In this document: positions 1 through 42,500 of the stretch, in pieces
Position numbering within the stretch: the first letter of the stretch is position 1
How the letters are laid out: every line of letters starts with the position of its first letter
DNA from: Gloeomargarita sp. SRBZ-1_bins_9
Lineage (GTDB): Bacteria > Cyanobacteriota > Cyanobacteriia > Gloeomargaritales > Gloeomargaritaceae
Assembly: GCA_039794565.1 (NCBI GenBank)
Contig: JAUQVX010000005.1
Span: forward strand, 1-42,500
Reading direction: 5' to 3'
DNA length: 42,500 nt
Program-made: the position numbers and the translations under genes
The notes under the pieces: model-generated
Database searches by the model: none
Seen by the model: the letters and a program-made list of their open reading frames with translations, nothing else
Told to the model about the DNA's origin: nothing

Positions 1-17
1 ATGCGCGATTTAGAAAC
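1..17 (+). repeat. 3' part of a degenerate CRISPR repeat
   Basis: Bases 1-17 read ATGCGCGATTTAGAAAC. The matching repeat end is ATGCGGGATTGAAAC, so this copy has one substitution and about two inserted bases. It is followed by 36 nt (18-53) before the first perfect repeat, exactly the usual spacer length. The rest of this repeat lies outside the window. Confidence 0.7.
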
Positions 18-891
18 TTTTCAATACCGCCCAGGACACCACGGACACGACGGCTCTCAAACTCTTCATCCCGGTATGCGGGATTGAAACCAACCAGTGG
101 GAGCTGTCGGATGAGAGAGGCTACACTCTCTCAAACTCTTCATCCCGGTATGCGGGATTGAAACCCTACCTGCGAAGTTGACCACCATGTGAGTACAGTT
201 CTCTCAAACTCTTCATCCCGGTATGCGGGATTGAAACGTCTGGAACAACGACAAATCTTGGGGACCTCGGCTTCTCTCAAACTCTTCATCCCGGTATGCG
301 GGATTGAAACCATGAACTCATCGCGGTAGATGGAATCGAAAGAAAACTCTCAAACTCTTCATCCCGGTATGCGGGATTGAAACTTTGATCTGTCTTTTTC
401 GAGGAGCGCGACTTTACTGCTCTCAAACTCTTCATCCCGGTATGCGGGATTGAAACAGAAGAGGCCCAACTCTTCCTGAGGGGTCAGTTCTGCTCTCAAA
501 CTCTTCATCCCGGTATGCGGGATTGAAACCTGGAATCCGGGCGATTTTTTTAACCGTGCGACCTTCTCTCAAACTCTTCATCCCGGTATGCGGGATTGAA
601 ACGTCTGCCACCGGATTTCTCCAACTGGGATTGGGCACTCTCAAACTCTTCATCCCGGTATGCGGGATTGAAACCTGACCCGCATGGAGGAGCGGGTTGG
701 GTGGAAACGACTCTCAAACTCTTCATCCCGGTATGCGGGATTGAAACCTTTTTAGCTCGGCCCCCAGACCACGATCGACCTTCTCTCAAACTCTTCATCC
801 CGGTATGCGGGATTGAAACTCCGCATCGGTCAAACTCCGGAGTAGAGGCGCTATCTCTCAAACTCTTCATCCCGGTATGCGGGATTGAAAC
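1..891 (+). CRISPR. CRISPR array, 12 perfect repeats, truncated at left by window edge
   Basis: Twelve identical 37-nt repeats start at 54, 128, 201, 274, 347, 421, 493, 566, 638, 711, 783 and 855. Each begins CTCTCAAACT and ends GCGGGATTGAAAC. The eleven spacers between them are 35-37 nt and all different. Inside the repeat ATCCCG and CGGGAT can form a 6-bp stem around a GTATG loop. The length, the stem and the GAAAC 3' end resemble type I-D style repeats of cyanobacteria such as Synechocystis; in such repeats the last 8 nt become the crRNA 5' handle, which puts the crRNA sense on the plus strand. A degenerate repeat and one more spacer precede position 54. No cas genes are in the window, so the subtype is an inference from repeat form only. 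The last repeat ends 10 nt before the gltS start codon. Confidence 0.97.
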
Positions 892-901
892 AATAGCACT
901 T

Positions 902-2263
902 ATGTTCACCCTGCGAGATGTTTTCTTTGCTTTTGTGGTCATGGCCCTGCTGCTCCTGGTGGGTCGCTACTTGAAATATCGCCTGCGTTGGTTGCAAAGA
1001 CTCTACCTGCCGGAGTCCATCGTGGCGGGTGTCCTGGCGCTTGGACTAACGCAACTGGGACTGGTGGCACCACCGATTCGTGAGGTCTGGCGACAGGTGC
1101 CGGGCCTGTTTATCAATCTCGTGTTTGCGGCGCTGTTTCTGGGGGAGACCATCCCAACACCGGTAGCTATTTGGAGAAAGGCAGCGCCCCAGGTGGTGTT
1201 TGGTCAGGCCCTGGCCTGGGGACAATATGTGGTCGGCGTTTTGGTTACGGGCATCCTGTTGGTCCCCCTGTTCAACGCCCATCCCCTGAATGCCGTGTTG
1301 ATTGAAATCGCCTTTGAAGGGGGACATGGGACGGCAGCTGGTATGGCGGATACGTTACGACAACTGGGTTTCCAGGCTGGCCCGGATTTGGCTTTGGCCC
1401 TGGCAACGGTGGGGATCGTCTCAGGGATTATCGCTGGTACCGCTCTGGCTGCCTGGGGACGGCGTCAAGGTCATGTGCAAAGTTTCACCACCCCAGTCCC
1501 TGACCAGGAGTGGTTTTCCCACCAAGAAACACCGGCGGTTCAACAAAAGCGGGCAAAGTTGCTGAGTCATTTACTGATTGACCCCCTGTCGCTGAATTTG
1601 GGGTTCGTGGGGCTGGCGGTGAGTATCGGTTGGCTGCTGTTGCAGGGGCTGATGCTGCTGGAAAATCGCACCTGGGGCACTGCGGGCGTTAAGGTCATGG
1701 CCTATGTGCCCCTGTTTCCCATGGCGCTGATCGGCGGGATGCTGGTGCAATTGGCTATGCAATGGCTGGGCCTGGACTGTCTCATCCTGCGGCCCTTGGT
1801 GCAACGGATTGCGGGAACGGCTCTGGATGCGTTGATTGTGGCAGCACTGGCTTCAATGTCCCTGGTGGCGATTGGCCAAAATCTCGGCCCGTTTCTCTTG
1901 CTTAGTGCGGCGGGCATTCTCTGGAATGTAGGATTCTTCCTGTATTACGCGCCCCGGCTTTTCCCGGACTACTGGTTTGAAAAGGGGATAGCTGACCTGG
2001 GCCAGTCTATGGGTGTCACCGCGACGGGGTTGTTGTTGCTGCGCATGGTGGACCCGGCCTTGCGCTCCGGAGCCTTGGAAAGTTTTGCCTATAAGCAATT
2101 GCTGTTTGAGCCGATTGTGGGCGGGGGGTTGTTTACAGCAGCGGCACCGGTATTGATTCACACCTGGGGGCTATGGCCGATGCTGGGGTTGACAGGGGTC
2201 ATCCTGACGTTTTGGTTGCTGGTGGGGGCGTGGCTCCAGCAATCCGCACGGCGCAGGCTTTGA
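902..2263 (+). CDS. gltS: Sodium/glutamate symporter, GltS (ESS) family
   Basis: Predicted 453-aa inner-membrane protein with many hydrophobic segments. The order of features matches GltS: an N-terminal segment [11 protein letters not shown] that leads into an arginine/lysine-rich turn and a YLPESIVAG motif (E. coli GltS has YTIPEPVAGG), a central EGGHGTAAG motif (SGGHGTGA in E. coli), then further membrane helices. The family imports glutamate with sodium. The open frame continues upstream into the CRISPR repeats, but the ATG at 902 aligns with the natural N-terminus, so I start there. Only 10 nt separate the start from the last repeat and no Shine-Dalgarno sequence is visible. The 3' end overlaps narB, on the other strand, by 65 bp. 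The family assignment is firm; the substrate is inferred from the family. Confidence 0.9.
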
Positions 2264-4328
2264 GTTCGGGCTGGTGGGAGGTGGGACAGGCCAGGGGATG
2301 GGTCAGGACATTGGCTGCAGCGGATGGATGCCAGAGCACTCCCCAGTGCATGGGAATGAACAACGTGCCTGGTACTATGTCGGATGTGACCTTGGCGGGT
2401 AGCTGCACCCTGCCCCGGCGAGAGGTCACCGTGACCAGGGTTCCATCGGCAATACCTAGCTTTTCGGCGTCCTGGGGATGGATCTCCACAAAGGGCTGGG
2501 GGTGCATTTTCTGAATCTTGGGAATACGACCGGTGCGGGTTTGGGTGTGCCAGTGCCCATACAGTCGCCCCGTTGTCAGCAAAAAGGGATATTCGGCATC
2601 CACCGGCTCAGCCACCCCAAGGGCCTCCTCTAGACCAAAGTGGGCACGGCTATCAGGGGTGCCAAAGCGATGGTCGGTGTAGAGTCGCTTTTCGGCCTGG
2701 GCTTCCGCATCGGGGCAACCGGCTGGGCAGGGCCACTGCAATGGACCAAGACGCTGTAAACGCTCGTGACTCAGGCCGGATAGGTCACAGGGACGCCCGC
2801 GGGTTAGGGCAGCGAATTCGTCGAATACCTCGGCACTGGTGGCAAAGGCAAATTGCCGGTGAAAACCCAGGCGACGCCCTACTTCGGCAAAAATTTCCCA
2901 GTCGGCTTTGGCTTCCCCCGGTGGCGACCGAAAGGCTGGGCATAGGGTAACCCGTCGCTCGGAATTGGTCATGGTGCCAGTTTTTTCCCCCCACTGGGCG
3001 CAGGGCAACAACAAATGGGCATAGGCACTGGTCTCGGTCGGGAAATAGCAGTCCTGATAGACCGTAAACGGTGAGCGGGCCAGGGCAGCTTGGACCCGTT
3101 CTTGATGGGGCAAACTCACCGCAGGATTGGTGGCGGCAATCCACAGTAGGTGCACGGCCCCTTGCTCTAGGCCCTCGATCATTTGCCAGGCGGTGCGACC
3201 CGGTTGGGGGGCAATGGCTCCGGGCGGTAGTCGCCAGTGCATCTCTACGTCGCGGCGATGGTCAGGGTTAGTCACCAGCCGGTAGCCCGGTAGTAGATGG
3301 GCCAATCCCCCGGTTTCCCGACCCCCCATGGCATTGGGTTGACCTGTCAAGGAAAAGGGTCCCGCCCCTGGCTTGCCCACTTGCCCGGTTAAAAGATGCA
3401 AATTGATGAGACTGCGGGCCTTGGCGGTACCCTCACGGGACTGGTTGATGCCCATGGACCAAAGGGACAAAACGGCTGACGCTCCTGCCCACCAGCGGGC
3501 CGCCTGGGTAAGCTGCTCAAGGGTAATCCCACACTCCTCAGCCACCCAGCGGGGATGGTATTTCTGCACGATGGCCCGATAGGCAGCAAAGCCGCTGGTG
3601 TGCTGGGCAATGAAAGCGTGGTCAAGGGCATCCCAAGCAATGAGCAGGTGGGCAATGCCGTGCAGTAAGTAAATATCGGTGCCTGGACGGATGGGCAGAT
3701 GCAAGTCGGCGACTGCCGCTGTTTCCGTGCGCCGGGGGTCCACCACAATTAACTTCACGTGGGGATTTTTCTTGTGGTGCTGCCGTAGACGGTTAAACAC
3801 AATGGGATGGCATTCAGCTGTGTTGGTGCCGATCAAAAACGCGCAATCGGTCAGCTCCAAATCCCCATAACAGCAGGGCGGGCCATCACTCCCGAAGCTG
3901 GCCATGTAGGCCGACACAGCGCTGGACATGCACAGGCGCGAGTTGGTGTCGAAATTATTGGTACCCAGACACCCCTTGATGAGCTTTTGCGCCACGTAGT
4001 AGTCCTCGGTTTGCCACTGCCCCGAACCGTAAAGACAAATCCCCTCAGGACCCCATGTGCGCAGGACATGACGGATGCGCTCAACTAGGATCGTCAAGGC
4101 CTCATCCCAGGAAATGCGCACCCACGGCTGGTCCAGGGCAGGCCGGTACAGGGGATACAACAGTCGGTCCCGGTCCAGGGCTTCTAGGACAGTGGCCCCC
4201 TTGACGCAGACCATTCCTAGGGACGACGGATGCGCCCGGTCTCCCCGCACTTTTGCCCCGTCAACCACCTCCAGGCCACACCCCACGCCGCAGTAGGGAC
4301 ACAGGGTTTTGGTCAAGGTGCTAGTCAT
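2199..4328 (-). CDS. narB: Ferredoxin-nitrate reductase NarB
   Basis: 709-aa molybdoenzyme that reduces nitrate to nitrite with electrons from ferredoxin, carrying a [4Fe-4S] cluster and a bis-molybdopterin guanine dinucleotide. Cluster ligands are C10, C13, C17 and C41 (LCPYCGVGC, then GMVCVKG). C133 in NSRLCMSSA is the expected Mo ligand. The C-terminal domain carries the usual MopB-type barrel (GDGTLVTV-like region, then FIPMHWG). The length is close to NarB of Synechococcus elongatus (about 729 aa). The start ATG overlaps the nrtD stop by 8 nt; the frame is open further upstream, but residues before [13 protein letters not shown] have no family counterpart. It is the last gene of the nirA-nrtABCD-narB operon. 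Its 3' end runs 65 bp into gltS on the opposite strand. Confidence 0.96.
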
Positions 4329-5118
4329 GATGGGCAAAACGCTCGTAGAGAAATTCCAGAATGTGGTTGCGCAAATGGTAGTAGTGGGGGTCATTTTGCA
4401 AGCGCCGACGCTGCCGGGGACGGCCAAAAGGCACCTCCAGAACGTCACCAATGGTCGCCGCCGGTCCGTTGGTCATCAGCACAATTCGGTCGCTTAGGTA
4501 CAGCGCCTCATCAATATCGTGGGTCACCATCAACACCGTCACTTGGTGCTGCCGCCAAATGTGGAGTAGTTGGTCCTGGAGTTCCTCTTTGGTAATGGCA
4601 TCCAGGGCGCCAAAGGGTTCATCGAGCAGCAACATCTGGGGCCGGACCGCTAGCGCTCGGGCAATCGCCACCCGCTGTTTCATGCCCCCCGACAGTTGGG
4701 CCGGGTATCGGTGGGCCGCCTCCGTCAAACCGACTAGCTCCAGGTGCTGGTGAACGATGGGCCGCCGCTGGGCCGGGGTTAACCGAGGAAAGACAGCCTT
4801 GATGGCCAGGTCAATGTTTTGATAGGCCGTCAACCAGGGTAACAGGGAATAGTTTTGAAACACCACCATCCGGTCCGGTCCCGGTTCGGTAATCGGCTGG
4901 TCGTTGATGCAGACCTGACCAAGGGTAGGTTGGGTAAAACCGGCCACCATATTGAGCAAGGTGGTTTTCCCGCAGCCGGAATGCCCCACTAGACAGACAA
5001 ACTCTCCGGTTTTGACCTCCAGGTCAATATCAGTGATTACCGTGTGCTTGCCGTAGGTTTTGGTCACCCCCGCCAGACGCAGATGGGTCGTAGTCGTCGG
5101 TGCGACTAGGGTACGCAT
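4321..5118 (-). CDS. nrtD: Nitrate ABC transporter ATPase NrtD
   Basis: 265-aa ATPase subunit of the nitrate/nitrite importer. Walker [10 protein letters not shown] lies at about residues 45-53, the signature is LSGGMKQR, Walker B is [11 protein letters not shown], and the H-loop is MVTHDIDEA. Unlike NrtC it has no C-terminal substrate-binding-like domain. The start is supported by a GGGAGG ribosome site 7 nt upstream, located inside the end of nrtC, which it overlaps by 13 bp. Its last codons overlap narB. In characterised cyanobacteria NrtC and NrtD form the ATPase pair on the NrtB permease. Confidence 0.95.
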
Positions 5119-7091
5119 GATTGTTCCTCCCGTTGTTGCCAGTCAATGGTGCGGTAATCAATGGCTCGGCGAATAGGGAATTGCTCCAGATAGGCCAAGG
5201 GGTTGTCAGCATCAAAAAGCAGACCATCTGCCAGGACAAACTGCCGTCGGTCGGGTATGTAATCCGGACGACCGAGCGCCTGCGCCGCCTGCACGTAGGT
5301 CTCCAGGTCGTAAACGGTGTCTATTACTTCCCAGCCGTTTTGGGGCAAGGGCGTCAATCCCCAGCGGGCCAATTGGGTCAACATCCATATCCCCTCCGAC
5401 GGCAACGGACAGTTGGCCTGCTGCACAAAAAACTGATGCAGACGCAGGTAGTGGAGTTGCTCCCCCAAAGGTTCGGCCAAACCAGGTCGCAACAGGGCTG
5501 GCGGCAGGTGGAGATACTCTGGTTGGCTGAGCAACTCGGCCAGGGCAGCGCGCTGCTTGGGGATGTCGCAAATCTCACCGGCTCGCATCAAGGCCTGGAC
5601 CAGCGCTAAGTAACGCTCCGGCTCAGCAGCTGCCCAGGCTCGATTCACCGCTAGCACCTTTTCCGGATGCCCGGCCCATAGGTCCAAGCTGGTGCTGATG
5701 CACTTACCAATCCCTGCCTGTTCCGCATAGGTGTTCCAGGGTTGGCCCACGCAAAACCCGTGTACATGTCCCGCCTCCAGGTGATAGACCATTTGGGCCG
5801 GCGGGGCGACCACCAGTTCCACGTCCCGGTCGGGGTCTATCCCTAGGCTGGCCAGGGCATAGCGCAGCAATAAATTGTGCATGGACGCCGGGTGCACCAC
5901 ACCCCAGATCAGACGCTGGCCCGTGCGTTCGATGTAGTCCTTGCAGGCGGCTAGGCAGGTGACCCCCTGCTCGTAGAGCAAGCGACTGATGGTAATGCCA
6001 TTGCTATTGCGACTGAGTACCAATGGCACCCGCAACGCCGGTTGGGGCACTTGGTCCTGGTAACCCACCGCCAGCGCCAGGGGCAAGGGTGCCAGCATTT
6101 GGGCCGCCTGCAACCGCCCCGACGTCACCCCCTCGGCCAAATCCGCCCAACTACTCTCCTGGCACAATTCCACCTCCAGCCCATAGGCGGCAAACAGGCC
6201 CTCCGCTTGGGCCACCGCCAGGGGAGCACAGTCCGTCAAGGGCAAAAATCCCACAGCCACCTGGCGCTTAGATGACCGCCACCCCGAAACCACCGCCAGA
6301 GACCGTTGCCGGCGCTGCTGCTGCAAAAAGTCCATCACCTGTTGCCGTAGGGTGTAGTAGCTTGGGTGATGCACCACATCATGGCGGTTGCGGGGCCGGG
6401 GAAACGGGACTTGCAGAATCTGGCCTATCCGTGCGCTGGGGCCATTGGTCAGCAGCACCACCCGGTCCGCCAGCAGCAGGGCCTCGTCCACATCATGGGT
6501 CACCATCAAACAGGTCATCCCCAGCGATTGGCACACCGCCATCAGTTCCTCCTGCAGGCTCCCCCGCGTCAGGGCATCCAGCGCCCCAAAGGGTTCATCC
6601 AGCAGCAGCACTTGCGGTGTAATTGCCAAGGCCCGGGCAATGGCCACCCGTTGCTTCATCCCCCCCGACAGTTGCGCCGGATACTTGTGCCGAGCATGCC
6701 ACAGATGGACCTGTTCCAGAGCCGTTTGGATACGCCGCTGCTGGACCGGTTTGGGCAAACGGGGAAACACCGCCTGCACCGCCAGGGCCACATTGGCATA
6801 GACGGTTTTCCAAGGCAGCAGCGAGTAGTTTTGAAACACCACCATCCGGTCCGGCCCGGGTTCCGTCACCTGGCGGCCCCGGATCACCACCCCCCCAGCT
6901 GTTGGGCGCAAAAAACCCGCCACGATATTCAGCAGAGTGGACTTGCCACAACCAGAGTGCCCCAGCAGGGCCACAAATTCCCCCTCCTGGATTTCCAAGT
7001 GAATATCCTTAAGCGCCGTATAGTGCCCCCCCGCCGGCAACGGAAACACCATGTCCACGTGATCGATTTCAATCAACGGCTTGGTCATCAT
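5106..7091 (-). CDS. nrtC: Nitrate ABC transporter ATPase NrtC with C-terminal NrtA-like regulatory domain
   Basis: 661 aa in two parts. Residues 1 to about 250 form an ABC ATPase (Walker A GHSGCGKST, signature LSGGMKQR, Walker [13 protein letters not shown]-loop MVTHDVDEA). Residues from about 275 to the end resemble the substrate-binding protein NrtA (VGFLPLTDCAPLAVAQAEGL; a PAQMVYHLEAG segment matching PPPQMVANMKTG in NrtA). This fusion is characteristic of cyanobacterial NrtC, where the C-terminal domain mediates ammonium-promoted inhibition of uptake (known from S. elongatus). An AGGAGGT ribosome site sits at the end of nrtB; the start may be either of two adjacent ATGs (7091 or 7088). 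Confidence 0.96.
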   Translation of the reverse strand: MMTKPLIEIDHVDMVFPLPAGGHYTALKDIHLEIQEGEFVALLGHSGCGKSTLLNIVAGFLRPTAGGVVIRGRQVTEPGPDRMVVFQNYSLLPWKTVYANVALAVQAVFPRLPKPVQQRRIQTALEQVHLWHARHKYPAQLSGGMKQRVAIARALAITPQVLLLDEPFGALDALTRGSLQEELMAVCQSLGMTCLMVTHDVDEALLLADRVVLLTNGPSARIGQILQVPFPRPRNRHDVVHHPSYYTLRQQVMDFLQQQRRQRSLAVVSGWRSSKRQVAVGFLPLTDCAPLAVAQAEGLFAAYGLEVELCQESSWADLAEGVTSGRLQAAQMLAPLPLALAVGYQDQVPQPALRVPLVLSRNSNGITISRLLYEQGVTCLAACKDYIERTGQRLIWGVVHPASMHNLLLRYALASLGIDPDRDVELVVAPPAQMVYHLEAGHVHGFCVGQPWNTYAEQAGIGKCISTSLDLWAGHPEKVLAVNRAWAAAEPERYLALVQALMRAGEICDIPKQRAALAELLSQPEYLHLPPALLRPGLAEPLGEQLHYLRLHQFFVQQANCPLPSEGIWMLTQLARWGLTPLPQNGWEVIDTVYDLETYVQAAQALGRPDYIPDRRQFVLADGLLFDADNPLAYLEQFPIRRAIDYRTIDWQQREEQSCVP

Positions 7092-7096
7092 TCCCC

Positions 7097-7898
7097 CTAA
7101 ACCTCCTGGCCCTTGGTCACCACCTTGCCCAGATAGGCCACGCAGCGGTCCAGCACCAGGCCCACCAGGCCCACGTAAAACAGGGCAATCACGATTTCAC
7201 TAATCAGCGAGCTATTCCAGGCGTCCCAGATAAAGAAACCAATCCCCACCCCGCCGATTAACATCTCCGCCGCCACAATCGCCAGCCACGACAGGCCAAT
7301 GCCAATGCGCAGCCCTGTAAACACATAAGGCACCGTCGCCGGCACCAGCACATGCCAGAAGTAATCCCATTTCGACAGCCGCAACACCCGCGCCACATTG
7401 CGGTAGTCCCGGGGAATTTGCTGCACCCCCACCACCGTGTTGATGATAATGGGCCAGACTGCCGTAATAAAAATCACAAAGATCGCCGCCGGTTCGTTGT
7501 CCTTGAAGGCAGCCAGGGAAATGGGCAACCAGGCCAAGGGCGGCACCGGGCGCAACACCTGCAAAAGCGGGTCAAAGGCGTCGTAGGACTGGACTGGCTC
7601 CTAGGACCATACCCACTGTTATGCCAACCACCGCCGCCAGCGCAAATCCCACACCCACCCGCCGCAGGCTGAACAAAATTTGCCAGCCGATGCCCGCATC
7701 GTTGCCCGTCCCCCGGTAAAAAGGGTGCAAAATCAGCTCGCGCGTATCGGCAAATACCCTAGTCGGCGCCGGTAACTTCAACAGCCCCGTAGCAACCAGC
7801 ATCTGCCAGACGGCCAAAAATACCAACACCCCCACCAGGCCCAGTCCCACCTTGCGCACCCAGGGATGCTGCAACACCCCACCATAACTCGTCCCCAT
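7097..7898 (-). pseudogene. nrtB: Nitrate ABC transporter permease NrtB, interrupted by a frameshift
   Basis: Two adjacent reading frames together cover NrtB. The upstream part (about 7572-7898) starts MGTSYGG and ends ...GASPVLRRL followed by TGA. The downstream part (about 7097-7600, in the next frame) continues YDAFDPLLQVLRPVPPLAWLPI and runs to the normal end TKGQEV. The join needs one base removed or two (or five) added. The break coincides with a tandem repeat, GGACT GGACT GG on the plus strand at 7586-7597, a natural slippage site. The start ATG at 7898 has an AAGGAGG site 7 nt upstream; a GTG at 7904 is the alternative. As written, the product stops at about 108 aa and lacks the permease loop that docks on the ATPases. 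This may be a real mutation or a sequencing or assembly error; the rest of the operon looks intact. Confidence 0.9.
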
Positions 7899-7900
7899 CT

Positions 7901-9220
7901 TCACGCCTCCTTGATCGCTTTGATTTTCAATGCCTGGAGATAGCCCTGGGGATTTTCCGGGTCAAAGGCCACCCCGTCAAAAAACCGCTCCACCCCCCGC
8001 GATGGGGAAGTGGGTATCTGGTCTGCCGGCACCCCCAGCGCCTTGGCCGCCTCCCGCCAGAGGTCCTCCCGGTTGACCGCCCGGATCAAGGCCTTGGTAT
8101 CGGTACTGGCCGGGAAATAGCCCCAGCGGATGTTTTCCGTCAAAAACCACAGCTCATGGCTAGGGAAAGGATAGGACGCAAAATCCCGCCAGTACTTTTG
8201 CATCAGGTTTTTGTCCTCAAACTTGCGTCCATCCCCCAAATCAAGCTTGCCCAGGGAGCGGTCAATGATATCTTCATAGGGCACTTTTAGCCACTCCCGC
8301 TTGGCCAAAATCTGACACATTTCCGACTTGTTTTCATCCTTGTCGCACCACTGCTGGGCCTCCAGGATAGCCATCAACAAGGCCTTGGTCGCTTTGGGAT
8401 GTTTATCCACCCAATCCGCCCGCATGGTGAAACTTTTTTCCGGGTGGTCATTCCACAGTTGGCCAGTGGTGGCGGCATTGTAGGCAATTCCCTGGTTCAC
8501 CGCCTGGAGTGGCCAGGGTTCCCCTACGCAAAAAGCCTCCATCGTACCCGTTTTCATATTGGCCACCATCTGGGGCGGCGGCACCACAATGACAGAAACC
8601 TCCCTATTTGGGTCAATTCCGGCCGCAGCCAACCAATAACGCATCCACATATCGTGGGTACCACCAGGGAACGTCACCGCCACCTTGATGTCCTTCCCCT
8701 GGGCCCGTTTTTTTGCAAAAGCTGCCTTCAAGGGTTGGGCGTCAATGGATACCCCCAAATCTTTGTATTCCATTGCCAATCCCAAACCCTGACCGTTCAG
8801 GTTCAGCCGCGCCAGGATATACAGGGGCACCTTCCTGCCGCCCGTGACGACTCCAGCGCTGATGAGATAGGGCATAGGGGTCAAAATATGGGCACCGTCA
8901 ATTCCACCCCCTGCCGACCCCAACACCAAGTTGTCGCGGGTCACCCCCCAGGACGCCTGTTTGACCACCTCCACAGCCGGCATCCCGTATTTAGCAAAAA
9001 AGCCCTTTTCCTTGGCGATAATCAACGGCGCCGCATCCGTCAGGGCAATGAAGCCCAACTTGGCGGTTGTCACCTCCGGCGTTTCAATGGATGCCACCGG
9101 CCCCGGTTGCTGGTTATCGGTCGTGGTGGAGGGACTGCCGCAGCCGTGCATCAGGACCGTCGTGGCCGCTGTGATGCCAGATGTAAGCAGAAACTGCCGA
9201 CGCGAGAGCTTATGCACCAT
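7901..9220 (-). CDS. nrtA: Nitrate-binding lipoprotein NrtA
   Basis: 439-aa periplasmic nitrate/nitrite-binding component of the NrtABCD importer. The N-terminus has a twin-arginine-like sequence (LSRRQFLLTSG) followed by a lipobox ending LMHGC, as in other cyanobacterial NrtA proteins, so it is probably exported and anchored by a lipid. The mature part starts with LGFIALTDAAPLIIAKEKGFF and contains the family segment PPPQMVANMKTGTMEAF and FCVGEPW. A strong AAGGAGA ribosome site lies 6 nt before the ATG. It follows nirA after 13 nt, and its stop codon is within a few bases of the nrtB start, suggesting coupled translation. Confidence 0.96.
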   Translation of the reverse strand: MVHKLSRRQFLLTSGITAATTVLMHGCGSPSTTTDNQQPGPVASIETPEVTTAKLGFIALTDAAPLIIAKEKGFFAKYGMPAVEVVKQASWGVTRDNLVLGSAGGGIDGAHILTPMPYLISAGVVTGGRKVPLYILARLNLNGQGLGLAMEYKDLGVSIDAQPLKAAFAKKRAQGKDIKVAVTFPGGTHDMWMRYWLAAAGIDPNREVSVIVVPPPQMVANMKTGTMEAFCVGEPWPLQAVNQGIAYNAATTGQLWNDHPEKSFTMRADWVDKHPKATKALLMAILEAQQWCDKDENKSEMCQILAKREWLKVPYEDIIDRSLGKLDLGDGRKFEDKNLMQKYWRDFASYPFPSHELWFLTENIRWGYFPASTDTKALIRAVNREDLWREAAKALGVPADQIPTSPSRGVERFFDGVAFDPENPQGYLQALKIKAIKEA

Positions 9221-9233
9221 GTTCGTCTCCTTA

Positions 9234-10790
9234 TTACGAATGGGTCATCAAAACCTGTGTCCCTGGCTCAGCGGCCGCCGTCGCGCGGGGACGGGCCCCA
9301 AAGTCCCGAACCAAAATCTCCGTGAGCACCTCTAGCAATTCATCACAGGGGATCCCTTTGCGCACGCAAGTCCCCAAGCGGGCGTCCTTGCCCACCTTGC
9401 CCCCCAAGTACAGGTCCACCGCATCCACCATTTGCCCACCCTTACGGGCCTTGGTCCCCAGCAAACCGATATCCGCCACCTGGGGTTGGCCACAGGAATT
9501 AGGGCAGCCCGTCCAGTGAATCCGTACCGGGCGGGGCAACTCCAACCGCTCATCCAACTGCCTGGCTAGAGCGATAGCCCGCTGCTTGGTCTCAATAATG
9601 GCAAAGTTACAAAATTGCGCCCCCGTGCAGGACACGACCGCCCGCTGCAGGGGAGCCGGATGGATGGAAAACTTTTGTAACAATGGCTCGGCTAACAAGG
9701 CGGATAATTGGGTTTTGTGAATGTGAGGAATTAAAGCATTTTGTTCTACCGTAAAGCGCACTTCTGATTGACCATAAACCTCGGCTAGACGGGCTAGTTC
9801 AAACATATCCTCAGCCTGCAATCGTCCCACTGGTACATGCAAGCCTACATAGTAAAAACCAGCTTGTTTTTGCGGATAAACGCCGATATGGTCCCGCTTG
9901 TCCCAATCGATTAAATCCCTAGGTGCTGCTGTCAACAGGGGAAACGATAGTTTGGCCTGCACCGCCTCCCGAAATCGCTCAATTCCCCAGGCGTCAATCA
10001 GCCAGCGCAAACGGGCCTTTTGCCGGTTCTCCCGTAACCCATGGTCCCGAAAAATCTCCACTACCGCCTGTGATAGTTCAATCACCGTCTGATCCGGGGG
10101 CACCCAGGCATCTAAGGGAATGGCTGCATCGCAGCGCTTAGCAGAAAAAAAGCCCCCGACCAGCACGTTGAAACCCAACACCCCCTCCCGCCGGGCCGGC
10201 ACAAATGCTAGGTCGTTAATCTCGGCATGAACCGAGTTATCGCGGGTGCCCTCTATGGCAATGTTGAATTTACGGGGCAGGTTGGCAAATTCGGGATTGC
10301 CCTGGCCGTGGTTGGTAAACAGGTCCTGCAATTGTCTAAGCAAGGGACGAGTGTCAATTAACTCGTGGGCATCAATGCCTGCCGTCGGCGAACCCGTCAA
10401 ATTGCGAATATTATCCATCCCCGACTGCACCGACGTCAATCCGCAATGGTGTAGGGCCTCCAGAGTGGCAGGCAAATCCTCAATGACTATCCCCCGCAAT
10501 TGTAGATTTTGCCGGGTGGTAATATCGGCACTGCCCTCCTCACCATAGCGGTCTATTATCTGGGCTAAGATGCGCAGTTGGTGACTGGTGATAATACCGT
10601 TGGGTAAGCGCAGTCGCAGCATAAACCGCCCGGGTGTGACCGGTCGAAAAAACACCCCTAACCACTTCAATCGCACCTCTAGGTCATCCTTGGGAATCTG
10701 CTCCCAACCCAACCGGGCAAAGGTGGCAATTTCCTCCTTGACCTTAAGGCCATCTTTTTCCCGCTTAATCGCCTCAAATTTGTTGCTCAT
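9234..10790 (-). CDS. nirA: Ferredoxin-nitrite reductase NirA
   Basis: 518-aa soluble enzyme that reduces nitrite to ammonium using six electrons from ferredoxin, with sirohaem and a [4Fe-4S] cluster. The four ligands are seen as C388-x5-C394 (SCTGAQFC) and C429-x3-C433 (TGCPNSC). Two copies of the nitrite/sulfite reductase ferredoxin-like half domain are present (for example RFMLRLRLPNGIIT near residue 55 and GFYYVGLHVPVGRLQ near 310). I choose ATG at 10790 (MSNKFEAIKRE); a GTG two codons upstream is possible. It is the first gene of the operon, downstream of an NtcA box and an NtcB site. Confidence 0.97.
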   Translation of the reverse strand: MSNKFEAIKREKDGLKVKEEIATFARLGWEQIPKDDLEVRLKWLGVFFRPVTPGRFMLRLRLPNGIITSHQLRILAQIIDRYGEEGSADITTRQNLQLRGIVIEDLPATLEALHHCGLTSVQSGMDNIRNLTGSPTAGIDAHELIDTRPLLRQLQDLFTNHGQGNPEFANLPRKFNIAIEGTRDNSVHAEINDLAFVPARREGVLGFNVLVGGFFSAKRCDAAIPLDAWVPPDQTVIELSQAVVEIFRDHGLRENRQKARLRWLIDAWGIERFREAVQAKLSFPLLTAAPRDLIDWDKRDHIGVYPQKQAGFYYVGLHVPVGRLQAEDMFELARLAEVYGQSEVRFTVEQNALIPHIHKTQLSALLAEPLLQKFSIHPAPLQRAVVSCTGAQFCNFAIIETKQRAIALARQLDERLELPRPVRIHWTGCPNSCGQPQVADIGLLGTKARKGGQMVDAVDLYLGGKVGKDARLGTCVRKGIPCDELLEVLTEILVRDFGARPRATAAAEPGTQVLMTHS

Positions 10791-10816
10791 GATCACGCCC
10801 CTAGAGTTAGTAAACC

Positions 10817-10822
10817 ATTGTC
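10817..10822 (-). promoter_or_regulatory. Putative -10 element of the nirA operon promoter
   Basis: Minus-strand GACAAT lies 22 nt downstream of the NtcA box, the standard spacing for NtcA-activated class II promoters. A transcription start near 10810 would put the NtcA box centre at about -41.5. The element matches TATAAT at 4 of 6 positions. Confidence 0.5.
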
Positions 10823-10844
10823 AATACCACAAGGGGGAAAATTA

Positions 10845-10858
10845 GTAAGCCTCGTTAC
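10845..10858 (-). promoter_or_regulatory. NtcA binding site (GTA-N8-TAC) upstream of nirA
   Basis: GTAAGCCTCGTTAC fits the palindromic NtcA consensus GTA-N8-TAC exactly. NtcA is the cyanobacterial CRP-family activator responding to 2-oxoglutarate under nitrogen limitation. The placement relative to the suggested -10 element is the one known for activated nir promoters. Because the box is palindromic it could also influence moaE on the other strand. Confidence 0.88.
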
Positions 10859-10872
10859 TTTTTGTTGGTATC

Positions 10873-10889
10873 TATGCAGAAACTGCATA
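10873..10889. promoter_or_regulatory. NtcB (LysR-type) binding site, TGCA-N5-TGCA
   Basis: A perfect inverted repeat with 7-bp arms and a 3-nt centre contains TGCAGAAACTGCA, i.e. TGCA-N5-TGCA. This is the motif reported for NtcB control of the nirA promoter in S. elongatus. It lies 16 bp upstream of the NtcA box for nirA. A TATAGA at 10908-10913 on the plus strand would place the same site near -40 for moaE. Confidence 0.75.
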
Positions 10890-10956
10890 CTAGGAATAAC
10901 GACAGTGTATAGATAGCCCTGGTCGTTAGGATGGATAGCAGGGGTGGGAGGTGGTC

Positions 10957-11388
10957 ATGGGGAGCTGGTGGTTTGGTCTGACGGAGCAGCCGATTGATCC
11001 ACCTGGGTTGACGGTGCGGCTAGCCAATCCTCGAGCCGGTGCTTGCGTCACGTTTGCCGGTTGGGTGCGGGACCATCACCGAGGCAAGGCGGTTGTGGCC
11101 CTGACCTACCAGGTGTATGGGGCCTTGGCCTGTAAGGAAGGGGAGACGATTCTCCAGGAAGCGCTGGAGCGGTTTCCCCTGTACGGCGCGGTGGCCTGTC
11201 ATCGTTACGGCCATTTGCAGGTTGGCGACCTGGCGGTGTGGGTCGGTGTCAGCGCTGCTCACCGGCAAGAAGCCTTCCAGGGGGCGATGTACGTTATAGA
11301 TGAGATCAAGCGCCGCTTGCCGATATGGAAAAAGGAGCATTACGCTGATGGGTCGGCGGTGTGGATCCATTGCGGCTGCGGCCACTGA
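10957..11388 (+). CDS. moaE: Molybdopterin synthase catalytic subunit MoaE
   Basis: 143-aa large subunit of molybdopterin synthase, which with MoaD adds two sulfurs to precursor Z (cPMP). Family motifs are seen: VTFAGWVRDHHRGKAVVALTYQ near residue 35, VGVSAAHRQEAFQGAMYVIDEIK near 95, and the late catalytic stretch PIWKKEHYADG near 125. The ATG at 10957 has a GGGAGG ribosome site 5 nt upstream; a GTG two codons earlier is less likely. It is divergent from nirA, sharing the 160-bp control region, and is the only moa gene on the plus strand. Its stop codon touches the moaD stop codon on the other strand with no base between. Confidence 0.95.
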   Translation: MGSWWFGLTEQPIDPPGLTVRLANPRAGACVTFAGWVRDHHRGKAVVALTYQVYGALACKEGETILQEALERFPLYGAVACHRYGHLQVGDLAVWVGVSAAHRQEAFQGAMYVIDEIKRRLPIWKKEHYADGSAVWIHCGCGH

Positions 11389-11640
11389 CTACCCCCCGGC
11401 CACCGGTGGAATGAAAACAACGTGATCGTTGGGTTGCAGGGGATGGGTCAGGGAAACCCAGGCGTCGTTGACGGCAACCCGGATGTGGGACAAGGGCAGG
11501 GCAAAACCGTATTTGGCCTGCAATTCCTGGTAGAGTTGGGCGCAGGTCTCTGCCTGGGTGAGCAGGATTTCCTCCGGGACGCCCGCCTGATCCGCTAGGA
11601 GTGCAAAGTAGGTCAACTTAACCGGTTTGGGCTTGGACAT
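11389..11640 (-). CDS. moaD: Molybdopterin synthase sulfur carrier subunit MoaD
   Basis: 83-aa ubiquitin-like sulfur carrier. It begins MSKPKPVKLTYFALLADQAG and ends FIPPVAGG; the C-terminal Gly-Gly is where the thiocarboxylate forms for transfer by MoaE. The frame is open upstream, but the ATG at 11640 gives the standard family length. It overlaps the end of moaC/mobA by 23 bp and is the last gene of its transcription unit, meeting moaE tail to tail. Confidence 0.93.
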   Translation of the reverse strand: MSKPKPVKLTYFALLADQAGVPEEILLTQAETCAQLYQELQAKYGFALPLSHIRVAVNDAWVSLTHPLQPNDHVVFIPPVAGG

Positions 11641-12673
11641 GGGCGTACTCCTCCGGGGTGTTGATGTTGGTGGTGGTCCGGGCATCGGGTGGGTCAATCA
11701 CATGGCAGGGCGCCTGGGCCAGAATCCGCACCGGGCAGCGCTCTCCCCCTTGGTAGGCCTGCTCCAAAATTGTCCGCGCCTGGGGGGTGTAGATGGCACA
11801 CAAGGCTTCGGGGAAATGGGCTTGGGGATGTCGGTAACAGGTGGCGACCACGTCCTCCCGGTATTGGCGTATCAAAGGAGCGAGGTTTTCAGCGTTCACA
11901 TAGGGCAAATCACAGGCCACAACCAACCAATTGACTTGCGGGTAAGCCCGAAAGGCTGTCAGTAATCCACTCAAGGGACCTTCACTGGGAAGGGCATCCT
12001 CCAACGTGGGGAGTGCGGCTAAGGGCGTTCCTTGCCATTGGCCCGGTCGTGCCGATAAAAACACCCGCTCACAGTAACTCTCCAGGAGTTCATAGAGATA
12101 CTGGGCGTGGGGTTGACCCCGATGATAGGTTAGAAGGGCTTTGTCCCGACCCATGCGTCGGCTGTGGCCCCCCGTCAACACCAACCCGTAAAGGGGATAT
12201 TGCCCCCGGGTTTGCTTGCCACCACTTTTGGCCAGCAGGCGAATTTCTTGAATCACGATGTCAGGGCTGACGGATTTGCCCATGTCATAGACCGTCAAGG
12301 CGGCGATGCTCACCCCGTGTAAACTTTCCATTTCGACACCCGTCGGCCCGGTGGTTTTCACTTCGCAACGCAGGCGGATTTCTAGCCCATCCTTGTGGGG
12401 GATGAGTTCGGTCTCAAACCGGCAACTGCTGATGGGCAAAGGGTGACAGAAGGGAATGGCTTCCGCCGTTTTTTTCACCGCCATCGTACCGGCAACAATA
12501 GCTGTTTGGAGAACGGGGCCTTTGGGCAGGAGAATTTCGCCGCCGTTGAGATGGGTCAGGAAGGGTTCTGGCAGCCGCATGATGGCCTGGGCAACGGCGC
12601 GCCGGTCCGTGCTGGGTTTGTGACTGACATCCACCATCTGGGGCTGGTGACACTCCTTCAAATGGGCAAACAT
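11618..12673 (-). CDS. Fused MoaC-MobA: cyclic pyranopterin monophosphate synthase and molybdenum cofactor guanylyltransferase
   Basis: 351-aa protein joining two Moco enzymes without a break. Residues 1 to about 160 are MoaC, which makes cPMP from the MoaA product (MVDVSHK, then IPFCHPL and MESLHGVSIAALTVYDMGKS). From about 165 onward it is MobA, which attaches GMP to molybdopterin (nucleotide-binding LTGGHSRRMGRDKALL, then WLVVACDLPYV). NarB needs the bis-MGD form, so both steps serve the neighbouring reductase. The ATG at 12673 is 2 nt after the moaA stop, with a GGAGGT site formed by the last moaA codons. The upstream open frame lacks family similarity. I recall MoaC-MobA fusions in other cyanobacteria but cannot verify this. 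Confidence 0.93.
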   Translation of the reverse strand: MFAHLKECHQPQMVDVSHKPSTDRRAVAQAIMRLPEPFLTHLNGGEILLPKGPVLQTAIVAGTMAVKKTAEAIPFCHPLPISSCRFETELIPHKDGLEIRLRCEVKTTGPTGVEMESLHGVSIAALTVYDMGKSVSPDIVIQEIRLLAKSGGKQTRGQYPLYGLVLTGGHSRRMGRDKALLTYHRGQPHAQYLYELLESYCERVFLSARPGQWQGTPLAALPTLEDALPSEGPLSGLLTAFRAYPQVNWLVVACDLPYVNAENLAPLIRQYREDVVATCYRHPQAHFPEALCAIYTPQARTILEQAYQGGERCPVRILAQAPCHVIDPPDARTTTNINTPEEYAHVQAQTG

Positions 12674-12675
12674 CC

Positions 12676-13638
12676 CTAACCTCCGATTTGATACATGGCA
12701 TGGGCAACCATTTCCCCCCGCACCCTGGGCTTCATCCCCAACAGTTGTTGATACACCTGCTGGCGTTGGTGGGGGTCCAGGCCCCGCAGGGAGATGCCCT
12801 CTTCCCGGAACAGACAGGCCCGCAACACCCCATCGGCGGATAGTCGCCAGCGGGAACAGGACCCACAAAAGGGCTGTGACTCGGATGCCATGAAGCCAAG
12901 GGTGAAACCGCTGTTGGTCCGAAACCGCAACACCGTGCTATCAGGGGGGCTGGGGATGGGGGTGAGTTGATAGTGGGCCTGTAGGCGGGCTTGCATTTCC
13001 TGGGCGCTGACAAAGGTGTCTTGGGGCAAATGGCAGGCGTATCCCACTCGCATCAGTTCCAAAAATCGGACCTCGGCAACGCCCTGCTGCTGGCCGTAGG
13101 TCACCATCGCCGACAGTTCCTGGTCGTTGATATGGCGCATGACCACCATATTGAGTTTGACCTGAAAACCCCCTTGTACCGCCTGGGCAATGGCTTGGGT
13201 TACTTGTTCCAGACCCTGCCGGTGAGTCAAGCGGTAAAAAGTTTCCGGTTGCAACGTGTCCAGACTGATGTTGATCCGGCACAGGCCCACCTGTTTTAGA
13301 AGCGGCAGGTAGCGGGGCAGCAGGAGTCCATTGGTCGTCAGGCTCAGTTCCAGACTAGGAATGGTGGCCAAGGCGGTGACAATTTCAGGGAACTCTTGGC
13401 GCAGCAATGGCTCGCCTCCGGTTAGCCGCACCTGCCGTATCCCCCAAGCGGCCAGCTCCGCTACAATATCCCGGTATTCCTCAGGACGCAGATAATGCTC
13501 AGCCCTAAGAAAGGGGGCTGCCACCGGCATGCAGTAGCGACACCGCAACTGGCAACGGTCCGTTAGGGATAGGCGCAACTTGCGGATCACCCGCCCCTGG
13601 GGGTCCACCAACTGGTTTGTTGCTGGACCTGCCGTCAT
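12676..13638 (-). CDS. moaA: GTP 3',8-cyclase MoaA
   Basis: 320-aa radical SAM enzyme for the first step of molybdenum cofactor synthesis, converting GTP to the 3',8-cyclo nucleotide used by MoaC. The SAM cluster ligands are C29-x3-C33-x2-C36 (RCQLRCRYC). The C-terminal cluster ligands are in FCGSCSRWRLSADG and the following RACLF. The protein ends in Gly-Gly, as active MoaA does. The ATG at 13638 has an AAAGGAG ribosome site 8 nt upstream and starts 13 nt after the moeA stop; earlier in-frame ATGs (13662, 13725) would overlap moeA. Confidence 0.95.
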   Translation of the reverse strand: MTAGPATNQLVDPQGRVIRKLRLSLTDRCQLRCRYCMPVAAPFLRAEHYLRPEEYRDIVAELAAWGIRQVRLTGGEPLLRQEFPEIVTALATIPSLELSLTTNGLLLPRYLPLLKQVGLCRINISLDTLQPETFYRLTHRQGLEQVTQAIAQAVQGGFQVKLNMVVMRHINDQELSAMVTYGQQQGVAEVRFLELMRVGYACHLPQDTFVSAQEMQARLQAHYQLTPIPSPPDSTVLRFRTNSGFTLGFMASESQPFCGSCSRWRLSADGVLRACLFREEGISLRGLDPHQRQQVYQQLLGMKPRVRGEMVAHAMYQIGG

Positions 13639-13651
13639 TGCCCTTGCTCCT

Positions 13652-14836
13652 TTACCATTCATACAACGGAAAACACTCCCCGGTGGCGAATGTACAGCGC
13701 TCGCTGGGCAACTCGATAAACCCATCGGTACCAGCCAAGCCCAGAAAATCGCCGGAGTTTTGCACCGCTTGGGGAGTGACCAACACCTCAGCGCTAGGGC
13801 TATAGCTGACCCGCACCGGCAAAAAGTAGGTCAAAGGCGGCGCGAACGTTACCGGTTCTGTGAGCTGGCCATAGCGGGGGGGACGGTCCAGCACATAGCG
13901 ATAAAGGCACACCAGGCAGGAGACTGGATTCCCTGGCAAACCGAATACCACTGTCTGCCGCTGGTGATCCACCCCAAACCACAGGGGTTTCCCCGGACGC
14001 TGTCGCACCCCCTGCACATAAGGGGTCACCCCCAGGCTGAGCCACAACGCCGGTAGTACATCCCGTTTTCCCCGGGAGACACCGCCGGTGTAAATCAGTT
14101 GGTCGTAGTCTTGGCTGGCCTGTTCGTAGTGGGACTGCCAGTGGCTGGGGTCATCCGGGAGCACCTGCACATCTACCGTTGGATAACCCTGTCGGCGCAA
14201 GGCCGCTTGTAGGGCATAAGGGTTGGAAGCCCGCAGTTGGTAGGGTTGGGGCGTGACTGCTGGCGGCACCAGTTCGTCCCCCGTGCTGATAATCAGGGTG
14301 CGGGGTAAGCGCTGGATGGCGACTTCCGTGTAGCCCAAAGAGGCCAGGATGCCCCAATCGGGTGGCTGCAACCGGTGACCTGGCGCAAGTACCTCGACCC
14401 CTGCAGCACAGGCACTCCCTTGCCGGTCCACATGGGCATAGGGCGGCCAATCCTGGGGCCGGGTGATGGTGGCGCTGCCGGCGGCTATCGCTAGGTACTC
14501 GTAGGGAATGACTAAATCGCATCCCTGGGGCAAGGGGGCACCCGTCATGACCTCAATACAAGCGCCGGGGTCGGTCAGGGCCAAGGGGGGATGACCGGCT
14601 GCCGCCACACCAACGATGGGGAAAACCCGTTGTCCCTGCCGGTAGCGAGACCAAACCAGGGCAATGCCGTCCATGAGAACCCGGTCCCCAGGGGGGTAGG
14701 GCCGGTCAGTGGTCACCGGACTGGTCAAGGTTCCCGGTTGCCCCGCCTGCGCCAGCGTTAGGGACGTGCTGCCCCAAGAGAGTCGGTGTTGCCGAATCCG
14801 GGCCGTTGCTTGGGCGACGGTCAGCAGGGCATCCAT
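13652..14836 (-). CDS. moeA: Molybdopterin molybdenumtransferase MoeA
   Basis: 394-aa enzyme inserting molybdenum into adenylated molybdopterin. Visible family features are the N-terminal YPPGDRVLMDGIAL segment, EVMTGAPLPQGCDLVIPYE, the MoCF-binding-like domain with IISTGDELVPP and YTGGVSRGKRD, and GLPGNPVSCLVCLYRYV near residue 310. The length is typical (E. coli MoeA is 411 aa). It overlaps the end of cnaT by 16 bp and is followed by moaA after 13 nt, so these are probably co-transcribed and partly translationally coupled. Confidence 0.94.
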   Translation of the reverse strand: MDALLTVAQATARIRQHRLSWGSTSLTLAQAGQPGTLTSPVTTDRPYPPGDRVLMDGIALVWSRYRQGQRVFPIVGVAAAGHPPLALTDPGACIEVMTGAPLPQGCDLVIPYEYLAIAAGSATITRPQDWPPYAHVDRQGSACAAGVEVLAPGHRLQPPDWGILASLGYTEVAIQRLPRTLIISTGDELVPPAVTPQPYQLRASNPYALQAALRRQGYPTVDVQVLPDDPSHWQSHYEQASQDYDQLIYTGGVSRGKRDVLPALWLSLGVTPYVQGVRQRPGKPLWFGVDHQRQTVVFGLPGNPVSCLVCLYRYVLDRPPRYGQLTEPVTFAPPLTYFLPVRVSYSPSAEVLVTPQAVQNSGDFLGLAGTDGFIELPSERCTFATGECFPLYEW

Positions 14837-15861
14837 TGCTGTAGCTTTTGAAGTTGCTGGTAAACCTGACCGCTGAGCAGCAGGTCTTTAGCTTTAGCCA
14901 GTCCCGTGGCTAGATCACTGGCGTAACCACTTTGCCAGAGATAAAAACCGCTATTCCACACCACACTGGTGTGTAGATCGTTGACCGCTCCCTGGATCAC
15001 CTGCTGCATCGCGACGACTGCCATCTCCCCATCCACCCAGCGGGGGTTGGTCCCATAGTAACCGTAGTGGGTAGGGTGCAAGCGCGGGCGTTCCTGGACC
15101 CCTTGCCGATAAACGGTCACGATGGGGGTTCGGTCGCGGGGTAGATCACAACTGCCCTCTAACCCTTTGACCGTCACAAAATCCGTCCGACCCCGTAGTT
15201 GCAAAGCTGCTGCCAGGATGGTCTCGGTGGGGGGATGCACATACCCGGCCATCAACCGAACTGCCCCGGCGTAGGGACACCAGACCAGCTCCACCGTCGC
15301 CACCGGTGGCCGCTTACCGATTTGTTCCCGGTAGGGTACCAGCCCCTGGGCCAAGGGAAAGTGGGCCGGCAGATAGACAAACCCCACCCCCGCCCGCTGC
15401 AACACCTGATGCACCTGAGCCAGGGACAACCGTCGCCAGTCAACCCCCAACCCTGCCCAAATCGCCACCAGGGGCGTACCTTCTTTGGTGGGCATCCGTT
15501 CGCCCCCGTGCTGGAGTACCGGTACCCCCGCACTGCTGAGCACCAGCGCCGTCAGGGGACTCAAAGGAATCGTGCGGTCCCGACCATCGTAGGGTTGGCT
15601 GAGCACCACCACCGGATAGGGGCTGTCAATGGCCGGCAGTTTAGGGCCCAGCTCGTCGTAGGCATCCAACATCCCCGCCAGTTCCGCCGGCGTCGGGCGC
15701 TTGATGCGGTGGGCAATCAAAAACGCGCCAATCTGGGCGGGTGTCGCTTCCTGGGTGAGCATGAGTTTCAGAGCTAGGCAAGCTTCCTCCCGGCTCAGGT
15801 CCTGGTGGGTGTGCTCCCCGCTGCCGATTTTTTTGAGCAATTCACGAAACACACGGCTCAT
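14821..15861 (-). CDS. cnaT: Anthranilate phosphoribosyltransferase-like protein, probable CnaT
   Basis: 346-aa protein of the TrpD/nucleoside phosphorylase class III fold. The helical N-terminus (EEACLALKLMLTQEATPAQIGAFLIAHRIKRPTPAELAGM) is typical. Where true TrpD has the glycine-rich PRPP loop (GTGGD), this protein reads SQPYDGRDRTIPLSP, so it is unlikely to be the tryptophan enzyme. In Anabaena a gene of this similarity, cnaT, is required for nir operon expression. Its position here, overlapping ntcB by 20 bp and within the nitrate/Moco run, supports that identity. The biochemical activity is not known to me. Confidence 0.72.
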   Translation of the reverse strand: MSRVFRELLKKIGSGEHTHQDLSREEACLALKLMLTQEATPAQIGAFLIAHRIKRPTPAELAGMLDAYDELGPKLPAIDSPYPVVVLSQPYDGRDRTIPLSPLTALVLSSAGVPVLQHGGERMPTKEGTPLVAIWAGLGVDWRRLSLAQVHQVLQRAGVGFVYLPAHFPLAQGLVPYREQIGKRPPVATVELVWCPYAGAVRLMAGYVHPPTETILAAALQLRGRTDFVTVKGLEGSCDLPRDRTPIVTVYRQGVQERPRLHPTHYGYYGTNPRWVDGEMAVVAMQQVIQGAVNDLHTSVVWNSGFYLWQSGYASDLATGLAKAKDLLLSGQVYQQLQKLQQWMPC

Positions 15862-16753
15862 GGGTCGCCTGGGCCAGCAACGTCAGCAAGTAATTGATGG
15901 GGGGCATCGCTTGCCGGTCTCGCGTCGTGATGGCGACGACCTCCCGTAGGAGCGGCTGTTCTTCCGGTACCCAGGGCCGTACCGCCAAACCCGGGTCCCC
16001 CTGGGCCGCCTTCAGGACCGACCGGGGCAGCACCGCCACCATCTGGCTATGGCGGATCACCGACAAAAACGCCTCGGGGGTGTTTAACTCTACCGCTGCC
16101 TGCCAAGTCAACCCCCGGCGAGCAAACTCCTGGGTTACCAGCCGCCGCATCCCATAACCGTCTTTAAAAACCACATGGGGGTACCGTGCCAGTTCCGCCC
16201 AGGTGAGCGCTGTTTGCGACGCCAGGGGATGGTTGCTGGCCAGCAGAACCTGCACCGGCTCCTGATACAGGGGCTGCACCCACCATTCCGGTTCCTTGAG
16301 CAGATGCCGATCCGCCATAACAATGGCCACATCCACCAGGTTGTCCTTGAGCACCTTCAGCGCCCGGTCACTTCCCAGGGCCGTCACCCGCAGTTGCGTC
16401 TGGGGAAATGCCTGGTAAAAGCGGGGCAGTAATCGGGGCAGGGTGTCGCTACACATCGAATGAATCGCCGCCACGCAGACCTCTGACTGCTCCCCCTTTT
16501 GCAGGGTTTGCAATTCCGCCACCACCGCCTGCCATTCCCGCCAGATTTTGTGGGCATGGGGTAACAACACCTGCCCGGCCACCGTCGGTTTGATGGGTCC
16601 TGTGCGATGCACCAGGGGTACCCCTAGGTCCGCCTCCAGCGCTCGAATCTGCCGGCTAAGGGTGGGCTGGCTCAAACCACACTGGCAGGCCGCCGCCTGA
16701 AAACTCCCCGTTTCCACCACCGCCAAAAAGGAGCGCAACTGTTCTAGCCGCAT
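15842..16753 (-). CDS. ntcB: LysR-family nitrate assimilation activator NtcB
   Basis: 303-aa LysR-type regulator. The N-terminal winged helix-turn-helix is MRLEQLRSFLAVVETGSF then CGLSQPTLSRQIRALEADLG at about residues 20-45. A LysR substrate-binding domain follows from about residue 90. NtcB activates the nir operon in response to nitrite in S. elongatus. Identity is supported by the gene neighbourhood (narM, cnaT, Moco genes, nir operon) and by the TGCA-N5-TGCA site upstream of nirA. The start at 16753 is the canonical LysR start; the long open frame upstream is not part of the family. A 77-nt gap separates it from narM; no NtcA box was seen there. Confidence 0.85.
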   Translation of the reverse strand: MRLEQLRSFLAVVETGSFQAAACQCGLSQPTLSRQIRALEADLGVPLVHRTGPIKPTVAGQVLLPHAHKIWREWQAVVAELQTLQKGEQSEVCVAAIHSMCSDTLPRLLPRFYQAFPQTQLRVTALGSDRALKVLKDNLVDVAIVMADRHLLKEPEWWVQPLYQEPVQVLLASNHPLASQTALTWAELARYPHVVFKDGYGMRRLVTQEFARRGLTWQAAVELNTPEAFLSVIRHSQMVAVLPRSVLKAAQGDPGLAVRPWVPEEQPLLREVVAITTRDRQAMPPINYLLTLLAQATHEPCVS

Positions 16754-16830
16754 ACCCCCGTCTTTACCGCAGCGGAACTTCACCTTAGCTGAAAACCCCC
16801 TGTGGAACTGTGCCTGGAAATACGGTTCTA

Positions 16831-17283
16831 CTAGCGCAGCAGACCAAATTCCCGGAGTGCGGGGAGAAAATTGCGGTTTTCGTGACCCGGTTGGCTGAGC
16901 TTGAGCAGGGCAAAACGCTGCAAAGCCGACAGATGCCGCCATTGTACGACCGACAAGGGGGGTTGCCCCACCTTCTGCAGCTGGGCCATGATGACCTCCG
17001 GCACCGTTGCACTCTCCCAAAGGGGCGGGTCAGGCACGGGCAAATCGGCAGGCGGTGTTCCGGTTAATTCCGTCACCCAGGCGCGCAATTGCTCCCGGTA
17101 GTGCGTTTTTTGGGCTGGCGTCTCCCAGGGGGTCTCCACCAACCAGCGGCGCTGTTCGTAGCTCAAGCGCTGCCAGTGCTGGAGTTTCAGCTTGACCCCA
17201 CACCCATCCAACCGATAGCGCACCACCATGGGGATACAGCGCAGCGTGTCCACGAAGTCCTGCTCGAACTGAAAAAAAACCAT
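16831..17283 (-). CDS. narM: Nitrate reductase-associated protein NarM
   Basis: 150-aa soluble protein of the conserved nitrate reductase-associated family. The family start FFQFEQDFVDTLRCIPMVVR and the end QRFALLKLSQPGHENRNFLPALREF are clear. In S. elongatus narM is needed for nitrate reductase activity, probably for maturation of NarB. I start at ATG 17283, 7 nt after the tsaB stop and directly after a GAGG; an ATG at 17319 would overlap tsaB. It sits first in the group narM-ntcB-cnaT-moeA-moaA. Confidence 0.9.
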   Translation of the reverse strand: MVFFQFEQDFVDTLRCIPMVVRYRLDGCGVKLKLQHWQRLSYEQRRWLVETPWETPAQKTHYREQLRAWVTELTGTPPADLPVPDPPLWESATVPEVIMAQLQKVGQPPLSVVQWRHLSALQRFALLKLSQPGHENRNFLPALREFGLLR

Positions 17284-17290
17284 CCTCGTT

Positions 17291-17881
17291 TTAGGTTTTA
17301 TCCACCGGTGAACGCCCATAAAAAGGAAGGGCCTGGGACCAATGGGGGCGGTGTCCCTGCTGCCACAGTTCGCTGGCCCAGGTGAGTAAGGCTTTCACCG
17401 GCGCCTGGGTGTGCAGGTTGTCTACCACCTGCAGGGGCCGGGGCCATTGCTGCACCAAGGCTTGCCAATCCCTGGTTGGGTACACCTGGTCCGGTTGCAG
17501 TGCTTGCCCCCGGTGATAAATCGCCCCGTACAGCAAATCACTCCCCGCCGGCCAACTCACAGCTACGGGTTCTGGGGTCAAGAAACCGGCGACTCCCAAG
17601 GTAGACAGGGCAAACAGGGGAATGTCCAATTCCTGGGCCAACGTCCGCGCCGTCACCAGCCCCAACCGCAGGGTGGTAAAGGAACCAGGCCCCCGGGTCA
17701 CGGCTATCCACTGCACCTCCTCCCACCGATAGGGCCGCAGCAGATCCGCCAAGGCCGCGTGCAATTGACTTAGGGCATCCCCACTGGCAATAAAACGTTC
17801 CTCCCAGCTATTGTCCTCCCACGCCCCCACCGCTAACGCCAGTCTAGTACCGGCGGTATGCAGCCCCAGGGCTAAGTTCAT
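17291..17881 (-). CDS. tsaB: tRNA threonylcarbamoyladenosine biosynthesis protein TsaB
   Basis: 196-aa ASKHA-fold protein, a partner of TsaD in making t6A37 of ANN-decoding tRNAs. Family features are the start LALGLHTAGTRLALAVG, the RGPGSFTTLRLGLVTARTLA segment near residue 70, and LFALSTLGV. The start ATG at 17881 overlaps the ycf34 stop (ATGA). An in-frame ATG at 17917 would lie inside ycf34. It is a housekeeping gene directly in front of the nitrate gene narM. Confidence 0.9.
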   Translation of the reverse strand: MNLALGLHTAGTRLALAVGAWEDNSWEERFIASGDALSQLHAALADLLRPYRWEEVQWIAVTRGPGSFTTLRLGLVTARTLAQELDIPLFALSTLGVAGFLTPEPVAVSWPAGSDLLYGAIYHRGQALQPDQVYPTRDWQALVQQWPRPLQVVDNLHTQAPVKALLTWASELWQQGHRPHWSQALPFYGRSPVDKT

Positions 17882-18126
17882 GTGGGCACCGGTTCCCCCG
17901 GACGCAAGCGACTCCACCGTCCCTTGTCTAGCACGAAGGAGTCACATCCCACCACATCCCACTCCATCTCAATCACCTCGCCCCGAGAGCGGATGTTGAC
18001 ATTAATCGTGGGCGACACCGGCGCAAAGGTAGGGGTCTCCGTTAGATGGGGCTGTTGATGCTGGCGCTCCACCTCGTGGTAGGTGAGGCAGCGGTCCACG
18101 TAGGCGCAATTGACGCAAATGCACAT
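17878..18126 (-). CDS. ycf34: Ycf34 family protein
   Basis: 82-aa protein conserved in cyanobacteria and some plastids. It opens MCICVNCAYVDRC, giving three cysteines in the CxxC-x5-C type arrangement plus C2, followed by TYHEVERQHQQPHLTE and the later EMEWDVVGCDSF. Cyanobacterial Ycf34 is reported to bind an Fe-S cluster and to affect photosynthetic electron transport under stress. Its last bases overlap the tsaB start by 4 nt. Confidence 0.9.
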   Translation of the reverse strand: MCICVNCAYVDRCLTYHEVERQHQQPHLTETPTFAPVSPTINVNIRSRGEVIEMEWDVVGCDSFVLDKGRWSRLRPGEPVPT

Positions 18127-18182
18127 GGTCTTGGCCCTAACCCGTATGTCTAATGTAGCCTAATGTAGCGGAGATCACCCGA

Positions 18183-18818
18183 CTAGGAGGGGGAACCAAA
18201 AATTTCTTCAACCAAATCCCCCAGGGGTCGAACGGGTGGGGTCGTCCGTTGGGGGTGCGGGTCCCGTGCGGGCAAGATGGCATCCGTCAAGTCGGCGTCC
18301 TGGAGATTAACCCCCGTCAAATTCGCCCCGCATAAATTGGCTTCCTGCAGGTTGGCCCCCGTCAGAATCGCCCCCCGTAAATTGGCCACGATCAAAAACG
18401 CCCCCCGCAGATTGGCCCCGCTCAAATTGGCCCCGTACAGGTTGGCCTCGATGAGATTGGCATAACTCAAGTCCGCCCCGCTCAGACCCGCCCGGGTCAA
18501 ATCCGCCCCCCGCAAATAGGCCTTACTCAGATTAGCTCCCTCCAACTTGGCCCCGTTCAAATTGGCCATGTATAGATCCGCCGCCCGCAGCACCGCTTTG
18601 GTCAAATCGGCCCCATTGAGATTTACCCGGCAGGCAAGGGCATAGCTGAGGTTAGCTCCCGCCAACTGAGCTAGCAGCAAATCCGTGCGAAATAAGTTGG
18701 TGCGGCTGAGGCTGGCTCCCTCTAGGACTACGCGGCTCAAATCCCGGCGGCTCCAGTCGGAACCGTCAAAATTGCGCTCCCCCTGGCGATAGCGATCCTG
18801 CAACTCCCGCGGCGTCAT
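18183..18818 (-). CDS. Pentapeptide-repeat protein, coupled to hybrid kinase gene
   Basis: 211-aa protein made mostly of A(N/D)LxxA/G pentapeptide repeats from about residue 25 to 180 (for example GANLSYA, GADLTKA, GANLSKAYLRGADL). These fold as a right-handed quadrilateral beta helix. It begins [17 protein letters not shown], a common lead-in in cyanobacterial members, and ends in a short non-repeat tail (LGDLVEEIFGSPS). There is no signal peptide, so it is probably cytosolic. Its ATG overlaps the stop of the hybrid kinase gene (ATGA), so translation is likely coupled. The molecular role is unknown. Confidence 0.88.
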   Translation of the reverse strand: MTPRELQDRYRQGERNFDGSDWSRRDLSRVVLEGASLSRTNLFRTDLLLAQLAGANLSYALACRVNLNGADLTKAVLRAADLYMANLNGAKLEGANLSKAYLRGADLTRAGLSGADLSYANLIEANLYGANLSGANLRGAFLIVANLRGAILTGANLQEANLCGANLTGVNLQDADLTDAILPARDPHPQRTTPPVRPLGDLVEEIFGSPS

Positions 18819-21800
18819 GGGGCCACCCGGATTTCCTGCTCCAACTGTCGCACCCACTGGGCCAAAGTCTCGACCAAGGCGGGCACCTGCTCTAGGTCCG
18901 ACCGGGTTTTCGCCGCTTCCTCGAGGGTGCAGGCCAAGTTTTGGATAGCCGCCGCCCCCACATTGGCGCTGGCCCCCTTGAGCTGATGGGCTTCCCGCTG
19001 GAGCATTTCCCAATCGCCTGTGACCACCGCCTGTTGCAAAGCCGTCAACCGCGCCTGGGCGTCCTGAAGATAGAGTTGGAGCAGTTCGCCGATAAAGTCG
19101 GGGTCATCCCCAAAGGTCGCTTTGAGATGGTCCAGGCTAATGAGAGATTGGCCGTCGGCTGCCATTGTGGTTGACCCTTTGACCTGCTTTCTTGCTATGA
19201 TACGTTCTTTCCAACGCCGCAGGGCCTCCCCCAGTTGCTCCCGGTCAATAGGCTTGCTGAGATAGTCATCCATGCCCGCTGCCAGGCACTTGTCCCGGTC
19301 GTCCTTCATGGCGTGGGCCGTCAGGGCAATGATCACCGGTTGGGGAATGGGGAGTTGGCGAATGCGCTGGGCGGTTTCGTAGCCGTCTAAATCCGGCATC
19401 TGGCAGTCCATCAGAATCAGGTCGTAGGTCCGCTGTTCCAGCAGCCGCAATACTTCAATCCCGTTAACCGCCACATCCGCCTGATAGCCCAACTGGCGCA
19501 GTTGTCCCAGGGCCACCCTTTGGTTGACCACATTATCTTCCGCCAGGAGGATGCGCAGGGGAGATGACGCCAGTGACCCAGGAGGACATCCCAACTGCAC
19601 AGACGGACCCTGGTAGAGTTCCTGGAGTAGGTTCACTAAGCGTTCCTGGCTCACCGGTTTGAGCAAAAACCCGTGCAACCGTTGGTCTAAAGGGGGGAGG
19701 AGGGTCGGGTGACTGCGGCTGGGGGTCAGGAGAACCAAGGGTACCGCTGGGGGTAACACCCGGGCCAATTCCATCGCCCACTCCACCCGCGCCACCAGCA
19801 CCCCCTGATAGGTCTGGGTTTGCCAATGGGTCAACGCTTGGGGGACACCCTCGCACGCGGTCACCCGTAGCCCCAGGCCACTTCCCAGATAGAACAAACT
19901 GCGCCGGCTAGGGCTGTGGTCATCGATCACCAGCAGACGATAGCCTTGCCAGGGGTAACTCGGTGGCTGTGGCGGGTGCAATTGCCGGGGAAAGGTCACC
20001 TCAAACCAAAAGCAGGACCCTTTTCCCAACAGGCTATCTACCCCAATCCGCCCCCCCATCAATTCCACCAGTTGCTTGCAGATCGTCAGCCCCAAACCCG
20101 TTCCGCCCCGCCGCCGGGCTGGTGACGCATCCACCTGCACAAACCGGTCAAACAGGGTGGCAATTTTGTCTGGGGGAATACCAATGCCTGTATCTGTCAC
20201 GCTGAAGTGCAAGGTGGCCGTTTGGTCGTCTACCGTTAGCGGGTCCACCTGGATGGTCACACTCCCCTGCTCGGTGAACTTGATGGCATTGCCCACCAGA
20301 TTCACCAGGATTTGCCGCAGGCGCGTGCTATCCCCCCGCAAATGTACCGGCACCTCCGGCGGCAGCAGTAGCGTCAAGTGCAAGCCCTTTTCCAAGGCCA
20401 GGGGTGCCTGTAAATCCAGCACCGACTCTAGACAATGACGCAGGTTGAAATCTTCTTGCACCAATTCCATCTTGCCCGCCTCTAACTTGCCCAGGTCCAG
20501 TAACTCGTTGATCTGGTTCAGGAGAATCTTGGCGCTGGTTTGGATGGTGGTCAGGTAGTCCCGCTGCTCCCGTGTTAGGGGCGTCGCCAACAGCAACTCC
20601 GTCATCCCCAAGATGCCGTTCATGGGGGTGCGGATTTCGTGGCTAATGTTGGCTAAAAACTCCGACTTGGCCCGGCTGGCGGCTTCCGCGGCGCGACGGG
20701 TCTCCTCCAATATGCGGTTTTGTTCTGCCAACTGTAACCGTTGTTCCCGCTCCTGGGCCAACAGACGGGCCTGGGCCAGAGCAATGCCCACCTGATTGGC
20801 CACATCCTCCAGCAGGCTAATTTCTTGGTCCGTCCACACCCGGGGTCGGTCGCACTGCTGCAAACCAATCACACCGTTAGCTTCCCCCTGGTAGGACGTG
20901 CGCACCACCAGCAGCGATTGAATCCCCAACTGGTGACACAGGGCCTGCTGGGATTGCAACAGGGGGTCGTTGGCGACATCGGCCGAGGCCACCGCCCGGT
21001 CTGCACTCAAAACCACTGCTGCATGGGGGTTGTCCACGACCGGGATCGTGTCAATCCCGCAAGGGGAAATGCCCGGTGCCACGTATTCCGCCACGACCGT
21101 CAAGCGGGGCTGGGGGTCTTGCTCGTAGGTCAACAGCAGACAGCGGCTGGCCTGGAAAACCGGTCCCACCTGCTGCACGGTCGCTTGGAAAATCTGCTGG
21201 GCATCCAGGCTGCGGCGAATCTCTTCGGTAATCTGCTTGAGGAGTAAATAGCGCTGGAGTTGTTGTTGCAGGGCCATTTCCGCCTGTTTGCGCTGGGTGA
21301 TGTCACTTTGGGAACCGGCCATGCGATAGACCTGCCCATCACTATCCCGAATGGCCAACCCCCGGCTGAGCATCCAGCGGTATTCCCCTGATTCGTGGCG
21401 CATGCGGTACTCGCTCTGGAAATGGTCCCGTTGGCCCTGCAAATGGGCGGTGACCTCCTGCCGTACCCGGTCATAGTCCTCGGGGTGGATGCGCTCAAAC
21501 CATTGCTCCGGGTCCCAGATGGCCGCCTCCGCCGGCAAGCCCAAAATTGCGTTCCACCGGGGCGAGACGTAAATTGTATTGCTTTCCAAATCCCAGTCCC
21601 ACAGGCCGTCATTGGCGCCGTTCATGGCCAGTACATAGCGTTCCTGGTTCAGCCGGTTGGCTTCTGCCATCTGTTTGCGGGCGGTGATGTCGCTTAAGGT
21701 ACACACCAGCTCCTGTACCTGCCCCTGGGTATCCAACTCCACAGCAACGCTGACCATTAACCACACCCGTTCCTGGGAATCGCTCCGGTATAACCCCATG

Positions 21801-22825
21801 ACCACGTTATCCACCGACTTCTTCGCCAGGAGCGCCTGGGTAATCGGGTGGGTATCCAACGTGAAAAACTCCCCATCCTCGCCAATGGCATTCCAATCCA
21901 GGCTCAAAGCACCTGAGGCCAGCAATTGTCGCCCACTCAATCCCAGCAGACGCATGGCCATGGGATTAATCAGGCGAATCTCCAACTGGGGACCCAGCAC
22001 CAGCACCCCCACCTGGAGGTTTTGGATCAAACGGCGGTTGCGGGCTTCACTGGCGGCCAGGGCTTGGGCCGTCTGTTGCTGGCGTCGTTCCAGGTACAGT
22101 TGGGCTAAGCCCCGTTCCAGGGACTGGGCCAGGAGTTGCGCCAAATTCTGTTGCTCCACCGTCAAAGGGGGTATAGGTTCCCGGGACCCAAAACGCAAAT
22201 ATCCCACCCCCTGTGGCTCCACCGGCACCGGCAGGGAAATGGCCAGATGCACCCCCTGGCGCTGCCAATCCTCCCCCCCAGCGACGATGCTGCCCAGGGC
22301 AATCGGACAATCCCCGGCCACCGCCTGCACCCTTTCCCCTTCCGTCCACAGTCCCAGCGGCAAATCCAACATCCGGCAACCGGTTTGCAGATGGGCTTGA
22401 ATCATGGTTGCCGCATCCTGATAGCGGGTTTGACCTAAGCGTTGCAATTGTTGCAGGCGTTCCTGGGCTAGGTCAGTCGTCAGGCCTGCCACCCGCCGGA
22501 TCACCGATTGCACCCGGTCCAGGGTGAGATGGTCGCGGGGTACATAGGCGCAGCACCCCTGGTGCAACAGGGCCATCGCCAGGGCAGTATCGCGGGGACC
22601 GACCGTGATGCGGGATATATGGGGCCAGATTTGCGCCACCTGTCGGGCCACGGGTAACCCCTCCCCATTGCCAATATCAACCCAGATGGCAGCGACTGGG
22701 GGATGGTTCTGGGGTAAGAGTTGCTCGGGCGTCAGCCATGTCCACATCTGTCCCGCCTGGCTGAGCAATCCCCCGAGAAGTTGCACCAATTCTGAGTCCA
22801 AGCTGACGATTAGAAAAGAGGCCAT
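18815..22825 (-). CDS. Large hybrid sensor histidine kinase with two receiver domains and Hpt
   Basis: 1336-aa signalling protein with no obvious membrane segment. Domains in order: a receiver-like domain at 1-113 (possible phosphoacceptor D50), a GAF-like region at about 125-245, PAS at about 258-385, PAS/PAC at about 392-515, GAF at about 520-690, HisKA with H729 ([13 protein letters not shown]), HATPase at about 830-945 (N box [36 protein letters not shown]), a degenerate receiver at 960-1070 without the acceptor Asp, a full receiver at 1090-1205 with D1140 ([13 protein letters not shown]) and K1191, and Hpt with H1280 ([12 protein letters not shown]). This supports an internal His-Asp-His relay. 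No response regulator partner with an output domain is adjacent; the co-translated gene encodes a pentapeptide-repeat protein. The signal is unknown. Confidence 0.93.
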
Positions 22826-22862
22826 TACCGGGCGAAAGGCGCTTGGTTAAGCCCATTCTAAC

Positions 22863-23093
22863 CAAGGCCCCCTAACTTACAGGAACCATCTTTAAGCCAT
22901 TGCCCTACAGCGAAGCTCCTGAGCAGACCCCCGACTACAGGCATCGAGGCGAAACCCAGGGGCGGGACAACCGCTCGATGAGACGATAGCCGTTGCGGCG
23001 TCAACCACTCCCACTATAGATACCCTCCCCAGCTTGGTGCCAGGTAGGTCTGTATGACGCGAGCGGTTGCTACGGGGCTGGGGGATGTCATAG
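22863..23093. other. Structured intergenic segment, possible non-coding RNA or small insertion
   Basis: The 275-nt gap 22826-23100 holds no convincing reading frame. It is bounded by a 12-bp direct repeat GCCCATTCTAAC (22851-22862 and 23094-23105). Inside are several stems: CATCGAG/CTCGATG at 22943-22980, GACG-ATAG-CCG/CGG-CGTC at 22982-23002, and a long-range 10-bp pair CAACCGCTCG (22968-22977) with CGAGCGGTTG (23060-23069), which competes with the first stem. On the minus strand a TATAGT (about 23018) could serve as a -10 element for a transcript towards the kinase gene. I recognise no known RNA family or transposon here. Confidence 0.35.
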
Positions 23094-23100
23094 GCCCATT

Positions 23101-23829
23101 CTAACGCCCCCGTACTGAGCCATCGGGCATCAGGGTCCCGCGCCAGGTGACGCTGGTTAGCAACGCCCCCTGCAACTGCGCCCCGTAGAGATTGGCGCCG
23201 CTGAGGTTGGCCCCGGTCAAGTTGGCCCCCGCTAAATTGGCCCGGCTGAGGTTGGCCCCTGTTAAATTGGCATCCCGCAAATTCGCTCCTTGCAAATCGG
23301 CGCTGCTGAGGTTGGTTTCGTTCAGATTGGCCCGGGACAAGGCGGCAAAGCGCAGATTACTCTCGGCAAGGTTGGCCTGATAGAGCTGGGCCTGCACCAG
23401 CAACGCTCCCTGCAAGTCCGCCCTGAACAAACTCGCCCCGCTCAAATCCGCATCCCGCAGGTCAGTCCTGCGCAACTGCGCCCCCGTCAAATCCGCCTGC
23501 ACCAGTTTGGCCGTCACCAAAAAGGCCTCATCCAACAGGGCACCTTGGAGATTGGCCCGACTCAGGTTGCTGAGAATTAAATTGCACTGGCGCAGGTCCG
23601 CCCCCGCCAGATTCGCCCCCTGGAAATTGGTCTGCTGCAACACACTGCCGGTGGCTTTCACCCCCGCCAAATTCGCCCCCTGCCAGTCGGTGCCGGCCAA
23701 TTCACAGCGCAGGCACTCCCCCTGGCGAAACCGAGGAATGTGGTCCGGGTTAGGTTTGCGGGTCTGGGCCAGGACAACACCCGTTCCCCCCAGAGCCAGC
23801 AAAACGAAGGCAGTGACAACTGGTCGCAT
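23101..23829 (-). CDS. Exported pentapeptide-repeat protein
   Basis: 242-aa protein. The N-terminus MRPVVTAFVLLALGGTGVVLAQT is a typical signal peptide with a likely cut after LAQ or LA, so this copy is probably periplasmic or thylakoid lumenal, unlike the other three pentapeptide proteins in the window. After FRQGECLRCELAGTDW about 30 pentapeptides follow (GANLAGADLRQCNL, GANLTGANLSGANLYGA), ending PDGSVRGR. I choose ATG 23829 because a GGAG lies 8 nt upstream; ATG 23835 is possible. It is divergent from valS with about 100 bp between. It is not obviously in an operon with the kinase gene, given the 275-nt gap. Confidence 0.85.
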   Translation of the reverse strand: MRPVVTAFVLLALGGTGVVLAQTRKPNPDHIPRFRQGECLRCELAGTDWQGANLAGVKATGSVLQQTNFQGANLAGADLRQCNLILSNLSRANLQGALLDEAFLVTAKLVQADLTGAQLRRTDLRDADLSGASLFRADLQGALLVQAQLYQANLAESNLRFAALSRANLNETNLSSADLQGANLRDANLTGANLSRANLAGANLTGANLSGANLYGAQLQGALLTSVTWRGTLMPDGSVRGR

Positions 23830-23930
23830 GGCCATCTCTCCACACACTTCCCCATTCAAGCCCAAGGACGTTCCACTAGCCGGGGAAGTTCTTACGATAG
23901 ACTAAAGTACGCGGGAAATTGCCCTTGCCC

Positions 23931-26648
23931 ATGATGAGTGAGCATTTACCCCCCCAGTACCACCCCCACACCACCGAACCCTACTGGCAGGATTACTGGG
24001 AAAAGCACCGGGTGTTCGTAGCCGATCCGCAGGCGCCGGGGGAGCCGTTTTGCATTGTCATTCCTCCCCCTAACGTCACCGGCAGCCTGCACATGGGCCA
24101 TGCCTTTGAACACGCCCTGATTGATGTTCTGGTGCGCTACCACCGCATGTTGGGCCAAAACACCCTGTGGCTACCGGGCACCGACCACGCCAGTATCGCC
24201 GTCAGCACGTTGTTGGATAAGGAACTGCAAGCGGAAGGGAAAACGCGGCAGCAGTTAGGGCGAGAGGCCTACCTGGAGCGGGCTTGGCAGTGGAAGGAAA
24301 CTTCCGGGCGGATGATTGTCGCCCAAATCCGTCGCCTGGGGCTATCGGTGGACTGGACCCGGGAGCGTTTCACGATGGATGCAGGCCTTTCCCGGGCGGT
24401 GGTCCATGCCTTTGTGCAACTGTATCGGGCAGGGTTGATTTACCGGGGCAAGTACCTGGTGAACTGGTGTCCGGCTACCCAGTCGGCGGTTTCCGACCTG
24501 GAGGTGGAAATGCAGGAGGTGGATGGGCACCTATGGCACCTGCGCTACCCCCTAGCGGACGGCTCGGGGTATGTGGAGGTGGCGACGACCCGCCCGGAAA
24601 CCATGTTAGGGGATACGGCGGTGGCGGTGCATCCTGACGACCCCCGCTATCGCCATTTGATTGGAAAGCAAGTGCGCTTGCCCCTGGTGGACCGTTTGAT
24701 CCCCATCATCGCCGATAGCAGCGTGGACCCAGAATTTGGCACCGGTTGCGTCAAGGTCACCCCCGCCCACGACCCCAACGACTTTGCCATAGGTCGGCGG
24801 CACCAATTGCCAATGATCAACATCCTGAATCCCGACGGCACCTTAAATGAACAAGCGGGGGCCTTTGCTGGGCAGGACCGATTTGTCGCCCGTAAAAACG
24901 TGGTGGCGGCTCTGGAGGCCCAGGGGTATTTGGTGAAGGTGGAACCCCATCGTCACGCGGTGCCCTATAGCGACCGGGGGAAAGTGCCCATCGAACCCCT
25001 GCTATCTACCCAATGGTTTGTCAAGATTGGGCCGCTGGCGGAGCTGGCACTGCAGGAATTGGACGCTCACCAGTCCCCCCGCTTTATCCCGGAGCGCTGG
25101 GGCAAGGTGTACCGGGACTGGTTGGTGAAGCTGAATGACTGGTGCATTTCCCGGCAGTTGTGGTGGGGCCACCGCATTCCCGCCTGGTATGTGGTGCAGC
25201 AAACAGGGGGTGTGATCACCGATGAAACACCCTTTGTGGTGGCGGAAACCGAGGAGGAGGCCTACCGCCTAGCCCGGGAGCAATTTGGCTCAGATGGGGT
25301 ACTAGAACAGGACCCGGATGTACTCGACACCTGGTTTTCGTCGGGGTTGTGGCCTTTTTCCACGCTGGGCTGGCCGGAAGATACCCCCGATTACCGGCGC
25401 TACTACCCGACGACGGTGCTGGTGACCGGCTTTGACATTATCTTTTTCTGGGTGGCCCGCATGACCATGCTAGGGCGCTATTTCACCGGCCAGATTCCCT
25501 TCCAGACGGTGTATATCCACGGGCTGGTGCGGGATGAGAATAACAAAAAGATGTCCAAGTCGGCGGGCAACGGCATTGACCCCCTGGTGCTAATCGAAAA
25601 ATACGGGGTAGACGCCCTGCGCTTTGCCCTGGTCAAGGAGGTGGTGGGGGCAGGACAGGACATTCGCCTGGACTACAACCGCAAAACAGACGAATCTCCC
25701 ACCGTCGAAGCCGCCCGCAACTTTGCCAACAAAATCTGGAACGCGGCGCGGTTTGTGCTGATGTACCTGGAGGGGCAAACGCCGGCGCAACTGCTCGTCG
25801 AGCTGGCCAAGGCGGAACTGGCGGACCGCTGGATGCTCTCGCGCCACCACCACACCATCGCCCAGGTCAACCAGCAGTTGCAGGGGTTCCAGTTGGGGGA
25901 GGCGGCCAAGACCCTGTATGAGTATGTTTGGGGGGATTTCTGCGACTGGTACATCGAGCTGGTTAAGCCACGCCTGCAGGATGTCCAGCATCCCACCCGG
26001 CGGGTAGCCCAGGCGGTCCTGGCCCAGGTGTTGGCAGACATCACGGCCCTGTTGCATCCCTTCATGCCCCACCTTACGGAGGCGATTTGGCATAGCCTGG
26101 TGCAGCCGGAACCGGGGGCGACCCTGGCACGGCAACCCTATCCCCAACCCCAGGCGGATTACCAAGACCCGGCCCTGGAGGCGGACTTTGCCCTGGTGAT
26201 GCAAATCATCCGTACTATCCGCAACCTGCGCGCCATTGCCGACCTCAAACCGGGGGTGAAGGTGCCGGTTCTGCTGCAAACCCAGTCGGCCCACGAGGAG
26301 GGGATTATCGAAGCCAGCCAGGCTTATATTTGCGACCTGGCCAAGGTGCAGCCGCTGACCTGGGGGCGGGACCTGACGGCGCAACGGCAAACCCTGGTGG
26401 GCATTAGTGGCCCAGTGCAGGTGCTGTTGCCCTTGACGGGGTTGGTGGATGTAGCCCTGTTGCGCAGCAAGGTGGAGCGGGATTTGCAGAAACTCCAGGC
26501 CCAGGCGACCAGTTTGGCGGCCCGCTTGGACAATCCCAACTTTGTGGCCAAAGCGGCGCCCGAGGTGGTACAGAGCCACCAGGTCCAGTTGGCAGAACTG
26601 CGGCAGCAAATCGAATTGCTCCAGGCACGCCTACAACAATTGGCCTAG
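23931..26648 (+). CDS. valS: Valyl-tRNA synthetase
   Basis: 905-aa class I aminoacyl-tRNA synthetase. The HIGH motif is in [14 protein letters not shown] (about residue 50), the KMSKS motif in [15 protein letters not shown] (about residue 545). The editing domain region includes [15 protein letters not shown] and [15 protein letters not shown], which hydrolyse mischarged Thr-tRNA. The anticodon-binding domain and a C-terminal coiled-coil arm ([19 protein letters not shown]) complete the protein. Two adjacent ATGs (23931, 23934) can start it; a TTG at 23919 is less likely. No strong ribosome site is visible. Confidence 0.97.
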
Positions 26649-26690
26649 CTGGGCTATAGTAAAGAACGGCATCCATCGGGGAACCCAGCC

Positions 26691-27194
26691 TTGCCTGCGA
26701 CGTTTGACCCCCCCAAGATAGATGAATTCCTGGCCGAGCTGGCGGCGATTCAGCAGACGGGTCCGAAACGCATTGCCCTACTGGGGTCGCGGCATGTGCC
26801 CATTACCCACCAGTATTTGATCGAGTTGTTGGCCTATGCCCTGGTGTTGGCGGGCAACCGGATTCTCACGTCCGGGGCGACGGGGGTGAATGCGGCGGTG
26901 ATTCGCGGGGCGATGCGCGCTGACCCCAATTTGCTCACCGTCATCCTGCCCCAGAGCCTGAGCAAGCAACCCCCGGAATCCCAGGAGCAGCTCAAGCAAG
27001 TCATGCACCTGGTAGAGAAACCGGAAAACGACCATCTTTCCTTGGCGGAGGCGAGCACCCTGTGCAACAGCGAAATCGTCGCCCGCTGTCAGCAGTTGGT
27101 GTGTTTTGCTTTTCACGACAGCCACACCCTAATGATGACCTGTCGCGAAGCGGAAGAGCAGCGCAAAATTGTTACCCTGTTTTATTTCGACTGA
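26691..27194 (+). CDS. DprA/SLOG-like Rossmann-fold protein (cyanobacterial 'DNA recombination-mediator protein A' family)
   Basis: 167-aa protein with a nucleotide-binding SLOG-type pattern: PKRIALLGSRH near residue 25, then RILTSGATGVNAAVIRGAM near 60 and LLTVILPQSLSKQP near 85. This resembles the core of DprA but it lacks the DprA winged helix and is half its length. Cyanobacterial genomes carry such short proteins under a recombination-mediator name; the real role is not established to my knowledge. The only reasonable start is TTG at 26691, with GGGGAA 7 nt before. It ends directly before the next ATG. Confidence 0.7.
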   Translation: MPATFDPPKIDEFLAELAAIQQTGPKRIALLGSRHVPITHQYLIELLAYALVLAGNRILTSGATGVNAAVIRGAMRADPNLLTVILPQSLSKQPPESQEQLKQVMHLVEKPENDHLSLAEASTLCNSEIVARCQQLVCFAFHDSHTLMMTCREAEEQRKIVTLFYFD

Positions 27195-27470
27195 ATGGAC
27201 GCCCAGACCCGCCAGGACCTGGGGTGGCTGGTAAAGGTGTTGTTCATTGCTAGCCTGCTCAGTGGGGGCATCAAACTGCTGGGGCGCTGGGTTACTTGGG
27301 GGACGCCGCCGGTGTGGGTGCCTTTGGCGGTGGTGCTGGGGACGATAGGCGCGGCGGTCGCGGTGTTGACCTGGTGGGCTTGGCGTGATACCCCCCCGCC
27401 AGGGTCAGCACACAGGTCATCTGAGGACGGCGCGCACAGGCCACTCCCGCCACCCGAAACAGGGGATTGA
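27195..27470 (+). CDS. Small membrane protein of unknown function
   Basis: 91 aa. Its ATG follows the stop codon of the preceding gene without a gap, so it is probably co-translated. Two hydrophobic segments are seen: LGWLVKVLFIASLLSGGIKLL (split by K14) at about 9-29 and [20 protein letters not shown] at about 40-60, then a hydrophilic proline-rich tail. The second segment and tail overlap the 3' end of the CAP-domain gene on the other strand by 179 bp, so its tail may not be under normal selection. I do not recognise the family. Confidence 0.55.
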   Translation: MDAQTRQDLGWLVKVLFIASLLSGGIKLLGRWVTWGTPPVWVPLAVVLGTIGAAVAVLTWWAWRDTPPPGSAHRSSEDGAHRPLPPPETGD

Positions 27471-27915
27471 GGAGGTTGGTGCGGTTGGGACCCTGGGGCT
27501 GACCCTGGTCCAACAGCCAGTGGGTGACAATGGCGCGGGCGTCGGTTAATCCCTGACTACGATTGGCGCTGGCGTGTCCTTCCCATTGCCCATAGCGCTG
27601 CAGCTGCTCGGTCAAGGTGGTCACGGTGAAGGGTTGAGGGATCAGGCCCCGGGCTGCTTGATCCAGGGCAGGGACGCGCCGGAGTACGGGCAAGGGTTGG
27701 ATGTGCCGCAACCAATGCTGGACAGTCACCAGGCCCTGACCCCCTTTGCTCCACTGACCTAGATGTTCGGCATAGCGGGGTGGGTCCCGACGTAAGCGAT
27801 TCACTTCCGTCAGCAGGTCCCGTGCCAGCCGTACCTCCAGGGGTTGCGCTCGGACCGCCGCCTGGCTGCACACGAACAGGACGCTAATTTTGATACAGTA
27901 GAGCCGCAGTCCCAT
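27292..27915 (-). CDS. CAP-domain (SCP-like) secreted protein
   Basis: 207 aa. An N-terminal hydrophobic stretch ([18 protein letters not shown]) looks like a short signal peptide. Residues from about 33 to 170 match the bacterial CAP domain: [20 protein letters not shown], then [41 protein letters not shown], and [27 protein letters not shown]. The CAP His/Glu positions are partly changed. After residue 175 the protein becomes a proline-rich tail that is simply the antisense of the small membrane protein gene. Its start lies 9 nt from the divergent surE start. The function is unknown; CAP proteins act outside the cytoplasm. Confidence 0.8.
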
Positions 27916-27924
27916 GTCCCGACC

Positions 27925-28743
27925 ATGCGTCTTTTGGTCAGCAACGACGACGGTATTTTTGCCCCCGGGTTGCGGGCCTTAGCCAATACCCTAGCGCAGG
28001 CCGGTCACCGGGTGACGGTGGTGGCCCCTGATCGGGAACGATCCGCTACCGGGCACGGCCTGACCCTGCACAAACCCTTGCGCGTCGAACCGGTCACCGG
28101 CTTTTTCCACGACAGTGTGACGGCCTGGGCCTGCACCGGTACACCAGCCGATTGCGTGAAACTGGCCCTGGGCTGCCTATTGGACCACCCCCCCGACATG
28201 GTGTTGGCCGGAATCAACCAGGGGCAGAACCTGGGCACCGACATTCTCTACTCCGGCACCGTATCAGCGGCCATGGAAGGGGTGATCGAAAACATCCCCG
28301 GCGTAGCCCTGAGTTTAGCTAGTTACACTCAGCCGGAATTTGGGGTGGCCAGTCGCTTTGCCCGTGCCCTGATTCATCACCTGGAACAACATCCTTTGCC
28401 CCTGCCGTTGCTGCTCAACGTGAATATTCCTGCTGTGAGCGCCCAGGAGATTGCCGGGATTTGTATCACCCGCCAGGGCGTACGCCGCTACTGCGACCAA
28501 TTCGACCAACGCACGGACCCCCGGGGCCGCACCTATTACTGGCTGGCGGGCACCGCCATCGAAGATGAACCCGACCCCCCCGCCGATGCTCCCATCCACC
28601 ACTGGCCTACCGATGTCGCCACCGTGAGAAGTAATAAAATTAGCATTACGCCACTGCAGTACAATCTCACCCATCCGGCGGGGTTAACCACCTTGGCGGA
28701 CTGGCCGGGCTGGAGCGACGGTTTATACTGGCTAAAGGATTGA
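27925..28743 (+). CDS. surE: 5'/3'-nucleotidase SurE
   Basis: 272-aa metal-dependent nucleotide phosphatase. The start [19 protein letters not shown] carries the metal-binding Asp pair (N7, D8, D9). [17 protein letters not shown] gives the active-site Ser/Thr loop, and [11 protein letters not shown] and [24 protein letters not shown] are the remaining family motifs with the metal-binding Asn. I start at ATG 27925; the open frame upstream lies in the CAP gene region. A TACAGT at about 27894-27899 could be its -10 element, located inside the signal-peptide codons of the CAP gene. Confidence 0.95.
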
Positions 28744-28754
28744 GGGACAGGTGG

Positions 28755-29279
28755 GTGTTCTGGAAGGGGCTATTTACCGGTGCGGCGAATGCGGAGGCGC
28801 CAGCGGGGGTAGGGGAGCGGGAAATCCTGCTGACGGAATGGACGACCCCCCAGGGAGAGCGGCTGCCGATTTACTTCAGCACCACCCGCGACATTGACGT
28901 GTTTGCCCTGGAGGCCCTGTGCGATGCGGTGGGGTGGGCTAAACGGCCCCTGCGCAAGGTCCGCAAAGCCCTGGCCTATAGTTTTCTGGTGGGGTCCCTG
29001 TGGTTAGAACGACAACCCCAACGTCGCTTGATTGGCTTTGCCCGGGCCACCTCCGACCACGCCTTTAACGCCACCATCTGGGATGTGGTCATTCACCCGG
29101 AGTTCCAGGGCAAAGGTCTCGGCAAGGCGCTGATGCGGCAGATGATCCGGGAGTTGCGCCGGCAGGAAATCAGCAACATTACTTTATTTGCCGACCCCCA
29201 TGTGGTGTCGTTTTACGAGGAGTTGGGGTTTCACGCCGATCCGGAGGGCATCAAGGGAATGTTTTGGTACCCCAGTTAA
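28755..29279 (+). CDS. GNAT-family N-acetyltransferase (cyanobacterial/plastid type)
   Basis: About 174 aa. The GNAT core is clear: [23 protein letters not shown], then the acetyl-CoA loop [12 protein letters not shown] (Q/RxxGxG/A motif), and [16 protein letters not shown]. It resembles the cyanobacterial/plastid group (Ycf52-like) whose plant members are protein acetyltransferases, but the substrate here is unknown. The start is uncertain: GTG at 28755 (then FWKGLFTG) or TTG at 28740, which overlaps the surE stop. The stop codon overlaps that of the ABC ATPase gene on the other strand. Confidence 0.82.
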
Positions 29280-30256
29280 GCCCCCAGCGCCGCCAGTTCC
29301 GCATCCTGGAGTGTGCGACCCGTGGCAGCCAAATACACATCATCCAGGCTGGGCTGGGACTGCATCAGACTAAAAATCGGCAACCCCAGGGCCGTGATTT
29401 TTTCGCGGATCACGCTGAGGCCATCGGGGGTGGGCTGAATCACCAGATTTAGGGAATTGCCTTGGGCCGGGTTAATAATCACCTGCCGAACAAACGCCAA
29501 CTGTTGCAGGGCCTGCCGAGCCAATTCCGCCTCATCCCGGGGCGTAAATTCCCGCACCCGCAGGGTTACCCGTTCTCCCCCCAAAGCGGCCTTCAAGGCG
29601 ACTGGCGTATCGCAGGCGATCAGTTGCCCCCGGTCCAAAATCGCCACCCGGTCCGCCAGGGCGTCCACCTCCTCCAGGTAATGGCTGGTGAGAAAGACCG
29701 TTGTCCCCTGGCGGCGCAGAGTGCGCAGGAAATCCCAGACCACCGTGCGGCTTTCGATGTCCAAGCCCACCGTCGGCTCGTCCAGCACCAGCACCTCCGG
29801 TTGGTGCAGCAGGGCCATGGCCAAATCCAGGCGTTTTTTCATCCCCCCGGAATAACCCCCCGTGCGCCGGTCCACCCAGTCCTGGAGTCCCAGCAATTCA
29901 ATCACCGTCTCGATGCGCTGGCGGGCCACCGCCGGGGGCAAATGATAAATATCGGCATGCAATTGCAGCAGTTCCCGCCCAGTTAAGACCTTATCCAGCG
30001 CCAGTTCCTGAGCCACATAGCCCAATTTTTGTCGCACCTGCCGGGGATGATCCAGCACCGACAGACCCGCTACGTAAATTTCCCCCTGGTCCGGGCGGCT
30101 GAGGGTACACAGGCAGCGGATCAATGTGGTTTTGCCCGCCCCGTTAGGTCCCAGCAGGCCAAAGAGTTCCCCTGCGGCCACATCGAAAGACACACCCCGC
30201 AGGGCCTGCACCGGGCCATAGCTTTTGTGAACGTTGCGCACCTCAATCAGCGCCAT
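29276..30256 (-). CDS. ABC transporter ATP-binding protein, DrrA-like
   Basis: 326 aa. Walker [10 protein letters not shown] at about residues 37-45, signature [12 protein letters not shown], Walker [14 protein letters not shown]-loop [16 protein letters not shown]. The C-terminal extension (about 230-326, ending [15 protein letters not shown]) is typical of the daunorubicin-resistance-like exporter ATPases. No permease gene is adjacent in the window, so the partner is elsewhere. It lies 34 nt after the TamB-like gene on the same strand; a TATAGT sits in that gap (about 30284-30289, minus strand) and may give it its own promoter. Confidence 0.88.
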
Positions 30257-30290
30257 GGTGGCTCCCCCAACGCTCCGTTCCCCACTATAG

Positions 30291-33200
30291 CTAAAATTGG
30301 GTGCTGTACTCGATGAGCAGGCGGTTGTCCCCGTCGGACGAAAGCGACCCCCGCAGGCGCAACTGGTCGTTCACCCGGTAGCCCAAGGTCATCTGGGACA
30401 GGTTGGGTTCGCTGACAGCATTACCCACACTGGCGAACATCTGCAGGAAGGACGCGGAAAACCGGTGGATGTCCAGACGCACCTCCCCTCCCAAAGCCAG
30501 AGCTGATTGCTGTACATTGCGGCTGCGGTCAGGAAGGGCTGGCAAAACGGCTGGGAAGAAACGCCAGGCAATGCCACCAAAATCCGTCTCGTGGGCCCGG
30601 GAAATCTGGTTAAGCAGCGTCTGGCCGGCCACCGTGGTCAAGAACAACTGGGCAGCATCGTTGCCCGACTGACCGGAAAAGCCCCCCAGCAGGGCAATGA
30701 TCTGCTCCTGGGTGCGCCGGGGACTGCTGGTGAGTTCCAAGCCTTGAGGCAATCGGCTGGCCCGACCCATGACCTTCGCCTGCACCCGTACGGTTTCCAG
30801 CCCTTGCACCCGCTCACCTACGGCAATCGGCACTTCGTTGGGGAAACGCGCCCGCCGCTGGATGGCTAGACCCTCTAACTGGCTAGCCCCCTGGGTGACG
30901 GTGGAGGTCAACTGCAGGTCCAACTCCGGGTCAAACCCGTAGCGGGGGTCGAATACCACCCGGTTGGCGTAGGTACGGTCCAGGCGAAAGCGGGTGAGAA
31001 ATAAATTGACCTCTCCCCGTTGCAGGGTCAGGGTTCCCTGGGGCCGGGGGTTGACGACTGGACCGTTGAGGGTCAAGGTTCCCTGGGCCACCACATCTAA
31101 ATTGGGCTGGCGCACGACCCGCAAATTAGGCCCCAACCGGATGTGCAGGTCACGGAACTCAGCAGATACTCCCCTGGGCAAGCGGGTGGTGCCATGGCCG
31201 TTCACGGCTCCCCCCAGCACCAGGTCCGACAGAAAAACCTGCCCTTGGCTCAGGTCAATCACTCCCCCCACCGCCGGTTGCCGAGCTGTACCCGCCAGAG
31301 TGATGGTGGCGCTGGCTTGCCCCTCATAGATATTCCTTTGGGCAATGCGGGCCGGCAACAATGTCAGGGTCAGGGGCCGACGCCTATCCGGGTCCTCCGC
31401 CGACAAGGGCTGGCTGATGGGCAAAACGCCGTTTAAGGTCACCGTTCCCCCATTCAGCTGGGCTTGCAGGTCTTGAGCCGCCAGTCGGTCCCCCAGGAAA
31501 CGAATTTCCCCCCTCAGGTTCTCCAGGGGTTCGGCTAGGCCGTTGACCGCCACCCGCGCCCCTTGGAATTGTGCCCGGCCCCTTAGGCGAGGTTCGCGCC
31601 ACGTCCCCACCAGGTCCACCTGCACATCCCCACTCCCCCCTAACCACTGCACCCAGGGCGTTAGGTTGTTGACTAGGCGCAACCCACTGTCCCGTACCTG
31701 CACGCTCAACTGGATCTGGTCACTGCTGGGTTGGACGATGCTCCCCGGCCACACCCAAGGCAATAGGCCACTGGCGCGCACCGGTTCCACCGCCACTGTA
31801 TCCTGGAGTTGCAGTTCCGCCCCAAATCGGAATTGCCCCTGGCCATAGCTGAAACTGGTGCGAGCCGTTGCGATGGGGGTATCATACCAAGTGCCATCTT
31901 CAAGGGCGATTTCCCCCTTGGCTTGAGGATCGGCGGCGCTGCCCCCGAGGGTCGCACTACCACTGATCCACCCCGTCGGGCTCCCCGGAACCGGCAGCAG
32001 GCGGGTGAAGTAGGTTACGGGCAAGCGGGTAAGTACCAACTGCCCTCGTTGCTGTGGTCCCCCCACTGTGCCACTGAACAGAAGTTGCCCGTCCCCGTGC
32101 ACCAGTTGCAAGGGTTCCAAAAACCATCTCCCGTTTTGCAGCGTGCCCTCGTAACGCCCCTGCACCGTCAACCGCTCCGCCCGGTACGGCCCCCAGACCC
32201 AATCTCGGCCCTGGAGGGCAAACGTCGCCGTTAACTCACCCCGGTGATTGCCCGTCAGGGTTGCCTGCCCCCGCCAGCGTCCCTGCCATTCCCGGACATC
32301 CGGCAACCCCAAGGCCTGCTGCTGTTCGGTGAGGTAACGCTGCACCTGGGCCTGCACCTGGTTAAAAATTGCCAGTTGGGCATCCAACGGCCCCTGGGGT
32401 TGACCCACCGGCGTCACGGGCAAATCCGCCGCCCCTGCCGGTTGTTCGGTCAACAGCACCGGCACCAGGTCCTGCACGGTTGCCTCTACGGCTTCGATTT
32501 GGGCTTGCCAGTGCAGCTGAGGGCGCAACTGAGCTTGGCCACTGAAACGATAGCGGCTGCGAGCCTGGTGCAACTCCCCCTCCATCAACTGCAGTTTCCC
32601 ATCCCGCCAGCGGAATTGTCCCGCCAGTTTCGTGGCCACCAGGTTACCCCAGCGGGCCTGGTCCACCTGGAGTTGCCCAACTGCCCGTTGTTGCCGGCTA
32701 TCCCACAGCGCCGTCCCCTGCAAAGCCCCCTGGACCAACCCCCCGCTAAAGAGGGTCAGAGGCACACCCCGGAAATTCACCGCCAATCGGCCATCCCGTC
32801 CCTGGCCCTGGATCAAGGCCGTTCCCCGCTGCACCGTCAACGTTTGGGGAATCGGTCCCGGCGGCAGGGTCAGGGCAATCCGGTCTTGCACCCCCCGTAG
32901 GTCCAACCGGGCCATACCCCCTGGCGTCCAGACCACCGGCCCCCGTAAATAGGGTTCAAACTGCCAGTGGTTGAGGCGCAGGCCCGCCAGGGTCACTTCC
33001 CCCTGCAGCCGGGGTTGCGTCAAAAGCCCGGTTAGCCGCCCTTGGAAATCCACCTCACCCCGCAGGGCCAATTCCGGGGGTAACGGTAGGGGCAGGCGTT
33101 GCAAAGCGTACCGTTGTACCCGCAGTTGTACATCCAATCCCCCCGTGGCCAGGTGCACCGCTCCCCGGGCCTGCCATCCCCCTCCTGTCGCATGCAAACG

Positions 33201-34664
33201 TAGTTGGTCTCCCTGCCACTGCAACCGGCCTTGCACGGGCACCGGCATCTGGGGAGCGCGAAAAACGGCCTCCACCTGGGGTTGTTGCAGCGTCCCTCCC
33301 AGTTGTCCCTGCACCATCACCGTCCCGACGGGCACTGGCCAGGATAGTCCCTTGGTCAACCGCTCCGGCTGCGCTTGCCCCTGGAACTGGATAGCCAAGC
33401 GTTGCCGCCCCTCCAGACGGCCACTCCCTTGGAACTGGGCACCCGGCAAGCGCACGTCCAACCGGGCAATATCCAGTCTTCCCTGGCTTACTACCACATC
33501 GGCACTGGCTTGATCGACCTGGGTTTGAGGTAAGTGCAGTCCCCCTACAGTCTGCAACCGGCCCCGGATCAGGGGTTGGGCAATATCTCCTGTCACCACC
33601 CAGTGGGAGGCCACCTGCCCCCGTAATGGTGTGGACCAACCCAACTGAGCACTCACCCGTTCCAGGGCAACCGGCGCTACACGGGCGGTTAAATCATACC
33701 CCCGGTCAAAGTCGATCTGGCCGGTGACCTCCGCCGCCATCCCCGCCCATTGCAGTTGTCCCTGGGTCACCTGCACCCCCCCTGGCGTTAGTTGCAACTG
33801 GGCATCCACTTGGGGTGACACCATCGGCCACTGGGAAGAGCGCACCACCCATTCCCGGAGTTGTACCGGTCCGGCCACCTGGGGACGTTGGCCAGGCTGC
33901 CATTGCACCGTCAGGTCACCACTGATGCGTCCCCGTTGCACCTGCGCCGGCAAGGTCACATAACCGGTCATCAAGTCCTGCACAGGTTTAGCCGGTAGCT
34001 CCTGGACTTGGAGGCGAGCCGTCAGGAGGGTGTTGGGGATTTGCCATTGCCCGGTCAACCACACCTGCCCCTGCTGAGGTGTCTGGGCCTGACCCTGGAA
34101 TTCCCACCGGTCTTCAGCGGGACGTAAACGGGCCTGCACCTGTGCATAGGTTTGAGCTTGGCGCGTCCACCAGGGCACCAGGGTCACCCGCCCCCCCTCT
34201 ATCGCCACCTGGGTCAAACGCACCTGCACCGGCGATTCCCGTTTCTGGGGGAGGGTCACCCGCACCCACCGCCCATCGGCAGACTGGTGCAACAGCAGTT
34301 CCGGTTGCCGTAAGCGCACCTGGAGTTCTAGACGCCCCTGCTGTACCCACTGCCAGGGGGAAAACTGCACCTCAATGGCCTGCACCTTCAGGTAACTAGG
34401 GTCCGTTGCCGTGGCCGGTATCGCTGACGGCCCAAACTGCACACCGGTCCAGCCAAGACGTTTCACCTGTCCCAGGCGTACCGGGCGGTCTAGCAGATAG
34501 GTTAATTCCTGGGCTATCAGGGGCGCTAACCGTTCACCGATGAAGTAATTGCCTCCCCACCACAACCCCCCGGCCGTCCCTAGGGCTACCGCGCTTCCCA
34601 CCCACCAATGCCGGTGTCGTTGCCAGTGGTGCAACCCCTTGGTGAGCCACATCAACCCAAACAT
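30291..34664 (-). CDS. TamB-like translocation/assembly module protein
   Basis: About 1457 aa. A single membrane anchor lies near the N-terminus (WWVGSAVALGTAGGLWWGG), followed by a very long beta-rich periplasmic region full of short hydrophobic-alternating strands and repeated patterns like LxGxLxWxxGQ. The C-terminal about 450 residues carry the TamB (DUF490) domain, with PRPQGTLTLQRGEVNLFLTRF, the conserved YTRGxDPELDLQ-type stretch (YGFDPELDLQLTSTV), and an end RLRGSLSSDGDNRLLIEYSTQF. Such proteins bridge the inner membrane to the outer membrane and plastid Tic236, an assembly and lipid-transport factor, is a relative. The start may be ATG 34664 or 34652; the longer open frame to 34739 is unlikely. 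Confidence 0.9.
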   Translation of the reverse strand: MFGLMWLTKGLHHWQRHRHWWVGSAVALGTAGGLWWGGNYFIGERLAPLIAQELTYLLDRPVRLGQVKRLGWTGVQFGPSAIPATATDPSYLKVQAIEVQFSPWQWVQQGRLELQVRLRQPELLLHQSADGRWVRVTLPQKRESPVQVRLTQVAIEGGRVTLVPWWTRQAQTYAQVQARLRPAEDRWEFQGQAQTPQQGQVWLTGQWQIPNTLLTARLQVQELPAKPVQDLMTGYVTLPAQVQRGRISGDLTVQWQPGQRPQVAGPVQLREWVVRSSQWPMVSPQVDAQLQLTPGGVQVTQGQLQWAGMAAEVTGQIDFDRGYDLTARVAPVALERVSAQLGWSTPLRGQVASHWVVTGDIAQPLIRGRLQTVGGLHLPQTQVDQASADVVVSQGRLDIARLDVRLPGAQFQGSGRLEGRQRLAIQFQGQAQPERLTKGLSWPVPVGTVMVQGQLGGTLQQPQVEAVFRAPQMPVPVQGRLQWQGDQLRLHATGGGWQARGAVHLATGGLDVQLRVQRYALQRLPLPLPPELALRGEVDFQGRLTGLLTQPRLQGEVTLAGLRLNHWQFEPYLRGPVVWTPGGMARLDLRGVQDRIALTLPPGPIPQTLTVQRGTALIQGQGRDGRLAVNFRGVPLTLFSGGLVQGALQGTALWDSRQQRAVGQLQVDQARWGNLVATKLAGQFRWRDGKLQLMEGELHQARSRYRFSGQAQLRPQLHWQAQIEAVEATVQDLVPVLLTEQPAGAADLPVTPVGQPQGPLDAQLAIFNQVQAQVQRYLTEQQQALGLPDVREWQGRWRGQATLTGNHRGELTATFALQGRDWVWGPYRAERLTVQGRYEGTLQNGRWFLEPLQLVHGDGQLLFSGTVGGPQQRGQLVLTRLPVTYFTRLLPVPGSPTGWISGSATLGGSAADPQAKGEIALEDGTWYDTPIATARTSFSYGQGQFRFGAELQLQDTVAVEPVRASGLLPWVWPGSIVQPSSDQIQLSVQVRDSGLRLVNNLTPWVQWLGGSGDVQVDLVGTWREPRLRGRAQFQGARVAVNGLAEPLENLRGEIRFLGDRLAAQDLQAQLNGGTVTLNGVLPISQPLSAEDPDRRRPLTLTLLPARIAQRNIYEGQASATITLAGTARQPAVGGVIDLSQGQVFLSDLVLGGAVNGHGTTRLPRGVSAEFRDLHIRLGPNLRVVRQPNLDVVAQGTLTLNGPVVNPRPQGTLTLQRGEVNLFLTRFRLDRTYANRVVFDPRYGFDPELDLQLTSTVTQGASQLEGLAIQRRARFPNEVPIAVGERVQGLETVRVQAKVMGRASRLPQGLELTSSPRRTQEQIIALLGGFSGQSGNDAAQLFLTTVAGQTLLNQISRAHETDFGGIAWRFFPAVLPALPDRSRNVQQSALALGGEVRLDIHRFSASFLQMFASVGNAVSEPNLSQMTLGYRVNDQLRLRGSLSSDGDNRLLIEYSTQF

Positions 34665-34934
34665 AAACCTAGGACCTGCGGGGAGTAAAGGTGGTCTAAA
34701 GTTACCATAGCCGATCGCCTCGCCCTTGCCCAATAGCAATTGCCCTGTGCTGCCAAGACCGCCAGCCGTTGGTCGAAGTTCCCCCTGGGAGACAAGTCCC
34801 CATCCCGGCCCCGGCGGAATTTGTGTAGAATGGCACCAAGCAGGGCGATATTAGGGATTTTTACGGTTGTATCTTTGTCAGCTATCCTTGTGAGCCATGC
34901 CGACTAACGGACTGGGCATCGGAGCGTCAACCCC

Positions 34935-36071
34935 ATGAAGGTCCCTAACCTGTTACAACTGGCACGCCAGGGGGATCCCGATGCGATTGCCGCTCTGATG
35001 ACCCAAGCTCTAGCGCCCCAGGGGATCACCGCCCAAGCCAAACGGCGCCAGGGTTGTTTAGAAGTGGTATTGACTGGTAATCCGGCACCGGACCAGCGCT
35101 ATTGTTTGCAGGTCATTCGCCAGGGACTAATGCGACTAGAGGTGCCCACCATTCGCACGGTCAAGGTTTATGGCATGCGCACGGGGGAAACCTTCCCGGA
35201 ATGGATGGAGGTCTTCGGTTTAGATGGGGCACCGCCCGGGCGACGACCATCCCCGGTTGTCCCCCGCCCCCAGGCAGAAATCAAAGATGGGGTTTACCTT
35301 CCGGCTAGCCCCCTACACCTGACCAGCGATGAAGTGGACATTCCCTTAGAAACCTTTGCCCAAGAACTCCTACGACGCTATCAAAAGGGCGTGCGAGATT
35401 TTACCGGCGTCAAGTTGATTCAGGCGTCCTTAATGGATGCGGTGTTAGACGAAATCATCCTGCAAGAGGCAGATCTAAGCCGGGCTATATTGCGGCGCAG
35501 CAAGATGCGGGGAGCCATTCTCAAAAACGCCAACTTTTCCGGCGCCAATCTGATCGAAGCCGACCTGACGGAAGCGGATTTGACAGGCGCCCACTTTGGC
35601 TGTATAAAGCTAGGGGGTCAAGCCGTGAATAATTTAGTCGGTGCCGCCGTTCCCGTCAGTACCAACCTCAAGAAAGCGATACTGCTGCGGGCCAACCTAA
35701 CGAACGCCGATTTCAGCCGGGCCGTTTTAGAACAGGCTTGTTTGGATGAAGCCAATCTCACCGGTGCCATCCTTACCCGCGTCAATGCCAAGGGCTGTTC
35801 GTTTGTAGGGGCCACCTGCAACCGGGCGGACATGAGTTGGGCGACCTTCGAAGGCGCCAATTTCACCGATGCCAACCTCAGCCGGGTCAACTTGAAGCGG
35901 GCCAACCTGGTGGGGGCCGATTTAAGCCGAGCCAACCTGTGGTACGCCGACCTCACCGAAGCCAACCTTATGCGGGCCAATCTCCATCGGGCCAACCTTA
36001 CAGGGGCTAAATTAATGGGCACCCAAATGCCCGATGGGCGCATTATGTTTGACAAGCGCTACACCGGTTGA
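34935..36071 (+). CDS. Pentapeptide-repeat protein with cyanobacterial N-terminal domain
   Basis: 378 aa. Residues 1 to about 100 form a non-repeat domain (LLQLARQGDPDAIAALMTQAL, GITAQAKRRQGCLEVVL, VKVYGMRTGETFPEWMEVF) of a type found on several cyanobacterial proteins. After a linker and a QELLRRYQKGVRDFTG lead-in, pentapeptides run from about 155 to 365 with one interruption (HFGCIKLGGQAVNNLVGAAVPVST at about 215-240). It ends MPDGRIMFDKRYTG. No signal peptide. The 270-nt gap upstream, shared with the divergent TamB-like gene, contains a possible -10 (TAGAAT near 34828) but nothing else I recognise. Confidence 0.88.
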   Translation: MKVPNLLQLARQGDPDAIAALMTQALAPQGITAQAKRRQGCLEVVLTGNPAPDQRYCLQVIRQGLMRLEVPTIRTVKVYGMRTGETFPEWMEVFGLDGAPPGRRPSPVVPRPQAEIKDGVYLPASPLHLTSDEVDIPLETFAQELLRRYQKGVRDFTGVKLIQASLMDAVLDEIILQEADLSRAILRRSKMRGAILKNANFSGANLIEADLTEADLTGAHFGCIKLGGQAVNNLVGAAVPVSTNLKKAILLRANLTNADFSRAVLEQACLDEANLTGAILTRVNAKGCSFVGATCNRADMSWATFEGANFTDANLSRVNLKRANLVGADLSRANLWYADLTEANLMRANLHRANLTGAKLMGTQMPDGRIMFDKRYTG

Positions 36072-36083
36072 GGTGTCCATCCC

Positions 36084-36749
36084 CTACAGATCGTCGTCAT
36101 CGTCAAAGTGAGCCGTGTTATCCCATTCCACATCGGGAGTCTCGGTTCGCGACCGGCGGGGGGGATATTGGGGGCGAGGACGCCGCGACCGGCGCGCAGT
36201 GGTTGTTGTCAGCATAACCGTCTCCTCCCGGTCCGTATCCCGTTCCGAGCTGCGGTAACGGGTACCGGTTTCCTCCTGGATAGCTGCCCGCTCCGACTGG
36301 GGCAGTTCCGCTTCCCACTCATCCACCGAATCAATCACAACCTCATTCCGGCGACGGGGACGGGGTGGTTCCCTGTAGTCCTCATCCCGCTGGCGGTAGG
36401 CGGCTGTTTCGGCATACTCCCGATAGGCCGGTGAACGACTCCCTTCCCGCGGGCGACGGGGTGGCATTTCCCGGGTGCGGGGCGACGGCGTCTTACTGCG
36501 CAGGACTAAATTTTCCCACGTCAGAGCAATCAAGGCCCCCACCAACAACACCTGTTGAAAAATCAACCCGAAGTTCAGCAGGTTGAAATCCACAATGAGA
36601 ATCAGGCCACTGATGAGAGCAATCAGGGCATAGACCACATCCGAGTCCCGGCGCAAGGCTGGCCGCAGACGCCCTAGAAAAAAGAGCAGCACGCCACCCG
36701 CAATCAAGACGATGCCAAGAAAAACCGGAGCGGGAAAACCAGTACCCAC
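36084..36749 (-). CDS. ycf66: Ycf66 family membrane protein
   Basis: 221 aa. The first 85 residues hold three hydrophobic segments (FLGIVLIAGGVLLFFLG, VVYALIALISGLILIV, FQQVLLVGALIALTW) in the Ycf66 pattern, with the conserved RPALRRDSDVV and WENLVLRSK. The rest is hydrophilic and low complexity, rich in Arg, Pro, Glu and Tyr, ending in an acidic run DDDDDL. Ycf66 is conserved in cyanobacteria and some plastids; its role is unknown. It follows psbX by about 60 nt on the same strand. Confidence 0.85.
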   Translation of the reverse strand: MGTGFPAPVFLGIVLIAGGVLLFFLGRLRPALRRDSDVVYALIALISGLILIVDFNLLNFGLIFQQVLLVGALIALTWENLVLRSKTPSPRTREMPPRRPREGSRSPAYREYAETAAYRQRDEDYREPPRPRRRNEVVIDSVDEWEAELPQSERAAIQEETGTRYRSSERDTDREETVMLTTTTARRSRRPRPQYPPRRSRTETPDVEWDNTAHFDDDDDL

Positions 36750-36812
36750 GAGTGACTCCTTCTGTAGCTAAGGCCCAACAGCCGACCTTGACCCTATTTT
36801 AGCGATTCGCCT

Positions 36813-36935
36813 CTAGGAAGACCGCCGAATCTTGTCCTTTTGGCTGACAAACAAAAGCGCTGCGGTGACAGGAATGACCACCACCACCAGCCCCGCCAAC
36901 AAGCTGTAGAAAAAATTCACCAAACTCGGAGTCAT
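36813..36935 (-). CDS. psbX: Photosystem II protein PsbX
   Basis: 40-aa single-helix thylakoid protein. Translation of the minus strand from ATG 36935 gives [15 protein letters not shown], a run of valines in the helix, [16 protein letters not shown] and RRSS before TAG. This is the PsbX pattern (MTPSLxNFxxSLLxG ... ALxFVSQKD). PsbX sits at the periphery of photosystem II near cytochrome b559 and affects the quinone site. It is upstream of ycf66 on the same strand. A TAAGAT at 36967-36972 (minus strand) could be its -10 element. Confidence 0.93.
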
Positions 36936-37000
36936 AGGCCACGACCAATAAACGGTTGCTCTTGCTATCTTAACCTAACCGGGATGGTTGGCACGGTTTG

Positions 37001-38200
37001 TCACAGCTTCGGCAAGCGTGCCCCCTTCAGATTCGCCCCAACCGGCCTAGCGTGCAAGCGAGCCTGGCGCAGGTCCGCCTCACTAAAATCAGTCCCATCG
37101 AGCAGGGCATCGATCAAATCCGCCTGCTGGAAGACGGCCCGACTGAAGTTAGCCCCCCGCAGGTCGGCCCGGTGCAGATTCACCATAGTCAGTTCTCGCC
37201 GGCTCAAATCCACCCCCTGGAGATTACAGCCCGATAGGTCTGTGCGATGCAGTTTGACGTCCGTCAGAACCGTCATCCGTAAATCCGTGCCAGCCAGGTT
37301 AGCTCCCGTTAGATTGGCATTGGTCAGGTTGGCGCCCCATAACTGGGACCCCCGCAGGTCTGCGCCGGTAAGAATCGCACCACTCAAGTTCGCCCACGTT
37401 AAATTCACGCGCCGCAAATCGGCGTCGGCCAAATTGCAGTCCGTCAGTATCGCCGAACTCAAGTCCGTCCAGCCCTCGTCCCCATATAGGTCTGCCCCCT
37501 GCAGTACAGCTCGGTTCAAAATCGCCGCACTCAAACAGGCCTGCCTTAAGCATACGCGGCCCAGTTCAGCCTCCGTTAGATCAGCCCGGATCAAATGGGC
37601 GCCGGTCAAATCCGCTCGGTATAGGTCAGCGCGAGTAAGATTGCAACCGGTCAAATCCGCACCCCGAAGATTAGCCCGGCTTAAGCCCACCCCACTCAAT
37701 TCACCCCGCACCAGGACCGCACCTGCCAGGTTTGCCCCCCCTAAATCCGCCCCGGCCAACTGCACCCGCGCCAGGTAAGCCCCTTGCAAATCGGCCCCGC
37801 GTAAGTTACAGCCGGAGAGGGTCGCCCCATTCAAACTGGCCTGGCGGAGATTTCCGTCGCGGAGATCGGCCTCCGTAAGATTGGCCCCATCCAACTGGGC
37901 CTGAAACAAACTGACTCGCGCCAAGTTAGCTTCCACCAGATTAGATCCCCGTAAATCCGCTTCGCTCAAGTTGGCCTGCTGCAGATTCACCCGCACCAAT
38001 TCCGCATGGCGGAGATTAGCCTGGACCAAATTCACAGCCACTAATTGGCCATAGCAGAGGTAGGCCCCTTGCAAATTTGCCCGGGCGAGAAACGCCTCAT
38101 TGAGGACTATCCCCTCCAACAGTTGTCCGGCCAATTGCACCTGGGAAAAGGACCGCTTACCGGCGTTATAGGCCGCTTGCAATTGCAACAGGGGTGACAT
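37001..38200 (-). CDS. Long pentapeptide-repeat protein
   Basis: 399 aa, the longest of the four pentapeptide proteins in the window. After a lead-in MSPLLQLQAAYNAGKRSFSQVQL nearly the whole chain is A(D/N)LxxA-type repeats, about 70 in number, with a short break (YGDEGWTDLSSAI at about 245). It contains several Cys at the centre position (LSGCNLRG, LTGCNLTRA, LTDCNLADA). It ends VGANLKGARLPKL without a signal peptide. It is upstream of psbX on the same strand with only 65 nt between the stop and the psbX start, and 160 nt away from the rRNA operon. Role unknown. Confidence 0.88.
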   Translation of the reverse strand: MSPLLQLQAAYNAGKRSFSQVQLAGQLLEGIVLNEAFLARANLQGAYLCYGQLVAVNLVQANLRHAELVRVNLQQANLSEADLRGSNLVEANLARVSLFQAQLDGANLTEADLRDGNLRQASLNGATLSGCNLRGADLQGAYLARVQLAGADLGGANLAGAVLVRGELSGVGLSRANLRGADLTGCNLTRADLYRADLTGAHLIRADLTEAELGRVCLRQACLSAAILNRAVLQGADLYGDEGWTDLSSAILTDCNLADADLRRVNLTWANLSGAILTGADLRGSQLWGANLTNANLTGANLAGTDLRMTVLTDVKLHRTDLSGCNLQGVDLSRRELTMVNLHRADLRGANFSRAVFQQADLIDALLDGTDFSEADLRQARLHARPVGANLKGARLPKL

Positions 38201-38323
38201 AAAGCCAGTTTGGAGTCATCTCACGCCGGTGCTTACATCCATTCTCTATAGAAACACCGATAGCGACAAGTCTCCTGAAACCTGTAGCAACCAGTCCTAG
38301 CAAATGTACCTCCCCAAACAAGA

Positions 38324-38350
38324 CCCCCCTGAACGCGAAGTCCAGAGGGG
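38324..38350 (-). terminator. Rho-independent terminator of the rRNA operon
   Basis: On the minus strand CCCCTCTGGAC, loop TTCGC, then GTTCAGGGGGG form an 11-bp stem (two G-U pairs), followed by the T-rich TCTTGTTT. It lies 13 nt beyond the 5S rRNA end. Confidence 0.85.
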
Positions 38351-38363
38351 CCTAGGAAGCTTT

Positions 38364-38481
38364 TCCTGGCATCGTGCTATTTTCGCAGGCAGTTGCCCAC
38401 CTACTATCGTCGCCGCTGCGGCGTTTCACCTCCGAGTTCGGGATGGATCGGCGTGGTTCCACCGCGCCATAGACACCAGGA
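38364..38481 (-). rRNA. rrf: 5S ribosomal RNA
   Basis: About 118 nt on the minus strand, starting TCCTGGTGTCTATGGCGCGG and ending GATGCCAGGA, so the two ends pair (TCCTGG with CCAGGA). Internal conserved parts CCGATCCATCCCGAAC and GTAGGTGGGCAACTGCC-like stretch fit bacterial 5S. Ends are set by the terminal helix. It follows the 23S gene by about 60 nt. Confidence 0.95.
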
Positions 38482-38499
38482 AAGGGAAAATTAACATAA

Positions 38500-38549
38500 C
38501 CGAACCCTGAGAACTGCATAGGGATAGATAGTCACACCAACAGACAAGG
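38500..38549 (-). repeat. 3' arm of pre-23S rRNA processing stem
   Basis: The plus-strand sequence CGAACCCTGAGAACTGCATA and the following bases are complementary to the sequence at 42132-42182 on the other side of the 23S gene. The two arms would pair in the precursor and give the RNase III processing stem; the innermost part includes the mature 23S end. Confidence 0.8.
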
Positions 38550-38654
38550 GGTACGGTCTGTTAGGACATCTCGGCTGAACGCATTACTGCGCTTACACCT
38601 GATGCCTATCAACAGGTAGTCTACCTGTGACCTAGGAGCACTCATCTTGGGGTG

Positions 38655-38688
<34 letters not shown>

Positions 38689-38830
38689 CTCCGCACATGG
38701 CTACCCTGCGTTTACCGTTGGCACGATAACAGGTACACCAGCGGTGCGTTCCTCCCGGTCCTCTCGTACTAAGGAGGACTCCCCTCAATGCTCCAACGCC
38801 TGTACCGGATATGGACCGAACTGTCTCACG

Positions 38831-39580
38831 CATGCGACCCCCGTATCACTACGGGCATGGACTATACCTTCATCCTGGCTCTCACTCACTAACGAGCACA
38901 GGAGCCGACGTTTGAACACCCTGACCAGCAGGGGTTCTCGACTTACGCTTGGGAGTTGACCAAGCCTAGGTCTCAGTCTCTACGGGATTAGGATGTGCCG
39001 TACACGCATAAACTCCTCCACTTGGCTGGACTTAATCGTGCGCCGCTTGGAATCATTCAACTCCTCAAAGCGGTCCACCTTCCGCGCCAAGTCCAAGAAC
39101 TCCTGAGGCGTCAACCGCGCCGAGTGCTTCAACTCCGCCACGATTTCCAGCACCAAGTCACATTGTGGCTGCTTAAGACGGACATAAGGCCGCAATTGCT
39201 GCAGTACCCGCTCTACCGCCCAAACCTTCACCACACTGTACTCACTCATCCCATCCTTGCGCTCCCGGATGTGGCCCACACCCAACATAGACTGCAGCCA
39301 TTCCAGGAACGCCCGATGCTTCCGCTTTTGGAAGAACGTGATACTTGGACGGATCTGGTACCCCAACCGGTAGTCCTTGCGACGGACCAGTTGGACATTA
39401 ATGCAGCCATCCCCATCCAAAAAGCCAGCAATGTAACTCCACACCTCAGGAGTCGTCATGGTACGGGCATCCTACTTACCCTCGGTATCGCCTTACCCGG
39501 GCGTTCGGTAACCCAGATAAGGTTCCACCGATTTTAGTCGGTTTGCTACTCCACATCACTGTGGAGTGACGCAATGAGTT
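38831..39580 (-). mobile_element. Group I intron in 23S rRNA at E. coli position about 2593
   Basis: 750 nt. Comparison with conserved 23S sequence gives the join AGAACGT | CGTGAGACAG, the region E. coli has as AACGTCGTGAGACAGTT. The intron starts AACTCATTGCG after an exon U and ends in G (...GTCGCATG), as group I introns do. Near the 3' end the sense strand has GATGAAGGTATAGTCC, the conserved P7 (S element) pattern. It carries a homing endonuclease gene inside. The site equals that of the Chlamydomonas chloroplast intron encoding I-CreI. Similar endonuclease-bearing introns were described in LSU genes of Synechococcus sp. C9 and S. lividus C1. Confidence 0.93.
38980..39459 (-). CDS. LAGLIDADG homing endonuclease, I-CreI type
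   Basis: 159-aa single-motif enzyme expected to act as a homodimer. The LAGLIDADG helix is IAGFLDGDGCI at residues 10-20; D17 corresponds to catalytic D20 of I-CreI. Further matches to I-CreI are MLGVGHIRERKDGMSEY (I-CreI EIGVGYVRDRGSVSDY), RPYVRLKQPQCDLVL (PFLKLKQKQANLVL, with the catalytic Lys) and ELNDSKRRTI (ALNDSKTRKT). Length is close to the 163 aa of I-CreI. The joined exons would form a near copy of the I-CreI target, so the intron probably moves by cutting intron-less 23S genes. Expression would come from the rRNA transcript; the ATG at 39459 is the natural start. The frame is intact, so activity is plausible. Confidence 0.93.
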   Translation of the reverse strand: MTTPEVWSYIAGFLDGDGCINVQLVRRKDYRLGYQIRPSITFFQKRKHRAFLEWLQSMLGVGHIRERKDGMSEYSVVKVWAVERVLQQLRPYVRLKQPQCDLVLEIVAELKHSARLTPQEFLDLARKVDRFEELNDSKRRTIKSSQVEEFMRVRHILIP

Positions 39581-39603
39581 ACGTTCTGAACCCAGCTCAC
39601 GTA

Positions 39604-39639
<36 letters not shown>

Positions 39640-39655
39640 GACTACAGCCCCAGGT

Positions 39656-39699
<44 letters not shown>

Positions 39700-39870
39700 G
39701 ACTCTTGGGGGAGATCAGCCTGTTATCCCTAGAGTAACTTTTATCCGTTGAGCGACGGCCCTTCCACACAGCACCGTCGGATCACTAAGGCCGACTTTCG
39801 TCCCTGCTCGACTTGTAGGTCTCGCAGTCAAGCTCCCTTCTGCCTTTGCACTCTACGGCTGATTTCCGAC

Positions 39871-39942
<72 letters not shown>

Positions 39943-40177
39943 AAACTGTCCCCTGCCCGGCTCACGGGTCAAGGTTAGAATCTCAGCCTGCTCAGAGTGG
40001 TATTTCACCGTCGGCTCCATGCCCCCCGCAAGGGGCACTTCTCAGCCTCCCACCTATCCTACGCAGAGCAAGCCAAAACCCAATCCCAGGCTACAGTAAA
40101 GCTTCATAGGGTCTTTCTGTCCAGGTACAGGTAGTCCGCATCTTCACGGACATGTCTATTTCGCCGAGCCTCTCTCC

Positions 40178-40289
<112 letters not shown>

Positions 40290-40317
40290 CGCCAGCTTCG
40301 CTTGCGCTAACCGGCTT

Positions 40318-40350
<33 letters not shown>

Positions 40351-41015
40351 CCTATACGTCGTCTTACGACTTAGCGGAGACCTGTGTTTTTGGTAAACAG
40401 TCGCCTGGGCCTCTTCACTGCGACCTGCTTTCGCAGGCACCCCTTCTTGCGAACTTACGGGGCCATTTTGCCGAGTTCCTTAGAGAGAGTTAGCTCGCGC
40501 CCCTTGGTATCCTCTACCAACCCACCTGTGTCGGTTTCGGGTACAGGCGTGTGCTTAACGGGGTTGGGCTTTTCTCGGGAGTCTGACGTCAGCCACTTCG
40601 CCGCCGTAGCGGCTCGGACTCGCGCCTCGGCTCAGGGCGTTTTCGCCGCCCCTCTTCGCGTCGGACACTTGCACGGGTAACCAACATCCCGCTGGCTTAG
40701 CCTCCTCCGTCCCCCATCCCAATCCGCACACGGTACGGGAATATTAACCCGTTGTCCATCGACTACGCCTTTCGGCCTCGCCTTAGGCCCTGACTCACCC
40801 GCCGCGGACGAACCTGCCGGCGGAACCCTTGGGTTTCCGGGGCATTGGATTCTCACCAATGTTTTCGCTACTCAAGCCGGCATTCTCACTTCCGAGCAGT
40901 CCACACCTGCTTCCGCTGATGCTTCACCCCACTCGGAACGCTCCCCTACCACAGTTGCCTGTCCACAGCTTCGGTACATGGCTTAGTCCCGTTCATTTTC
41001 GGCGCAGGAGCGCTT

Positions 41016-41073
<58 letters not shown>

Positions 41074-42131
41074 TTGTCTGTGCACCCCCACCTCCTTTGC
41101 CACTTAGCCATGATTTGGGGACCTTAGCTGGTGGTCTGGGCTGTTTCCCTCTCGACGATGAAGCTTATCCCCCACCGTCTCACTAGCCACCTCAACGGTT
41201 GGTATTCGGAGTTTGCCTCGATTTGGTACAGCTCTCGCCGCCCGCACCGAAACAGTGCTCTACCCCCAACCGGTATGGTGACCGCTGCGCCTCAACGCAT
41301 TTCGGGGAGAACCAGCTAGCTCCGGGTTCGATTGGCATTTCACCCCTAACCACAGGTCATCCGCCGATTTTTCAACATCGGTCGGTTCGGACCTCCACTT
41401 GGTGTCACCCAAGCTTCATCCTGCCCATGGTTAGATCACCCGGGTTCGGGTCTGTAAGCCCTGACAAACGCCCTCTTCAGACTCGGTTTCCCTACGGCTT
41501 CGCCATTTCCGGCTTAACCTGCCAGGGACTTACAAGTCGCCGGCTCATTCTTCAACAGGCACGCGGTTAGCCGTTTTAATCGGCCGCCCACTGCTTGTAG
41601 GCTGATGGTTTCATGCTCTATTTCACTCCCCTGCCCGGGGTTCTTTTCACCTTTCCCTCGCGGTACTGTTCCACTATCGGTCACTCAGGAGTATTTAGCC
41701 TTACGAGGTGGGCCTCGCAGATTCACACGGGTTATCTCCCATGCTACTCGGGATCCGGCTGGGCCTTCGACGCTTTCGACTACAGGACTTTCACCTTCTC
41801 TGGTGTGCCATTCAAACACTTCGTCTAGCGCCTCCGGTCCCGTGGTGCCGTCCCACGACCCCAGATGGCAAGCCACCTGGTTTAGGCTGCTCCCCGTTCG
41901 CTCGCCGCTACTAGGGGAATCGCGGTTGCTTTCTTTTCCTCCGGCTACTAAGATGTTTCAGTTCGCCGGGTTCGCTCGCGTCGGCCTATGGATTCAGCCG
42001 ACCGTCTATAGGGTTGCCCCATTCGGAGACCTCCGGATCATCGCTTGCTGCCAGCTCCCCGGAGCGTTTCGTCGGTAGCCACGTCCTTCATCGCCTCTGA
42101 GTGCCAAGGTATCCACCATCAGCCCTTGGAT

Positions 42132-42182
42132 CCTTGTCCATTGGTGATGACTATCTAACGCTATGCAGTTGTCAAGGTTCGG
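42132..42182 (-). repeat. 5' arm of pre-23S rRNA processing stem
   Basis: On the sense strand CCGAACCTTGACAACTGCAT and the following bases pair with the arm at 38500-38549 across about 50 nt with few mismatches. The segment lies between tRNA-Ala and the 23S 5' end. Confidence 0.8.
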
Positions 42183-42244
42183 TACTGGCGCTCGCGCGTC
42201 CAGCAGTTTGCGTCTATCCCGCAAGTGCTGAACACGACATCTGG

Positions 42245-42316
42245 TGGAGGTAAGCGGATTCGAACCGCTGACATCCTGCGTGCAAAGCAGGCGCTCTACC
42301 ACTGAGCCATACCCCC
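42245..42316 (-). tRNA. tRNA-Ala (TGC)
   Basis: 72 nt. Acceptor GGGGGTA/TACCTCC (one G-U), D arm GCTC-AGTGGTA-GAGC, anticodon stem CCTGC/GCAGG with loop TTTGCAC (anticodon TGC), T arm AGCGG-TTCGAAT-CCGCT, discriminator A. A CCA follows in the DNA (42242-42244). Confidence 0.97.
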
Positions 42317-42321
42317 CCGAG

Positions 42322-42395
<74 letters not shown>

Positions 42396-42500
42396 TCGCC
42401 CCGGACAAAATAGGCTTGGAAGTACAGCCAAAGGCTAAACCCCGATTGACCTCGGGATGACCACCTGCCACAACGAAACTCACGCCCAAAACTCGTTGCT
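42396..42500 (-). other. Upstream part of the 16S-23S internal transcribed spacer
   Basis: No gene. The sense strand carries a spacer stem candidate GTGGTCATCCCGAGG and the run up to tRNA-Ile. The 16S gene should lie to the right, outside the window; its conserved 3' end is not reached. Confidence 0.7.

Follow-up and report, generated by a model that had tools for sequence, protein, structure and literature searches.

The window analysed, 42500 bp of the Gloeomargarita sp. SRBZ-1_bins_9 genome (G000; contig JAUQVX010000005.1, coordinates 1 to 42500), includes on its minus strand a 23S rRNA gene (coordinates 38540–42139), which gave the one match to the Rfam 23S model (RF02541) in the whole genome and is followed downstream by a 5S rRNA gene on the same strand. 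The 23S rRNA gene is interrupted by a 750-nt group I intron (38831–39580, minus strand), which shows up as a single large insertion within a hairpin loop when RF02541 is aligned across both exon sides. The upstream exon ends in GAACGT at 39581 and the downstream exon starts at 38830 with CGTGAGACAG, giving GAACGTCGTGAG across the joined exons. The insertion point corresponds to position 2593 of the E. coli 23S rRNA (L2593), which is the I-CreI insertion site, and the exact junctions uphold the preliminary description, which had placed the intron at the position of the Chlamydomonas chloroplast Cr.LSU intron. Homologous introns of 744–751 nt were found in six relatives, and the L2593 assignment is based on identical junctions in two of them, G036, where the intron is 745 nt, the size published for Thermosynechococcus elongatus, and G003, where the intron sizes fit those of Synechococcus C9.

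Elsewhere in the window, a CRISPR-like array of 12 copies spaced by 72–74 nt, with a repeat of ~37 nt (by eye), was seen at 53–910. Long ORFs recognised by eye as pentapeptide-repeat-like are located at 18183–19013, 23101–23865, 34935–36071 and 37001–38200, one of them adjoining the rRNA operon.

An intact ORF in the P6 loop of the intron (38980–39459, minus strand) encodes a LAGLIDADG homing endonuclease of the I-CreI type, with 159 aa and a single motif. The protein matched the Pfam family LAGLIDADG_1 (PF00961) over the cut-off (E 2.7e-12). The best PDB E-values (5e-48 and 6e-47) were to two engineered single-chain dimers, which score highest because they hold two copies, and the single chains of natural length were I-CvuI (1e-31), I-CreI (~1e-25) and I-MsoI (9e-23). 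The best of five structure models predicted from a 7-row alignment had a mean pLDDT of 86.7 (the others 85.6, 74.1, 66.4 and 63.6), and its fold matched I-CvuI (5a72; Z 21.0, rmsd 2.1 over 155 aligned residues), I-CreI (1n3e; Z 20.7, rmsd 1.8 over 149) and I-MsoI (Z 19.7, rmsd 2.3 over 155).

Asp17, Gln44 and Lys96 of the G000 enzyme match Asp20, Gln47 and Lys98 of I-CreI, and His48 replaces Arg51. Lys98 of I-CreI is counted as catalytic, and Gln47 and Arg51 are also residues with functional roles. Gln44 and Lys96 are present in all seven L2593 enzymes and Asp17 in six of them, and the Asp20 residue of I-CreI is catalytic (PMC6035192). An I-CreI-like endonuclease with the catalytic Asp and Lys had been proposed from the sequence, and the Pfam and PDB matches, the fold and residues Asp17 and Lys96 bear this out for the family, though the closest solved enzyme is I-CvuI (~41% identity) and not I-CreI. 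I-CreI has the same insertion point, fold and catalytic Asp and Lys but is only ~34% identical, and its Lys28, Asn30, Ser32 and Gln44, which touch target bases, are replaced in the G000 enzyme. I-MsoI shares the fold and family (~36% identity). I-CvuI comes from a Chlorella chloroplast and I-MsoI from a Monomastix chloroplast.

In G002, which is Gloeomargaritales cyanobacterium VI4D9 (accession number OV696605.1; endonuclease DNA identical) and belongs to the same genus, the catalytic Asp is replaced by Gly (LDGGG) in a frame that is otherwise open (L005, coordinates 1501–1977; also L012, 5001–5477). The VI4D9 protein is a probable dead nuclease, or else the change is a sequencing error, which is possible as L005 and L012 represent one assembly.

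With the gathering threshold applied, the Rfam search did not report the L2593 intron, and the Rfam group I model (RF00028) scored 16 bits on it (E 0.28; cut-off 50), a weak score because the ORF splits the group I core. A model with the ORF removed (R1), built partly from the G000 intron, finds it. RF00028 also detected a second group I intron elsewhere in the G000 genome (C2:23231–23439; L001, L067; 68.2 bits). This intron splits an apparent tRNA-Leu gene with anticodon UAA (by eye), the arrangement of the classic cyanobacterial and plastid trnL intron; ARAGORN found no tRNA around it.

Because of the weak RF00028 score, the secondary structure of the L2593 intron was examined in a comparative alignment of eight rows, comprising G000, the six ORF-bearing relatives and a hand-trimmed intron from G109, a genome from another class of the phylum. 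An alignment including the whole G109 intron misplaced P7, and the G109 sequence was hand-trimmed and realigned. In G000, the 5' exon ACGU (39581–39584; this and all other elements are on the minus strand) forms P1 with the internal guide GCGU (39569–39572); the exon half is invariant in 8/8 and its last U pairs with G. The intron ends in G at 38831, and this terminal G and the U.G splice-site pair are found in all eight sequences. A possible P10 strand, CUCA (39575–39578), is complementary by eye to UGAG of the 3' exon. The P2 hairpin (39548–39567) has both-side changes in 4 of its 8 pairs, and P3, in which CCGAC (39537–39541) pairs with GUCGG (38905–38909), is UUGGC/GCCAA in G109. P4 and P5 occupy 39482–39531, with invariant P4 strands at 39527–39531 and 39482–39486 and P5 strands at 39512–39522 and 39491–39501. 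P7, invariant in 8/8, pairs GACU (38975–38978), right after the stop codon, with AGUC (38860–38863). The P7.1 and P7.2 hairpins (38919–38965) show both-side changes in 1/6 pairs (38947–38965) and 2/5 pairs (38919–38933). P8 lies at 38873–38903 and the P9 hairpin at 38840–38855, where a C-G pair is U-A in G036 and G270 and the outermost pair is broken in 4/8.

The two strands of P6 lie at 39469–39481 and 38984–38994. Counted along the intron, the ORF opens within the P6 loop at position 122 and stops at 599–601 (38980–38982), with P7 beginning at 603, and its final codons, for the C-terminus of the endonuclease, overlap the P6 3' strand (intron positions 587–597). This overlap with the RNA structure may add constraint on the ORF. 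Some 10 nt ahead of the start codon, the P6 5' strand holds an AGGA recognised by eye, so folding of the RNA may compete with translation.

All seven ORF-bearing introns accommodate P1 to P9 together with P7.1 and P7.2, a few pairs being broken, and in the trimmed G109 intron P1, P3, P4, P6, P7 and P8 fit fully and the remaining helices partly. Pairing was retained in 96.6% of the 551 cells of the alignment versus 90.3% in shuffles, and both-side changes were found in 19 of 71 pairs versus 9.9 +/- 1.9 in shuffles, with none of 500 shuffles as high. The count of further pair types, the weaker one among five measures, was 40 versus 35.7, a value that 28 of the 500 shuffles attained. When the partners were slid, pairing fell to 36–43%, in a control that favours the drawn structure as this was drawn on one alignment row. 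P1, P4 and P7 do not vary across the eight sequences and are therefore supported by place and identity. The group I core, for which the preliminary description had proposed a covariance search, scores below the Rfam cut-off, so that the generic model comes close to the refuting outcome named there (no group I core), but the comparative analysis yields a full P1 to P9. The weak generic score could also suit an insertion other than an intron, that is, an intervening sequence excised without ligation or an assembly error. However, the covarying group I structure, the conserved splice-site pairs and the junction common to all seven ORF-bearing genomes contradict this origin as far as the sequences can tell, and it is considered extremely improbable.

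The published I-CreI target is 22 bp (PMC6035192). Of its 22 positions, exactly two are different in the joined G000 exons, namely position 3, with G for A, and position 21, with C for T; the preliminary description had estimated about two by eye. In the Rfam 23S structure, positions 3 and 21 are the closing pair of the insertion hairpin (GAAC with GUUC), and the target differences are one compensated rRNA base pair. The palindrome recognised by the homodimer can be read as the rRNA stem itself, with the half-sites being both strands of one hairpin stem, and a homodimer can therefore read both.

Seven genomes of the genus were looked at (G000–G006), and the L2593 intron was found in all five with an assembled 23S rRNA gene (G000–G004). 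G005 and G006, as well as G007 from another genus of the family, gave no 23S match and stand outside the intron counts. In a sample of 386 genomes from the phylum, six were found to carry the intron (G000, G003, G004, G036, G270 and G109), which is a lower bound given the strict filters of the intron-model search and accords with the earlier statement that such rRNA introns are rare in bacteria. Weak intron-model matches were additionally present in G381, G098 and G060. An exact pattern for the intact target was found in at least 150 of the 386 genomes, also a lower bound as the pattern-negative genomes include intron carriers and perhaps also sequence variants and assemblies without a 23S rRNA gene. 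A congener of G036, G205, has an empty joined site at L2593. A search of genome contigs with the endonuclease protein found one relative, and a search of viral contigs found none.

The G109 homologue (L016; insert 2703–3105 of the reverse complement) is 403 nt with the same junction and no ORF. G109 also carries a second 23S insert with a LAGLIDADG ORF, located between the L1917 and L1931 sites. Within the genus, introns at L1917 and L1931 are both absent from G000 and G001 and both present in G003, and G002 has only that at L1931 and G004 only that at L1917. The L1931 endonucleases of G205 (L015) and G003 (L011) are 76% identical, where the G003 and G036 ValRS and SurE proteins are 67% and 61% identical, making the L1931 endonuclease a candidate for recent transfer between the two genera.

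Haugen et al. (2007; PMC1995217) described L2593 introns in three thermophilic cyanobacteria, and the sizes reported there are 748 nt with a 159 aa product for Synechococcus sp. C9, 744 nt with 189 aa for S. lividus C1 and 745 nt with 175 aa for T. elongatus. As these introns are described there, they and the G000 intron have the same site, size and single-motif LAGLIDADG ORF, as well as P7.1 and P7.2. G000 differs in lacking the L1917 and L1931 introns, in its intron length of 750 nt and in being another species. In G003, the L2593 intron is 748 nt and the L1917 and L1931 introns total 1409 nt (743 + 666), which fits C9, and its L2593 protein is 84% identical to that of G000. G003 probably represents C9 itself or a very close relative of it, which would place C9 in the Gloeomargarita group.

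The divergence of the endonuclease was compared with that of two host proteins. Identity between G000 and G001, G003, G002, G004, G036 and G270 was 91, 84, 84, 82, 63 and 61% for the endonuclease, 90, 81, 81, 79, 69 and 68% for ValRS, and 93, 84, 83, 83, 61 and 63% for SurE, i.e. the endonuclease is within ~8 percentage points of the host proteins, on both sides. Between G000 and G001, dN and dS were 0.044 and 0.71 for the endonuclease, 0.061 and 0.83 for ValRS and 0.038 and 0.79 for SurE. Between G000 and G003, where dS is near saturation, endonuclease dN was 0.099 versus 0.132 (ValRS) and 0.107 (SurE). The endonuclease dN was higher in two other pairs, G002 and G003 (0.025 versus 0.008 for ValRS and 0.007 for SurE) and G036 and G270 (0.043 versus 0.025 and 0.021). 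Endonuclease dN/dS was 0.063 against G001, and was 0.06–0.12 in 8 of 11 within-genus pairs, those with dS < 2. When G000 was compared with G001 for 26 ORFs listed in the window (putative genes; the other 4 of 30 rows, 12988–13296, 18193–18462, 38669–38953 and 39581–39781, being excluded as antisense-like or rRNA), 3 had higher amino acid identity, 1 lower dS and 5 lower dN/dS than the endonuclease.

NirA was tried as a third host yardstick and dropped because it was discordant. The NirA-like gene (named by eye; window coordinates 9234–10796, minus strand) encodes a product 73% identical to those of two Thermosynechococcus-type genomes, 60–63% to those of three congeners and 90% to that of G001, and was likely transferred; this discordance suggests that the comparison is able to detect transfer.

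In the endonuclease tree, the seven cyanobacterial L2593 enzymes were found together (support 95/97), and within the genus the tree agrees with that of the 23S exons. The intron-RNA tree agrees in its deep splits, with unresolved tips and G002 and G004 weakly joined (73/85). The endonuclease appears constrained like a well-kept gene, with no clear sign of recent arrival, and from these few genomes and few host genes the intron looks like a resident of the genus, maintained much as a normally inherited gene would be. Given the host-like tree, the host-like divergence and the purifying selection, interspecies homing within the genus is probably not frequent. Recent homing into G000 from another bacterium or a plastid would fit the patchy occurrence of L2593 introns (6 of 386 genomes), the L1931 enzymes shared between genera, which suggest possible transfer at a site nearby, and the endonuclease dS to G001, which at the low end, below 25 of the 26 host ORFs, leaves some room for a recent arrival. 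However, this dS is 0.68–0.71 and not near zero, and both the agreement of the endonuclease and exon trees within the genus and the closeness to ValRS and SurE in all six relatives speak against recent homing, which is judged very unlikely.

A further possibility is a splicing-competent intron whose endonuclease is now retained for a different function, for example as a maturase aiding intron folding. Such a role would account for a gene that is under purifying selection yet gives few hints of spreading, and the low within-genus dN/dS, the open frame of VI4D9 despite its Asp to Gly change and the host-like divergence seen from G000 are consistent with it. However, the retention of Asp17 in six and of Gln44 and Lys96 in all seven L2593 enzymes argues against it, the ORF-less G109 intron, encoding no protein itself, has to splice without one, and the 3' end of the ORF is also held by RNA structure, which lowers change there. 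The I-CreI group is not known to have maturase activity, which also counts against another role, and overall this role is judged unlikely.

The locus is thus very probably a mobile L2593 group I intron with a homodimeric I-CreI-type endonuclease in its P6 loop, now resident-like in the genus. From the structure, the RNA would fold into P1 to P9, guanosine would attack at the site that follows the P1 U.G pair, and joining of the exons would restore an intact 23S rRNA. As in other members of the family, the endonuclease is predicted to cut an intronless 23S rRNA gene at GAACGT/CGTGAG, and repair would then copy the intron into the cut gene.

In the phylogeny with I-CreI and I-MsoI that the preliminary description had suggested, the G000 enzyme groups with the plastid enzymes, as the L2593 enzymes, including three from plastids, are set apart from the L1917 and L1931 enzymes (100/99). 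With only these three plastid enzymes in the tree, I-CvuI, I-CreI and I-MsoI branch outside the clade that the cyanobacterial enzymes form. In AU tests with the same three, a grouping of Gloeomargarita with plastids was neither shown nor rejected (p 0.107), and neither Thermosynechococcus-type enzymes with plastids (p 0.161) nor plastids alone (p 0.122) was rejected. When the L1917/L1931 outgroup was omitted, the branch separating the Gloeomargarita enzymes from the others had a support of only 40/51. The bearing on movement between cyanobacteria and plastids that the preliminary description had stated is thus only a possible one.

Gloeomargaritales have been placed sister to plastids in several analyses. 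One such placement, of plastids as sister to Gloeomargarita, is reported with modest support (PMC10631705). Haugen et al. (2007; PMC1995217) suggested a single acquisition of the element followed by vertical transmission, and their account leaves open the direction and mode of L2593 transfer. The L2593 intron and its endonuclease could be an ancient vertical resident of the Gloeomargarita lineage, under purifying selection and outside the cycle of gain, decay and loss, perhaps present already in the ancestor shared with Thermosynechococcus, though we regard this as distinctly doubtful. If it were true, and if the intron was present when plastids arose, the L2593 introns of green algal plastids, I-CreI included, could descend without horizontal transfer.

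In searches of mostly non-subscription literature, no report was found that joins Gloeomargarita, a group I intron and a homing endonuclease, and Gloeomargarita with 23S and intron matched, by title, an FtsZ paper. By its title, a Naegleria paper (PMC1464144) deals with a vertically inherited group I intron. The element type has been known since 2007, and the G000 intron is an added member of the L2593 family. Added here are a host in the Gloeomargaritales, to which the relatives used tie the element reported in 2007, carriage in 5/5 genomes of its genus with an assembled 23S rRNA gene, host-like divergence of the endonuclease as seen from G000 (faster than the host genes in the two close pairs above) under purifying selection, a relative lacking the catalytic Asp and an ORF-less relative in another class. 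The published model of gain and loss predicts that the endonuclease decays once its intron is fixed, whereas the G000 enzyme keeps a low dN/dS. The locus therefore provides a case for how such elements persist, whether by hidden homing between cells, by a second function or by constraint shared with the ribozyme.
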